A stretch of 64,000 nucleotides of DNA from Candidatus Nitrotoga sp. AM1P. GTDB taxonomy: Bacteria > Pseudomonadota > Gammaproteobacteria > Burkholderiales > Gallionellaceae. Numbering within the stretch: the first letter of the stretch is position 1; every line of letters begins with the position of its first letter. Position numbers and translations under genes: made by a program. The stretch spans positions 1,302,001 through 1,366,000 of the forward strand of contig NZ_AP019547.1 in the NCBI RefSeq assembly GCF_013168275.1, read 5' to 3'. Positions 1 to 64,000 of the stretch are shown in pieces. Below the pieces are notes generated by a model. The model saw only the letters and a program-made list of their open reading frames with translations. It made no database searches and was not told where the DNA came from.

Positions 1-316
1 CTGCGGCCTTGATAGGGTCTTTAGCGACGCTAGTCACAGTTTCCCCACTGCCATACATTGCTCCGAGTTCAAACTGAGCCTTGGGGTATCCTTGAGCTGC
101 TGCTTTTTGATACCACTCCACGGCCTTATCGCCATCTACAGTTACACCGATGCCGTTGGCATATAGCCATCCTAGGCGGGTCTGAGCACTGACGTCTCCG
201 GCCTCCGCTTGCTTTTGCACTTGCTCCAAACTATTTGTTGCGGTCGACACTTCTCCTGCTAAAACATAGCCATTTAATGTTAAAAGCAAAGTCACAAACT
301 GTACAATTATTCTCAT
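1..316 (-). CDS. Sel1-repeat protein, secreted (partial, runs off left edge)
   Basis: Reading the complement from an ATG at 316 gives an open frame to the window edge. It starts with a basic, hydrophobic signal-like segment (MRIIVQFVTLLLTLNGYVLA, about 20 residues). Sel1/TPR-like repeats follow, visible as AQTRLGWLYANGIGV..DKAVEWYQKAA and AQFELGAMYGSG. Sel1 repeats form alpha-solenoid scaffolds for protein contacts, so a periplasmic adaptor is plausible, but no specific role can be given. The upstream GATGGGG is only a weak ribosome-binding site. It lies 265 bp downstream of mtnA on the same strand and is probably a separate unit. The C-terminus is outside the window. Confidence 0.8.
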   Translation of the reverse strand, partial: MRIIVQFVTLLLTLNGYVLAGEVSTATNSLEQVQKQAEAGDVSAQTRLGWLYANGIGVTVDGDKAVEWYQKAAAQGYPKAQFELGAMYGSGETVTSVAKDPIKAA

Positions 317-581
317 ATTGGCCCCATCATTATTACGTTATAGAAAATGCTGCCGCATGCACTACCTTCCCAACTTGGTTTGAGTAAGTTACTTCAATAT
401 AGTTCGCAGGCAATAATTGTCAAGACCTAATTTACATGCCTGTAGCAAGCAAAGAAATGTTCAAGTATGAAATAAAAAGCAAGTTTTATTTTAAGATAAA
501 CAATCTAAATTCACGCTGACAATTATTAAGTGGTCAATGCAAATGGTGTAGCACAGATGCACTAAAAAACTTGGCATTTCA

Positions 582-1622
582 TCAACTGAATAGCGCGCGC
601 AGTTTTCCAACATCAGGTTGGTGAATCACTCCCTTTTCGGTAATCAGCGCTGTAACCAATTCCGCAGGTGTAATATCAAACGAAGGATTGCGTATCTGCA
701 CGCCTTGCGCAGCCCAGTGAAAACCTCGGAAACCTTTTACCTCGTCTACATGACGTTCTTCAATGGGAATATCCACACCACTTTCGATAGACATGTCGAT
801 CGTGGAAAGCGGACAGGCCACATAGAAAGGAATGTGGTGGCGCTGTGCCAGCACGGCGACCATATAGGTGCCAATCTTGTTAGCGACATCCCCATTCGCG
901 GCTACGCGATCCGTGCCGACCACTACAGCATCCACTTCGCCACGACTCATCATGAAACCAGCCATATTATCAGTGATGAGGGCCACCGGAATTTTTTCCT
1001 GAACCATCTCCCATGCGGTCAGGCGTGCACCTTGCAGGAAGGGACGTGTTTCGTCAGCAATCACGGAAATTTTTTTTCCTGCTTCCACGGCGGACCGAAT
1101 GACGCCCAACGCAGTGCCATGGCCAGCGGTAGCCAGCGCTCCGGCATTGCAATGGGTCAATACGCGTGCGCCGTCCCGCAACAACTCGGCGCCGTGCGAC
1201 CCCAGAGCACGATTGATACGAATGTCTTCGGCAAAAATCTCATGCGCCTCGGCCAACAGGCGCATAGCTATTTGCCTGTTGGATTCATTCGATACGCTTT
1301 GCCATACCTGTTTCATACGGGCTAACGCCCAAAACAAGTTAACCGCCGTCGGCCTGCTTTGAGCCAGCGTATTAAAACCTTCATTCATACCACGCTGGAA
1401 AGATTCGTCAGTAAGAGCCAACAAACGCAATGCCTCCAGCGCCACGCCGTAGGCTGCTGCCACGCCGATGGCTGGAGCGCCACGCACCACCATGCTACGG
1501 ATGCCTTCGGCCACAGAAGCGGCAGAATCATATTGCACGTACATAAACGTCGCAGGCAAAATGCGCTGATCTATCATTTCCAGCACACCATCCGACCAAC
1601 GCAGAGTTTCAACTTTCATCAT
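582..1622 (-). CDS. mtnA: S-methyl-5-thioribose-1-phosphate isomerase MtnA
   Basis: Converts 5-methylthioribose-1-phosphate to 5-methylthioribulose-1-phosphate in cytoplasmic methylthioadenosine salvage. The protein is 345-346 aa, the normal family length, and belongs to the eIF2B-alpha-like isomerases. The catalytic cysteine sits in THCNAGALATAGHG (about Cys158) and the catalytic aspartate in VVGTDRVAANGDVANKIGT (about Asp238). DETRPFLQGARLTAWE is also family-typical. Two ATGs are adjacent at 1622 and 1619; GAGG lies 4 and 7 bases upstream respectively, so the second may be the one used. It is the last gene of the minus-strand run mtnP, aldolase, apt, mtnA and takes the product of MtnP. Confidence 0.95.
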   Translation of the reverse strand: MMKVETLRWSDGVLEMIDQRILPATFMYVQYDSAASVAEGIRSMVVRGAPAIGVAAAYGVALEALRLLALTDESFQRGMNEGFNTLAQSRPTAVNLFWALARMKQVWQSVSNESNRQIAMRLLAEAHEIFAEDIRINRALGSHGAELLRDGARVLTHCNAGALATAGHGTALGVIRSAVEAGKKISVIADETRPFLQGARLTAWEMVQEKIPVALITDNMAGFMMSRGEVDAVVVGTDRVAANGDVANKIGTYMVAVLAQRHHIPFYVACPLSTIDMSIESGVDIPIEERHVDEVKGFRGFHWAAQGVQIRNPSFDITPAELVTALITEKGVIHQPDVGKLRALFS

Positions 1623-1650
1623 GACGCCTCAAAAACGATAGCTCAGGCGT

Positions 1651-2178
1651 TCAGTCACCCTCAAATTCACATAGTGCAAAAACACTGTAGCCTTGTTTTT
1701 CCAAGCGTTTACGTCCGCCAACATCCGGTAGATCAATGACAAAACAGCACTCAACAATTTTGCCGCCAATCTTCTCGATCAGTCTGGTTGCCGCCTCCGC
1801 CGTACCACCGGTAGCAATTAGATCATCCACAAGCAATACCCTTTCACCTGAAGTAATCGCATCGGTATGAACTTCGATACGGTCAGTACCATATTCCAGT
1901 TCGTAGTCATGCCCTATCGTTTCTGCAGGCAACTTGCCTTGTTTACGAATCGGCACAAAACCTTTACCCAAAGCATAAGCCAGTGGCGCTCCTACGATAA
2001 AACCTCGCGCTTCAATACCCATCACCTTATCGATTTCCATATCAGCATAGCGACGTACCAACTCATTTATAGTGATCTTGAAACCTATCGAATCCTTAAG
2101 AAGGGAAGTGATATCACGAAACATGATATTCGGCTTGGGGTAGTGCGGAATGGTACGAATAAGAGATTTGATAGGCAT
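1651..2178 (-). CDS. apt: Adenine phosphoribosyltransferase
   Basis: Makes AMP from adenine and PRPP. The 175-aa length matches Apt. The PRPP-binding loop is [17 protein letters not shown] (about residues 114-130), and the N-terminal [10 protein letters not shown] and GIEARGF motifs are diagnostic. It lies between the aldolase gene and mtnA with short gaps of 14 and 28 bp. That placement makes biochemical sense: MtnP in the same cluster releases adenine from methylthioadenosine and Apt returns it to the nucleotide pool. Purine salvage in general is an additional role. Confidence 0.95.
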
Positions 2179-2192
2179 AGGTCTTCAGGTTA

Positions 2193-2840
2193 TTAGGTGC
2201 ATTTTTTGTAATCGACAAATTTTTCTTGCACGTCGTGCATTTGTTGCGGCGTAAGAATGTGCGGTTCACCTGCCTGCAAAGCGCGCCAGTACAATTCGCA
2301 CAAAAATTCGACCTCAATGGTTACTGTCAACGCATCGGTTAAATCAGAGCCCAACGCAATCATGCCGTGGTTAGCCAGCAAGCAAGCTTTTCGACCTTCA
2401 AGCGCGGACAATACATAGTCTGAAAGCGCCTGTTCGCCAAACAACGCATAGGGTGTGCAGCGGATTGTATTGCCGCCCGCCGCGGCAATCATGTAATGCA
2501 CGGCTGGAACATCCTTGCGCAAACAGGCCAATGTCGTGGCAAACGCTGAATGAGTGTGGATGACAGCGCCCACGTCAGGACGATTGGCTAGAATGTCACG
2601 ATGGAAGCGCCACTCGCTGGTGGGCTTGCCACCGCACAGAACATTGCCATTCAAATCCATACGTACCATGTCGGCGGGAGTCATTTTCGCCACCGACATC
2701 GCAGACGGCGTAATTAATATGCCATCACCACAACGCACGGCAGCATTGCCGGAAGTACCGCGATTCAAACCTTGATCGAGCAAACGCTGGGACACATCCA
2801 GTAACTCCAGGCGCAGGCCATCTTCACCGGATGGCATCAT
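2193..2840 (-). CDS. Class II aldolase, FucA-like; likely methylthioribulose-1-phosphate aldolase (Ald2-like)
   Basis: A 215-aa zinc-dependent class II aldolase. Metal ligands are visible as SEWRFH (Glu76), HTH (His95, His97) and NHG (His158). The sequence resembles E. coli fuculose-phosphate aldolase closely (RGTSGN, DGILITPS, AVHYMIAAAGGN), more than it resembles the dehydratase MtnB. The start ATG overlaps the mtnP stop (ATGA), indicating translational coupling. Established knowledge: in the DHAP shunt, Ald2 splits 5-methylthioribulose-1-phosphate into DHAP and (methylthio)acetaldehyde. The neighbours mtnP and mtnA supply exactly that substrate. Family and fold are certain; the substrate is inferred from context. 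Alternatives are fuculose- or ribulose-phosphate aldolase. Confidence 0.82.
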   Translation of the reverse strand: MMPSGEDGLRLELLDVSQRLLDQGLNRGTSGNAAVRCGDGILITPSAMSVAKMTPADMVRMDLNGNVLCGGKPTSEWRFHRDILANRPDVGAVIHTHSAFATTLACLRKDVPAVHYMIAAAGGNTIRCTPYALFGEQALSDYVLSALEGRKACLLANHGMIALGSDLTDALTVTIEVEFLCELYWRALQAGEPHILTPQQMHDVQEKFVDYKKCT

Positions 2841-3724
2841 GACTTAACTTTCAACACCCGGCCCGCAATAGCATCCAGCTTTTCAATCATGGCTGGATCG
2901 CGCATTTCCGGTGCAGTAATGAGTGCGAATTCCAAGGCCGAACGACAACTACAGACATCGGCCAGAGTATCAGTGCGCACTTTCGGAACGATGTGCTTTA
3001 CCAGCGTTTTCGCCTTGTCGGCATTTTCGCCAAGCATCTTGATGATCTGCCCCACCGTTACATGCTCATGGTCGGGATGCCAACAATCATAGTCAGTGAC
3101 CATCGCCACGGTGGCGTAACACAGCTCTGCCTCACGGGCGAGCTTGGCTTCTGGCATGTTGGTCATGCCAATGACATCACACCCCCAGGTACGATAAAGA
3201 TTTGATTCAGCCAGACTGGAAAACTGCGGCCCTTCCATAACCAGATAGGTCCCGCCACGAACGATTGGGATATTTGCCTCTCTCGCGGCCATCTCAATAT
3301 GATCACCCAGTCTTTTGCAAACAGGGTAAGCCATGGAGACATGCGCCACCAATCCCGTGCCAAAAAAAGACTTATTACGCGCAAAAGTACGATCGATAAA
3401 TTGATCAATAATCACGAACGTGCCCGGCGGCAAGTCCTCGCGCAAAGAACCAACGGCACTAACTGAAATGACATCAGTCACCCCTGCCCGCTTCAGCACG
3501 TCGATATTGGCGTGAAAATTAATTTCAGTCGGCGGAATTCTGTGTCCGCGACCATGACGGGGCAAAAACACAACATTGTGACCGTCCAATTCACCAAACA
3601 ATAATTCACTGGATGGCTCTCCAAACGGCGAAGCGACCTTTTCCCAGCGCTTATTGGTCAACCCGGCAATGTCATAAATCCCGCTGCCGCCGATTATGCC
3701 GATTCTTTCTGGTACATGAATCAT
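2837..3724 (-). CDS. mtnP: S-methyl-5'-thioadenosine phosphorylase
   Basis: Phosphorolysis of methylthioadenosine, a by-product of polyamine synthesis, to adenine and 5-methylthioribose-1-phosphate. At 295 aa it is typical of the trimeric PNP/MTAP family. The N-terminal IGIIGGSGIYD, the phosphate-site LPRHGRGHRIPP, SAVGSLRED and MTNMPEAKLAREAELCYA are all present. It is the first gene of the minus-strand salvage cluster, and its stop overlaps the aldolase start by 4 bp. The ATG at 3724 lies inside a 194-bp sequence that recurs at 5398-5591, where a fragment of this gene's 5' end survives. The upstream region here is therefore one copy of a duplicated promoter region. Confidence 0.95.
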   Translation of the reverse strand: MIHVPERIGIIGGSGIYDIAGLTNKRWEKVASPFGEPSSELLFGELDGHNVVFLPRHGRGHRIPPTEINFHANIDVLKRAGVTDVISVSAVGSLREDLPPGTFVIIDQFIDRTFARNKSFFGTGLVAHVSMAYPVCKRLGDHIEMAAREANIPIVRGGTYLVMEGPQFSSLAESNLYRTWGCDVIGMTNMPEAKLAREAELCYATVAMVTDYDCWHPDHEHVTVGQIIKMLGENADKAKTLVKHIVPKVRTDTLADVCSCRSALEFALITAPEMRDPAMIEKLDAIAGRVLKVKS

Positions 3725-3861
3725 ACTTGTCCGTAATTGTTTTATGTTTACAAGCGGATTGAAACAGGAAGTATAGTTTTATTCAAGACAATGAATGCTA
3801 GCCCACGCTATTGCCTTTAACAAACGTTGGTATGATACCCATCCATTACCTACTTGAACTC
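3668..3861. repeat. 194-bp direct repeat, left copy (mtnP 5' end plus intergenic region)
   Basis: Positions 3668-3861 align without gaps to 5398-5591 at a constant offset of 1730. The 3' two thirds are nearly identical (for example the stretch from ttcaagaca to tacttgaactc). The mtnP-proximal part carries scattered substitutions. The copy covers the first 19 codons of mtnP and the whole former mtnP-nadE spacer, so it is a duplication of chromosomal sequence and not an element end. The two copies bracket the 1.5-kb insert with the GIY-YIG gene. Confidence 0.93.
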
Positions 3862-3919
3862 AGCAAGCGCAGCTTGGGCTAATGTAGGTTGGCGCTGAAC
3901 TTGCGAAGCCCAACACGAA

Positions 3920-3984
3920 ATCAAGGGGGGGCAGTCTTGACACAACGTCAGGCCGAATGCGTGATGTCAAGACTTCCCCTTGAT
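3920..3984. repeat. Long imperfect palindrome, left copy
   Basis: A 65-bp hairpin-forming sequence. Outer arm ATCAAGGGG pairs with CCCCTTGAT; middle arm AGTCTTGACA pairs with TGTCAAGACT; inner ACG pairs with CGT around a tcaggccgaatg loop. The core from CTTGACA to TGTCAAG is shared with 5330-5397 with two base differences. The outer arms differ between copies but stay complementary, including a C-G pair here where the other copy has A-T. Such compensation suggests selection on the folded form. It lies about 256 bp upstream of the GIY-YIG gene start. Confidence 0.85.
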
Positions 3985-4240
3985 GCTCTGACTCCTTGAT
4001 GTTCCTGCCAATCGACAGCCGATTTCTGTAGCCAATGGAGGTAGCAGTGATAATCCTCCTCGGCAAAGAAACACGGCTTGCGATTAATTCCGCGCTGCAC
4101 GACGTGCTGCGGTATATTAGCTAGCTTAATGCGTGGGCGACGCTGCCTGCTGGCTCAAATTAAATGCGATACGGCCCCCTTAGACCGGCATCCCTTTTTC
4201 TTTGGATTACAATGGGGGACTCAATCTTCTTGGAGCCGTG

Positions 4241-5350
4241 ATGAATTCTCATATTTACATTCTGACCGATGGGGTCAATACTAAAATTGGGATCACCACC
4301 GACCTCGCCAAGAGAATGGCTTCCTACAATACACATAACGCCACGATCCAACTCGTCGAAAAATATCCCTGTGCTGAGGATGAAGCCAAACGGGTCGAAA
4401 CCGCGATCAAAAGCATCTTTAAAGGTCAGCTCACCGGCAAAGGGAAAGAATGGTTTAGTGTCAGCCCTGATGTGGTGGATCGGTATGTGTCTAATCTCTT
4501 AGAAAAGCCACTCTCAGAATTGCTCTTGCCGTCTTTCCACGGAGCTCAGCTGACCGCAGTCGCTGACGATCTCAAAGAAGACATTCTGAAGCAGATTCAA
4601 GCGAGAAATATCAAATCCGTTCAACTGAAACAGCAGTTCGCCGAACTCTTTGCGACAAAGTTTTCCCTGGGGATTGTTGAACACAAACTGCCTGAGAATG
4701 TGGTCGTTAAAGATAACTTGTCGATCGACATTCATCACTGTATTTCCCCCAGTGAATCTCGTATTGTTAAAGAGGCTGTGACTAATAACCATATTCGAAT
4801 GCCGTGTGAGGATCATGTTTGGAGATTTTTCAACTTAGTTAAATTGGCGAGTGGATATTACATCGCAGTGTGCACGGCTAAAGTCTCCATGCCCTATATC
4901 GAGCGTCTTCAAAAAGAAGACGCTGAAACGGAAGTGGCTGAGTTTGCGTATGCCCTTGGCCTATATGCGACCTTTCATCACGAATGGTCTTGGCATTTCC
5001 CGAATAAAACAGGACTGATTCTTTATCAGCCGAAAACACCTTTTCACCTGACTCTTAAACGCTGGGATCAATCCTTCAGGAAATGGATCATTGAAAGACG
5101 GGAAGTCTTGAAAAATGAGCCGTTCCAGGATCGTGACATGTTGGCTAAAACCATTGAAGATATCGCGCACGACAACAGCTTCCCCCTCGATATTCAATCC
5201 TATCCGGAACTGTGTCAAAAATACTTTTCCCCCTTCTTGGGCTTTGCAACCTATGATGAATATCCGCACTGGCAAAAAGAAGCTCATATTTTTCTACTGG
5301 AAAAATGGAAAGCCTCCATGGGTCAGGAAAATAAAGGGGGCAAGTCTTGA
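4241..5350 (+). CDS. GIY-YIG/T5orf172-like nuclease-domain protein of unknown function
   Basis: 369 aa from the ATG at 4241, chosen because TTGGAG lies 5-6 bases upstream; the frame opens 13 codons earlier without such support. Residues 1-75 look like a T5orf172/Mug113 variant of the GIY-YIG nuclease fold: HIYIL at 4-8, KIGIT at 15-19, Arg25, Glu53 in AKRVETAI, and GKEWF at 68-72. The remaining ~290 residues are not recognised. They are mixed hydrophilic, with no clear membrane segment, and include an aromatic-rich stretch (YATFHHEWSWHFPN). The stop codon lies inside the right palindrome. The gene is the only cargo of the insert between the 194-bp repeats. It could be a homing-type nuclease, a defence protein or a regulator. 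Confidence 0.75.
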   Translation: MNSHIYILTDGVNTKIGITTDLAKRMASYNTHNATIQLVEKYPCAEDEAKRVETAIKSIFKGQLTGKGKEWFSVSPDVVDRYVSNLLEKPLSELLLPSFHGAQLTAVADDLKEDILKQIQARNIKSVQLKQQFAELFATKFSLGIVEHKLPENVVVKDNLSIDIHHCISPSESRIVKEAVTNNHIRMPCEDHVWRFFNLVKLASGYYIAVCTAKVSMPYIERLQKEDAETEVAEFAYALGLYATFHHEWSWHFPNKTGLILYQPKTPFHLTLKRWDQSFRKWIIERREVLKNEPFQDRDMLAKTIEDIAHDNSFPLDIQSYPELCQKYFSPFLGFATYDEYPHWQKEAHIFLLEKWKASMGQENKGGKS

Positions 5351-5397
5351 CACAACGTTAGGCCGGATGCGTGATGTCAAGGCTTGGTCCCTTTATT
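5330..5397. repeat. Long imperfect palindrome, right copy
   Basis: A 68-bp hairpin. Outer arm AATAAAGGG pairs with CCCTTTATT; AAGTCTTGACA pairs with TGTCAAGGCTT with one wobble; inner ACG/CGT encloses ttaggccggatg. It begins within the last codons of the GIY-YIG gene, whose TGA is at 5348-5350, and ends exactly where the right 194-bp repeat starts (5398). It could act as a transcript 3' end, a recombination site or an element terminus. It lacks the T-run of a classic terminator. Confidence 0.85.
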
Positions 5398-5591
5398 AAT
5401 GTTATAAATCCCGCTGCCGCCGATTATGCCGATTCTTTCTGGTACATAGATCATGGTTGTCCGTAATCATTTTAAATTTACAAGCAGATTGAAACAGGAA
5501 GTACAGTTTTATTCAAGACAATGAATGCTTGCCCACGCTATTGCCTTTAACAAACGTTGGTATGATACCCATCCATTACCTACTTGAACTC
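5398..5591. repeat. 194-bp direct repeat, right copy
   Basis: Gap-free match to 3668-3861. This copy directly precedes nadE and so carries the native nadE upstream region. It also carries a useless stub of mtnP on the opposite strand. Differences cluster near the mtnP start (for example tcatggttg against tcatacttg, and cattttaaattta against tgttttatgttta). Two copies drifting apart suggests the event is not very recent. A possible promoter for nadE is TTGCCT (5541-5546) with TATGAT (5561-5566), but the spacing is short and this is weak. Confidence 0.93.
5399..5454 (-). pseudogene. mtnP 5' fragment (first 17-18 codons)
   Basis: Reading the complement from ATG at 5454 gives MIYVPERIGIIGGSGIY, matching the first residues of intact MtnP (MIHVPERIGIIGGSGIYD) before the homology stops at the end of the right palindrome. 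The fragment cannot be functional. It shows that the duplicated segment was copied from the mtnP/nadE junction and fixes the polarity of the event. Confidence 0.88.
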
Positions 5592-5601
5592 TGAACTCAA
5601 T

Positions 5602-7586
<1,985 letters not shown>

Positions 7587-7890
7587 GATTTTACTCATTA
7601 AGCTTTGCGAATACATTTAAAACGTCAAATCGACAGCCACTGCGCACCTGAACGATCACCTTATAATTCTGCCGTACCCGTTCCCCTTAAGTTCAAGGAC
7701 GAAGCGCAATTATATAACCACGACTGATTCTCTATAAAAAGTGTAACTACCTTTGGCCTGAGTACGGTAGCCCGTTAAATAGTTTGAGATTTCTTGAACT
7801 TTACAAGTAAATAGAGGACATGCACTCTTCCGAATAGTCAAGAAATCCAGTAAAGTGCTTTCCCGCCATAACCAAATAAGAGCAAAACTA
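7587..7890. other. Intergenic region, glnB to hfq
   Basis: 304 bp without a credible ORF, tRNA-like fold or strong hairpin. It must hold the hfq promoter. The segment at 7685-7860 is A+T-rich, with possible -10-like hexamers (for example tataaa at 7733-7738), but no pair of hexamers is convincing. Nothing else seen. Confidence 0.4.
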
Positions 7891-8121
7891 ATGAGTACAA
7901 AAGGGCAACAATTACAAGACCCGTTCCTGAATGCACTACGCAAGGAGCATGTGCAAGTCGCCATTTATCTGGTAAATGGTATCAAGTTACAAGGTCAGGT
8001 CGAATCATTTGATCAATATGTAGTACTGCTGAAAAACACAATCACGCAAATGGTTTACAAACACGCCATTTCCACCATTGTTCCTGCACGTGCCATCACT
8101 ATTCCATTAGACACTGACTAA
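7891..8121 (+). CDS. hfq: RNA chaperone Hfq
   Basis: 76 aa from the ATG at 7891, giving the canonical [18 protein letters not shown] start; the frame is open 12 codons further up but family alignment excludes that. Hfq forms hexameric Sm-like rings that pair small RNAs with mRNAs. Gln9/Asp10 and the proximal-face YKHAI (56-60) are present. The protein lacks the long acidic C-terminal tail of E. coli Hfq, as usual in betaproteobacteria. The stop TAA shares its last base with the hflX start, so the two are coupled in the hfq-hflX-hflKC operon. Confidence 0.97.
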
Positions 8122-9239
8122 TGCACAAAAGCACTGCGGTAATTAACACGGCAGTATTAGTTAGCTTGGATTTTGGTGTACCGGATTATGCAGAAAGCTT
8201 GGAAGAATTGCGCCTGCTGGCAGAAAGTGCAGGCGTGCATTGCATCGCATTAATAGAAGGACGGCGGCATCGTCCTGATGCGTCATTATTTGCAGGTAGC
8301 GGTAAGGTGGATGAAATCTCCGCCATTGTCGAACAGAACGAGGTTCCGCTGGTTATTTTTAACCACGACCTGTCCCCTGCGCAAATGCGCAATCTGACCG
8401 CTAGAATTAAGGCCCGTGTGATTGACCGCACCATGCTGATCCTGGATATCTTTGCCTTGCGCGCTCAAAGCCATGAAGGTAAGGTACAGGTGGAACTGGC
8501 CCAACTTAAATATCTTTCCACACGTTTGGTCGGAATGAATACCGACATGGGCCAACAGAAATACGCGGTAGGTGCTCGCGGTCCAGGCGAAACACAGTTG
8601 GAACTGGATAGACGCAAACTGGATAAGCGGGTAGTTTTGTTGAAAGAGCGCCTGGAAAAGCTTCATCGCCATCGCCAAGTGCTACGCCGATCTCGTACAC
8701 GATCAGATGTGTTATCGGTATCTATCGTTGGTTACACGAATGCGGGCAAGTCTACTTTATTTAATAAATTGACCCACTCGAATGCATATGTTGCAGATCA
8801 GTTATTTGCCACGCTCGACACAACCGCTCGGCGCGTATATATCGAAGGATCAGGTCAGGTGGTATTGTCGGATACGGTAGGCTTTATTCGTCATCTGCCG
8901 CATAGTTTAATTGCAGCCTTTCGCAGCACATTAGACGAAACGGCGCAGGCCGATTTGTTGCTGCATGTAGTGGATGCCAACAGCTCGGAACGGTTTGACC
9001 AGATAGCTGAAGTTAATAAAGTATTGCTGGAAATTGGCGCACAGCATATCCCGCAAATTTTGATATTCAATAAGATTGACCTACAGAATTTACCGGTGGG
9101 TATGCAACGTGACGATTATGCTAGAATTGCGCGCATTTATTTGAGCGCTAAAACTGGTGCAGGTATAGATGAATTGCGTGCGGCGTTGGCGGAAGTAGGT
9201 AACACCCGAACACAATGGGATGTCCCTGAAACTAAATAA
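8121..9239 (+). CDS. hflX: Ribosome-associated GTPase HflX
   Basis: 372 aa. GTPase that splits stalled or stressed 70S ribosomes. An N-terminal HflX domain (roughly 20-190) with the glycine-rich GARGPGETQLELDRR and a coiled helix is followed by the G domain: G1 GYTNAGKST (204-212), G3 DTVGF (251-255), G4 NKID (317-320). It starts one base into the hfq stop. It sits in the conserved hfq-hflX-hflK-hflC order. The C-terminus is short, without the long extension of E. coli HflX. Confidence 0.96.
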   Translation: MHKSTAVINTAVLVSLDFGVPDYAESLEELRLLAESAGVHCIALIEGRRHRPDASLFAGSGKVDEISAIVEQNEVPLVIFNHDLSPAQMRNLTARIKARVIDRTMLILDIFALRAQSHEGKVQVELAQLKYLSTRLVGMNTDMGQQKYAVGARGPGETQLELDRRKLDKRVVLLKERLEKLHRHRQVLRRSRTRSDVLSVSIVGYTNAGKSTLFNKLTHSNAYVADQLFATLDTTARRVYIEGSGQVVLSDTVGFIRHLPHSLIAAFRSTLDETAQADLLLHVVDANSSERFDQIAEVNKVLLEIGAQHIPQILIFNKIDLQNLPVGMQRDDYARIARIYLSAKTGAGIDELRAALAEVGNTRTQWDVPETK

Positions 9240-9259
9240 TTGATTAAATAGGATGAGTT

Positions 9260-10483
9260 ATGGGATTAAATGACCCTCAATGGGGCAAAAAAAACGGTGG
9301 CAGCCCACCCGACATAGAAGCAGTGTTGCGCGACATCAATAAAAAAATCTCCGCACTGTTCGGCAACAAGGGCGGTGGCACCGGAAACACGGGCGGTGGA
9401 AACAACTCTAATGGTGGAAACAACTCTAATAAATTTAATGTCAGCATCGGCCTGATTGCAACGGTAGTTGCACTGATCTGGATCGCTAGCGGATTTTACA
9501 TTGTGGATGCTAGTCAGCGCGGCGTGGTATTACGTTTCGGTAGCTTTGTCGAGACCACTCAGCCCGGCCCGCGCTGGCATATGCCATTCCCTATTGAGTC
9601 CGTCGAAGTCGTCAATATCAGTCAAGTCAGGACGGTGGAAATCGGTTACCGTGACAACGTCAAAAACAAGATTTTAAAAGAGTCGCTGATGTTGACCGAT
9701 GATGAAAATATTATCGATATTCAATTCGCCGTTCAGTACTTCTTGAAAGACCCAGGCGAATATTTGTTTAATAACCGCGCACCGGATGAAAATGTCCGTC
9801 AAGCGGCAGAAACTGCAATACGTGAAATTGTTGGCAAAAACAAGATGGACTTCGTGCTGTACGAAGGCCGCGAACAGGTAGCTGCAGCTACTACAAAACT
9901 CGCCCAAGACATTTTGGATCGCTATAAATCCGGAATCCTATTGAGCAAAGTTACCATGCAAAATGCGCAACCGCCTGAACAAGTACAGGCCGCATTCGAC
10001 GATGCGGTTAAAGCGGGACAGGACAGGGAGCGTCAGAAGAACGAAGGTCAGGCTTACGCCAATGATGTAATACCCAGAGCAAAAGGGGCAGCGGCACGTC
10101 TGATGCAGGAGGCCGAAGGTTATCGCCAGCGCGTAATCGCCAGTGCCGAGGGTGATGCCAGCCGCTTCCAACAAGTGCTGCTGGAATATGAAAAAGCGCC
10201 TGTTGTTACCCGTGAACGCATGTATATCGACATGATGCAACAGATTCTGACCAGCACAAGTAAGGTGATGGTGGATCAGAAGAGTGGTAACAACCTGCTG
10301 TACTTGCCGTTAGACAAGTTGATTCAAAGCACAGCACAGGGTGGCCTACCTTTACCCGAAACACAAGCAGCGGGCCATATTGATCAACAAGCAGGTTCGT
10401 CTGCACCGATAAATGAAAGTGCGGCAGTCATGCCGCGCGCGCGCGAGGAATTACGCGGCCGCAACAGGGAGGCACGTCAATGA
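9260..10483 (+). CDS. hflK: FtsH modulator HflK (SPFH/band 7 protein)
   Basis: 407 aa inner-membrane protein. With HflC it forms a large cage around the FtsH protease and tunes turnover of membrane proteins. The N-terminal tail has a Gly/Asn-rich low-complexity stretch (about 37-58), then one membrane segment (about 62-82), then the band 7/SPFH domain (AVQYFLKDPGEYLFNN, VRQAAETAIREIVG) and a long Ala/Glu/Arg-rich coiled coil. The variable C-terminal tail is Pro/Ala/Arg rich. Its TGA overlaps the hflC ATG (ATGA), indicating coupled synthesis of the two partners. Confidence 0.95.
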   Translation: MGLNDPQWGKKNGGSPPDIEAVLRDINKKISALFGNKGGGTGNTGGGNNSNGGNNSNKFNVSIGLIATVVALIWIASGFYIVDASQRGVVLRFGSFVETTQPGPRWHMPFPIESVEVVNISQVRTVEIGYRDNVKNKILKESLMLTDDENIIDIQFAVQYFLKDPGEYLFNNRAPDENVRQAAETAIREIVGKNKMDFVLYEGREQVAAATTKLAQDILDRYKSGILLSKVTMQNAQPPEQVQAAFDDAVKAGQDRERQKNEGQAYANDVIPRAKGAAARLMQEAEGYRQRVIASAEGDASRFQQVLLEYEKAPVVTRERMYIDMMQQILTSTSKVMVDQKSGNNLLYLPLDKLIQSTAQGGLPLPETQAAGHIDQQAGSSAPINESAAVMPRAREELRGRNREARQ

Positions 10484-11358
10484 AACCTAATTTTGTCAAT
10501 ATCTTGATGGGGGCAGCCGCAGTATTAATCTTGCTCAGTCTGAGTATGTTCGTGGTAGATCAGCGCCAGACAGTCATCGTATTACAACTTGGCGAAATGG
10601 TAGGAGTGAAGACCGCACCCGGCCTCTATTTCAAAATCCCGCTGATACAGAATGTACGTTATTTCGACTCGCGCATTTTGACCTTTGATAGCGTGGAACC
10701 AGAACGCTTTATCACGGCTGAAAAGAAAAATGTAATGGTGGATTCCTTCGTCAAGTGGCGCATCGCCGATGTAAAGCAGTATTACATTAGTGTGGGAGGA
10801 GACGAGATCCGTGCAAAAACTCGTTTGATGCAGACAGTAAACTCAAGCATGCGTGAAGAGTTTGGTAAACGGACGATTAATGAAGTGGTGTCCGGCGAAC
10901 GTGACAAAATTATGAATACTCTGCGTCAAAAAGCCGATTTAGACGCACGCAAAATCGGCGTACAAGTACTGGATGTACGTCTGAAGCGGGTAGATTTCCC
11001 AACTGAGATCAGTGAATCAGTATATCGCCGGATGGATGCCGAACGTAAACGCGTTGCCAATGAGCTACGTGCAACCGGTAATGCCGAAAGTGAGAAGATT
11101 CGCGCCGATGCTGACCGGCAACGAGAAGTGACGCTCGCCGATGCATACCGTGATGCACAAAAAATAAAGGGGGATGGTGATGCAAAATCATCTGCGATTT
11201 ATGCAGCCGCATTCGGCCGTAATGCAGAGTTTTATGCATTTTATCGCAGCATGGATGCCTATAAACAAAGCTTCAAGAACAAGAGCGATGTCATGGTGAT
11301 GGATCCCAGCTCCGCATTCTTTAAATATCTCAAGGGTTCCAGTAAACCGGGCAAATAA
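10480..11358 (+). CDS. hflC: FtsH modulator HflC
   Basis: 292 aa partner of HflK. N-terminal membrane anchor (about residues 5-25), then the SPFH domain (LGEMVGVKTAPGLYFKIPL, VDSFVKWRI) and a helical region. The DVRLKRVDFPTEISESVYRRM motif and the FYAFYRSMDAYKQSF C-terminus are HflC-typical. It starts inside the hflK stop and is followed by a small membrane protein gene after 15 bp, as in E. coli hflC-yjeT. Confidence 0.95.
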   Translation: MKPNFVNILMGAAAVLILLSLSMFVVDQRQTVIVLQLGEMVGVKTAPGLYFKIPLIQNVRYFDSRILTFDSVEPERFITAEKKNVMVDSFVKWRIADVKQYYISVGGDEIRAKTRLMQTVNSSMREEFGKRTINEVVSGERDKIMNTLRQKADLDARKIGVQVLDVRLKRVDFPTEISESVYRRMDAERKRVANELRATGNAESEKIRADADRQREVTLADAYRDAQKIKGDGDAKSSAIYAAAFGRNAEFYAFYRSMDAYKQSFKNKSDVMVMDPSSAFFKYLKGSSKPGK

Positions 11359-11373
11359 GTAGGAATTTTCAAT

Positions 11374-11559
11374 ATGCTGACTTATTGGTTTATCGGGTTG
11401 GCATTGATGCTGGTTATTGAAGGTATCATGCCGTTTCTATTTCCTGCCTTGTGGCGCGAGGCGCTTCGCAAACTGGTACTGTTTTCTGATAAACAAATCC
11501 GTTTTTCAGGCCTTACTGCCATGCTATCCGGGCTGCTGTTACTGTATTGGGTAAAATAA
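11374..11559 (+). CDS. Small inner-membrane protein, DUF2065/YjeT family
   Basis: 61 aa with two hydrophobic segments, about residues 3-23 and 44-60. Between them lies a conserved amphipathic FPALWREALRKL stretch. Length, motif and position directly after hflC match the DUF2065 (E. coli YjeT) family. Function unknown; association with hflKC suggests a membrane quality-control role. Its TAA shares one base with the hisZ ATG. Confidence 0.88.
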   Translation: MLTYWFIGLALMLVIEGIMPFLFPALWREALRKLVLFSDKQIRFSGLTAMLSGLLLLYWVK

Positions 11560-12725
11560 TGCCGAATTCAAATTGGCTATTGCCAGAATACATTCAAGAT
11601 ATATTGCCGGATGAGGCATGGCGCATTGAGAGCATGCGCGCCAATGTGCTTGAATTGCTGCGCCTGTCCGGTTATCAATTAGTAGCACCACCGCTGCTGG
11701 AATATGCTGAGTCTCTGCAGATCATCGGCAATCATGATATGGACTTACGCACTTTTAAACTGGTTGACCAATTAAGTGGACGTACCTTGGCGCTGCGCGC
11801 CGACATTACGCCACAGGTGGCGCGCATTGACGCACATTTGCTCAATCGTCAAGGCATAACCCGGCTGTGCTATGCCGGAAGCGTGCTACATACCCAACCT
11901 GCAGGATTAATGCGCACGCGCGAATTATTACAGATTGGTGCGGAGCTATATGGTCACAGCGGTTTGGAAAGTGATCTGGAGGTGCAGCGTTTAATGCTTC
12001 AGGCTTTGACTTTACTCGGTGTCGAAAGGGTTCATCTTGACCTTGGCCATGTTGCACTTTTTCGCGCGCTAATCAATCGTGCGGGGATCCCAAAAAAACT
12101 GGAAATGGAATTATCTAACGCATTGCAAGGCAAAAATGTGCCTGCATTGCGCCCATTAGTAGCTGATTTGATGCCTGAAGTGAGAAATGCGCTGTTGGCA
12201 TTACCTAAATTATACGGTGGGATAGAGGTGATAGAGCACGCCCGTGCGACGTTGCCAAACTATCCTGAAGTGGCGGCAGCGCTGAATGAACTGGAACAAG
12301 CTGCGGGTCATCTACAACCGCTGGCACACAGCATTGGCATCGATCTTGCCGAACTGCGAGGCTATCACTACCACAGTGGTATGGTATTTGCCGCTTATCA
12401 TGCAGGCAGCCATGATGCCATCGCTGTGGGCGGACGCTATGACGATGTGGGCAAAAGCTTCGGCCGCGCCCGCCCCGCGACTGGCTTTAGTATGGATTTA
12501 CGCCAGTTGCATGGCTTGCTGGCGCCACACTCGCAACCTATGGGCATATTGGCACCACATCTTGATGATCCAACACTCCATGAAAAAATCGCGCAATTGC
12601 GCGCACAGGGGCACGCAGTGATCGTTGATTTTTTGGACGCTTCGGAACTGCGTACTGAACTCAATTGTGACAGCGAACTAATCATGCGCGATGACGCATG
12701 GCACGTGGTAAAAATGAAATTTTAA
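11559..12725 (+). CDS. hisZ: ATP phosphoribosyltransferase regulatory subunit HisZ
   Basis: 388 aa from the ATG at 11559. Class II histidyl-tRNA-synthetase-like paralogue without aminoacylation activity. It binds short-form HisG and makes it active and histidine-sensitive in the first step of histidine synthesis. The catalytic-core fold is recognisable (LALRADITPQVARI, CYAGSVL, VGGRYDDVGKSFGRARPATGFS). Synthetase-specific features such as the insertion and anticodon domains are missing. It overlaps the preceding gene's stop by one base and lies upstream of purA, a typical betaproteobacterial order. Presence of hisZ predicts a short HisG elsewhere. Confidence 0.93.
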   Translation: MPNSNWLLPEYIQDILPDEAWRIESMRANVLELLRLSGYQLVAPPLLEYAESLQIIGNHDMDLRTFKLVDQLSGRTLALRADITPQVARIDAHLLNRQGITRLCYAGSVLHTQPAGLMRTRELLQIGAELYGHSGLESDLEVQRLMLQALTLLGVERVHLDLGHVALFRALINRAGIPKKLEMELSNALQGKNVPALRPLVADLMPEVRNALLALPKLYGGIEVIEHARATLPNYPEVAAALNELEQAAGHLQPLAHSIGIDLAELRGYHYHSGMVFAAYHAGSHDAIAVGGRYDDVGKSFGRARPATGFSMDLRQLHGLLAPHSQPMGILAPHLDDPTLHEKIAQLRAQGHAVIVDFLDASELRTELNCDSELIMRDDAWHVVKMKF

Positions 12726-12769
12726 ATTTATCGCCCGCTTGCTTAAAAAGTGGGGGCAATTTTGAATAA

Positions 12770-14095
<1,326 letters not shown>

Positions 14096-14269
14096 ATAAT
14101 TTTTGACTTGATGTTCTTTTAACTTACGAGGCTATATAAAACTCTCTCGAGAATTCAGGAGCGTTTGAAATATATTTTTGGATTGCTTAGTCTTCCTTGA
14201 ACGCATCCGGCCAATCACCATACAAGGCAATAAATTTAATAACACAGCAACAGAACTAAGCCACAACGT

Positions 14270-15241
14270 TTAGCGCTTCATGATTGCGTGAATGTAATTG
14301 CTGGGGATGGCATATGAAATACCGCTCGGGTGGGCCAACACGTTTTCTTTAGTGCCTTTTACAAATACCATATTGAGAATGCCAAAAACTTTACCTGTTT
14401 TAGGGTCGAACAACGGACTTCCACTATTCCCCGGGTAAGCAGTTCCGTCCAGCTGAAATACCAAATAGGGTGTGCGAAGCCGTTTGATTACATTGATGTC
14501 AAGCTGTTTCGTGGATAATGCTGGAATAACGATAGGAGTAATTGCCGAAATAATGGCCTGATGCGTCACCGGATATAGCCCCAGCACCATGCCAATGGGA
14601 AAGCCGGTAAATGCGACTGTTTCTCCCTCTTTTACAGTATCTGAATCTCCAATCACCAAGGCTGGCAAGGGTTCGCCACTGATTTTCAACAGCGCCAAGT
14701 CATGCTCAACGTCAACCTCGACTATGGTCGCAGACCGAGCTTTGGCTGATGCGCCGCGACCAATGAAAATGGCCAGCGATTCCTTTTTTTCCGTGTTTAA
14801 ATTTTGTGGAACAACATGGGCATTAGTAATGATATGGAGACCATCACCTACAGCAAATCCCGTCCCAAGAAAATTGGCTGGTGGTGCACGAGTTTGCAAT
14901 ATGGTTCCGATAGCTACAATGGAAGGCCTGACTATTTCTATGGTCTGAGAGAGCTCACCCGCAGATGCGTTGCCAAAATGGCAACACAGAGCTAAAAAAC
15001 AGGCACCTATAAATTCAACAGTGACTCGTTTTATTTGACTATCAAGCAAGAGTCCAAGCACCTTAAGGCTCTCTCCCTTGCGCCTAATATAGTCACGGTA
15101 CTGATTAACATAGCACATATTTTCAACATCCAGCTTGGACAACCAGTGAGTAAACAGGCGACTGAAACGCCCGCTCCTAACAGACAAATTGATAAGCACC
15201 TTGGTAACAGAACGGTCGTATATATAGCAATCATCAGTCAC
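14270..15241 (-). CDS. Trypsin-like serine protease, exported or membrane-anchored
   Basis: 323 aa from a GTG at 15241 preceded by AGGGGG at ideal spacing. The protease domain (about 100-323) has the triad His142 (TNAHVV), Asp181 (EHDLALLKI) and Ser273 (PGNSGSPLFD), as in Deg-like S1C proteases, but there is no PDZ domain. A hydrophobic segment (about 74-94, ending NASAGE) looks like a signal or anchor. That leaves an unusual ~70-residue basic N-terminal tail. An internal GTG at 15061, with GGGAGAG upstream, would give a 263-aa form with a conventional signal peptide. The role is unknown; neighbours are purA and a restriction-modification pair. Confidence 0.8.
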   Translation of the reverse strand: MTDDCYIYDRSVTKVLINLSVRSGRFSRLFTHWLSKLDVENMCYVNQYRDYIRRKGESLKVLGLLLDSQIKRVTVEFIGACFLALCCHFGNASAGELSQTIEIVRPSIVAIGTILQTRAPPANFLGTGFAVGDGLHIITNAHVVPQNLNTEKKESLAIFIGRGASAKARSATIVEVDVEHDLALLKISGEPLPALVIGDSDTVKEGETVAFTGFPIGMVLGLYPVTHQAIISAITPIVIPALSTKQLDINVIKRLRTPYLVFQLDGTAYPGNSGSPLFDPKTGKVFGILNMVFVKGTKENVLAHPSGISYAIPSNYIHAIMKR

Positions 15242-15738
15242 TCTAAATCCCCCTAAAAAATTTAATTTATCTTTTTTATTATGTGCTTAAGTTGATATCA
15301 AGACAAGCGTAACAAAAGTAATAGCGACTCAAAAACCTCGCATAGCGCATTCGATTTCTAATTCAATTAACAATTTTATGGGTGCGCGACTCGGCCAATG
15401 ACAGCCGCAAGAAGATGATGCGTTTGGAACAACAGTCGGGGATTTGCTCATCCATGCAACATGAATAGCGCTTTGACCTGACAGTTTGTGCGGCGTTTTG
15501 GTGTCGGTGCAAGCCACAAATGCTCTCCAGGATACCCGTTTCTTCTTCGCCCATTGCCACCCTCTCATGACATTGGGTTGACGCCACACTTCAAAACCTT
15601 ACAATCCCCATAGGTTCCGTTCTCCTATGGTTTAGTCCAACAAGGTTTATCCGCCGCTAATAAGGTCGCGGGTTTAACAGCTTGCGGAGGGCGCCAGATA
15701 AACGCTATTCGTTATGGCGCACAACAGGAGTAGAGGTT
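15242..15738. other. Unassigned region upstream of the restriction-modification genes
   Basis: About 500 bp. Short open frames on the minus strand (for example 15363-15587) have no recognisable product and lack ribosome-binding sites. 15242-15330 is A+T rich; 15360-15640 has a different, more G+C-rich texture. The change suggests a junction between the protease gene and imported R-M DNA. No repeats, tRNA or integrase are recognised. The R-M promoter must lie in its right part. Confidence 0.35.
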
Positions 15739-17214
15739 TTGCTGCAAGAGATCGAAAAATCTAGGCTTCGAGTGTCACGGGCAACTGATGCAAAACATAA
15801 AACGCAGCTCGGTCAGTTCCTCACACCCGAATCTACGGCACGGTTCATGGCTGCCATGTTTCCTGACGCCAGCTCAAAAAAGTGTCGGTTGTTAGATGCG
15901 GGCGCGGGAATTGGGTCTTTGTCTAGTGCATTCCTGGGGCGATGCGTATCGGGCGGGCTTGGCTTTACAGAAATATCCCTAACAGCATATGAAATAGACA
16001 GCGTTCTATACCCGGAACTCAGAGAAACGCTCTCGTCATACACCAAGACACTGCCCTTGAGCTATGAAATTAAGGGCGAAGACTTCATTGAGCGCGCTGT
16101 GAATTGCATTCAGTTTGGAGCCGAGAAAGGCTTTACGCATGCAATACTAAATCCACCGTATAAGAAAATTGGAAGTTCGTCTCGATATCGTCTACTGCTC
16201 AAGAATGTTGGCGTCGAAACTGTCAATTTGTATTCAGCGTTCGTTGCTCTATCCATTCTTCTGATGGAAAAGGGCGGGCATATTGTCGCAATCATTCCTA
16301 GAAGTTTTTGCAATGGTCCATATTACAGACCATTCCGTGAGCTGCTCCTTTCTAAGTGTGCTATTCATAGAATTCATTTGTTTGAGTCGAGAGGCACTGC
16401 TTTCAAAGATGACGGCGTGCTTCAAGAAAATGTAATCATTCGTCTTGAGGTTGGCGGCAATCAAGGGAAAGTTGAAGTTACTTCTTCAACCGACGATAGA
16501 TTTCATGACCTTGTTAGTCACAATCACTTGTTTGAGCGCATCGTAGCTTCTGGAGATCGGGAGAAATTCATCCACGTACCCTCATCAAATAAAACTGTGG
16601 GTATCGAAAGCACAGGTATAGCGTCATGCACACTCGCAGAAATCGGCGTAGGCGTCTCAACGGGGCCAGTTGTTGATTTCAGGCTAAAGGAATATTTGCG
16701 AGCAATGCCGGAGCCCGGTACTGCGCCGCTTGTTTATCCGGCCCATTTTTCCGAGCACGGCATCAGGTGGCCACAGGAGGGCATTAAGAAGCCTAATGCA
16801 ATGGTAAGAAATTCGGAAACGGAGAAGTGGTTCTATCCAAAAGGTTACTACTGCGCGGTGCGTCGCTTTTCTTCTAAAGAAGAGCGCCGTCGTGTTGTTG
16901 CGTGTGTGGTAGATCCTGCGGGATTTTCAGATGCCGAGGTGCTTGGATTTGAGAATCATCTAAATGTATTCCACGAGGCTCGCCAGGGCATGTCGGAACA
17001 TCTAGCAAAAGGACTTGCCATGTACCTAAACACAACCATGGTAGATGAAAGTTTTCGTCAGTTTAGTGGGCATACTCAAGTGAATGCGACAGACCTAAAA
17101 CTAATGAGGTATCCAAGTCGAGAAGCACTCATTTCGCTTGGCATGGTCGCGGACTCAGTTGAAATGGAACAGGAGAAGATTGATATGGCAGTTTTGAGGA
17201 TGTGCGGGAAATGA
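15739..17214 (+). CDS. DNA adenine N6-methyltransferase of a BsuBI/PstI-type R-M system
   Basis: 491 aa from a TTG at 15739 with AGGAG eight bases upstream; a TTG at 15682 lacks such a site. The length fits M.PstI/M.BsuBI (about 500 aa). AdoMet motif I LLDAGAGIGSL (51-61) and catalytic motif IV NPPY (138-141) identify an N6-adenine methylase of the Eco57I/PstI group. QLGQFLTP near residues 23-30 is the family's N-terminal signature. The C-terminal half is the target-recognition part. It overlaps the endonuclease gene by 4 bp (ATGA). It would protect host DNA from the neighbouring nuclease. Confidence 0.9.
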   Translation: MLQEIEKSRLRVSRATDAKHKTQLGQFLTPESTARFMAAMFPDASSKKCRLLDAGAGIGSLSSAFLGRCVSGGLGFTEISLTAYEIDSVLYPELRETLSSYTKTLPLSYEIKGEDFIERAVNCIQFGAEKGFTHAILNPPYKKIGSSSRYRLLLKNVGVETVNLYSAFVALSILLMEKGGHIVAIIPRSFCNGPYYRPFRELLLSKCAIHRIHLFESRGTAFKDDGVLQENVIIRLEVGGNQGKVEVTSSTDDRFHDLVSHNHLFERIVASGDREKFIHVPSSNKTVGIESTGIASCTLAEIGVGVSTGPVVDFRLKEYLRAMPEPGTAPLVYPAHFSEHGIRWPQEGIKKPNAMVRNSETEKWFYPKGYYCAVRRFSSKEERRRVVACVVDPAGFSDAEVLGFENHLNVFHEARQGMSEHLAKGLAMYLNTTMVDESFRQFSGHTQVNATDLKLMRYPSREALISLGMVADSVEMEQEKIDMAVLRMCGK

Positions 17215-18167
17215 CAACGCCAAAAAATCGAATCGCGGAGGCACTCCAAGTTCTGCATAAGCTCGGAATGCCACGCGAGCAACTTAACGACCGAACTGCA
17301 ATTTGTCTTATCGCGCTTCTCAATATTCCACCACAAAAGCAATGGAGTCAGGCTGAGAATCCGTTGCTTGGAATTCGGGCAATTCTTGATTTCGCTCGCG
17401 AGAAACTAGACATCAATTACGCCGAAAATACGCGAGAAAGCGTAAGAAAATACAGCGTAAAACAACTCGTATCTGCCGGCATCTTACTGCATAACCCTGA
17501 CAAGCCAGATCGCCCTGTGAACAGTTCTGACAACTGCTACCAAGTTGAGGCCGGATCGCTTGAGCTTCTAAAGAAGTTCGGCTCGAAAGAGTGGGCTGGC
17601 TCGCTTCCCGCATTCTTGGAGGAGCGCGGCACTCTAGCCGCGCAATATGCGCAAGCACGAGATAGGCATCGTATTCCGGTTCGAGTGAAAGATAACCAAG
17701 AAATCACGTTGAGTGCGGGCCCCCATTCAGTCCTTATAAGAGCGATTATCGAAGACTTTGGCTCAAACTATGTCCCCGGCGGCGAGTTGGTCTATGTCGG
17801 AGACACTGGTGCGAAATGGGGATACTTTGACATTCAATTGCTTACTTCTCTCGGCGTTCAGGTTGGGCAGCACGGCAAGATGCCTGACGTTGTTATGTAT
17901 AACTGCGAGCGGAATTGGCTTGTTCTTATTGAGGCAGTGGCAAGTGGCGGGCCGGTTGATAGTGGTCGCCATGTTGAGCTTGCAGAGTTGTTTCAGCAAT
18001 CTAAAGCGGGGCTTGTTTACGTCACTGCGTTTCCTGACCGCGGTGAAATATTCAGAAAGTTCTTGTCAGTTGTTGCTTGGGAAACAGAGGTGTGGTGCGC
18101 AAGCGATCCGACACATCTTATACATTTCAATGGCGAGAGGTTTCTAGGTCCGTACGGTGCGCCATAA
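17211..18167 (+). CDS. BsuBI/PstI-family type II restriction endonuclease
   Basis: 318 aa from the ATG at 17211, which overlaps the methylase stop; the frame is also open from a GTG three codons earlier. An N-terminal helical DNA-binding region (about 1-150) precedes the PD-(D/E)XK-like C-terminal domain: VYVGDTGAKWGYFD (195-208), HGKMPDVVMY with Asp226, and NWLVLIEAVASGGP with Glu241. These are hallmark motifs of R.PstI and R.BsuBI. By family the site would be CTGCAG, but specificity is inference. No controller (C) gene is visible, so control probably relies on translational coupling and the weak TTG start of the methylase. Confidence 0.9.
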   Translation: MTTPKNRIAEALQVLHKLGMPREQLNDRTAICLIALLNIPPQKQWSQAENPLLGIRAILDFAREKLDINYAENTRESVRKYSVKQLVSAGILLHNPDKPDRPVNSSDNCYQVEAGSLELLKKFGSKEWAGSLPAFLEERGTLAAQYAQARDRHRIPVRVKDNQEITLSAGPHSVLIRAIIEDFGSNYVPGGELVYVGDTGAKWGYFDIQLLTSLGVQVGQHGKMPDVVMYNCERNWLVLIEAVASGGPVDSGRHVELAELFQQSKAGLVYVTAFPDRGEIFRKFLSVVAWETEVWCASDPTHLIHFNGERFLGPYGAP

Positions 18168-18193
18168 GGGTAACTGGGGTCAGATCAAATAAA

Positions 18194-21100
18194 TTACGAT
18201 TTTGTCGTTGAGGCACTGACCTCGCATAACGTCCCATCCGCATACAGCAACGCGCAGCGAACTATTTTTCCAGCATATACAGCCTGCATCGCGACACGAT
18301 ACTCCTGCATCTGCACACTATGAGATACAGAATCTGACGGTGCGCCGCTCTTGTAATCGAGCACCCATACTTCGTCGTCAAATTCCACCAGTCGGTCGAT
18401 ACGGCGCAGTTCGCCACGCGCATTGACATAAGACATCTCATTGCAAGCCCCACGGTATTGCTGCGGATCGAAGAAACGTTGCAATGTCGGTAATGCCAAT
18501 AAGTATTGTGCCTGTTGCCAGAGTGATTCCATGTCGCTGGACGAGATGTCGAACTGCAGTTGCAACGCCGCCATATCAGCCATCTCTCTCTTCTTAATTC
18601 CTTCTGCTGTAAACAGGACGGAAGTGCCTGACGAAGATGCGCTTAAATGTTGCAGCAACGTGTGCAACCCAATACCTTGCCGCTGCGCAGCGGTGGAGCG
18701 CATTGCGCGCTGACCAGTGGGTAATGGACGCAATAATGCCGCATCGACTTCAGTGGTGACTGCAGGTAAAACAGAAGCAAGATTATCGGCCGCAATCAGT
18801 AAGGGATTGTCACCCTCCTCCACCGCCCCCGCAATGCGGCCGTACCAAGAAGTTTCTTTCAATTCACCATTCCCGCTCACGAGCAGCGCTTGTTTCGCAC
18901 GCGTCATGGCGACATACAGCAAATTCATTTCTTCACGCCGAACATAATCTTCCTCGGCATCAAAATAAGCCGCTCGTTTGGCTCCGCGCCCACGCTTATC
19001 CGTAAAAAGCGAGAAATGCGTTGGTTGCGGTGCGTTGGGTGGCCAATCGAGCAGCACACCATAGTTATCTGGTTTACGTTGCGTATCGTTGGCATCAAGC
19101 AGCCACACGATGGGTGCTTCCAGCCCCTTGGCCTCATGCACGGTATAGATACGCACGGCATTACCGACCGCACCTACCTTGCCCTCGTCCGGTGATTCAT
19201 TGTTGTCAGCTGTGCGAAGTTCTCTCAACTCAGCAAGAAAGCGTGGCAAACTAGGATAGCGTCCGGCATCCACATTCAGCGCAATCTCCATGAAGGCTTG
19301 CAGATTGGCGCGTATCGTTTCATACATTTCGGCAGGCAGCGCGGCTTCATACCGATGCAACAAATCACCTTCGAAATAGATGCGATCAAGCAGATCATGA
19401 ACTGGCAATTTGTCGGCGCGATCCAACCAGTTATTCAATAGGCGATGCGCTCGCAATAATTCGGCAGATGCTGCGCCGCTCTGTACACAGCGTTGTAGCC
19501 GTGACCACCAGCTACCACCAATTTCATCTTGAGCCAATTGCATTAAATCGCCATCGGAGCAGGCGAAAAAGGGAGAACGCAGAACTTGCGCTAATTCCAA
19601 ATTGGCGAACGGGGTGATCAAAAAGGTCAGTAAAGCCTGTATGTCTTCCGCTTCCAACGTGTCCAGCAGCCCGCCGCGTCGCGAAGTTAAAAACGGAATG
19701 CGGTGCGTACGCAAGGCGCTCTCATACACTCGTAAATGGGTGCGCTTGCGTACCAATACCATAATGTCAGAGTATTTTGCGCGCCGCGCTATGCCGTCTG
19801 CATCGTGCACACTCCAGCGCGCCATGATGTCGGCGATGCCAGCGGCAAACTGCTGCGCCTCAGCTTCACGCTCGCCGGTTTCTTGTTCGATACGTGCTTC
19901 CTGCAAAGGGTTACGCAACCAACCCGGCCTACCCGGCGCGCCAATCTCAGCCGAATTTTCAATTATCGTTAGCGGCAAGGCAGTGACGAAACCAGGTAAA
20001 TTCGTGTGATGCGCGGTGTGGGTTTCAAAATCCACGAAGCCATCCGGCTGCGAATCAAACACACTATTTACCGCTTGCAGCACTGCCGGGGCATTGCGCC
20101 GAGTGACATTCTGGCTAAGGGGATACGCGCCAAATTCTTGTTGCAGCCATACACTCACTTCTCCGAACAGGCGCGCATCGGCACGACGAAAGCGGTAAAT
20201 GGATTGCTTTGGATCGCCTACCACAAAAACGGTTGGGCGCGATTCCACTGCAGCAGATGCAGCAAACCAGGCTTGCAGAATCTGCCATTGCACCGGGTTG
20301 GTATCCTGAAATTCGTCCAGCAATACGTGTTTGTAGCGGCTATCCAATTTGTACTGCATATACTCGGCACAATCGCTCTGACTGAGCAGGCGGCACACCT
20401 GCCATTCCACATCAGTAAAATCCATTAACTGCTGACGCAGCTTCAAATCCTGATAATGTTGCAGCAATGCTACCCCGCAATGTAACGCGGCCTGGTTCAT
20501 ATGCAGTGCTTCGCGCTCTGTCAACGCGTCACGCACGGACTGCAGGGATTCAAATAAGGCACAACACAGGCTGTTATAGCGCGCTTCGTCCTGTCCTTTA
20601 TTCGCTTTGAGTTTGCGCGGCTCACCCTGTTTGGTGTAAAACCTGGCGCTGAGTGCTTCAAAACGTGCAGCTAAATCTTGTAGACTTAAGGCATCCATCA
20701 GCTTACTCGCATCGCTCTGTTGCGCTGCCGAGCCGCTTTGCAACAAGCTTGCAAATGCCTGTACATTGGATTCAAAATTTTTATCCAGCAGCGCCGCAAA
20801 CGGTGTGTCCTCGGGATCAACATCAAGTTTGATACGGAGTTGCTCCATCGCATAGCCAACTGCGTCTTCCTGGCCGCTGGTGTAAGCCCACCATTCGGCT
20901 CGCTTCTGTACAAAATTCTTCAACAGCGTGCGCGTATTGTGCAAACCATATTCCGTAAACAACCATTGCATCTCTTGCGCAGTTTCATCGTCGGGCGCGG
21001 CACGCAGGCTATCGGCAAACATTTGCCATGCTTCCTCATGCAGCACCGAAGTACGCTCCAGCAATTGCATCCCTATAAGCAGACCAGAATTCAAAGGGGC

Positions 21101-21517
21101 GCGCTGAATGATCTGCATAAACCAGCCGTGAAAAGTATTGATGGTAATAGCAGGTTGCGCCATTAAACAGTCGCGATACAGACTACGCGCGCGCGCCAGC
21201 AGGTTGCCGTCTACATCGTGCAGTTCGCGTTCCATCAGAAAAGCACGTACGGCAGTGTCATTTTGCGTGGCAAGAAAATGTAACCATTCGTGCAAGCGCG
21301 CCTGCATTTCCTGCGCAGCTTTTCGAGTGAAGGTGATGGCTAAAATTTCTCCAGGCTTAACACCGGCCAACAGCAAGCGTAGAATTCGTGACACCAGTAG
21401 CCAAGTTTTGCCGCTGCCCGCGCAGGCTTCCACGACAACGCTGTGCTGAGGGTTGAGAGCAATGAAATTGTTCATTGCATGCTCCACATTCCTTACATCT
21501 CTTCCATTAGCGCTCAT
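18194..21517 (-). CDS. addA: AddA-like UvrD-family helicase/nuclease
   Basis: About 1107 aa. Superfamily 1 helicase with C-terminal nuclease, acting with AddB in end resection for RecA loading. Walker A ACAGSGKT (31-38), ITFTRKAAQEMQ, LLDEFQDTNPVQW, VVGDPKQSIYRFRRAD, YTVHEAKGLEAPIV and LLYVAMTRAKQALLVSG are the SF1A motifs in order. Near the C-terminus, RIDRLVEF..VWVLDYKSGAPS is the PD-(D/E)XK nuclease. The frame opens at 21685, but the ATG at 21517 fits better. A second ATG at 21475 has GGAG six bases ahead and may be the true start. The gene overlaps addB by 11 bp. Confidence 0.88.
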   Translation of the reverse strand: MSANGRDVRNVEHAMNNFIALNPQHSVVVEACAGSGKTWLLVSRILRLLLAGVKPGEILAITFTRKAAQEMQARLHEWLHFLATQNDTAVRAFLMERELHDVDGNLLARARSLYRDCLMAQPAITINTFHGWFMQIIQRAPLNSGLLIGMQLLERTSVLHEEAWQMFADSLRAAPDDETAQEMQWLFTEYGLHNTRTLLKNFVQKRAEWWAYTSGQEDAVGYAMEQLRIKLDVDPEDTPFAALLDKNFESNVQAFASLLQSGSAAQQSDASKLMDALSLQDLAARFEALSARFYTKQGEPRKLKANKGQDEARYNSLCCALFESLQSVRDALTEREALHMNQAALHCGVALLQHYQDLKLRQQLMDFTDVEWQVCRLLSQSDCAEYMQYKLDSRYKHVLLDEFQDTNPVQWQILQAWFAASAAVESRPTVFVVGDPKQSIYRFRRADARLFGEVSVWLQQEFGAYPLSQNVTRRNAPAVLQAVNSVFDSQPDGFVDFETHTAHHTNLPGFVTALPLTIIENSAEIGAPGRPGWLRNPLQEARIEQETGEREAEAQQFAAGIADIMARWSVHDADGIARRAKYSDIMVLVRKRTHLRVYESALRTHRIPFLTSRRGGLLDTLEAEDIQALLTFLITPFANLELAQVLRSPFFACSDGDLMQLAQDEIGGSWWSRLQRCVQSGAASAELLRAHRLLNNWLDRADKLPVHDLLDRIYFEGDLLHRYEAALPAEMYETIRANLQAFMEIALNVDAGRYPSLPRFLAELRELRTADNNESPDEGKVGAVGNAVRIYTVHEAKGLEAPIVWLLDANDTQRKPDNYGVLLDWPPNAPQPTHFSLFTDKRGRGAKRAAYFDAEEDYVRREEMNLLYVAMTRAKQALLVSGNGELKETSWYGRIAGAVEEGDNPLLIAADNLASVLPAVTTEVDAALLRPLPTGQRAMRSTAAQRQGIGLHTLLQHLSASSSGTSVLFTAEGIKKREMADMAALQLQFDISSSDMESLWQQAQYLLALPTLQRFFDPQQYRGACNEMSYVNARGELRRIDRLVEFDDEVWVLDYKSGAPSDSVSHSVQMQEYRVAMQAVYAGKIVRCALLYADGTLCEVSASTTKS

Positions 21518-24305
21518 TCCATTCCGATTTCCGGCATAGCCCGCGCATCTCGCAATACTGGCACGCCTCGTCCGCCCCATGGGCGGGCAATGCTGCACCA
21601 CTGCGCATCTGCGCGAACACTTCCAACAGACGTGCGATATTTGCCTGCGCCAGTTCAGCCACGTCCTGTGGTGGCGCAACTGCAATCACCTTGTCTTTTT
21701 CGATACTGATAAATGCGGCTTCTTCAGCCTCATACACGTAGGCATAGCAAGCCAGTTGAACGTCCTCGCCTGCTTCTTTGAGTTTATTGCGTAGCCTGGC
21801 CGCATCCATCATCTTGTAATCCAGCACGCGCACTGCGCTACCTCCCTTGGCCTGCACATCTACACGGTCTAACCGTCCATGCATAAGCAAATCAGCAGTC
21901 AACGGCAATTCAAACGGCACTTCTCCACGTTGATATCGCCAACCTTCCGCTTCATTTTTTAACTGTGTCTCCAGATATTCGGGGATTGCTTGCTGCCAAC
22001 GCAACAACCAGGCACGCGCTAAATAATCACGTTGCACGGCAGGCGCAAAAATCTCGATACTGATGCGCAGCAGGGCCGCATCCAGATCGGTGCGCAGATG
22101 ATTGCCCAACACCTGATACTGCTCATGAAAGCGCCGCAGAATGTCATGTACCCATTCACCATAATCGCGTTTCTCCACGTCTTCACGCACCTCATCCATT
22201 TCATTGAGGTGCAAAATATGGCGGGCATAAAATTGATAGGGACACGCCACCAGACTGTTATAGCCACTGGCTGAAATACGTTTCGGAATAAGGCCTTGCA
22301 GCGCGACTGGCGCAGGCATTGCAGCCGCCGGTGGCAGTGAAAACTCTGCACTGCGCACTTGCGTACTTTCAAGCAACTTATCCCATTCCCCCTGCTTTAT
22401 CGTTAGATCGTCGCCATAAGCCAATTCGTGCAGGGCACGCAGCATTTCGAAACAGGGGCTTAACAGGTTTGCTTCGCCGCTTTTGCTGGTTTGCCAAGTA
22501 ACCAACATGGTGTCATTCATGGCGAGCAATGTCAGTAAATCATCGCGCTGCTGTGCCAAATACACTTCGCGCGTCGGCAAGCCGAACGTGGTGCGCACCG
22601 CATCATTGAACCACCGTCCACTGTCGCCAGTGCCCGGCAGATGTGCGGCATCACAACCAAGCATCAGCACTGCATCGAAGCTGCGCCAGCGCGTTGCGGC
22701 AAGATGGGTGAGTAAAACCGGGCTGTCGATAGATAAATCACGGAAGGTATGCTCATCGAGCTGTTGCGCCAGCCAATGCCGCCACTCGGTCAGGCTGACG
22801 CGCGTGGTATCGACATGCAATTCGCGCTGCCAGTTTTGCAGCGCCTGCAGCAACTGTATACCGGCATCATCCATCTTCAGTCCCTGCACTATGCCGAGAA
22901 TCTCCAGACTGGAGTAAAGCGCGCATAGCCAGCCGGACAGCGTATCATTTTTTTTATGCAAAACTTCTGCCGCCTGACGCAACCGTATCAATGCCATCCG
23001 TATCTCGACATTACCCTGCGTCAAATTGAGAACTGTATCAAGATGCGCCACCACACCATGCTTGCGCACCAGTTGTTCAAGCTGATAGACCGTCTGCTTA
23101 CGCTCGCACACGGCTTGATCGGCAAAGATGAATGGCGATTTGAGCAGATCGAGTAAATCCTGATAATAGAAATCACTTTGCAGCGCATCCAGCCAGCGCA
23201 TTAACACCGTGCTCACGGATAACGTAGATAACTTCCAGCCTGTTTCGTCGCATACCAGTACCCCAGCGCGCTCCAGCAAAGCACGCATACGCCTTGCTAC
23301 TATGCGATCTTGTGCAACGATGGCTATGTTTTTCTTGCCTGCCAGCAACCAGCGCCGTATCTGTACCTCGGCGGCACGTGCTTCCTGTTCCAAACCATGA
23401 GCGCCAAAAAAGCGCAGGCGGTGTCCCAATGCAGCGTGAGGGAAATGTTTTTTCAGGTGATAAGCTTGCTCGCGCAATGACAGGGCATCCATCTCCTCCA
23501 CCCTCTCCTGCGTGCGCAAGTTATCGTGCACACTTCTCTTATTTTCCGTTGGAATATGGTCAGTAAAGTGAGGTCGGCTGGATACGATGATGCGCATCAC
23601 TGCACATTCTGGCTGTCGTGATACCAACTCGCGCAAATCAATAATCATCACAGGCGCGCGTTTATGATATGCCTCCAGAAAGCGGGCTTCTGTCGCCGCA
23701 AGTGCGGAAGTCAATAACACATACAGCGGTAGCTCAGCTTGCTGCGCGAGTTGTGCCAAACTTTGCTGATAAGCGCGTGCGGTATCAAATTCGTCACTAT
23801 TGTTCATCGCATACCATAGCTCATACACTACGCGTGCCTCGAACTGCATGGCGATGCCACGCTTGGACTGATAGGCTTGTTCTAATTGCGATAGAAAATC
23901 TTCAGCATTTCGTGGCAGCGTGACATGATTTTGTGTCAGTTCATCCAGCAAAATCAACAGTTCGCGCGCGATGCTCCATAGATCAGCATCGGCAAACCAG
24001 CGCCGCGCGCGCAGTGCCTGATACAAAGTGGTGATACGACAAGTGTCAGGAATAACAGGTAGTGCGAGGGGAACGGACTGAACCCAATCATTGAGCGTGA
24101 CCATCTGCGGCAATAAAATCACAGGCAGGTTGGCTACACATGCCAAACTTTGCGCCAATGGTTGTGACACATGGTAATTGGGCAACAATACCCTGGCACG
24201 GCGCAGATCAGGTATTTCGTGAGAGTGCTGCGTCAGAATGACGCGTGCAACAGAATCAAAAAAAATAGCAGGGGTTGATGTATTACTTTGCGGTATCGGG
24301 TTCAA
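21507..24305 (-). CDS. addB: AddB-like nuclease/inactivated helicase subunit
   Basis: 932 aa. Partner of the AddA-like protein and probably the Chi-scanning subunit. The N-terminal part resembles a degenerate helicase fold lacking a clear Walker A. ISASGYNSLVACPYQFYARHIL and GRLDRVDVQA..VRVLDYKM form the C-terminal PD-(D/E)XK nuclease. CQYCEMRGLC at the end, with the earlier Cys in VACPYQFY, is the arrangement that binds an Fe-S cluster in AddB. The start is a TTG at 24305 with AGAGGT eight bases upstream; no usable ATG occurs before residue 88. fdxA lies upstream on the same strand after 260 bp. Confidence 0.85.
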   Translation of the reverse strand: MNPIPQSNTSTPAIFFDSVARVILTQHSHEIPDLRRARVLLPNYHVSQPLAQSLACVANLPVILLPQMVTLNDWVQSVPLALPVIPDTCRITTLYQALRARRWFADADLWSIARELLILLDELTQNHVTLPRNAEDFLSQLEQAYQSKRGIAMQFEARVVYELWYAMNNSDEFDTARAYQQSLAQLAQQAELPLYVLLTSALAATEARFLEAYHKRAPVMIIDLRELVSRQPECAVMRIIVSSRPHFTDHIPTENKRSVHDNLRTQERVEEMDALSLREQAYHLKKHFPHAALGHRLRFFGAHGLEQEARAAEVQIRRWLLAGKKNIAIVAQDRIVARRMRALLERAGVLVCDETGWKLSTLSVSTVLMRWLDALQSDFYYQDLLDLLKSPFIFADQAVCERKQTVYQLEQLVRKHGVVAHLDTVLNLTQGNVEIRMALIRLRQAAEVLHKKNDTLSGWLCALYSSLEILGIVQGLKMDDAGIQLLQALQNWQRELHVDTTRVSLTEWRHWLAQQLDEHTFRDLSIDSPVLLTHLAATRWRSFDAVLMLGCDAAHLPGTGDSGRWFNDAVRTTFGLPTREVYLAQQRDDLLTLLAMNDTMLVTWQTSKSGEANLLSPCFEMLRALHELAYGDDLTIKQGEWDKLLESTQVRSAEFSLPPAAAMPAPVALQGLIPKRISASGYNSLVACPYQFYARHILHLNEMDEVREDVEKRDYGEWVHDILRRFHEQYQVLGNHLRTDLDAALLRISIEIFAPAVQRDYLARAWLLRWQQAIPEYLETQLKNEAEGWRYQRGEVPFELPLTADLLMHGRLDRVDVQAKGGSAVRVLDYKMMDAARLRNKLKEAGEDVQLACYAYVYEAEEAAFISIEKDKVIAVAPPQDVAELAQANIARLLEVFAQMRSGAALPAHGADEACQYCEMRGLCRKSEWNER

Positions 24306-24484
24306 CGCTTATTACCTCTATCGCCATTTTCGCGCAGACGAGCGTCATCAATACTTATCGATTGAAAGATACATAATTACGTACCCAGTGATGTACGGTG
24401 CATACCCACGTTCTTCACTACTGCTTGCGCAGGAATGAAGAACTATAAGCCTTTAGCAATACCATTGGAGCAATAAATAACGAG

Positions 24485-24511
24485 GAGACGCACTAACAAT
24501 TTCAGCGTCTC
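24485..24511 (-). terminator. Candidate terminator downstream of fdxA
   Basis: GAGACGC (24485-24491) pairs with GCGTCTC (24505-24511) around a 13-base loop. On the minus strand the hairpin is followed by ctcgttatttatt, a loose T-rich tail. It lies about 55 bp after the fdxA stop and before addB. Confidence 0.5.
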
Positions 24512-24565
24512 TATCAACAGATAGGACACTTAAAAACATATTCACGCAATGCAAGAAGAAGCATT

Positions 24566-24988
24566 TCAGCGCATCAGCAACTTATCCATTCCTGTCAAGC
24601 CATCCTCATCCTTCCCGTCCTTTGACCCACCAGGATAGTTTCGCTCTTCCTCACCAGGAGCATATTCCTTCTCCAACAGATGCAGCTTGTTCTTCACTTC
24701 TTTCCACTCATCTGCATCGGCCGGTGGATCTTTTTTCTCGACAATACACTTCCACACCTTACATAACTCTGCATTCAGCGCGCTAAATTGCCGCTGATCT
24801 TCTGGCAAATCATCCTCGGCATAAATTGCATTGACTGGGCATTCGGCAACGCACAGGGTGCAGTCTATGCATTCATCTGGGTCAATCACCAAGCTGTTCG
24901 GTCCTTCGTAAAAACAATCCACAGGGCAAACTTCAACACAGTCAGTATATTTACATTTGATACAAGCTTCGGTAACTACGTAAGTCAT
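24566..24988 (-). CDS. fdxA: 7Fe ferredoxin FdxA with C-terminal extension
   Basis: 140 aa. Cytoplasmic electron carrier with one [3Fe-4S] and one [4Fe-4S] cluster. Cysteines 9, 12, 17, 21, 25, 40, 43, 46 and 50 match the Azotobacter FdI-type pattern ([19 protein letters not shown] and [14 protein letters not shown]). The usual FdxA ends at about 107 residues, after the tryptophan-containing [16 protein letters not shown]. Here about 30 more charged residues follow (acidic, Gly/Lys-rich, ending GMDKLLMR). The physiological partner is unknown. Confidence 0.93.
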
Positions 24989-25140
24989 GAATTCAAACTC
25001 CTATTGAAATATGTTTGCTATTTTAAACAAAATACAGATTAGTGTCAGCTATAGCGACCTAATTATTCAGAGTAGATTGGAGTCAGACTCGATTGAATCA
25101 GCCATCTCACGTTTAGACCTGCCCCCGACAGAGACATTGT

Positions 25141-25205
25141 GACCCCAATTTACCAATTTATTTGACCACAATTTCTTTCACAATTTCTTTCGACCCCAAT
25201 TTCTT
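25141..25205. repeat. Cluster of GACCCCAATTTCTTT-like repeats left of the OLD gene
   Basis: Four imperfect copies follow each other: gaccccaattta (25141), gaccacaatttcttt (25164), cacaatttcttt (25179) and cgaccccaatttcttt (25191-25206). The last touches the stop of the OLD-type gene. The same motif in inverted orientation lies just beyond the gene's other end (27201-27214). Related ggggtca motifs also occur at the end of the restriction gene (18172-18182). Function unknown; probably a border or repeat sequence linked to insertion. Confidence 0.75.
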
Positions 25206-25207
25206 TC

Positions 25208-27178
25208 TTACTTGCCCACAAGTGCATTGAAAGTCTTGAACACCATCTCGAAACGGTCGAGGGTTGCATTGACCGCTGCTGTATCTGTATCCAGGACGGT
25301 CGGGTTTTCCAAGAGCCAGCGCGACGCTCCGAAGTGATCGAAATCGGCCACTGATGCCGGCATCAGCTTGAATAGGGCCTCCGCCTTCTTGACGATGCGC
25401 GGGGTTGTCGCCGCCGCCATCAAAGTTTCCTTCGTCACCGCATTGGCTGCTGGCGGCTTGTAGGCCCCATTGAGCATCTCGACGAACAGGTCGGCGTCGA
25501 ACAAGTCCTCGACATCAGACTCGGCTTGGTTCGTGAAGTCCGCACAGGTATAGAAATGCCCGGCCTTCAGAATGTCGGCCTTCTTCAAATTCTCGATCTT
25601 GGTCTTATCGCCATTGGCAATATCGGAGAGCACAGCCACATTGATTCGGTTGCCGCCGAAGAGCCTCACGAATGGGGCGATCTTGTCGATGCCGCCCGAT
25701 GGACACAGCGTCCACTTCGGATCAAACCCAACGCGTCGGCGCTTGGTCAACGCCTGCGACAGAACACTCAGATAGAGGATGTCCGAGGGGCCTTCAACCA
25801 GCCAAGTGTTGGCGCCGATGAATAGCGACTGGGTCACTTCGTAGCCCAACGCGCCTTGGAGTGGGAAGAGCGTGTCGTCGTTGACTTCAAGCACGTCGGA
25901 TCGAACCTTCGTCCCCCTGACATCGGAACGCTTGCCCGGCTTCTCGATGACCACGTCCTCCACGATGCGGACATCGGCAAGGCGATCCATCGGAACCATG
26001 AAGGGCGAATGCGTGGTGAAGATGACCTGATGATCCGGCAGCAGCCGCTCGACGATGTAGCGCAGCAAGTCGCCTTGGGCCTTACCATGCAGGGTCAAGC
26101 CGGGCTCGTCCAACAAGATGACCGCATTGCCATTGCCCGGCGTCTTCTTGAGCTGCTTGAACTGAGCCAGAAACGAGAAGAACCAAACAAAGCCTGCGCT
26201 GCGTTCGGACAAGGGCAGCGTCGCCTTGTGGTTGGTGTTTTTGATTCGGATATCGGCCACCATGCCGGTGTCGAACGGGGCCGGGTCTTTGGGCTTGGCA
26301 TTATCGATCTCGATGACCACTTCCAATGCATTGTTCTGGCTCCAGAACTGGAAGATTTCCTCTGTGATCTCGTTGCTTGCAGCCTCGCACTTGGCCTTCA
26401 ACTCCTCGCGGCGATCCACATTCTTCAAGTCCTCCAGAGTGGTGCCCGCGTATTCGAGGAAATCGAGAAAGATTTTGTCGCCGACTGAGACCCTGTCGTT
26501 CTGCTTGTCCAGTTGGAGCTTTTCAATCGAGACCATCCCGGACATACGCTCGAAGTGAGACGTGAAGAAAAACTTCGGTTGGCGCGCGGCAAGTACGGCG
26601 ATAACGCCCTTGGTGAAACTCGACCCCTTGCTCTTCTTGATGTCCTGCAAGAGAGCCTCTTGCTTTGCTGAGCGTTCGGCAAGCCCCGTCAGCGCCTTGT
26701 CTGCCGATGGTCCGTCATGAACCCCATGCAAGACGTTGCGCTCCGTCGCGTCGAGAGCATGTCTGCTGACAAAATTTCCCAGTGCTTTGGCTTGATCGAT
26801 TTCGATAGTCCAAAGGCACACATCGTCGTCATACCGGAACCCGAATTCGGACTGGAACACGTCGCCATTCAACACCCCTGCTCCGAAGCGCTTCTCGACT
26901 GCAGCCTTGTCCTCCTCTTCGAGCCGCCACCATGTCCGAATCACTTCGGCCGTGCCATCAGGATGCCGCTCGTCGAACCGGGTCGAAAACCGTCGCGGGT
27001 AGTCGATGACTTCGTCGAACTCGAACGGTTGCGAAGGCTTGAGTCCGCGCATAGCGCTCAGCAAAGCGGTCTTGCCCGCCTCGTTCTTGCCGACAAGGCA
27101 TGTGAGCTCACCGATCTCAAATTCCCCGCTGTCCTCCACGGACCGGTAGTTTTGAACGCGAACTTTGATTAGCCTCAT
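25208..27178 (-). CDS. OLD-family ATPase with TOPRIM nuclease domain
   Basis: 656 aa. An N-terminal SMC/ABC-like ATPase with Walker A LVGKNEAGKTALL (about 28-40), an insert, signature-like LSERSAGF and Walker B VILLDEPGLTLH (about 350). The C-terminal TOPRIM domain has TWLVEGPSDILYL (about 460) and AVLSDIANGDKTK. This is the OLD (overcoming lysogenization defect) architecture; such proteins are nucleases and many defend against phage. No UvrD partner sits directly beside it, so class 1 (stand-alone) OLD fits. The gene looks more G+C rich than fdxA and folE2 beside it and is bracketed by inverted motifs, suggesting acquisition. Target unknown. Confidence 0.85.
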   Translation of the reverse strand: MRLIKVRVQNYRSVEDSGEFEIGELTCLVGKNEAGKTALLSAMRGLKPSQPFEFDEVIDYPRRFSTRFDERHPDGTAEVIRTWWRLEEEDKAAVEKRFGAGVLNGDVFQSEFGFRYDDDVCLWTIEIDQAKALGNFVSRHALDATERNVLHGVHDGPSADKALTGLAERSAKQEALLQDIKKSKGSSFTKGVIAVLAARQPKFFFTSHFERMSGMVSIEKLQLDKQNDRVSVGDKIFLDFLEYAGTTLEDLKNVDRREELKAKCEAASNEITEEIFQFWSQNNALEVVIEIDNAKPKDPAPFDTGMVADIRIKNTNHKATLPLSERSAGFVWFFSFLAQFKQLKKTPGNGNAVILLDEPGLTLHGKAQGDLLRYIVERLLPDHQVIFTTHSPFMVPMDRLADVRIVEDVVIEKPGKRSDVRGTKVRSDVLEVNDDTLFPLQGALGYEVTQSLFIGANTWLVEGPSDILYLSVLSQALTKRRRVGFDPKWTLCPSGGIDKIAPFVRLFGGNRINVAVLSDIANGDKTKIENLKKADILKAGHFYTCADFTNQAESDVEDLFDADLFVEMLNGAYKPPAANAVTKETLMAAATTPRIVKKAEALFKLMPASVADFDHFGASRWLLENPTVLDTDTAAVNATLDRFEMVFKTFNALVGK

Positions 27179-27200
27179 GATTTATCTATCTCCCGTGTTG

Positions 27201-27214
27201 AAGAAATTGGGTCG
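27201..27214. repeat. Inverted copy of the GACCCAATTTCTT motif right of the OLD gene
   Basis: AAGAAATTGGGTCG is the reverse complement of CGACCC(C)AATTTCTT at 25191-25205, differing by one deleted C. It lies 22 bp upstream of the OLD start codon and a few bases from the folE2 stop. Together the two copies bracket the OLD gene almost exactly. Confidence 0.75.
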
Positions 27215-27216
27215 AT

Positions 27217-28023
27217 TTAATCTTTTTTACTTTTATCGCACTCTATCAAAGCATAAGCCGAATGATTATGTATTGATTCAAAATTCTCCGACTCAACCAC
27301 ATAGGCCTCAATACGCTCGTCACGATTAAGCGTTGCTGCGACATCGCGCACCATATCTTCAACGAATTTGGGATTATCGTAAGCTCGTTCAGTGACAAAT
27401 TTCTCATCTGGACGCTTAAGTAAGCCATACAGCTCGCAAGACGCCTGCTCCTCGGCATAACGCACCACCTCCTCTATCCATACGGAACGGCTGGTACTTA
27501 CCGTAATAGTCACGTGTGAACGTTGATTGTGCGCGCCTCGCTCAGATATTTTTTTCGAGCACGGACACAGGCTGGTTACCGGCACTACTACCTTCATGGT
27601 AAAGCGGTATTGCCCATTATTAATTTCGCCCATAAAGGTAACGTCGTAGTCCAACAAGCTCTGCACGCCAGAGATCGGGGCAGTCTTATTGATAAAATAA
27701 GGGAAGCTCATTTCAATGTAGCCAGACTGAGCCTCTAATTTCTCAACCATCTCACGTAGAATACTTTCAAAGGACTCTACGGAAATCTCCCGCCCATGAT
27801 GGTTGAGTATCTCAACAAAACGCGACATGTGCGTGCCTTTGAAGTTATGCGGCAAGTGCACATACATATTAAAAGTGGCAACGGTATGCTGCACCCCCGC
27901 GTTTTTATCTTTAACTTGCACTGGATGACGAATACTCTTGATGCCGACTTTGTTAATCGCCAAGTGGCGCGTATCGGCCATATTTTGTACATCAGGAATA
28001 AGGATAGCCTGGGGAGAGTTCAT
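27217..28023 (-). CDS. folE2: GTP cyclohydrolase FolE2 (type IB)
   Basis: 268 aa. Forms 7,8-dihydroneopterin triphosphate from GTP, the entry to folate and queuosine precursors. The type IB signature [11 protein letters not shown], with Cys153 and Cys155 as metal/active-site residues, and the nearby [10 protein letters not shown] and IHNHSAYA motifs identify FolE2, not zinc-dependent FolE. No Zur-box was recognised upstream, so it may be the constitutive enzyme. folB and folK of the same pathway are at 61.8-62.8 kb. Upstream, 28024-28310 holds only weak hairpins. Confidence 0.95.
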
Positions 28024-28310
28024 ATTTGCGCAGTGTAATAGCTAGAGAGATACAAGAATTCGGATAAATTTAATTACATTAATATAGTCTGTAGCGTTAT
28101 CAGACTACCTTACTAACGAGGTTACTCGCTACCAAAATAGGTAGGTTAACTCAGCTTGGATGCAGACGGAAAGTCGTTTAACCGCATTAAGCTAAACGCA
28201 CATAAGTCAAAACATTAAGATAATGGACAAAAATTCAATATGACGGACATAACGGTCTAACCTTGCGGATTCCCCCGGAAGCCCAGGGGATTTCCTCATA
28301 AAATCACCTT

Positions 28311-28970
28311 TTAACTCGGTTGCTTCACTACACGTAAGTAAGGTTTAACTGTTTTCCAACCGTCTGGGAACATTGTCTTTGCATCATCATCAGATACCGA
28401 CGGTACGATAATTACGTCATCGCCATTTTTCCAATTGACAGGAGTCGCGACTTTAGATCTGGCGGTTAACTGCATGGAATCCAGAACACGTAGGATCTCA
28501 TCAAAATTTCGACCTGTGGACATCGGGTAGGTAAGTGTCAATTTAATCTTTTTGTCTGGACCAATAATAAAAACTGAGCGAACAGTTGCATTCGTAGCAG
28601 CAGTACGACCCTCGGATGTACCCGTTTCTGAAGCTGGTAACATGTTATAAAGCTTCGCTACAGCTAAGTCTTCATCTCCGATCATAGGGTAATTAACAGC
28701 ATAACCTTGTGTTTCTTGAATATCTTTTGCCCATTTTGCATGGTTATCTACTGGATCGACGCTTAATCCAATTATTTTGCAGTTTCGTTTTTTAAATTCC
28801 GGCTCCAATTTTGCCATGTACCCTAATTCAGTTGTACATACTGGCGTAAAATCTTTTGGATGAGAAAATAATATTGCCCAGCCGTTGCCAATCCACTCAT
28901 GAAAATTAATGGTACCTTGAGTTGTAGGGGCAGTAAAATTTGGTGCTTCATCATTAATCCGTAGTGACAT
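28311..28970 (-). CDS. 1-Cys peroxiredoxin (Prx6 type)
   Basis: 219 aa. Thiol peroxidase of the Prx6 group, reducing H2O2 and organic hydroperoxides in the cytoplasm. The peroxidatic cysteine is Cys45 in HPKDFTPVCTTELG. No resolving cysteine of the 2-Cys type is visible, and the long C-terminal domain (GKNFDE-like GRNFDEILRVLDS, WKNGDDVIIVPSVSD) is Prx6-specific. GGAGGATAG lies just upstream of the ATG. The upstream 28971-29205 region is strongly A+T rich and probably carries the promoter. The gene stands alone between folE2 and dxs. Confidence 0.94.
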   Translation of the reverse strand: MSLRINDEAPNFTAPTTQGTINFHEWIGNGWAILFSHPKDFTPVCTTELGYMAKLEPEFKKRNCKIIGLSVDPVDNHAKWAKDIQETQGYAVNYPMIGDEDLAVAKLYNMLPASETGTSEGRTAATNATVRSVFIIGPDKKIKLTLTYPMSTGRNFDEILRVLDSMQLTARSKVATPVNWKNGDDVIIVPSVSDDDAKTMFPDGWKTVKPYLRVVKQPS

Positions 28971-29205
28971 GGTCTATCCTCCGTTTATATTGAAATTATG
29001 TCTTAACACCTTTTACTACTACATATTGATTACACTGTTATTTTTTGCAATCAAATATATTTTTATGACTGTTTACTTTTCAAAAGTATACTTCAAAAGT
29101 AAATTTAATAATTCGTTGATCTGATTTATATATTTGTCGAGACCATAAGCTAACTTAAGAATAGCTTTATCAACCATAAATTCATTAGCAATACAACACG
29201 TTAAT

Positions 29206-31074
29206 TTATAAAGACATTTTTTGACGAATTGAGGCAACAATACCTGCTGCGTCCAAGCCGCATGTAGCCAACATTTTTCCTGTCTCTCCTTGCTCCAAAA
29301 AACTATCTGGCAATCCAAGTTGGAGCAGCGCATTGGTCATACCGTGTTGTTGCAAACACTCCGCCACCGCGCTACCCGCTCCGCCTTGGATAGTGTTCTC
29401 TTCTATAGTGACAAGCAAAGCATGCTCACGTCCCAAATGCAGCACCAACTCTGTATCCAGAGGCTTCACAAAGCGCATGTTGGCAACCGTAGCATTGAGT
29501 GAGTTCGCAGCGTCAAGAGCTGGGACCAGCATAGAACCAAAAGACAAAATTGCTACACCTGAACCCTTACGACGCACTTCACCCTTACCTAAAGGCAGCG
29601 CTTGCATTTCCTTACGTAATGCAATACCCGGTCCATAGCCCCGCGGATAACGCACAGCCGTCGGACTATCCAGCTGAAACGCAGTGTATAATAGCTGACG
29701 GCACTCGTTCTCGTCAGAAGGAACCATTACTGTCATGTTGGGAATGCAGCGCAAAAAACTCAGATCAAAACTACCCGCATGCGTAGCGCCATCAGCACCG
29801 ACCAGCCCGGCACGATCTATCGCCAGCAGCACCGGCAGATTTTGAATCGCGATATCGTGTATCAGTTGGTCGTAAGCACGTTGCAAAAAAGTAGAATAAA
29901 TCGCCACGACCGGCTTATAACCTTCACATGCAAGCCCGGCGGCGAAGGTCAGGGCATGCTGCTCGGCAATACCTACGTCAAAATAACGTTGTGGAAATTT
30001 TTTTGAAAATTCAACCAGGCCGGAACCCTCGCACATGGCAGGGGTAATACCTACTAAACGCTTATCCTGCTCTGCCATATCGCACAACCATTCGCCAAAG
30101 ACCTGGGTGTAGGTAGGCTTGCTGGCTTGCCCTTCAATATTTCTCTGGGCAGATTTGGTAACGATGCCTTGCTCTGGATCAAACTTGCCCACGCCATGAT
30201 AGAGCAGGCAATCTTCCTCTGCGTGAGTGTAGCCTTTGCCTTTTTGCGTAACAACATGCAGGAATTGCGGCCCGTTGAGCTGACGTATGTTTCCAAGAGT
30301 TGTGACTAAGGTATCGAGATCGTGCCCATCAATAGGACCGATGTAATTGAAACCAAATTCTTCAAACAACGTACCCGGTGTAACCATGCCCTTGACATGC
30401 TCTTCAGCACGCTTAGCAAATTCAAGTACTGGCGGCATACCTTTCAGCATTTTTTCACTACCACGTCGCATGGCAGAATAAAAACGTCCTGACATCAACT
30501 TGGCAAAATAATTATTAAGCGCACCTACTGGCCTCGAGATGGACATGTCATTGTCATTGAGGATCACCAACAGGTTAGTATTCATCGCACCGGCATTGTT
30601 AAGTGCCTCAAATGCCATGCCACCGCTCATCGCGCCATCACCAATGATAGCCACCGCACAGCGATCGCTTCCATCAATTTTCGCCGCCACCGACATTCCT
30701 AGAGCTGCGCTGATCGATGTGCTGGAATGAGCGGTACCGAAGGCATCGTAGACACTTTCAGCGCGATTAGGGAAACCTGAAATACCACCTGCCATGCGCA
30801 GGGTTTTCATTGCTTCGCGGCGTTCCGTAAGTATCTTGTGTGCGTAGGTTTGGTGACCCACATCCCACACCAGCCTGTCATACGGTGTATTAAAAACGTA
30901 GTGCAATGCAATGGTTAACTCTATCGTACCGAGATTGGAAGATAGGTGACCACCCGTCTTACTCACAGATTCCACCAAGAACTGGCGCAATTCGTCCGCC
31001 AGTTGTGGCAATTGCTTGCGATCCAACTGACGCAAAACTTCCGGGGTATTGATGGTATTGAGCAGCGAAACCAT
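29206..31074 (-). CDS. dxs: 1-deoxy-D-xylulose-5-phosphate synthase
   Basis: 622 aa. Thiamine-diphosphate enzyme joining pyruvate and glyceraldehyde-3-phosphate, first step of the MEP isoprenoid pathway. The ThDP/Mg site [19 protein letters not shown] and the catalytic-glutamate region [15 protein letters not shown] are intact, and the length is normal. The ATG at 31074 shares one base with the ispA stop; the preceding in-frame TTG at 31077 is unlikely. xseB-ispA-dxs is the standard proteobacterial operon, coupling precursor synthesis to prenyl chain formation. Confidence 0.96.
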
Positions 31075-31985
31075 CAAAACTTTCTTAATAAAATAAAATT
31101 AGCCATCTCACGTAAGCGACGTGCTGGCTCGCCGAACTCCGCCAGAGCTTCCAACGCTTCGCTATGCAATTCCGCCGCCATCTGTTTAGCTGCCTGTACG
31201 CCAAGCAGCGTGACATAAGTAGGCTTGTCTTGTTTGGCATCCTTACCTGCGGTTTTGCCTAAAGTGACAGTGTCCGCCTCACTATCGAGTACATCGTCCA
31301 CCACCTGAAAAGCCAATCCGACGCATTTGCCGTAGCGATCAAGTCTAGCCAGTTCCCCCTCCCCTAGCGCAGACCCACACTGTGCACCGAGTAAAACAGC
31401 AGCACGAATCAACGCACCCGTTTTATGAATATGCATAAATTCAAGTTCCGGCACACTCAGTTGGTTGCCCACACTCGCTAAATCAATCGCTTGTCCGCCC
31501 GCCATGCCACGCGACCCGGATGCTGTAGCCAATAGCTTGATCATAGCCAATTGTTGCACGGCATCACTACTGAGTTGATGCTCGGTCAGCAACTGAAACG
31601 CCAAACTTTGTAAACTGTCACCGACCAGCAGCGCAGTGGCATCATCATACTCAACATGACAGGTGGGTTTACCTCGTCGAAGCACATCGTTATCCATGCA
31701 TGGCATGTCGTCGTGTACTAATGAATAAGCGTGAATCAGTTCGACAGCAGCAGCGACTATGCTGACACGCATGCTGTCCGCCCCGACCAAATCACCCGCA
31801 GCAAAAGCCAACAGCGGGCGCACACGCTTACCCCCATCCAATACACTATAGCGCATGGCTGCGTGAAGACGCTGCGGAGCAATATCCGATTGTGGCAACA
31901 ACTGTTGTAACTGATCCTCGAAACGACTCTGATGGGAACTCGCCCAAATTTGAAAATCAATGCCAAGCATCTTAGGTCTATTCAT
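31074..31985 (-). CDS. ispA: Farnesyl diphosphate synthase (short-chain polyprenyl synthetase)
   Basis: 303 aa from the ATG at 31985, which overlaps the xseB end by 8 bp; the open frame extends 44 codons further but only through xseB. Condenses IPP with DMAPP/GPP. First aspartate-rich motif [12 protein letters not shown], second [13 protein letters not shown], plus [12 protein letters not shown] near the N-terminus. The two residues after the first DDxxD region and the length are typical of FPP synthases. It overlaps dxs by one base, so the operon is tightly coupled. Confidence 0.95.
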
Positions 31986-32241
31986 CTTCTCGCTTGGCAA
32001 AATCACTCGCACTAGCAGGATTGGTAGAAAAATTTTGTAGCGTGCCTTCTTCCAGAATACGCACCTGCTGCTGCGCATCCTCCAAACGGCCTCGGCAAAT
32101 CTGTAACAGCTCAGCACCGCGCCGATAAGCTGACAGCGAGTCTTCCAACGACAGCTTGCCTACCTCCATGTCAGCGACTACCTGTTCCAGTTCGGCCAGT
32201 GCTACCTCAAAGCTGGGGGTTTTTTGGGATTTTACTGCCAT
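31978..32241 (-). CDS. xseB: Exodeoxyribonuclease VII small subunit
   Basis: 87 aa from the ATG at 32241 (MAVKSQKTPSFEVALAELEQ), which matches the family N-terminus; an ATG five codons upstream is less likely. A small helical hairpin protein that joins XseA to form the single-strand-specific exonuclease VII. SFEVALAELEQVVADMEVG and LSLEDSLSAYRRGAELLQ are family motifs. First gene of xseB-ispA-dxs. The 32242-32523 spacer carries its promoter and the mscL terminator. Confidence 0.93.
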   Translation of the reverse strand: MAVKSQKTPSFEVALAELEQVVADMEVGKLSLEDSLSAYRRGAELLQICRGRLEDAQQQVRILEEGTLQNFSTNPASASDFAKREDE

Positions 32242-32409
32242 GTATATACATTCCATTTGCTAAAGTTGCGGCGTATTTTACCTTAACCTGAATCTTATGG
32301 TCTTCCGTCGCGAAATGCTTTGAGTCAGCGGCCAATATTTTTTCAATATTGTCATATTAAACCTGTTCATTCTCTCGAGTCATATCCATTCCTGATTAAC
32401 CACAAAACT

Positions 32410-32436
32410 CAGCAGGCTCATCTAGTAAGCCTGCTG
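32410..32436 (-). terminator. Candidate terminator downstream of mscL
   Basis: CAGCAGGCT (32410-32418) pairs perfectly with AGCCTGCTG (32428-32436). On the minus strand the 9-bp stem is followed by agttttgtgg, a short T tract, about 90 bp after the mscL stop. Confidence 0.55.
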
Positions 32437-32523
32437 ATCTTGTATGCCATCACCACGCGCCATAATTACGACTGCTGCAAGTGTCAAGTTCACTGCTCTT
32501 AAAGATCCAGTTCAATGCTCAGC

Positions 32524-32928
32524 TTATTTTCGTTCTTTAAGTAAGTCACGAATTTCCGTAAGGAGCACCTCTTCATTTGAAATTTTTGGCAGCTCTGCCG
32601 GTTTCTCTTCCGATTCCCTCTTTAATGAATTTATACCTTTTATTGCCACAAATATTGCAAAAGCAATAATCGCAAAATCAATCATTGACTGGATGAACTT
32701 CCCGTAGCTGATCACAACAGCTGGTGCTCCCCCTCTGGCCTCCTGTACGGTGAAGGCCAAACTGGAAAAATCAACTCCGCCTAAGAGAACTCCAATTGGA
32801 GGCATAATTATATCGCCAACAAAAGACGAGACAATTTTACCAAATGCAGCTCCAATAATAATACCTACGGCCATATCAATAACATTACCCTTGACAGCAA
32901 ACTCCTTGAATTCTTTCATCATGCCCAT
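32524..32928 (-). CDS. mscL: Large-conductance mechanosensitive channel
   Basis: 134 aa. Homopentameric inner-membrane emergency valve opened by membrane tension. The N-terminal amphipathic [21 protein letters not shown]1 (about 18-45, [17 protein letters not shown]) and TM2 (about 75-98, [18 protein letters not shown]) are clear. A charged C-terminal helix bundle ([15 protein letters not shown]) closes the protein. Two nearby ATGs (32928, 32922) could serve as start; GGAGAAAT lies upstream. Monocistronic. Confidence 0.96.
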
Positions 32929-33338
32929 GATATTTCTCCTTCATATTAAGGTGATTGAATATATTACCATTGTGACTTAAAGCTCAATTCCCATCAGCAT
33001 TACCATGGATACCTCCGTTTCTTGGATCTAGCTGCCCTTAAACAAGCCTCCAAACTCATCTGGCTAATGGGTCCACGGTTTAAGTTTAACATCCAACGAA
33101 AACAATTGGGCACAACGAGAGGGGAGGGAAAACCAGTTCCTAAGCCGTAGTAATTAAACGTAGACGTAACGGATACTACACGGCTTTGTCGCGCGACTGC
33201 CGAGTCAGAACTGCAACTATATAACATGGGGATGTGAAGAAAATGAAGCGGTGGAGTTGGAATACCACCGCGAAAGCAATTTAGTTCAACGTACGTTTAG
33301 TCAGTATTGAGTATGAACATAACTTTTTCTTAAGGTCA
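32929..33338. other. Intergenic region, efp to mscL
   Basis: 410 bp. The mscL promoter should lie at the left. A 75-codon minus-strand frame (33000-33227) has a good ATG but no recognisable product or ribosome-binding site. At 33248-33271 there is a stem-loop likely to end the efp transcript. No tRNA or known small RNA recognised. Confidence 0.35.
33248..33271 (-). terminator. Candidate terminator downstream of efp
   Basis: GCGGTGG (33248-33254) and CCACCGC (33265-33271) form a 7-bp GC-rich stem. The minus-strand sequence that follows is ttcattttcttc, T-rich. It lies 68 bp after the efp stop. Confidence 0.5.
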
Positions 33339-33899
33339 TCAAGCATTAACACGGCGCTTAAATTCGCCAGTACGTGTATCAATTTCAATTTGATCACCAA
33401 TTTCACAAAATGCAGCCACCTGTAACTCAATACCAGAACCAATTTTGGCAGGTTTCATCACTTTGCCAGAGGTATCGCCACGCGCTGCCGGTTCGGTGTA
33501 GATAATTTCGCGTACGACAGTATTGGGCAGATCAACCGAAATGGCTTTATCGTTGTAAAAAACCATCTCGCAGGCCATACCATCTTCAAGATAGTTAAGC
33601 GATTCACCCAAATTTTCTTTTTCCACTTCATACTGATTGTAATCAGCATCCATAAACACATACATAGGGTCAGCAAAGTAGGAATAAGTAGCATCCTTTC
33701 GATCAAGTAAAACTATTTCAAATTTGTCGTCTGCCCTGTAGATTGCCTCACTCGGCGAGTCTGTTAACAAATTTTTGAATTTCATTTTAACTACCGAACC
33801 ATTACGGCCAGAGCGGGTATATTCCGCCTTTAACACCACCATGGGGTCGCTACCGATCATGACGACGTTACCTGCGCGCAGTTCTTGTGCTATTTTCAT
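33339..33899 (-). CDS. efp: Elongation factor P (EarP-modified, Arg32 type)
   Basis: 186 aa. Binds between P and E sites and rescues ribosomes stalled at polyproline. The N-terminal KOW-like domain ends in a loop with [11 protein letters not shown]: the modified residue is Arg32, not the Lys of the EpmA or DHS types. Arg32 EF-P is activated by rhamnosylation by EarP, whose gene lies immediately upstream (6 bp). AAGGTAAG precedes the ATG. A TDP-rhamnose pathway must exist elsewhere in the genome. Confidence 0.96.
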
Positions 33900-33905
33900 G
33901 TCTGC

Positions 33906-35123
33906 TTACCTTAAATCTGATTTACATTCTAAGCTGCGCATTCTATCAATTTTTTGAACAAAATTCAGCAAATTCAAAACAAGGCTATTGCCGGATAAAT
34001 GTTGCGACCATTCGCGCGCGTGCCTCTGCAATAGCGCTATGTGCTTCCAGTATTCGTTCCACGCGGGCTTTAAGCTTGTCGAGGCCACTTGGCCTTCACT
34101 TTGTCCGATGTTCCATCTTTGCCACAAGCTATACAATGCTCGTGTTGCGTCTAGTTGCAGTCCAGAACAATACAACTCCATAAAAGCGCTCAATTTTTTT
34201 AAATGTACCTTATCCTGTTGAGGATAGATGTGCCAAACAAATGGCTTGCCTGCCCATTGCGCGCGTACGCAGGAATCTTCCCCTCGCACAAAGTTAATAT
34301 CACAGGCCCACAACAGTTCGTCGTAACGCTCTTGTGCGATAAATGGCAATACGCGGATTTCCAAATTACCGTACTGCAATATATCACCCGCTACAACATG
34401 TTCCGTCCCAAAAAAGGCTGCTACCTGCGGCAACACACAATCTTCCGGCACTAAACACAGTATTGGAATATTGGCCTTCGCCCAAGTAGAGAATAATTCT
34501 GACAGCGCGATGTTTTCATAACAGAATAACGACACACGCACTTCATCAGGTTTAGGCAATGGCACGCCCAGTGCTCGCCAAAATGCAGCCTGCGTGTGCA
34601 ACTCACTCTGAAATGCATCACGTCGTGCGATGAGATCTCGCTCCAGCAGCAAACCACCCGTTTGCAGGGTGAATCCCGGGAAAAAGAAATATTTAGTGAT
34701 GGGCAAAGAAGGATTTGGTGATGGCAGACAATGACACCCAGCCACCCATTCTTCCGCGCTGAGGTATTCCAAGTTAACCCAAATCGATTTGCACTCCTGC
34801 GCCACCATCGCTGCTACGTAGCATTCGGGTAGTACACATGCGAACGCTTCAATTACCAGTTGCGCCGGTTCTACCTTTGAAAAAGTAAGCTCCAAAAAAG
34901 TTGAACTCCAGTGCCAGATTTCCACGCCAAGACAATGCTGTATTGGCATATCTGGAGAGATTGCCGGGTGTAACCTGCGAAAGCTCAACAAATCGTCCAC
35001 CCATAATCGCACTGTCATATCATGCTCATGCACCAGTTGTTTAGCCAGCCGCCAACACACACCAATGTCACCGAAATTATCTATCACGGCGCAAAAGATA
35101 TCGCAAGTAATCGGTTTATTCAT
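33906..35123 (-). CDS. earP: EF-P arginine rhamnosyltransferase EarP
   Basis: 405 aa from the ATG at 35123; the open frame includes six more codons, but Neisseria-type EarP starts align with MNKPITCDIFC. A GT-B-fold glycosyltransferase transferring rhamnose from TDP-rhamnose to Arg32 of EF-P. The N-terminal IFCAVIDNFGDIGVCWRLA is the catalytic-aspartate region of EarP, and FVRGEDSCVRAQWAGKPFVWHIYPQ is the nucleotide-sugar-binding signature. It is adjacent to its substrate gene efp. A strong terminator ends only about 43 bp upstream, so its promoter space is very short. Confidence 0.93.
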   Translation of the reverse strand: MNKPITCDIFCAVIDNFGDIGVCWRLAKQLVHEHDMTVRLWVDDLLSFRRLHPAISPDMPIQHCLGVEIWHWSSTFLELTFSKVEPAQLVIEAFACVLPECYVAAMVAQECKSIWVNLEYLSAEEWVAGCHCLPSPNPSLPITKYFFFPGFTLQTGGLLLERDLIARRDAFQSELHTQAAFWRALGVPLPKPDEVRVSLFCYENIALSELFSTWAKANIPILCLVPEDCVLPQVAAFFGTEHVVAGDILQYGNLEIRVLPFIAQERYDELLWACDINFVRGEDSCVRAQWAGKPFVWHIYPQQDKVHLKKLSAFMELYCSGLQLDATRALYSLWQRWNIGQSEGQVASTSLKPAWNEYWKHIALLQRHAREWSQHLSGNSLVLNLLNFVQKIDRMRSLECKSDLR

Positions 35124-35166
35124 TCCATTCGTAATGTGCATTTAAAATCATTTTTATTTTCTAAAT

Positions 35167-35194
35167 AAAAAAGCCCCATACCAGGGGCTTTTTT
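35167..35194. terminator. Strong intrinsic terminator between pnp and earP
   Basis: AAAAAAGCCCC (35167-35177), loop atacca, GGGGCTTTTTT (35184-35194): a perfect GC stem with A and T tracts, able to work in both directions. On the minus strand it ends the pnp transcript. A second hairpin (tgcacta / tagtgca, 35197-35215) lies between it and the pnp stop and may protect the 3' end. Confidence 0.9.
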
Positions 35195-35230
35195 ATTGCA
35201 CTATTTTGTAGTGCACTATGTTTTCAATTT

Positions 35231-37342
35231 TTACTCTGAAACAGGAACTCCAGGCTCTGGCACAATAAGAGCCTTCATACTCAAGCGCAAGCGTCCTTTC
35301 TCATCAGCCTCCAGCACTTTGACTTTTACAATCTGACCTTCTTTCAGAACATCCGACACAACGTTAATCCGCTCATTTGAAATTTGCGAGATGTGAAGCA
35401 AACCATCTTTCCCAGGCATGATATTCACAATCGCACCAAAATCCAACAGTTTAACAACCGGGCCTTCATAAATTTTGCCTACCTCAACTTCCGCTACAAT
35501 ATCCTCGATACGTTTTTTTGCTAACATTCCACCTTCACCGCTAATACTGGCAATAGTTACGTTACCTTCATCGTCGATATCGATAGTGGTACCCGTTTCC
35601 TCAGTTAACGCGCGTATCACAGCACCGCCCTTGCCAATCACATCACGAATTTTCTCCGGGTTGATCTTGATTTTAATCATGCGTGGCGCATGTGCCGACA
35701 CCTCTTCACGTACCGTAGGCATAGCCTGTTTCATGATACCAAGAATATGCAAGCGCCCTTCGCGCGCTTGACTCAACGCAACTTGCATAATTTCACTCGT
35801 TATTCCGTTGATCTTGATGTCCATTTGCAGTGCAGTAATACCCTGTTCTGACCCCGCCACCTTGAAATCCATGTCACCCAGATAATCTTCGTCGCCAAGA
35901 ATGTCGGTCAGTACAGCAAAACGATTACCTTCTTTAATCAAACCCATGGCAATACCTGCCACATGAGTCTTGACTGGCACACCGGCATCCATCATAGCCA
36001 AACAGCCGCCACATACTGAGGCCATTGAACTGGATCCATTCGACTCAGTGATTTCAGAAACCACGCGAATGGAATATCCGAACTCTTCCTCACTCGGCAA
36101 CGTTGCGACTAGAGCACGCTTTGCCAAACGACCATGACCAATTTCACGTCGCTTTGGTGTGCCGACACGACCCGTTTCGCCGGTGGAATATGGGGGGAAA
36201 TTATAATGAAGCATGAAGCGATCCGAATATTCACCTTGCAACGCATCGATTTTCTGCGCATCGCGCGCAGTGCCTAGGGTGGCCACCACTAGTGCCTGCG
36301 TTTCACCACGGGTAAACAGGGCTGAACCATGCGTGCGTGGTAATACGCCAGTGCGTATGGTAATTGGACGCACGGTACGTGTGTCACGCCCGTCGATCCG
36401 AGGTTCACCGCTTAGTATCTGGCTGCGCACAATTTTAGATTCCAGTGTTTGGAACAGATCATTAAAATGATTTTTTGGCACTGAACCATTTTCCGATGCA
36501 GACACGGCTTCCAGAACTTGCGTACGAATCGCGTCCACCTGATTGGTGCGCGCCTGTTTCTCGCGTACGGCATAAGCTTGCTGTAAGCTATTTTCAGCTA
36601 GTTCGGTAATTTTTGAGCTCAACACAATGTCATGAACAGGCGGATTCCAATCCCAATCCGGTGCACCAACTGCATCCGCCATTTCGATAATTGCCTGAAT
36701 CACCGCTTGCATTTGCTGGTGGCCAAACATGACCGCGCCCAACATGATGTCTTCAGGTAATTCTTGTGCTTCTGACTCCACCATCAAAACCGCCTGTTCC
36801 GTACCAGCAACTACTAGATCCATCTTGGATAGAGTAAGCTGCTCTGCAGTCGGGTTGAGTACATATTCACCGTTAAGATAGCCGACACGCGCCGCGCCTA
36901 TAGGGCCATCAAACGGAATTCCAGACAACGCCAAGGCCGCAGAGGCACCAATCATGGCAGGAATATCAGAATCAATCTGATTATCGGAAGATATCACCGT
37001 AGCAACGATTTGCACTTCATTATAAAAACCTTCCGGAAACAGCGGGCGTAATGGACGATCGATTAAACGAGACGTCAAGACTTCCTTTTCGCTAGGACGT
37101 CCTTCACGTCGAAAGAAACCGCCTGGAATCTTGCCTGCAGCATAGGTACGTTCCTGATAATCCACAGTCAAAGGGAAAAAGTCTTGATCCGGTTTAGCAT
37201 CTTTTCTGCCTACCACGGTAACCAGCACAACCGTATCATCCAGACTGACAACGACTGCTCCACTAGCCTGACGTGCGATTTCCCCGGTTTCTAAGGTGAG
37301 TTGATGATTGCCATACGCTAATGTTTTCTTGTAGTGACTCAA
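35231..37342 (-). CDS. pnp: Polyribonucleotide nucleotidyltransferase (PNPase)
   Basis: 703 aa from a TTG at 37342, chosen because GAGAGG lies six bases upstream and the protein then begins [20 protein letters not shown] like relatives; the frame continues 34 codons further without homology. Phosphorolytic 3'-5' exonuclease of the degradosome. Two RNase PH domains, then KH ([19 protein letters not shown]) and S1 ([20 protein letters not shown]) near the C-terminus. [12 protein letters not shown] and the catalytic SGSEQG-like [14 protein letters not shown] are intact. Downstream of rpsO with a long hairpin between, as in the E. coli autoregulated rpsO-pnp unit. Confidence 0.95.
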
Positions 37343-37422
37343 AGTACGCCTCTCTGTGCATAACGTGGCGCAAATGCGCCATGGAGTAAAGCCATAATTG
37401 GGATAAAATCGCCCAAAACAAC

Positions 37423-37444
37423 GTGGGTCGCATCTGCGACCCAC
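37423..37444 (-). promoter_or_regulatory. rpsO-pnp intergenic hairpin (pnp leader/processing site)
   Basis: GTGGGTCGCA (37423-37432) and TGCGACCCAC (37435-37444) form a perfect 10-bp stem just after the rpsO stop and 80 bp before the pnp start. In E. coli a stem-loop in this gap is cut by RNase III and then used by PNPase to repress itself. This position and strength suggest the same, or a partial terminator of rpsO (the tail gttgtttt is only weakly T-rich). Confidence 0.6.
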
Positions 37445-37454
37445 TTAATATATA

Positions 37455-37724
37455 TTACTTGCGTAATTCCAAACGCTGAATCAATGCACGGTAGCTGCCC
37501 TCATTCTTGCCCTTAAGATAATCCAAGAGCTTGCGGCGACGACTCACCAATCGCAACAGGCCACGACGAGAATGGTGATCCTTTATGTGTTCCTTAAAAT
37601 GACCAGTCAAGTAGTTAATACGAGCAGTCATCAGTGCAACCTGTACTTCTGGTGAGCCAGTATCACCTTTAATTCGTTGGTAATCAGTCACAATTTGCGC
37701 TTTTTGCGCTGCCGTAATAGACAT
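37455..37724 (-). CDS. rpsO: 30S ribosomal protein S15
   Basis: 89 aa from the ATG at 37724 ([12 protein letters not shown]); a GTG three codons earlier is less likely. S15 binds 16S rRNA h20-h22 early in 30S assembly. [20 protein letters not shown] and [20 protein letters not shown] are the conserved blocks, including His/Ser residues of the rRNA contact. GGAG lies 10 bases upstream. Preceded by a terminator that separates it from truB. Confidence 0.98.
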
Positions 37725-37745
37725 AATATTCACACTCCACTAAAT

Positions 37746-37778
37746 AAAAAAGTGCCGCATTTTACTCTCGAATGCGGC
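37746..37778 (-). terminator. Terminator downstream of truB
   Basis: GCCGCATT (37754-37761) pairs with AATGCGGC (37771-37778). On the minus strand this is followed by acttttttattta. It lies about 40 bp after the truB stop and just upstream of rpsO, dividing the rimP-to-truB transcript from rpsO-pnp. Confidence 0.8.
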
Positions 37779-37817
37779 GGTTACTCAAGTCTATTCGGAC
37801 AAGAACGATTTATTTTC

Positions 37818-38774
37818 TCAAGCATCTCTATCAGAAATACCTTTAATAGAGCCGCAACCTAATTCTATGCAAGCGGCGCTTTTAGCCACGCTGGACAACA
37901 ATCTTACTGGGGTCAGTCGCTGTTCCATAAGATCGGCTACTCCAATGAAGGACCCTGCTCCGTATAGTCGAACTTTGCCGTCCAGCAATGCTGCTTCAAT
38001 GACAAGCCGCTGCCCCTGAGCAATACGGGTCACCTGCACCGCATCCAGATCAAGTACCGGCAGATCCTGCAGCAAACTATCTAGCGGTAACATGTATGCC
38101 TCTCGTTCTAGCATGCTTACCGACTCCATCTGCGCCAAATTATGCGCACTTTCAAGACCGAATCGGCCAATCGCTGTACGCCGTAATCCTTGTAGGTGCG
38201 CACCACACCCCAAAGCCAACCCAATATCCTCGGCCAGCGTGCGCACGTATGTGCCCTTACTGCAACGCACTGTAATCTCCATCTCGTCACCAGCGAAGCG
38301 CTCCAATATCAGCTCGTGAATGATCACACTACGGCTCGCCCGTATTACAGTTTCGCCCTTGCGAATGTACTCATACAGTGGTTTTCCCTGATGTTTGATG
38401 GCGCTATGCATAGGCGGCATCTGCTGAATTTCACCGATAAAACTGCGTAACACCGCGCATACCTGTGCTTGATCCAACTCTACAGCATAGGTATTGGTAA
38501 TTTCGCCCTCGGCATCACCTGTGGTAGTGGTTTGACCAAGCCGAATCAATGCACAATAAGTTTTGTCCGCCTCCAGCAATGAGCTAGTAAACTTAGTAGC
38601 CTCGCCAAAACAAACAGGTAACAGGCCAGTCGCCAAGGGATCCAGCGTACCAGTATGCCCCGCCTTTTCTGCCTCAAACAGGCGGCGTACCTTTTGCAAA
38701 GCGATATTAGAACTGAGTCCTAGCGGCTTGTCGAACAACAAAACGCCGTCCAATGAACGCATTATGCGGGTCAT
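37818..38774 (-). CDS. truB: tRNA pseudouridine-55 synthase TruB
   Basis: 318 aa. Makes pseudouridine 55 in the T-loop of tRNAs and also acts as a tRNA folding chaperone. The catalytic aspartate is Asp45 in GHTGTLDPLATGLLP; VLLFDKPLGLSSN, CSKGTYVRTLAEDIG and the C-terminal PUA-like region are in place. It starts one base after the rbfA stop. Part of the classic nusA-infB-rbfA-truB run. Confidence 0.96.
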   Translation of the reverse strand: MTRIMRSLDGVLLFDKPLGLSSNIALQKVRRLFEAEKAGHTGTLDPLATGLLPVCFGEATKFTSSLLEADKTYCALIRLGQTTTTGDAEGEITNTYAVELDQAQVCAVLRSFIGEIQQMPPMHSAIKHQGKPLYEYIRKGETVIRASRSVIIHELILERFAGDEMEITVRCSKGTYVRTLAEDIGLALGCGAHLQGLRRTAIGRFGLESAHNLAQMESVSMLEREAYMLPLDSLLQDLPVLDLDAVQVTRIAQGQRLVIEAALLDGKVRLYGAGSFIGVADLMEQRLTPVRLLSSVAKSAACIELGCGSIKGISDRDA

Positions 38775-38775
38775 A

Positions 38776-39228
38776 TTATCTTCTCGAAATGTCCTTCGCT
38801 ACCTCCTTGTCAGGAGGGTGGTCGATTTCGCCCTCCTTTGACAAGCCGCTCAAAGGAGCTTCGGAAGAGCTACTTAATATTTTGTCGCTGGCAACCGCTT
38901 GATCAATCAGCTGCGATAAATGCGTGCCGCGTTCAATCGACGGGTCGTAAACAAAATGCAGTTGCGGCATGATGCGCAGCTTCATCGAATGGGCGAGTTG
39001 GCTACGCAAATAACCACTTGCATGCTCCAACCCTTGCTGAACTGCATCGCTTACGCCATCCAGGGTCGTGTAGAACACCTTGGCGTGGGAATAATCTTTG
39101 GTTACCTCAACGCCTGTGAGAGTAATCATGCGCACGCGCGGATCTTTCACATCGAGGCGCAACAGTTGAGCCACCTCGCGCTGAATCTGCTCGGCTATCC
39201 GGTCTGTTCTAGCATAACCTTTAGGCAT
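38776..39228 (-). CDS. rbfA: Ribosome-binding factor A
   Basis: 150 aa. A single KH-like fold protein needed for 16S rRNA 5' maturation and cold adaptation. [35 protein letters not shown] and [14 protein letters not shown] are diagnostic. It carries a longer-than-usual acidic/serine C-terminal tail (from about residue 120), common in betaproteobacteria. Overlaps the infB end by 8 bp. Confidence 0.95.
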
Positions 39229-41845
39229 TTAAAGAGCGTGCCACTTCGATTATTTCAAATACTTCAAGCTGATCGCCCACTTCAAGGTCATTAAAATTAC
39301 GCAACGATAAACCGCATTCGAAATTCGATCGCACTTCTTTAACATCATCCTTAAAGCGTTTCAAGGAATCCAGTTCACCAGTATGAATAACTACATTGTT
39401 GTGCAGCACTCGTATCTGCGCATTACGCTTGATTATGCCATTAGTTACGTAGCAACCGACCACAGTACCAATCTTGGAGATGACGAACACCTGACGTACT
39501 TCCACCATACCAAGGATAACTTCCTTCTTTTCCGGAGCCCGCATACCTGACAGAGCCGCTTTAATATCATCTACCATTTCGTAGATAACATTGTAGTAAC
39601 GCACATCTACGCCCGCAGATTCCGCCAACTTACGCGCAGCTACATCGGCACGGGCATTAAAACCAATCGCGATTGCCTTAGAAGCCAGCGCCAAATTAAT
39701 GTCGGATTCGCTGATCGCGCCCACGGCACTATGAATTAGGTTAACTTTGACTTCATCGTTAGATAATTTTTGCAGGGCATGTGCAATAGCTTCACAAGAA
39801 CCCTGCACATCGGTCTTGATAATCAATGGCAACATACGCACTTCGCCTTCTGCCATCTGTTCGAACATATTTTCCAGCGTAGCGGCCTGCTGCTTGGCTA
39901 ATTTCACAGCACGGAACTTGCCTTGACGAAACAAAGCAATTTCACGTGCTTTCTTCTCATCCGAAAGCACTAGCACACTTTCACCCGCCACAGGCACTTC
40001 GGATAGCCCCTGAATCTCCACTGGAATTGACGGCCCTGCCTCATTTATTGCCTTACCATTCTCATCCAGCATGGCACGCACGCGTCCGGATACTACGCCG
40101 ACTAGCACTGCATCCCCTCGCTTCAAGGTGCCAGACTGTACCAGTATGGTCGCCACTGGCCCCTTGCCCTTGTCCAACCTAGCTTCAATCACAATGCCCT
40201 TAGCCAAGCTTAGCTTGGGTGCAGTGAGTTGCAGCAATTCAGCTTGCAGTAACACGCTTTCCAACAAGGAGTCGATACCCAACCCATTCTTTGCAGACAC
40301 TTCAACAAACATAGTGTCACCGCCCCAGTCTTCCGGTACCACACCCTCTGCAACCAATTCTTGTTTTACGCGCTCGGAATTGGCATCAGGCTTATCAATC
40401 TTAGTCACCGCCACTACGATGGGTACGTTGGCTGCCTTGGCATGGTGGATTGCCTCTTTGGTCTGCGGCATTACACCATCGTCGGCTGCCACCACTAAAA
40501 TCACAATGTCCGTTACTTTCGAACCACGTGCCCTCATTGCCGTAAATGCCTCATGGCCCGGTGTATCAAGAAAAGTAACCATGCCGCGCGGCGTATTCAC
40601 ATGATAAGCGCCGATGTGCTGCGTGATGCCGCCTGCTTCGCCGCTGGCCACACGGGTTCGACGGATATAATCTAGCAACGAAGTCTTACCATGATCAACG
40701 TGGCCCATCACGGTAACTACCGGAGCGCGCGGCTCGAGAGGAGCATTCTTGTGCTCTTCAGATTCTGTCAGATAAGCACTAGGATCATCCGCCTTGGCTG
40801 GCTTGGCAATATGCCCCAATTCTTCCACCACAATCATCGCGGTTTCTTGATCCAGCACCTGATTAATGGTCACCATGGAGCCCAGTTTCATTAGTGCCTT
40901 GATAATTTCGATGGCTTTGATTGACATTTTCTGTGCCAATTCAGCGACACTAATTGTCTCTGGCACCATAACCTCATGCACAACTGGTTCCGTCGGCAAA
41001 GAGAAAGCGTGCTGAGCGGTTTCTTCTTGCTTGACATGCTTGGCATGATGGCGTGGGCTAACGCTTCCACGGCCAGCCGTCCAACCGCCAGGTCGCGCAT
41101 CAATGACGGCTGGTGTGCGTTTTTTATGACCAGCCTCGGTCCATGGACTGACTTTATCTGGAGCAGCGGCTTTAACACCTTTTTTGGCCGCAGGCCGAAC
41201 AACCTTATCACCAGGCTTGGGCATAGGCTTATGCAACGTACCTTCGGCCAAATCAGGTTTAGCAACAGGGATTGCCGCTACTTCAGCAATTGAAACTACA
41301 TTCGTTTCTGGCTCTTTAACGGGCGGCACCACGGGTTCGACAACGGGCGCCGCTTTGCGTTTAGCGTGTTCTTTCTTAGCTTGAACTTCGGCGGCTTGAC
41401 GCGAAGCTAATTCTGCCTGATTACGTGCTTCTTCAGTACGCAGAGCAATTTCCTGCTCGCCTAATATTTCCACTTTTGAGGTCTTTAACACAGGCTGCGT
41501 GGTGATTTTTGCTACAACAACAACTGGTTGTTCTATCTGGGAAGCTGTGATTGGTGCAACCACGCGCTTCTTGCGCACTTCGACTTGAATGGTGCGCGCC
41601 CTGCCTGTGCTATCTGCCTTCTTGATCTCCGTGGTTTCACGGCGAGTCAATGTAATTTTTTTATTTTTAGCACTGCCACTACCATGCGTACTGTGCAGAT
41701 GCTCCAGCAACTGCGCCTTATCCTGCTCCGATATGCTGTCTGATTCCTGCTGTTTGGCAATCCCGGCCGCCTGTAGTTGTTCAAGCAGCAATCCAACCGG
41801 CAAGCTGAGCTCGCCAGCAAATTGCGCTACATTCATTTTTCCCAT
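39221..41845 (-). CDS. infB: Translation initiation factor IF-2
   Basis: 874 aa from the ATG at 41845 with AAGGGG five bases upstream; a GTG one codon earlier and an internal ATG at 41836 are alternatives. GTPase that brings fMet-tRNA to the 30S P site. N-terminal IF2-N motif, a long Lys/Ala/Glu/Pro-rich variable region (about 60-290), a second IF2-N, then the G domain: GHVDHGKTS (about 382-390), [16 protein letters not shown]. Domains II-IV follow to the end. Like other IF2 genes it may have internal start sites giving shorter forms. Confidence 0.96.
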
Positions 41846-42094
41846 CACTACCCCTTAACCCCAAAATTTGAGACTTATAGCCCTCAATACTCAACAGAAA
41901 CAGCTAGCCAGAACCGATTTAAATAATTTATGCCCTCGCTAGTCTTTGCCAAGCAAGGTTTTGTTCAATCGAATATACATAAATGACCACATTGACCCTT
42001 TACAGAATTTGTATATTTAATAATATATGGGATATATATCATGCAAACTTATGGATCGTTCGGGTTAATATAATTATTCTCAATCAACTCCACC

Positions 42095-43567
42095 TTAAAC
42101 AAACCAAGGAGCGCGTGCTGCCATAATTAACCGATTTGCGCGTTCTTCATCTACGCCTGCCTGCTCAACCAGTTCGTCCACGGCCAAATCAGCAAGTTGT
42201 TCCTGTGTGCCGATACCCTTGCTTGCTAGAACGCGCGCGGTTTGCTCGTCCATACCCTCAAGTTTAACTAAGTCCTCAATGTTATGCCCCACCAGCTCTT
42301 CGTTGACAATTGCTGCAGTCAGCAGAGCATTACGCGCACGGCTACGCAACTCGTTCACTGTGGCCTCATCCAGTGATTCGATTTCCAGCATTTCATTCAG
42401 TGGCACATAAGCCACTTCCTCTAGTGTATTAAAACCTTCCTGGACTAGAATATCCGCCACTTCTGCATCCACATCGAGCTTGTCCATGAATAAATCACGC
42501 ACCTTGGAAAATTCCTGCTCATTCTTCTGGCTGGACTCTTCCATCGTCATGATATTAAGTTCCCATCCGGTCAACTCACTGGCCAGACGTACATTCTGCC
42601 CATTTCGACCAATAGCCTGCGCAAGATTTTCTTCCTCAACTACCACATCCATGCTGTGATTGTCTTCATCTACCATAATACTGGTCACGTCAGCCGGGGC
42701 CAAGGCATTAATTACACTGGTAGCAGGGTCTTCCGACCACAATACAATGTCCACACGCTCGCCCGCCAACTCATTGGTTACAGCCTGCACACGTGAACCA
42801 CGCATGCCCACGCAAGTGCCAATAGGATCTATCCTCTTATCATGGGAGCGCACCGATATCTTTGCGCGAACACCTGGATCGCGCGCAGCACTAATTATCT
42901 CCAGCAGTCCCTCCTCAACTTCCGGAACTTCAAGTTCAAACAATTTAATCAAGAATTCAGGCGTGATGCGCGACAGGGTAATTTGTGGTCCCCGTATTGA
43001 ACGATCCACACGCAACAAATAGGCGCGTACACGATCTCCAACGCGCATATTTTCCTTTGGAATCATCTGATCACGTGGCAGCAGCGCTTCAATTTTACCA
43101 AACTCAATAATGGCATTGCCACGCTCGATACGCTTCACGGTACCGGATACCAAATGCTCCTTTCGCTCCATGAAATCATTTAGAATCTGTTCGCGCTCAG
43201 CGTCACGGATTTTCTGAAAGATCACCTGTTTAGCTGCTTGTGCACCTATACGTCCAAAGTCAATGGACTCCAAAGGCTCTTCAATAAACTCTTCCAACTG
43301 GATATTCGGATTACGTTTCCGAGCCTCGCTAAGTTTGACGTGCAGATCAGGCGTTTCGAAAGTTTCATCATCCATCACCTGCCAGCAACGAAATGACACA
43401 TACTCACCCGTGTTACGGTCAATACTGACACGTACATCAGACTCCTCGACGAAACGCTTCTTGGTTGCAGACGCCAAAGCAGACTCCAGCGCACCAAACA
43501 CGATTCCCTTATCCACGTTTTTTTCACGCGCCAAGGCATCAACTAACAATAAAACTTCACGACTCAT
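42095..43567 (-). CDS. nusA: Transcription termination/antitermination factor NusA
   Basis: 490 aa from the ATG at 43567 with GGAGG five bases upstream; the frame is open four codons further. Binds RNA polymerase and controls pausing, termination and antitermination. N-terminal polymerase-binding domain, S1 (about 130-200, [20 protein letters not shown]), KH1/KH2 ([39 protein letters not shown]), then two C-terminal acidic repeats, as in E. coli. 246 bp separates it from infB and 252 bp from rimP. Confidence 0.96.
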
Positions 43568-43819
43568 CACTGCCTCCAACCAACCCGAATGTTTTTTAAA
43601 CTAACGCGCTCACTCGCTTATTTTTTATACTTAAAATATTTACTATGTTAAATTTTATGTAAGCCAGATGGTTTATGTAAGCCAGATGGATATATAGCCA
43701 TCCTGCTCTTTCACCTTGCGGGGCCAAACAAACATAACTTTTTTATGCATAACGCGTAAAGCGAATTTAAAAGCATTCGGTTTAAGCAAATCTTTCGCCA
43801 CAAGCAAACGGTCATAATA

Positions 43820-44245
43820 TTAAAATGTAGGCACTAAATGCGCCTTATCCAAATTCGATAACTCGATCAACACCTGCTTGTCATCCACATCTAACTGTAA
43901 TACACCATTCTCAAGACTACCGAGAATGCCGATAAAATTCTTACGACCTGCCAACGGGATGCGCAATTTTAACTGCGCCTTCTGGCCGCGAAAACGTATA
44001 AAATCTGCTTCCTTTTTGATCGGCCGATCCAACCCCGGAGATGAGACTTCAAGGCGCCCGTAATTCACCCCCTCTACTGCAAACAAGCGAGTCAACTGGT
44101 GACTGACTAATTCACAATCTTGCACCGTAATTCCCGTTGCCTGATCGAGAAGTACTCGCATCAAGCCTCTACCAGATAATTCAAAGTCAACCAACTCATA
44201 CCCCAAGCCAGTCACCGTCGTTTCCACCAATCTCGCCACATCCAT
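43820..44245 (-). CDS. rimP: Ribosome maturation factor RimP
   Basis: 141 aa from the ATG at 44245 (MDVARLVETTVTGLGYELVD), the family's usual start; ATG at 44251 and GTG at 44257 are also in frame. Needed for 30S assembly around S12. VTGLGYELVDFELSG, GRLEVSSPGLDRPIKKEADF and the C-terminal SH3-like domain are present. It opens the rimP-nusA-infB series. No strong Shine-Dalgarno is seen, and a terminator-like hairpin ends about 20 bases upstream of the start, so expression may be controlled at the leader. Confidence 0.93.
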   Translation of the reverse strand: MDVARLVETTVTGLGYELVDFELSGRGLMRVLLDQATGITVQDCELVSHQLTRLFAVEGVNYGRLEVSSPGLDRPIKKEADFIRFRGQKAQLKLRIPLAGRKNFIGILGSLENGVLQLDVDDKQVLIELSNLDKAHLVPTF

Positions 44246-44261
44246 AATCATGCCCACAAAT

Positions 44262-44282
44262 AAAAAATGGGCCTAGGCCCAT
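44262..44282 (-). terminator. Hairpin plus T-run in the rimP leader (terminator or attenuator)
   Basis: ATGGGCCTAGGCCCAT (44267-44282) is a perfect palindrome. On the minus strand it is followed at once by tttttattt, then by the rimP start region. It could end transcripts coming from ihfA-merR, whose last stop is 278 bp upstream, or act as an attenuator of the rimP-nusA-infB operon. The sequence between it and merR (44283-44560) is A+T-rich, with no tRNA (a metY or proline tRNA is often found here in relatives) and no ORF. Confidence 0.7.
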
Positions 44283-44560
44283 CTGGAAAACTGCACGGAT
44301 TATAGCAAAAATAATCTATTAGTGGAAATTGACCTCACTATATTACTATTCTACAGGGTTTTGTGTGATCAATTATTTGACTATCTCATCATTAACTAAT
44401 GATGTAATTTTTACGTCGAGTAATCTACAGAGAGTATTTCAATGGAGAACATCATAAGAAACGCAGAATTTATGCAATAGATTACTTCAATCCATGAATT
44501 CAATCGTCATTCAACACAAACTGCTAACACTTCGTAAACTAACAATCCGACAAGTCCGAA

Positions 44561-44932
44561 CTAGATTAGCAGAGCGAGTATTTCACGGATTTCGCGGCGT
44601 AATTCAGACCAATTAGCGGATGTTTGATGTAGTTTTGGCTGTGAATCTTCTACCCGTTGCTCGATAAAGCTATTGAGGCGACCACGAGCTCCACTGATCG
44701 TGAAACCCTCTTCATACAGCAATTGCCTGATACGACGTATGAGTAAAACCTCATGATGCTGGTAGTAGCGTCGATTACCACCTCGTTTTACTGGCTTAAG
44801 TTGGGTAAACTCTTGCTCCCAATAACGCAATACATGCGCCTTCACCCCGCACAAGTCACTTACTTCACCAATGGTGAAATACCGCTTCGCCGGAATCAAT
44901 GGCAAGACGGAATTAAGCTTGTAGTTTTCCAT
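44561..44932 (-). CDS. MerR-family transcriptional regulator
   Basis: 123 aa. N-terminal winged helix-turn-helix [25 protein letters not shown] (in two parts: [22 protein letters not shown]), then [26 protein letters not shown] typical of MerR proteins. The effector domain is short and lacks metal-binding cysteines. This MerR-like gene regularly follows ihfA in betaproteobacteria; its targets are not established. It overlaps the ihfA end by 20 bp. Confidence 0.9.
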
Positions 44933-45218
44933 GATAGTTCATCTCCACCATACTCTTGAGTTTCTGGCTGGGATGAAAAGTGACTACACGACGTGCCGTT
45001 ATGGGGATATCTTCCCCTGTCTTAGGGTTGCGCCCAGGACGCTGAGGTTTATCACGTAGCTGAAAATTGCCGAAACCGGACAACTTGACACTTTCACCAT
45101 GTTCCAGTTGAGCACGAATTTCCTCGAAATAGGACTCAACCATATCTTTGGCTTCACGCTTATTCAAACCAACTTTCTCAAACAGTAGATCCGCGAGCTC
45201 TGCTTTGGTCAATGTCAT
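44913..45218 (-). CDS. ihfA: Integration host factor alpha subunit
   Basis: 101 aa. DNA-bending HU-family protein, half of the IHF heterodimer. [13 protein letters not shown] at the start, the [30 protein letters not shown]-binding arm and its conserved proline (in the RNPKTG turn), and the C-terminal helix are present. It follows pheT after 10 bp, the usual pheST-ihfA arrangement, so IHF level is tied to Phe-tRNA synthetase expression. Confidence 0.96.
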
Positions 45219-45228
45219 TGATCACCCC

Positions 45229-47580
45229 TTATATACGCACCTGCGCACCATGTTGTTGCAAAACCGCAGTCAAGCGCGCGATACTTAGTTCAATTTCACT
45301 ATCAATTAATGTTTTTTGAGTATCTTGCAATAACACACGGAAAGCAAGGCTTTTTTTTCCATCCCCCACACCTTTACCACGATACAGATCAAACAGCGCA
45401 AGTTCTGCCACATAAGTGGTATTGCTACCTAGCATAGCGTCCAATAAAGATTGAACCGTCACACTTTCATCCACGACTACGGCAAGATCGCGACGCACTG
45501 GCGGAAATTTAGAAATCTCGCTGGCATGTGGTACATTGGTGGATATCAAAGCATCAAGCTCAACCTCAAACCACACCACTGCCTGTGAAATTCCATACTG
45601 CTGCAACCACTTCGGATGCAACTCTCCTATCCAACCCACTACCTGTCCATGCAGCAAGATTTGTGCCGAACGCCCAGGGTAGGAGGCAGGATGCGGTGAT
45701 GCTATAAAACTTAATAGCGCTGGAGCAAACAGCGCTTCTACATCTGCCTTTACATCGTAAAAATCCACGCTACGCGCCGCCGTCCCCCATTGTTCAGGAA
45801 GCTGTGTGCCATAACACAATCCGGCGAACCGCTCACGTTGAGCATGATTGTCACCTGTAAAACATACTCCTACTTCAAACAAACGCACACGCGATTGTTT
45901 ACGTACAAAGTTTATACGCAAAGCACCGATCAAACCACCTAAAAGACTGCTACGCATTACCGCCAATTGACTGGAAATAGGATTTTTCAAGGTAACGGGC
46001 GTAGTATTAGCATACAAATCACGCTCGACCGCTGCATCAAGAAAAGCATAACTGATTGTTTCCTGGTAGTCACGTGCCACTAAGATTTGACGCAAACAAG
46101 ACACTGAACGTTGTGTTTCTGTTTGCGGCACCATAATAACTGCGGTTTGTGGTGGCTGTGCCGGAATGTTATCGTAACCAGCTATTCGGGCGATTTCCTC
46201 GATCAAGTCTACTTCCAATGACAGGTCAAAACGATAGCTAGGCGGTGCCACATGGAAATCATCACCATGCTGTTCAAATTTAAATTGCAAGCGCTGCAAC
46301 AGGGCAGTGATTTGGGCAGGATCCAGCATAATACCCAATACGCGTTTTACTCGACTTGTGCGTAACATTATCGCATCGCGTGCTGGCAATTTCCCACGCA
46401 CCTCGCTAACCACACCAGCTTGCCCACCACAAATCTCCAGCAATAATTGCGTTGCACGCTCCAATGCCATGCATGTCGCGGCAAAATCTACACCGCGCTC
46501 AAAACGATATGAAGAATCAGTGGAAAGGGTCAATCTACGCGCCTTTCCAACAATTGCATCGGGTACAAAGAAGGCACTCTCCAGAAAGACATCACGAGTA
46601 GCTGTTTCCACACTGCTTGCCACGCCGCCCATAATTCCAGCCAATGCCAGCAATCGCGTATCATCTGCAACCACCAGCATATCATCCTGCAACAGGACGT
46701 TTTGTCCATTGAGCAAAGTCAATTCCTCATCTGCTCGCGCATAGCGCACTGTAATGCCACCAGCAATTTTTGCCAAGTCGAAGGCATGGAGGGGCTGACC
46801 AAGTTCGAGCATGACGTAATTGGTAATGTCTACCACCGCATTGATACTGCGCAGCCCGCCGCGCTCCAGACGGCGCATCATCCATGATGGCGTCGTAGCA
46901 GCGGAATTCACACTGCGCACGATGCGGCCGCAATATAATTGGCAAGCTTCGGAGGCATCAATGTTTACCACTAAAGTTTCAGTCAAACTCGACGGAACGG
47001 GATCAACCTGCAACGTATTTAATGTGCCGCCGGTAATCGCTGCCACTTCACGCGCCACGCCCACCATGCTTAAGCAATCACTACGGTTAGGTGTAAGCTT
47101 CAAAGTAAATAGCATATCGTCTAATTCTAGATATTCTCGTAGCCCCCTCCCCACCGGCGCATCCTCAGGCAACAACCATAGACCCTGGCTTTCTTCAGCC
47201 AATCCCAATTCACTGGCAGAACACAACATACCGAAGGAATCGACGTTGCGCACCTTGGCTTGCTTTATAACAAAATCACCTGGCAATACCGCGCCGATGC
47301 GGGCGCAAGGTACTTTTATACCAACGGCAACATTGGGTGCGCCGCAAACAATACTCAGCGGCGCAGCCTCGCCCACATTGACTTGACACACACTGAGCCG
47401 ATCCGCATTGGGATGTTTGATCACCGCCAATACTTCCGCCACTACTACATTGTTGAATACAGGCGCGACTGATTCCAGCGCTTCCACTTCCAGCCCAGCC
47501 ATGGTCAACGCATGAGCCAGCTCATGACTGGAAAATTCGGGATTAATCCAGGATCTTAACCAATTCTCGGAAAATTTCAT
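45229..47580 (-). CDS. pheT: Phenylalanyl-tRNA synthetase beta subunit
   Basis: 783 aa. Forms the (alpha-beta)2 enzyme with PheS. N-terminal tRNA-binding EMAP-II-like domain (about 40-150, AEVLAVIKHPNADRLSVCQV), B3/B4 editing domain (central), B5 domain and the catalytic-like core, and the C-terminal ferredoxin-fold anticodon-binding domain (SKFPPVRRDLAVVVDESV). One base separates it from pheS. Confidence 0.97.
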   Translation of the reverse strand: MKFSENWLRSWINPEFSSHELAHALTMAGLEVEALESVAPVFNNVVVAEVLAVIKHPNADRLSVCQVNVGEAAPLSIVCGAPNVAVGIKVPCARIGAVLPGDFVIKQAKVRNVDSFGMLCSASELGLAEESQGLWLLPEDAPVGRGLREYLELDDMLFTLKLTPNRSDCLSMVGVAREVAAITGGTLNTLQVDPVPSSLTETLVVNIDASEACQLYCGRIVRSVNSAATTPSWMMRRLERGGLRSINAVVDITNYVMLELGQPLHAFDLAKIAGGITVRYARADEELTLLNGQNVLLQDDMLVVADDTRLLALAGIMGGVASSVETATRDVFLESAFFVPDAIVGKARRLTLSTDSSYRFERGVDFAATCMALERATQLLLEICGGQAGVVSEVRGKLPARDAIMLRTSRVKRVLGIMLDPAQITALLQRLQFKFEQHGDDFHVAPPSYRFDLSLEVDLIEEIARIAGYDNIPAQPPQTAVIMVPQTETQRSVSCLRQILVARDYQETISYAFLDAAVERDLYANTTPVTLKNPISSQLAVMRSSLLGGLIGALRINFVRKQSRVRLFEVGVCFTGDNHAQRERFAGLCYGTQLPEQWGTAARSVDFYDVKADVEALFAPALLSFIASPHPASYPGRSAQILLHGQVVGWIGELHPKWLQQYGISQAVVWFEVELDALISTNVPHASEISKFPPVRRDLAVVVDESVTVQSLLDAMLGSNTTYVAELALFDLYRGKGVGDGKKSLAFRVLLQDTQKTLIDSEIELSIARLTAVLQQHGAQVRI

Positions 47581-47581
47581 G

Positions 47582-48610
<1,029 letters not shown>

Positions 48611-48744
48611 TTATTATGTATCTACCTGACAAGGAAGACAGAGAGGTTAACGGCGTAATCGAACCGAGATCGCAAATTACACGAAAATAGCTCAAAAAAA
48701 TTAATTTTTAATCAAACACATAACCTGAACGGCCTTGTAAAAAA

Positions 48745-48770
48745 CAAAAAAGAGGCGCCAAACGCCTCTT
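48745..48770 (-). terminator. Intrinsic terminator downstream of rplT
   Basis: AAGAGGCG (48750-48757) and CGCCTCTT (48763-48770) form an 8-bp stem with a five-base loop. On the minus strand it is followed by tttgttttt. It lies about 20 bp after the rplT stop and ends the thrS-infC-rpmI-rplT transcript. Confidence 0.88.
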
Positions 48771-48790
48771 GAATGTAGTTTAGCTTACGT

Positions 48791-49150
48791 TTAAACGCCG
48801 AGGCTGGCTTTGGCCTGTCCAACAATCTGTATGAAGGCAAGCTTATCAAATACAGCAATATCGGCCAGTACCTTGCGGTCGATGCTAATCGCAGCTTTCT
48901 TCAGACCGTTCATAAACACACTGTAGCTCAGTCCTTGCTCACGTGCCGCTGCATTGATACGTGCAATCCACAATGTACGGAACTGGCGCTTACGTTGTCG
49001 ACGATCACGATAGGCGTATTGCCCAGCTTTCATCACCGCTTCTTTGGCAATACGATAGACATTTTTACGGCGGCCACGATAACCCTTGGCCAGATCCAAA
49101 ACTTTCTTATGACGCGCTCGCGCCGTTACACCACGTTTAACTCTTGGCAT
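48791..49150 (-). CDS. rplT: 50S ribosomal protein L20
   Basis: 119 aa. Early 23S rRNA assembly protein and, in E. coli, translational repressor of rpmI-rpl[41 protein letters not shown] and [14 protein letters not shown] are canonical. It lies 9 bp after rpmI. Structured RNA in the infC-rpmI gap is a candidate L20 target. Confidence 0.98.
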
Positions 49151-49159
49151 GTTTACTCC

Positions 49160-49357
49160 TTATGCGTAAGGCATCATGGCGCGAATAGACGCCGTGTTGC
49201 TTGCGTGAACTTCGGTAGTACCACGCAATTGACGCTTGCTCTTGGTGGTCTTTTTGGTCAGGATATGGCGTTTGAATGCTTGTGCGCGCTTGATACTGCC
49301 GCCTGCACGCACTTTGAAGCGCTTTGCAGCACCACTTTTTGTTTTCATTTTAGGCAT
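49160..49357 (-). CDS. rpmI: 50S ribosomal protein L35
   Basis: 65 aa. [20 protein letters not shown] and [23 protein letters not shown] (in two blocks) are the L35 signature. AAGGAGTTGTT precedes the ATG. Co-transcribed with infC and rplT; a 170-bp structured leader lies between infC and rpmI. Confidence 0.98.
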
Positions 49358-49382
49358 AACAACTCCTTAATATTTGATGACA

Positions 49383-49469
49383 CCAGGAGGTTTCTGACAG
49401 AAACACTTAAGAACCTGGGATCACTTATTTGGGACTGTTTACTGCTGCTAAACAGCTCTGGCCAGTCCC
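49383..49469 (-). promoter_or_regulatory. Structured rpmI-rplT leader, candidate L20 autoregulatory element
   Basis: Between infC and rpmI three stems can form. GGGACTG (49431-49437) pairs with CAGTCCC (49463-49469), competing with or stacking on CTGTTTA (49435-49441) with TAAACAG (49449-49455). GTTTCTG and CAGAAAC (49390-49404) lie nearer rpmI, with CCAGG/CCTGG around them. In E. coli and Firmicutes, L20 represses rpmI-rplT by binding structured leader RNA that mimics its 23S site. The position is right, but no comparison with the L20 motif could be made. Confidence 0.45.
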
Positions 49470-49527
49470 TTAACCCGAGCAGTGTCAAAAATATCGGCCC
49501 AAAAAAACCGCAATTTACCACATTAAA

Positions 49528-50046
49528 TTATTTTTTCTTCGGCGCCAGTACCATCACCATCTGACGGCCTTCCATTTTAGGGTACTGTTCCACGGTACCG
49601 TGCTCTCCAAGATCAGCCATGACCCGCTCCATCATTTGCATACCAATGTTCTGATGCGCAATCTCACGTCCACGAAAACGTAACGTGATTTTGGTCTTAT
49701 CACCTTCCCCTAGGAATCGAATCAGGTTACGCAATTTGATATTGTAATCACCATCATCCGTACCTGGCCTGAACTTAACTTCCTTAATCTGAATCTGTTT
49801 TTGTTTAAGCTTGGCCTCATGCTGCTTCTTGCTTTCAGCATATTTGAACTTGCCAATGTCCATAATACGGCAAACGGGCGGCTCCGCCATCGGCGCAACT
49901 TCTACCAGATCCAAATCTGCCTCTTCAGCTAAGCGTAACGCTTCCGCGACTGCCACAACACCGAGTGGCTCCCCTTCCACACCAACCAGCCGCACCTGAG
50001 GTGCTGTTATTTGCTCGTTAAGGCGTTGTTCTTTATCCTGAGCTAT
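49528..50046 (-). CDS. infC: Translation initiation factor IF-3 (ATA start)
   Basis: 172 aa when read from an ATA codon at 50046. The first GTG in frame (49995) would remove conserved N-terminal residues: upstream the frame reads [25 protein letters not shown], matching relatives' IF-3 N-termini. GGAG lies eight bases before the ATA. No ATG, GTG or TTG exists between it and the in-frame TAA further up. Non-AUG/GUG/UUG starts are known for infC and let IF-3 repress its own synthesis. IF-3 domains: N domain, lysine-rich linker ([17 protein letters not shown]), C domain ([13 protein letters not shown]). Confidence 0.93.
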
Positions 50047-50067
50047 TGCAGTTTCTCCATTAAAAAA

Positions 50068-51981
50068 TTAAACCGTGCTATCCGCTTGCAATTCCAATTG
50101 CAGGTGTTGTAATAACACCGCCATCGACATTTGCCCAAGATCCTCACCTTTTCGGGTTCGCACAGAAACTAATTCAGCAGCCATTTCCTTATCGCCCACA
50201 ATTAGCTGATAAGGAAGTTTCTGCAAGCTATGTTCGCGTATTTTATAGGTAATCTTCTCATTGCGCAAATCCAGTTGCGCACGGAACCCGGCTGCGCGCA
50301 AAGTTTCCGCAACCTGAGTCGCATAAGCATCCTGCGCCTGCGAGATATTTATCACCACCATCTGCACTGGCGCAAGCCACAACGGCAGCGCTCCGGCGTG
50401 ATTTTCCACCAGAATGCCTATGAAACGTTCGAGTGAGCCCAATATCGCGCGGTGCAACATCACGGGCACTTTGCGCGTATTGTCTTCATCGACAAATTCG
50501 GCACCAAGGCGACCCGGCATGGAGAAGTCCACTTGTATCGTACCGCACTGCCAGGAGCGGCCAATGGCATCCTTGATATGAAATTCGATCTTCGGACCAT
50601 AGAACGCACCCTCGCCCGGCAACTCTACCCATGACATGCCGGAAGCGCGCAAAGCACCGCGCAAGGATTCTTCGGATTTATTCCAAATTTCATCAGAGCC
50701 TACTCTGCCTTCCGGGCGTAGCGCCAACTTCACCGCCACATCGTGAAAGTCGAAATCTTTATAAACTTTCAGCACCAGCGCATTAAAGGCCGTCACTTCG
50801 GATTCTATCTGACTTTCGGTGCAAAAAATGTGGCCGTCATCTTGCACAAAACCGCGCACCCGCATCAATCCATGCAAGCCGCCGGACGGTTCGTTGCGAT
50901 GGCATGAGCCGAACTCTCCATAGCGCAGCGGCAACTCGCGATAAGAGCGCAGATCGGCATTGAACACTTGAATATGGCCGGGACAGTTCATCGGCTTGAT
51001 GGCGTATTCGTGTTTTTCCGACTCGGTAGTGAACATACCAGCCTTGAAATGCTCCCAATGGCCCGATTTTTCCCACAGTACGCGGTCAATGATTTGTGGG
51101 CAACGCACTTCCTGATAGCCGTTGTCAAAATAAACACGACGCATATATTGCTCGATCACCTGCCACACTGCCCAACCTTTGGGGTGCCAGAACACCATGC
51201 CCGGCGCTTCATCCTGCATGTGAAACAGATCAAGATGTTTGCCAAGACGGCGATGGTCGCGCTTTTCCGCTTCTTCCAAGCGGAAAAGATAAGCATCCAA
51301 GTCTTCCTTTTTTGCCCAAGCCGTACCGTAGATGCGCTGCAACATTTCATTCTTGGAATCGCCGCGCCAATAAGCACCCGCCAGCTTCATCAACTTGAAC
51401 ACCTTAAGCTTGCCAGTGGACGGCACATGCGGGCCACGGCACAGGTCAGTGAAATCACCCTCAGTGTAAAGTGACACGACCTGCTCGACAGGAATAGATT
51501 CGATAATCTCCGCCTTGTAATACTCCCCTATGCTTTTGAAATAGGCTACCGCTTCATCGCGCGGCAGCTCTGTACGCGTTACCGGAATATCACGCTTGGC
51601 TAATTCAGCCATGCGTTTTTCAAGCGCCGCTAAATCATCCGGGGTAAACGGACGTGCATAAGAGAAGTCATAGTAAAACCCGTTTTCAATCACCGGGCCA
51701 ATAGTCACTTGAGCCTCGGGAAATAACTCCTTAACTGCGTAGGCCAGAAGGTGTGCAGTGGAATGGCGAATAATCTCCAACCCGTCTTCATCCTTATCGG
51801 TGATGATGGACAAAGCTGCGTCAGCGACAATAAGATAAGAAGTATCAACCAGATGCCCATCTACTTTTCCGGCCAACGCCGCACGCGCCAAACCCGCGCC
51901 TATACTCTGTGCAACTTCGGCGACGGTAACGGGCTGCGCAAAACTGCGTTGCGAGCCATCTGGCAATGTAATACAAGGCAT
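50068..51981 (-). CDS. thrS: Threonyl-tRNA synthetase
   Basis: 637 aa. Domains in order: TGS (1-60), N2 editing domain (about 70-220, [17 protein letters not shown] with the zinc-dependent His pair), class II core ([10 protein letters not shown] with the zinc Cys, [15 protein letters not shown] motif 2, [16 protein letters not shown] motif 3) and anticodon-binding C domain. First gene of thrS-infC-rpmI-rplT. A terminator-like hairpin lies in its leader about 75-100 bp upstream. Confidence 0.97.
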
Positions 51982-52054
51982 ATTTATATATTTATTTAGT
52001 TAAAATTAAAAGTAATGTACTCGCACACTCAAACAAACTGCGTCAAATGTCTAT

Positions 52055-52082
52055 AAAAAACTGAATGCGGCAGAGCCGCATT
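52055..52082 (-). terminator. Terminator/attenuator in the thrS leader
   Basis: AATGCGGC (52064-52071), loop aga, GCCGCATT (52075-52082): a perfect 8-bp stem. On the minus strand it is followed by cag and six T. The nearest upstream minus-strand gene ends 519 bp away, so the structure more probably sits in the thrS transcript as an attenuator than at the end of another gene. Confidence 0.7.
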
Positions 52083-52600
52083 TATTATATTTATATTTTG
52101 TTAAGGGTGTGAATAATTTTGTTTATATGGTCATATGGCTACTTGGCTTTAATAAGGAGTGAGCATAACTAAAGCAAGGAAAGCACCCTCATCGGATTAA
52201 TTGACCAAATTACTGACTGACCAACAAAAATCTGACTATCTGGTAAGTGAAGATAACTTGCTCACACAGCTCACCAAAATTGTCAGAAATCTAAACTGTG
52301 CAACAAATGACAACCAATGACCACGATGCTTCCACCATTGCTAAATTTAGTATTTGCACATTAAACGGAATTTCGGATACTCAAAAACTGGCGGGAGCAA
52401 CAGGCCACAAATACGGCGTAGTTTCTATAGCGGATCGCACAAGAATCCAGCGATTTCGAATTTCAAGTTTAAAACAAAATATGTGATGAACAAACACTCA
52501 CGGACAAAATGCACTTCTGTTGTAGTTGGATCTTGAATTCGCCCTGACTAATATCTCTGCATTACCTGCGCAGATGAATATTAAAGAAGCTGACTGTGCG
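52083..52600. other. Intergenic region upstream of thrS
   Basis: About 520 bp, A+T-rich. Only short plus-strand frames exist (for example 52298-52486), without ribosome-binding sites or recognisable products. No tRNA gene, CRISPR repeat or operator recognised. The thrS promoter is expected near 52100-52200. Confidence 0.35.
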
Positions 52601-53454
52601 TTACCACGCCAGCTTTGCAGCTGCTTCATCGTAACACGGCGTGGTGTCATTGTTGAAACCATGCTGCACACCTGAGTAGATGAACGCTTGATAATTGACG
52701 CCAGCAGCCTTCAGCGCAGTCTCATATTTCGGCCATCCACCTGTGATGCGGTCGTCTTTCTCGGCGTAGTGCAACAACAGCGGTGCCCTGATCTTGGCTA
52801 CATCTTCATTTGATGGCTGACCACCATAAAAGGGGACGGCGGCATCCAGATCGGGAAGACGCGTCGCCATAAATTGGCTATTCCGCCACCGTAACAGAAA
52901 CCCACCACGCCAACTTTGCCATTGCCTTCGGGAAGCTTTTTCAAAAAACCAAACGCAGCAACAAAATCCTCTTTAGTCTTGGTCTGATCAAGTTTAGAAA
53001 AGAGTTCTCGTGCTTTGTCTTCATCCCCTGGGTAACCGCCTAATGGATACAGCGCATCCGGTGCAAAAGCGATAAAATTATCCAGCGCCAGACGGCGCGC
53101 TATATCTTCGATATGTGGATTCAGCCCGCGATTCTCATGTACCACCAACACGACAGGCAATTTACCTTTGGCTTTGGCAGGCTGCATCAGATAACCTCGC
53201 AATGTCCCATAACTCTGCGGCGAAGAATATTCCACATAGCTTGTCGTAATACGTGAATCATTGCTTGCAACTTGATATGCGTCGGCAAAGCGTGGATTCA
53301 ACGCATCTAGCAAACTTAAGGCTGTGACGCCACCTGCGAATTGAGCGACCGATTGCAAAAAACCTCTACGAGAAATATCACCATGTACGTACTTATCGAA
53401 TAATTTCAATACTTCAGGATGAAAATCCTCTGCAGTTTTACGTCTCACGTCCAT
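52601..53454 (-). pseudogene. Dienelactone hydrolase family protein, Tat-exported, frameshifted
   Basis: An alpha/beta hydrolase split into two frames. The first part (53454 down to about 52872) has a twin-arginine signal, GDISRRGFLQSVAQ at about 25-38, then LPVVLVVHENRGLNPHIEDIARRL (in blocks) and the nucleophile elbow GFCYGGG. The second part (52870-52601) continues [17 protein letters not shown], then EKDDRI with the Asp and VQHGFNN with the His of the triad. The frames join at 52868-52876 if one base is restored (aattt-atggcg). So either a recent pseudogene or a base-calling error. AAGG precedes the 53454 ATG. An IS1595 element ends 36 bp upstream, probably cutting its promoter. Confidence 0.85.
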
Positions 53455-53489
53455 AGTAACCTTCCGCAATCATATTAAATTAAATTAAA

Positions 53490-54571
53490 GACTGTGTTCG
53501 TAAATCATGTTGGTAGCTCATCTGGTGAGCTACTCTGACGTGCATACTGTATGTCACGGTGCATGTGCACCGGTTCATGCAGGAGGCAGGAATGAGAAGG
53601 CCGGAGTTGAAACGAATCACTGCCGCGTTACGGCAACTGACGCCCGCTCAGCGTAAGCGTGTAGCGGTTGAATTGGCAGCGCTGGACGCGCAGCCGGCAT
53701 CGACTATGCTTATCGAGGGGCGCTTCGCATGTGGCGCGACGTGCCCGCACTGTAAGTCGATGCACGTGATTCGGAACGGCCACGCCAACGGATTGCAACG
53801 CTATCGTTGTCGGGAGTGCTGCAAGACGTTTAGTGCCCTGACCGGCACTCCGTTGAACCGGTTGCATAAGCGGGGCAAGTGGCTTGACCAGGCGCAGGCA
53901 CTGCACGACGGTCAGACGCTGCGAGAGACTGCCCGTGCCTTGCGAATTCACCTCAGCACCGCACACCGCTGGCGGCATCGCTTTCTGGCGGTACCCAAGA
54001 CCGTCCAGCCGCAGGCACTGACTGGCATTGCCGAGGCTGACGAAACAATGTTTTTGCTGTCGTTCAAGGGAAAGCGGAGCGGTCTGGATCGCAAGGCACG
54101 AAAGCGCGGCGGGAAAGCTACCCAGCGCGGCCTCTCGCACGAACAGGTGCCGGTACTGGTTGCTCGTGATCGTGCCGGTGCGACGATGGATTGTGTGCTG
54201 AAGGCAATGGACATGGCAACGTTGTCTGTTGCGCTGAAACCGTTCTTGGCGAAAGAGGTTGTACTCTGTACCGACGGTAGCAAGGCGTTTGCCGGCGCAG
54301 CACGTAAATTGGGTATCGAGCATCACGCTGTCAACCTGTCAGCAGGCATCCGCGTCGACGGTGTTTGGCACGTGCAGAATGTCAACGCTTACCACAGCCG
54401 GCTCAAAGCCTGGGTACAAAAGTTTCGCGGTGTGGCCACCTGCTACTTGGCCAACTATCCCGGCTGGTTTCGTGCCATTGACCGTGAAAAAGGCAATAGC
54501 CCGAAACCCCAGCAGTGGCTGGCTATGGCGATCGGTGAAACGGTCTAACAACATGATTTGCGAACACAGCC
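53490..54571 (+). mobile_element. IS1595-family insertion sequence (ISPna2-like)
   Basis: About 1.08 kb with terminal inverted repeats: left gactgtgttcg..aatcatgttg (53490-53516) and right complement ggctgtgttcg..aatcatgttg (54571-54545), 24 of 27 bases alike. The single transposase gene fills most of it and its stop lies in the right repeat. The 8-bp target duplication expected of the family was not found (aaattaaa left, ttgtaata right). This suggests recombination or deletion next to the element after insertion. Confidence 0.9.
53592..54548 (+). CDS. IS1595-family transposase
   Basis: 318 aa from the ATG at 53592, which has AGGAGG five bases upstream. N-terminal zinc ribbon with CPHC (51-54) and CREC (73-76), a helix-turn-helix (RETARALRIHLSTAHRWRHRF in blocks), then the DDE-type domain: Asp150/Glu151 in IAEADETMFL, Asp228 in LCTDGSKAF, and the NAYHSRLKAWV block. 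Looks intact. Intact ends and gene mean it could still be active. Confidence 0.92.
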   Translation: MRRPELKRITAALRQLTPAQRKRVAVELAALDAQPASTMLIEGRFACGATCPHCKSMHVIRNGHANGLQRYRCRECCKTFSALTGTPLNRLHKRGKWLDQAQALHDGQTLRETARALRIHLSTAHRWRHRFLAVPKTVQPQALTGIAEADETMFLLSFKGKRSGLDRKARKRGGKATQRGLSHEQVPVLVARDRAGATMDCVLKAMDMATLSVALKPFLAKEVVLCTDGSKAFAGAARKLGIEHHAVNLSAGIRVDGVWHVQNVNAYHSRLKAWVQKFRGVATCYLANYPGWFRAIDREKGNSPKPQQWLAMAIGETV

Positions 54572-54579
54572 TTGTAATA

Positions 54580-54778
54580 AGTCGTTCAGTGTTTGCGTCG
54601 GGTGATCGCTGCGATGGCGCGTCACCCACTCCGCAGGGGAAATCAGGCAGGCGCAGAGTATTTCGCCAAAGGTTGCGCGGGAGGGCGTCGAAACGACGGT
54701 GAGCAGATGCGTAATCCATCTTGACAGGCATAGACTGACAGTTTGAACGTAGGACATGGGACACCGAATAAGAGTCAA
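54580..54778 (-). pseudogene. N-terminal fragment of another DDE transposase
   Basis: The minus frame from 54778 reads SYVQTVSLCLSRWITHLL, TPSRATFGEILCACLISP and WVTRH, resembling the start of IS4/ISNCY-like transposases. The homology stops at the right end of the IS1595 element and does not resume on its left side. The fragment is therefore a relic, cut by the IS insertion and a later deletion. Family assignment is tentative. Confidence 0.45.
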
Positions 54779-55088
54779 AAAGACTCTTTGTGGTCACCGT
54801 CCTGCACGCTCTAAAAATCTTCGCGTGCAAGGCGCACGAACACACAAACCGTCCCTTCTGTCAACTGATTTTTACGCATTTTTGTCAATATCTTTACGTG
54901 CCCAATTTCAGCCCTATTAGGGCTGAATGTCTAAACTTGAGCATGTTGTTGTGAATGCTTATTTGTCATCGTTTCGCTCCATCTTTAATTCCCGTTCCGC
55001 GCGGAGCCAATCTTGAACGGTTTGGTTGTGCCGACGATTTTGTCTCTCTTACTGTTCATATACCCGCTTCGCGATCTGTGGCGTCGGG
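54779..55088. other. Spacer between transposon relic and malQ, with hairpins
   Basis: 310 bp, no ORF of note. agagtcaaaaagactcttt (about 54767-54785) and cagccctattagggctg (54909-54925) form hairpins. On the minus strand the latter could end the malQ transcript, though it has no T-run. The rest probably belongs to the relic transposon's upstream part. Confidence 0.35.
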
Positions 55089-56617
55089 TTATCTCCTAAT
55101 ATCAAGGAGAGCTGGGCGGGGCTCACCACTCATCAGGCGCCCATGCGTAATCGTTACGCTTCGCAGCCTTTGCGCGAGCTCTTGGGTCAGTGCGCCATCC
55201 TTCAGGCGCCATTGCCAGTTTCCCTTTGCAATTCCGGGAAAATTCATTCGCGCTTCCGAACCCAGTTCGAGAAGGTCTTGCGCTGGAACGATGGCTGTTT
55301 CGGCCTGCGATGCCATCGCCTCACGGATCACGGCCCAGATCACCTCCCGGTTGTTTGCTCCCAGTTGTTTTTGCAAGGCTTGGCGCTGCGTGCTTGGCAA
55401 CTTCCGATACCAGCCTGCCGTTGTGTCGTTATCATGGGTTCCGGTATAGACCACTGATTTCATCGGATGCTGTTCTGGTGGACCTGAATTGCTTTCGAGA
55501 TTTGAGCCGAACTCGAATTGGAGCACCTTTGTGCCCGGGATCTGAAGTTGATCGAGTAAAGCCACTACTTCGGGTGTTTTGGCACCGAGATCATCCGCGA
55601 TCAGAGGCAGTAACCCAAGGGCTTCGCGGGCTGCTTCAAAAAAAGAAGCGCCTCCGCCAGGGTGGTATTGCCCGTTCATAGCCGTCTTGGCTTGTGCAGG
55701 CACTTCATAGGTGCGGACAAAGCCGATGAAATGATCCAGCCGATTGACATCGAACCGTCCAAAAGCCGTCCGCAGGCGTTCGATCCACCAGCTGTAGCTC
55801 TGCTCTTGAAGCGCCTCCCAGCGATACACAGGAACACCCCACACCTGTCCTGTTTTGGAGAAATAATCGGGAGGAACTCCCGCAACCACTGTGGGGTTTC
55901 CAACGACATCCAGTTTAAAAAGCTCGGGATGAGACCAGACATCGGCGCTTTGGTGAGCCACGAACAGGGGAACATCGCCGATCAGCCCAATTCCTCTGGA
56001 ATTGCAGTAAGCCCTTAACTCATTCCACTGCACCGAGAATTGCCACTGGACAAACTTATGGTAACGTATGTCTTTGGCAAAGTATTTCTGTGCGTGAATG
56101 ATGGCGTTTGGCTTTCGCATTCGCAGCTCCTTGTTCCATCGGGTCCAATCCGAAGTGCCCTCTTTTCCCTGGATTGCCGAGAACAACGAAAAATCTTCAA
56201 GCCATAAAGACTCCGCGCGTACAAATGCGTCGAGCTCAGGTTGCCTGTCATCGTGCCTATTTTTTTCGAAATTTTCGAACGCTTTTTTTAAGCATTGCAG
56301 CTTCAAGCGTGCCGCCGCAAGATAGTTCACCTTTCCCTCGCTCCTGGTGATAGGAGGCTCGATATCCTGGCGGCCAAGGAGCCCCTGCTCCACCAACCGA
56401 TCGGGACTTACCAGGAGCGGATTACCCGCAAAGGCAGACGGTGACTGGTAAGGAGAATTACCTCCCCCTGTCGGGCCGACGGGAAGCATCTGCCACCAAC
56501 GCTGTCCGCTCTCGACCATGAAATCCGCGAACGCGGTTGCCGCAGATCCTAGGTCGCCGATGGGATATTCGTTGGCAAGAGATGTTGGATGGAGAAGTAT
56601 CCCGGAGGAGCGTTTAT

Positions 56618-56621
<4 letters not shown>
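55089..56621 (-). CDS. malQ: 4-alpha-glucanotransferase (amylomaltase)
   Basis: 510 aa from the ATG at 56621 overlapping the glgX stop (ATGA); the open frame extends 31 codons further inside glgX. GH77 enzyme disproportionating maltodextrins. RSSGILLHPTSL, WWQMLPVGPTGGGNSPYQ, LIGDVPLFVAHQSADVWSHPE, RLDHFIGF (nucleophile region) and YTGTHDNDTTAGW are all present. The last ~16 residues after HGRLM go beyond the usual end. It processes the branch fragments released by GlgX. Confidence 0.93.
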
Positions 56622-58792
<2,171 letters not shown>

Positions 58793-58887
58793 GATTGTAT
58801 TGAATTATCGCTGCCACAGAATTGGAGCGGCTCCTGCGCCGGACGTTTTGCCATGCCTTGCGCCTGTAGCAGTCAGAGTCGTGCTGC

Positions 58888-59991
58888 TCATGCTTGATTG
58901 GTCTTCGTCAGCGCTTCGCTTTTTGAGGCGATGCAGTACATCAGATCACTCCATGACTTAGCGAATGTTTCGGTGCCCTCGCGCTGAAGGCTGGCGGCAA
59001 GCGCCTCATCGTTGACGCCCTCGTGGGTGAATTCCTCGATGATAGCTTCCACCATTTCGGCATGAACCTCATCAAACGGCAAAACGTTATTTACTTTGCC
59101 GTGCTCGGCGAAGGCGAGCAGTGTCTTTTCCGGGATGGTATTGACCGTATCCGGCGCAGCGAGCGCTTCGACGTAAAGGGTGTCCGAAGCTGCGGGATCC
59201 TTGGTACCGGTACTGGCCCACAGCAAGCGTTGCGGTTGGGCACCGAAATCGGCCAGTTTCTGCCAACGCCTGGATGCCAGCAGATCGCGGTAGGCTTTGT
59301 AGGCGCGCATGGCGATGGCGATGCCAAGACGGTTGTTGCGTAACTCGCCCTGCGCTTTCTCCTTGACGGCCACGTCCCAGCGGCTGACGAAAATCGATGC
59401 CACGGAAGCGACCTTCGAATCCAGACCAGCGGCGATGCGCCGTTCGATGCCGCGCATATATGCTTCGGCCGCCGCAATGTAATGCTCGCGGGAGAACAGC
59501 AACGTGACATTTATCGGCACGCCCGCGAAGATCGATTCCTCGATCGCCCGAATGCCTGCACGGGTACCCGGGATCTTGATGAAAAGATTGGGACGTTGCG
59601 CACGCGCATGCAGTTGCGCCGCCGCCTTTATGGTGCCAGCGGTGTCGTCAGCGAGCAGGGGCGATACCTCCAGCGAGACCCAGCCATCGACTCCATCGGT
59701 AGCGTCGTGGACCGGCCGGAAAAGATCAGCGGCCTGGATCAAATCTTCCAGCGCAAGTTCAAAGAACAACCCCTCGCCCGATTTGCCGGCAAGCGTTTTT
59801 TGGCGGATCGCGTCATCGTAGAAATCACCATTTTTGATGGCGTGATCGAAGATCGTGGGATTGGAGGTCAGTCCTGTCACCGCATACTCCCTGATATAGC
59901 GGCTGAGTGTTCCGCTCGTCAGCAGTTCGCGCGTGATATTGTCGAGCCAGAGACTTTGACCGAGATCGTGCAGTTGTTGTGTGACGTTCAT
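58888..59991 (-). CDS. tal: Transaldolase
   Basis: 367 aa, the long TalB-unlike subfamily found with zwf in many bacteria. Moves a dihydroxyacetone unit between sugar phosphates in the pentose phosphate pathway. The Schiff-base lysine is in NLFIKIPGT; TSNPTIFDHAI near the N-terminus and WASTGTKDP are subfamily hallmarks. AGGAG lies five bases before the ATG. 11 bp after the HAD gene stop, so zwf', HAD and tal form one unit. Confidence 0.93.
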   Translation of the reverse strand: MNVTQQLHDLGQSLWLDNITRELLTSGTLSRYIREYAVTGLTSNPTIFDHAIKNGDFYDDAIRQKTLAGKSGEGLFFELALEDLIQAADLFRPVHDATDGVDGWVSLEVSPLLADDTAGTIKAAAQLHARAQRPNLFIKIPGTRAGIRAIEESIFAGVPINVTLLFSREHYIAAAEAYMRGIERRIAAGLDSKVASVASIFVSRWDVAVKEKAQGELRNNRLGIAIAMRAYKAYRDLLASRRWQKLADFGAQPQRLLWASTGTKDPAASDTLYVEALAAPDTVNTIPEKTLLAFAEHGKVNNVLPFDEVHAEMVEAIIEEFTHEGVNDEALAASLQREGTETFAKSWSDLMYCIASKSEALTKTNQA

Positions 59992-60002
59992 GATAGCTCC
60001 TA

Positions 60003-60695
60003 TTATGTGAAGTCAGAATTGTGGATGCCGAGCAAGGCGGGAAAATCGACATTGATCAACTCGCCGATACGGTCAATCGTGATGTCAGCTGGCGAATAGA
60101 TGGCGATATTGCTAGTGTCGAGCGCGTAGCGTCCTTGACGCGGGAAGACGGTTGTCAGACGATTGCCCCAGACCTTTTTCATCGCCGTCAGAATGCGCAG
60201 TTTGTCGTCCACCATGACGTAATGGCGAGCAGGGTAACGCTGTTCGACATCATCGAGCATTTGCTCTTTGTGCAGGTAAATCAGCACCCGTCCCTCGACC
60301 GCCTCCCATAATCCTGATCGCTGTACCTTGCGCGGCTGGAACACCACATCGCCATCCGACAGAATCACCGTCGGTACCCAACGGCGCAGATGTGCGATGA
60401 AGTCGAGCGCGCCAGGGTACAAGCGCTCTGCGAACGGATAATCCATCAGAAATGAAGACATCTTCAGCAAGCGCGGATCATTCATGGCACCAATACGGTA
60501 GCGCTGCAAGGCACCCAGATAGTCCGCATAGCCGAGTTCAACACGCAGCGCTTCAAAAATTTCCCAATATCGATCCCGGCTCTCGTCACCAAACTCATGC
60601 GCAAGATGGTCGCTCAGGTCGGCTACGATGCGATCATTATCGAGCAGCGTGTTGTCCACATCCAGCAGGAACACCACCTCGCTCGCCATTGTCAT
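60003..60695 (-). CDS. HAD-superfamily phosphatase
   Basis: 230 aa. DxDxT-type nucleophile motif FLLDVDNTLLDND (about 9-21), SDGD motif II (about 112) and VMVDDKLRIL motif IV (about 160) with an alpha-helical cap between. A phosphatase, probably of a sugar phosphate given its neighbours zwf and tal, but the substrate is unknown. Its ATG at 60695 overlaps the zwf' stop (ATGA); a second ATG at 60689 is possible. Confidence 0.85.
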   Translation of the reverse strand: MTMASEVVFLLDVDNTLLDNDRIVADLSDHLAHEFGDESRDRYWEIFEALRVELGYADYLGALQRYRIGAMNDPRLLKMSSFLMDYPFAERLYPGALDFIAHLRRWVPTVILSDGDVVFQPRKVQRSGLWEAVEGRVLIYLHKEQMLDDVEQRYPARHYVMVDDKLRILTAMKKVWGNRLTTVFPRQGRYALDTSNIAIYSPADITIDRIGELINVDFPALLGIHNSDFT

Positions 60696-61411
60696 TTCGC
60701 CGCCTTCACCGGTATCGGGTAGTGCCAGTTTCCATCTGGCGCAATGAACGCATCAGCTTGTTTAGACCCCCAATTTCCGGGCTTGTAGCGGTGAATCCGG
60801 TGGTGGGTATAAAGAACTGGATCGACCACCGCCCAGGCGGCCTCAACCGCGTCCTCGCGAGTGAAGAGCGCGCCGTCGCCGGCCATGGTGTCTCTCAGAA
60901 GCCGCTCGTAGAGTGGTTTCTCTCCCGGCTGTTCATCCAGCAGGTAGAGCTCGTGCTGGTCGCCGACGAAATCCTTGCCTGCGCGTTTGACTCCGGCGGC
61001 GATGGCAACGACTGAGTTGGGAGAGAGCCGGCAGCGCAGATAATTGGCACGCCCGGCCACTGGCGTTAAATCGTCGAACAGTCTTTGCGGTGGCGGTTTT
61101 AACTCCACCAGTACCTCGGCTGCTGTTGCAGCCAGACATTTGCCGGAACGCAGGTACCACGGCACTCCCTCCCAGCGCCACGAGTCGATGAACAGACGTA
61201 GCGCGGAGAACGTCTCGACGTCTGATCCCTTCGCCACACCCGGCTCTTTCCGGTAACCGGCGTACTGGCCGCGCACCACGTCGTCCGGCTGCAGAGAGCG
61301 CATGGCCATCGCGTAAAGCGCCGGAAAGATCATCTTGTGGACGAGGTCGCCAGTCACGCCGAAGATCACCAATGCATCAGACGGCATCGTGCATTTATTG
61401 GTATTACCCAT
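60692..61411 (-). pseudogene. zwf: Glucose-6-phosphate dehydrogenase with internal deletion
   Basis: 239 codons against about 450-500 for Zwf. Residues 9-35 carry the N-terminal nucleotide-binding start (DALVIFGVTGDLVHKMIFPAL). The sequence then jumps near residues 34-38 (LYAM/AMRSLQPDDVV) straight to the C-terminal part (VRGQYAGYR, VETFSALRLFIDSWRW, VPWYLRSGK) and continues to a normal end. The substrate-binding RIDHYLGKE region with the catalytic histidine is absent. Frame is kept across the join, where gatggccatg gives short repeat homology. It cannot work as a dehydrogenase. The alternatives are an assembly collapse or a neofunctionalised remnant. AAGGAG precedes the ATG by 10 bases. Confidence 0.85.
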
Positions 61412-61648
61412 ATCAACACATCTCCTTGCTTCTTCTCAGTCTCGAACGCCAGAAACTCAACAACTTATATTTATTCGGCGGCTGGACTGATAATCCTACC
61501 ATCTACATGGTAGCCAGGATAGAAACGATTGCTCGACAGTCAGCCACTTCATTACCTCCATAGCTGCTCCGATTACTTCCGGCTAAAGCGATTAAACCGG
61601 GTAGGATTTACACCCACTGGAACAACGCCACCTTTTTAGGGCGCGCAC
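61412..61648 (-). mobile_element. Possible 5' remnant of a group II intron
   Basis: On the minus strand a GTGCGCGCCC at 61648-61639 resembles the group II 5' consensus GUGYG. It is followed by gttccagtgggtgtaaatcc, tacccgg and ttagccggaagtaatcgg, which read like domain I of bacterial introns. No reverse transcriptase gene or 3' end follows: zwf' begins at 61411. If correct, only the first ~230 bases remain. Recognition is from memory of the motif pattern, so confidence is limited. Confidence 0.35.
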
Positions 61649-61852
61649 CCATTCAGGTCATTCGTGCCGCCCGAAAGTGGTCATCAGAACTTTGCGTTCA
61701 GGTCAATCTATTCAAGTCATCCAGTAGCAATACGGATGACAAGAAGCCTCCAGTACAGCGCAGCCTTCATTCGCACAACATTTGGTTTCGGCGGTGCACC
61801 AAGCGCATTATGGTAATAAACATATGTTGGCGCGGCAGAAGACGAGAGTTCT

Positions 61853-62413
61853 TCAAGCGGATGGTGAATGGCAGGTACCAGAGAAGTTGAATACAAATCC
61901 ATGGCTCGCCTCTTCTCTCAAAAGCTTGACGTAATCCTTCAGTGGTTTCATTCCATCCTGCGAAAGCCTGGCCGCGACCTCGTCGATTCGCAAACCGTAT
62001 CCGGCCAGCACCAAATCTGGCGCCAACTCGAAAAGTGGAATGGCGAGAAACGGCCGTTCCAGGATTTCCGAGTCAGGAAGTCTGATGCCCTCCGCATCCA
62101 TCGCTAGGTCGCCATATACAATCAAGTCGAGGTCTATCGTCCGTGGCGCATATTTTTCTTCTGTCCGCTTGCGCCCCAAATTGTTCTCGATGGCGCGCAA
62201 CAGGCCGTACTTCACTTCCGCAGGGGGTGCTTCCGTTTCAATCTCCACTACGCAATTATAGTAAGACGGCTGCTCCGGGCGACCGAGCACATCGGTGCAA
62301 TAGACCATGGATACGCCGATGAGGCGCGTTTGCAGGGCAATGCTGCGAATCGCGGCCCACACATTTTCTGCGGGTTCGATATTCGAGCCGATGCCGATGA
62401 AGGCACGTGCCAT
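61853..62413 (-). CDS. folK: HPPK, 2-amino-4-hydroxy-6-hydroxymethyldihydropteridine pyrophosphokinase
   Basis: 186 aa. Transfers pyrophosphate from ATP to the hydroxymethylpterin in folate synthesis. FIGIGSNIEPAENV at the start, ENNLGRKRTEEKYAPRTIDLDLIVYG (in blocks, with the catalytic Arg and Asp pair) and RPFLAIPLFELAPD are present. The last ~25 residues (after LSQDGMKPLKDY) are unusual. It starts 6 bp after folB, with GAGAGG ahead of the ATG. Acts directly after FolB. Confidence 0.92.
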   Translation of the reverse strand: MARAFIGIGSNIEPAENVWAAIRSIALQTRLIGVSMVYCTDVLGRPEQPSYYNCVVEIETEAPPAEVKYGLLRAIENNLGRKRTEEKYAPRTIDLDLIVYGDLAMDAEGIRLPDSEILERPFLAIPLFELAPDLVLAGYGLRIDEVAARLSQDGMKPLKDYVKLLREEASHGFVFNFSGTCHSPSA

Positions 62414-62419
62414 AGCCTC

Positions 62420-62770
62420 TCAGCGCTTCCGGGTAATTTCCACTGTCACGCTCCTGGCAAAGCGCAATGCATGCGGCTTTTCCACGCATACATCGACCTG
62501 TTGCACACCCTGCTGGTCGAGGCACGCTTCCGCAATGGTTTCCGCCAGTGCCTCTACCAGAAAATATTGGGAGCCTTCTGCCATCGCAAGGACGCGTTTC
62601 TTAAGTGCGCGGTAATCGACGGTGTCCTCGATGTGATCGCTTTTGCCGGCCTTGCGCAGATCGGTATAGATGGTCAGGCTAATCACCACATCCTGCTTTT
62701 CGCGGCGCTCACTTTCGTTGATGCCCAAAATGCAGCGCACAAGAAGATCACAAATGCGGATGCGGTCCAT
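62420..62770 (-). CDS. folB: Dihydroneopterin aldolase
   Basis: 116 aa from the ATG at 62770, with AGGA four bases upstream; the frame is open 16 codons further but lacks support. Cleaves dihydroneopterin to hydroxymethyldihydropterin plus glycolaldehyde. GINESERREKQDVVISLTIY (in blocks), DTVDYRALKKRVL and the C-terminal VEKPHALRFARSVTVEITR with the catalytic lysine match FolB. Together with folK and folE2 it supplies most of the pterin branch. Confidence 0.93.
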   Translation of the reverse strand: MDRIRICDLLVRCILGINESERREKQDVVISLTIYTDLRKAGKSDHIEDTVDYRALKKRVLAMAEGSQYFLVEALAETIAEACLDQQGVQQVDVCVEKPHALRFARSVTVEITRKR

Positions 62771-62833
62771 AACGTCCTTTCTATATTTTCCCGAGTTATC
62801 TGTAGTGGAAACCAACAAAAACAGCGGTGCAAA

Positions 62834-64000
62834 CTAGCGGATGAGGCCGCGTAATTTCTCTGGCGTCATCCGTTCCCCTTTCCTGATGAGCGCGCGTGCC
62901 ACTTCGACCTTGTCCCACACGTTGCACATCATCACGCCCCGAACCATCCCGTCGCGTAGGTAATAGATGACGCCGGTGTCGTTTTCCTTCTGCCAGTCGC
63001 CGAAGGTTTCCAGCCGCGAATCGATCTCACCGGTCGCCTCATAGCCAAACTCGAACAGGTCGGAGAAAAAATATGGCTGATAGGTAAAAGGCTCATGCGC
63101 GCCGGCCATATTCCGCCCCGCCCATTGCCCCTGGTTAAGAGCGTTGTCCCAGTGCTCGATGCGCATCGGCTGTCCCAGCACTCGGTAAGGAAAAAATGCG
63201 TTGTCGCCTGCGGCATAAATACCCAGATGAGAAGTTTCGAGGTATTCGTTCACCACGATTCCGTTGCCTACTTCCAGACCGCCGCTTCTGGCCAGTTCCA
63301 TCTCCGGGATAACACCCACGCCAACGATCACGATATCCGATGCGATCGTCTCGCCATTCCCGGTGCGAGTGATGAATTTAGCACCGTCCCTGCTGAAAGA
63401 AACGGGTTTATCACCTGCCAGTATTCTGATGCCATTCTCTTGATAGCGTTGCTGTACTGCCCGCCCCAGATAGTCCGGAAGAACGCGATCGCAGAGGAGT
63501 GTGCCGGGAAAGATCATGGTGACATGCAGCTTGTTGATGTTGAGCGCAGCGGCCAATTCCGAACCGATGAACCCGCCGCCGACCACTACCGCAGACTTTC
63601 CCTCTGCGGCCAGGTCCCGTGTGCGTAGATAATCATCCAGATTACGGAAATAACAGATGCCATCAAGATCGCCACCGGGGACGTCCAGTGTCCGCGACTT
63701 GCAGCCCGTTGCCAGCAGTAATTTCCCGTAGCCGTAGGTCTCGCCATTGGTGGTGGTTATGGTTTTTTTTCCGGGATCGAGCCGAGCCGCCTTTGCTCCC
63801 AGCGCCAGGGTCACGGCATGAGTGTCGTAGAACGCGCGGTCATGGAGAAAGATATCCTCCACTTTCTTTTTGCCGAGCCACAACTTCTTGGACAGCGGTG
63901 GCCGGTCATAAGGCAAGTGACTTTCCTCACAGGCCAAAAGTATCCTGCCCGTCGTATCAAGCCCGCGAATACCCTGCACTGCCGACGCACCCGTCAGTCC
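62834..64000 (-). CDS. FAD-dependent pyridine nucleotide reductase, AIF-like (partial, runs off right edge)
   Basis: At least 388 residues. The reading frame continues unbroken to position 64000, so the GTG at 63979 is internal and the FAD-binding GxGxxG start lies outside. Visible: RILLACEESHLPYDRPPLSK (FAD domain), LLLATGCKSR, the NAD(P)H motif VVVGGGFIGSELAAAL, and the second FAD motif IYAAGDNAFF. A C-terminal AIF-type domain follows (FEFGYEATGEID, MVRGVMMCNVWDKVEVARAL). It probably reduces a ferredoxin or rubredoxin partner, or acts as an NADH oxidase; the true partner is unknown. Confidence 0.85.
   Translation of the reverse strand, partial: GLTGASAVQGIRGLDTTGRILLACEESHLPYDRPPLSKKLWLGKKKVEDIFLHDRAFYDTHAVTLALGAKAARLDPGKKTITTTNGETYGYGKLLLATGCKSRTLDVPGGDLDGICYFRNLDDYLRTRDLAAEGKSAVVVGGGFIGSELAAALNINKLHVTMIFPGTLLCDRVLPDYLGRAVQQRYQENGIRILAGDKPVSFSRDGAKFITRTGNGETIASDIVIVGVGVIPEMELARSGGLEVGNGIVVNEYLETSHLGIYAAGDNAFFPYRVLGQPMRIEHWDNALNQGQWAGRNMAGAHEPFTYQPYFFSDLFEFGYEATGEIDSRLETFGDWQKENDTGVIYYLRDGMVRGVMMCNVWDKVEVARALIRKGERMTPEKLRGLIR

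Follow-up and report, generated by a model that had tools for sequence, protein, structure and literature searches.

What are the two palindromes that lie between mtnP and nadE in Candidatus Nitrotoga sp. AM1P, and how are they connected with the genes that they enclose? The window, the whole stretch of 64,000 nucleotides analyzed, comes from a 3.01 Mb genome (G000). The host genes around the insert are ones that we take to be mtnP (2837-3724, minus strand) and nadE (from about 5600, plus strand), names that were assigned, like katG below, by reading the encoded proteins. The original prediction described a structure-recognized mobile or regulatory element whose palindromes flank a GIY-YIG-like nuclease as their only gene. 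The insert and its borders contain the following features.

3668-3861, plus strand: left copy of about 194 bp of duplicated host DNA (the mtnP 5′ end and upstream region), 94% identical to 5398-5591; it occurs as one contiguous copy in the four species with an empty site.
3884-3914, plus strand: hairpin on the insert's left border, which we assign to the GTAG-type REP-like class; it starts with GTAG, finishes with GCCCAAC and recurs where other Nitrotoga inserts have their left junction.
3920-3984, no strand: left palindrome, read as a terminal inverted repeat (TIR) dimer (sequence, self-alignment, covariance model, folding).
3993-4142, minus strand: remnant of a RAYT/TIRYT-type Y1 transposase, 50 N-terminal codons, adjoining the left palindrome (translation and the similarities given below).
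4173-4184, minus strand: possible decayed terminal repeat upstream of the transposase remnant (AAGGGGGCC), weak and seen by eye.
4241-5350, plus strand: GIY-YIG (MUG113/T5orf172) protein of 369 amino acids, the final seven of which (ENKGGKS) lie beyond its natural end and are nearly all palindrome-encoded (ORF, Pfam, homologue alignment).
5330-5397, no strand: right palindrome, read as a TIR dimer, the source of the stop codon of the GIY-YIG frame (sequence, covariance model, folding).
5398-5591, plus strand: right copy of the duplicated host DNA (94% identical to 3668-3861), followed by nadE.

Both palindromes are present as first described, the right one abuts the duplicated host DNA (the boundary falls between 5397 and 5398), and the GIY-YIG stop codon (TGA, 5348-5350) lies inside it. 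The nuclease is not the sole gene there, as had been claimed, because the transposase remnant is found as well, along with the GTAG-type repeat. As single-stranded DNA, the palindromes fold far better than shuffled sequences (z = -5.6 for the left and -8.2 for the right; for either one, 0 of 200 shuffles fold as well). The outer arms differ between the two palindromes, yet remain self-complementary (ATCAAGGGG/CCCCTTGAT versus AATAAAGGG/CCCTTTATT), as predicted.

The arms were also said to covary, and this holds in part. Over 22 Nitrotoga copies and 26 pairs, with statistics that ignore the relatedness of the copies, 84.7% of cells are paired versus 82.3% in shuffles (0/500 as high), the covariation score is 0.145 versus 0.118 (6/500), cells changed on both sides number 18 versus 12.4 (14/500), and further pair types 30 versus 26.5 (34/500). 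Pairs with a change on both sides number only 7 versus 6.2 (205/500), which makes "covary" too strong a word, and a control structure shifted by +2 columns reaches 0.130 all the same. For the outer arms a partner-swap test, which likewise ignores relatedness, gave an own mean of 7.25 against a cross mean of 6.30 (p 0.016, 24 copies); by subset, p was 0.046 for 19 hotspot copies, 0.029 for seven left-boundary copies, 0.22 for eight right-boundary copies, and 0.39 for five solo copies. Template switching within near-palindromes can mimic covariation. The aligned copies suggest modest arm covariation within Nitrotoga. Scoring the outer C-G/A-T pair is difficult in view of indels in the arms, which alter its register in A1. 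Exchange of half-arms inside the palindromes was considered and demoted, since only one or two positions support it. By eye, another small repeat (AATACTGTTTGG / AGTACTGCTCA) seems to break a palindrome arm in G095 and G098 (about L027:6421-6531 and L028:3920-3990). Rfam has no match at the palindromes of the window, and at six other loci it matches only one G108 palindrome (to MIR8742, on either strand), far below the gathering score.

The palindromes belong to a dispersed family, which is directly observed. A scan for the exact core finds three in the window genome. A looser pattern matches nine of 158 genomes of the family (Gallionellaceae), all nine within the genus Nitrotoga. Seven public contigs match the palindrome pattern; four bear the name Candidatus Nitrotoga, the other three "uncultured Nitrosomonadales bacterium". 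A covariance model built from 22 copies detects the palindromes at 25 places, in 11 of the 19 Nitrotoga genomes (matches on the two strands of one place count as one), and weaker relatives in three of 139 other family genomes; a 26th, badly decayed palindrome is in G100 (E 0.0013). At these 25 places the palindromes occur without a transposase gene, as dimers or clusters, and copy number per genome is low. Eighteen of the places are at mtnP-nadE and seven are elsewhere, including three at one locus upstream of katG; no clean empty site was recovered at the three solo palindrome loci tried. The third palindrome of the window genome (L039:5323-6300) sits between a HigB/HTH pair and an apparent terminase remnant, and the latter has two matches in G095.

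Outside the genus, relatives in G085 and G144 have the same outer arms, GGTCAGGTCTTG...CAAGACCTGACC, around a changed loop. A pattern based on these arms matches six of 158 family genomes and eight of 369 class genomes (a reversed-pattern control gave 0 in both), and it also hits three viral-collection contigs; one of these, L211 (7381 bases), has five GGTCAGGTCTTG palindromes amid apparent phage structural genes. In G437, three copies vary inside the stem with self-complementarity kept. Neither the window palindrome nor a 63-nt relative has a match in the plasmid collection.

The gene piece beside the left palindrome indicates what kind of repeat this may be. The remnant is directly observed: its translation, RRPRIKLANIPQHVVQRGINRKPCFFAEEDYHCYLHWLQKSAVDWQEHQG, is stop-free and ends against the palindrome. 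It is 40-55% identical to sequences at four Nitrotoga loci, the Y1_Tnp loci L076, L077, and L091 and the integron locus L106, near which a Y1 gene is listed, and 49-66% identical to sequences in four plasmid records; two of the three distinct ones are annotated as transposase (R. rubrum accounts for two of the four records). The 50 amino acids have no Pfam or NCBIfam match and no relative in viral contigs or phages. All three plasmid relatives opened (R. rubrum, Pseudoalteromonas, and Iodobacter) have inverted repeats with a GGGGTCA tag around the gene, and we observe this tag directly; the repeats include TTAAAAGGGGTCAGACCCC, TCAAGGGGTCAGAGTTGTTGA, and AATAACTGGGGTCAGAGCAAA. The Pseudoalteromonas sequence, TCAAGGGGTCAGAG, compares with ATCAAGGGGTCAAG in Nitrotoga.

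With the R. rubrum protein as query, 28 records matched and five further ones were opened. A P. aeruginosa plasmid gene (44% identical to that of R. rubrum) has GGGGACA-tagged repeats on both sides, perfect over 31 nt and starting AAAGGGGACAG; a Skermanella gene (49%) has GGGGTCA repeats upstream only; three Burkholderiaceae relatives at 31-33% have no tagged repeats. Counting the R. rubrum gene and four relatives at 43-49%, GGGG[AT][CG]A inverted repeats occur on both sides in four of five and on one side in the fifth, versus none of the three at 31-33%. The P. aeruginosa plasmid gene (L246), which is TIRYT-like, is near a CPCC-family protein, at three places in the record. Among Nitrotoga Y1 loci, 30 of the 95 matches listed were examined: none has tagged inverted repeats or a palindrome inside, two have GTAG-type repeats, and one has repeats of another kind.

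Passages of two papers describe a class that fits. Y1 genes may be flanked by long TIRs, some sharing GGGGWSAS, and these TIRs are also found as dimers or clusters (PMC3733652); TIRYT genes fall mostly in TnpAREP subclass 2.1, to which RAYT group 1 is assigned (PMC6006769). The arms of the Nitrotoga palindromes carry GGGGTCAA, one letter off GGGGWSAS, and relatives elsewhere in the family carry GGGGTCAG. The original prediction knew of no REP pattern that matched; as far as these passages go (PMC3733652, PMC6006769), the TIR repeats of TIRYT transposases are a published kind that fits, and no new class is called for. We therefore read the palindromes as TIR dimers, REPIN-like and related to the ends of TIRYT transposases. 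Like the TIR repeats (TIRtrons) in the relevant part of PMC3733652, they are GGGG-tagged inverted repeats, dispersed without a gene as dimers or clusters, and a related transposase remnant adjoins one of them. They differ in the tag itself and in bordering foreign cargo at one hotspot, and no intact TIRYT with these ends was seen in the genus among the 30 of 95 Y1 matches examined, a result that we count against the TIRYT account. GTAG-tagged REPs and REPINs with RAYTs are similar as miniature inverted doublets with proposed movement in trans by a Y1 HUH enzyme. Unlike them, the palindromes have arms of about 28 nt, few copies per genome, and no GTAG (GT[AG]G) tag at the foot of the hairpin (consensus AAATCAAGGGG...), and a GTAG-type repeat adjoins them.

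Comparison among species indicates how the site behaves, and empty and occupied sites are both directly observed. One uninterrupted 194-bp copy is present between mtnP and nadE in four species (G099, G101, G103, and G110). Inserts at mtnP-nadE are found in nine (G000, G095, G098, G100, G106, G107, G108, G109, and G111), and the 194-bp probe has no match in six of the 19 Nitrotoga genomes. Palindromes bound the cargo on both sides in seven of nine inserts, a count that includes G100 (left palindrome decayed) and G106 (on two contigs, the far side cut by a contig), with a duplication of up to 194 bp alongside; G107 and G111 have one palindrome only, on the nadE side, and no left palindrome. A MITE would have short direct repeats of target DNA at its two ends; the repeat at the hotspot is long. 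G109 has two inserts and three copies of the duplication, the middle one cut to 67 bp, and G106 has a palindrome-cargo-palindrome-cargo-palindrome array. The dispersed family, the occupied and empty sites, and the adjoining transposase remnant support a structure-bearing mobile element, but the tie to the GIY-YIG nuclease is not supported.

The best explanation, to which we give a probability of roughly 0.7, is that the palindromes are TIR dimers of a TIRYT-kind RAYT transposase and that together with the duplicated flank they make a hotspot at mtnP-nadE, where cargo probably turns over by recombination. The enzyme that recognizes the dimers would be of the TIRYT kind, a single-strand (Y1 HUH) transposase of RAYT type. 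The palindromes would be miniature, non-autonomous, REPIN-like elements; folded as single strands, they would once have been moved in trans by a TIRYT, and Nitrotoga would since have lost the matching enzyme or still have it unseen. Between species, cargo (the GIY-YIG gene here; integron attI-cassette pieces and other genes elsewhere) may have come in, been exchanged, or been lost. Recombination with DNA of related strains, by way of the palindromes and the duplicated flanks, is the most likely route, and recombination between the two 194-bp copies would leave a clean empty site. To our knowledge, a Y1 transposase is not expected to create a target duplication, so the long repeat needs another cause, which counts against the TIRYT account. 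Also against it are the low copy number, the one-letter departure of the tag from GGGGWSAS, the three relatives at 31-33% that have no tagged repeats, and the two inserts with no left palindrome.

Alternatively, the hotspot may be an old single insertion reshuffled by ordinary homologous recombination between the conserved flanking genes, with the palindromes as passive repeats or terminators. This is a serious possibility, although short of probable, and it concerns the hotspot only and is compatible with the palindromes being TIR dimers. The left and right junctions are common to six species (G000, G095, G100, G107, G108, and G109), in which the end of the left copy and the start of the right copy coincide within a base or two; duplication overlaps in G098, G106, and G111 are shorter. 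The two duplication copies in the window genome differ by 6%, near the low end of the 6-13% by which mtnP and nadE differ from those of other species. Occupied and empty species are intermixed on the mtnP and nadE trees, and these conflict with each other, with several poorly supported branches. In trees of the 194-bp copies, left and right ones are intermingled, which would fit either one old duplication or imported copies. An old insertion does not account for cargo that ends at palindromes in seven of nine inserts, for the two inserts and three duplication copies of G109, or for the attI-like pieces in three species.

Differing cargo and integron pieces are observed directly. Cargos compared between species have no shared protein and have in common only short attI- or attC-like stretches of DNA; the comparison covered the ends of the 5.8-kb G111 insert and the available pieces of G106. 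A Pfam scan of 17 neighboring ORFs found a PemK-like toxin and HTH proteins, with Adhesin_E and cupin matches below cut-offs, and no recombinase; a HigB-like toxin and a phosphatase are beside solo palindromes. Three cargos have at one end an attI-like leader that resembles native loci beside intI (best matches 95% over 43 nt in G106, 98% over 45 nt in G108, and 89% over 54 nt in G109). The order is attI-like piece, ORF, attC-shaped site, and ORF in G106, and attI-like piece, ORF, and attC-shaped site in G109; in both, the attC-shaped site is directly 3′ of the cassette ORF. G107 has 72 nt at 85% to the G109 site, and an attC seen there by eye resembles the G109 site and passed no scan.

The attC rules were relaxed stepwise and the final ones chosen after earlier outcomes, so the following counts are exploratory. 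Strict rules missed the G109 site, as did a looser rule (one match in window positions 8001-64000 and four in 454,470 shuffled bases); the final rule gave two matches in 605,960 shuffled cargo bases, and none in window positions 8001-64000. Its sensitivity is low, since it recovers only one site in the 43,740 bases of 12 native integron loci. Of the 19 Nitrotoga genomes, 12 encode an integron integrase above the cut-off. Apart from one weak match (E 0.28), these 12 native loci are free of palindromes. The best integrase match of the window genome (G000:C1:2323030-2323619, at 2323134) is below the cut-off and broken, with two stops. The left palindrome of G108 (L034:5804-5892) is framed by GCCCAAC...GTTGGGC in attC spacing, a cassette R box plus the GTAG-type repeat.

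Several hotspot cargos thus have attI-like leaders or attC-like sites, as integron cassettes do, whereas the cargo sits at mtnP-nadE, away from intI, and is bounded by TIR dimers. A bolder idea, which we consider rather doubtful, is that a chromosomal capture locus recombines at the TIR-dimer hairpins. These would remove attI-cassette fragments of integrons, and further genes, from their original place and keep and exchange them at mtnP-nadE; such a second-hand cassette array would depend either on a single-strand HUH enzyme or on transformation.

It is unlikely that the palindromes are site-specific sites of an unknown tyrosine recombinase (like attC or lox), with cargo plus palindrome as a cassette and mtnP-nadE as an array. 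The 34-bp core with a 13-8-13 layout (by eye) would suit such sites, as would the palindrome-cargo arrays of G106, the two inserts of G109, the integron pieces within the cargo, and a GGCTT flank that, by our own count, is at nine of 10 right-boundary copies (the exception is G098) and none of 14 others. It fits poorly with the seven palindrome places outside mtnP-nadE, with the lack of a recombinase in the 17 neighboring ORFs scanned with Pfam, and with outer arms that pair well beyond the core. Relatives elsewhere have unrelated loops, unlike a recombinase core, and among the palindromes of the nine inserts, R''/R' and L''/L' boxes in attC spacing fit, by position, only the left one of G108.

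The GIY-YIG gene is cargo. The protein matches MUG113 (6e-10) and T5orf172 (6e-9) in Pfam, with the GIY-YIG model itself below cut-off, and a defence library gives weak matches only. Its N-terminal domain is like those of T5orf172/MUG113 GIY-YIG nucleases; it differs from them in a C-terminal part of about 260 residues with no database name and in being cargo here. The predicted structure is confident (mean pLDDT 86.5), PDB has no sequence match, and a whole-model fold search gave nothing at E <= 0.001 and missed even the GIY-YIG domain, so it is uninformative. At E <= 0.001 there are 65 relatives, including the window's own protein. None is in genome contigs, viral contigs (single-protein query), plasmids, or phages; an alignment query found one weak viral relative (32% over 64 residues). 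With 18 of the 65 aligned with the window protein, the nearest relative, P0002 (86-87% identical), ends ...TSTGQ, and the window protein continues with ENKGGKS from about the palindrome edge, which places the junction with the palindrome at the natural stop. The histidine-phosphatase ORF of G111 (L036:4455-5093) likewise terminates within a palindrome (...RGKS).

Among 100 genomes searched, including all 19 Nitrotoga, the GIY-YIG protein is in the window genome only, and other inserts have unrelated genes, so the predicted link between palindromes and nuclease is not supported, by the very refuting condition that the original prediction set. A GIY-YIG homing element with the palindromes as its recognition site, the lead of the original prediction, is very improbable and largely refuted: the domain is present and phage endonuclease and homing-endonuclease models match weakly, but the nuclease is in one of 19 Nitrotoga against 11 of 19 for palindromes, and palindrome sequence has replaced the stop codon of the nuclease gene.

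TIR repeats of TIRYT transposases are already known, although little studied, and what is unusual here is a hotspot with palindrome-bounded cargo. The consulted parts of PMC3733652 and PMC6006769 contain no link to passenger genes that we found, and in a literature search we recognized no description of cargo between TIRYT repeats or of the mtnP-nadE locus. We propose that mtnP-nadE is a gene-capture locus, by a mechanism that is unproven. The hotspot is open to test, since sister species range from an empty site to one or two inserts. A locus of this kind, with TIR dimers around exchangeable cargo that includes integron pieces, would point to a way for cassettes to escape from integrons and turn into ordinary chromosomal genes.
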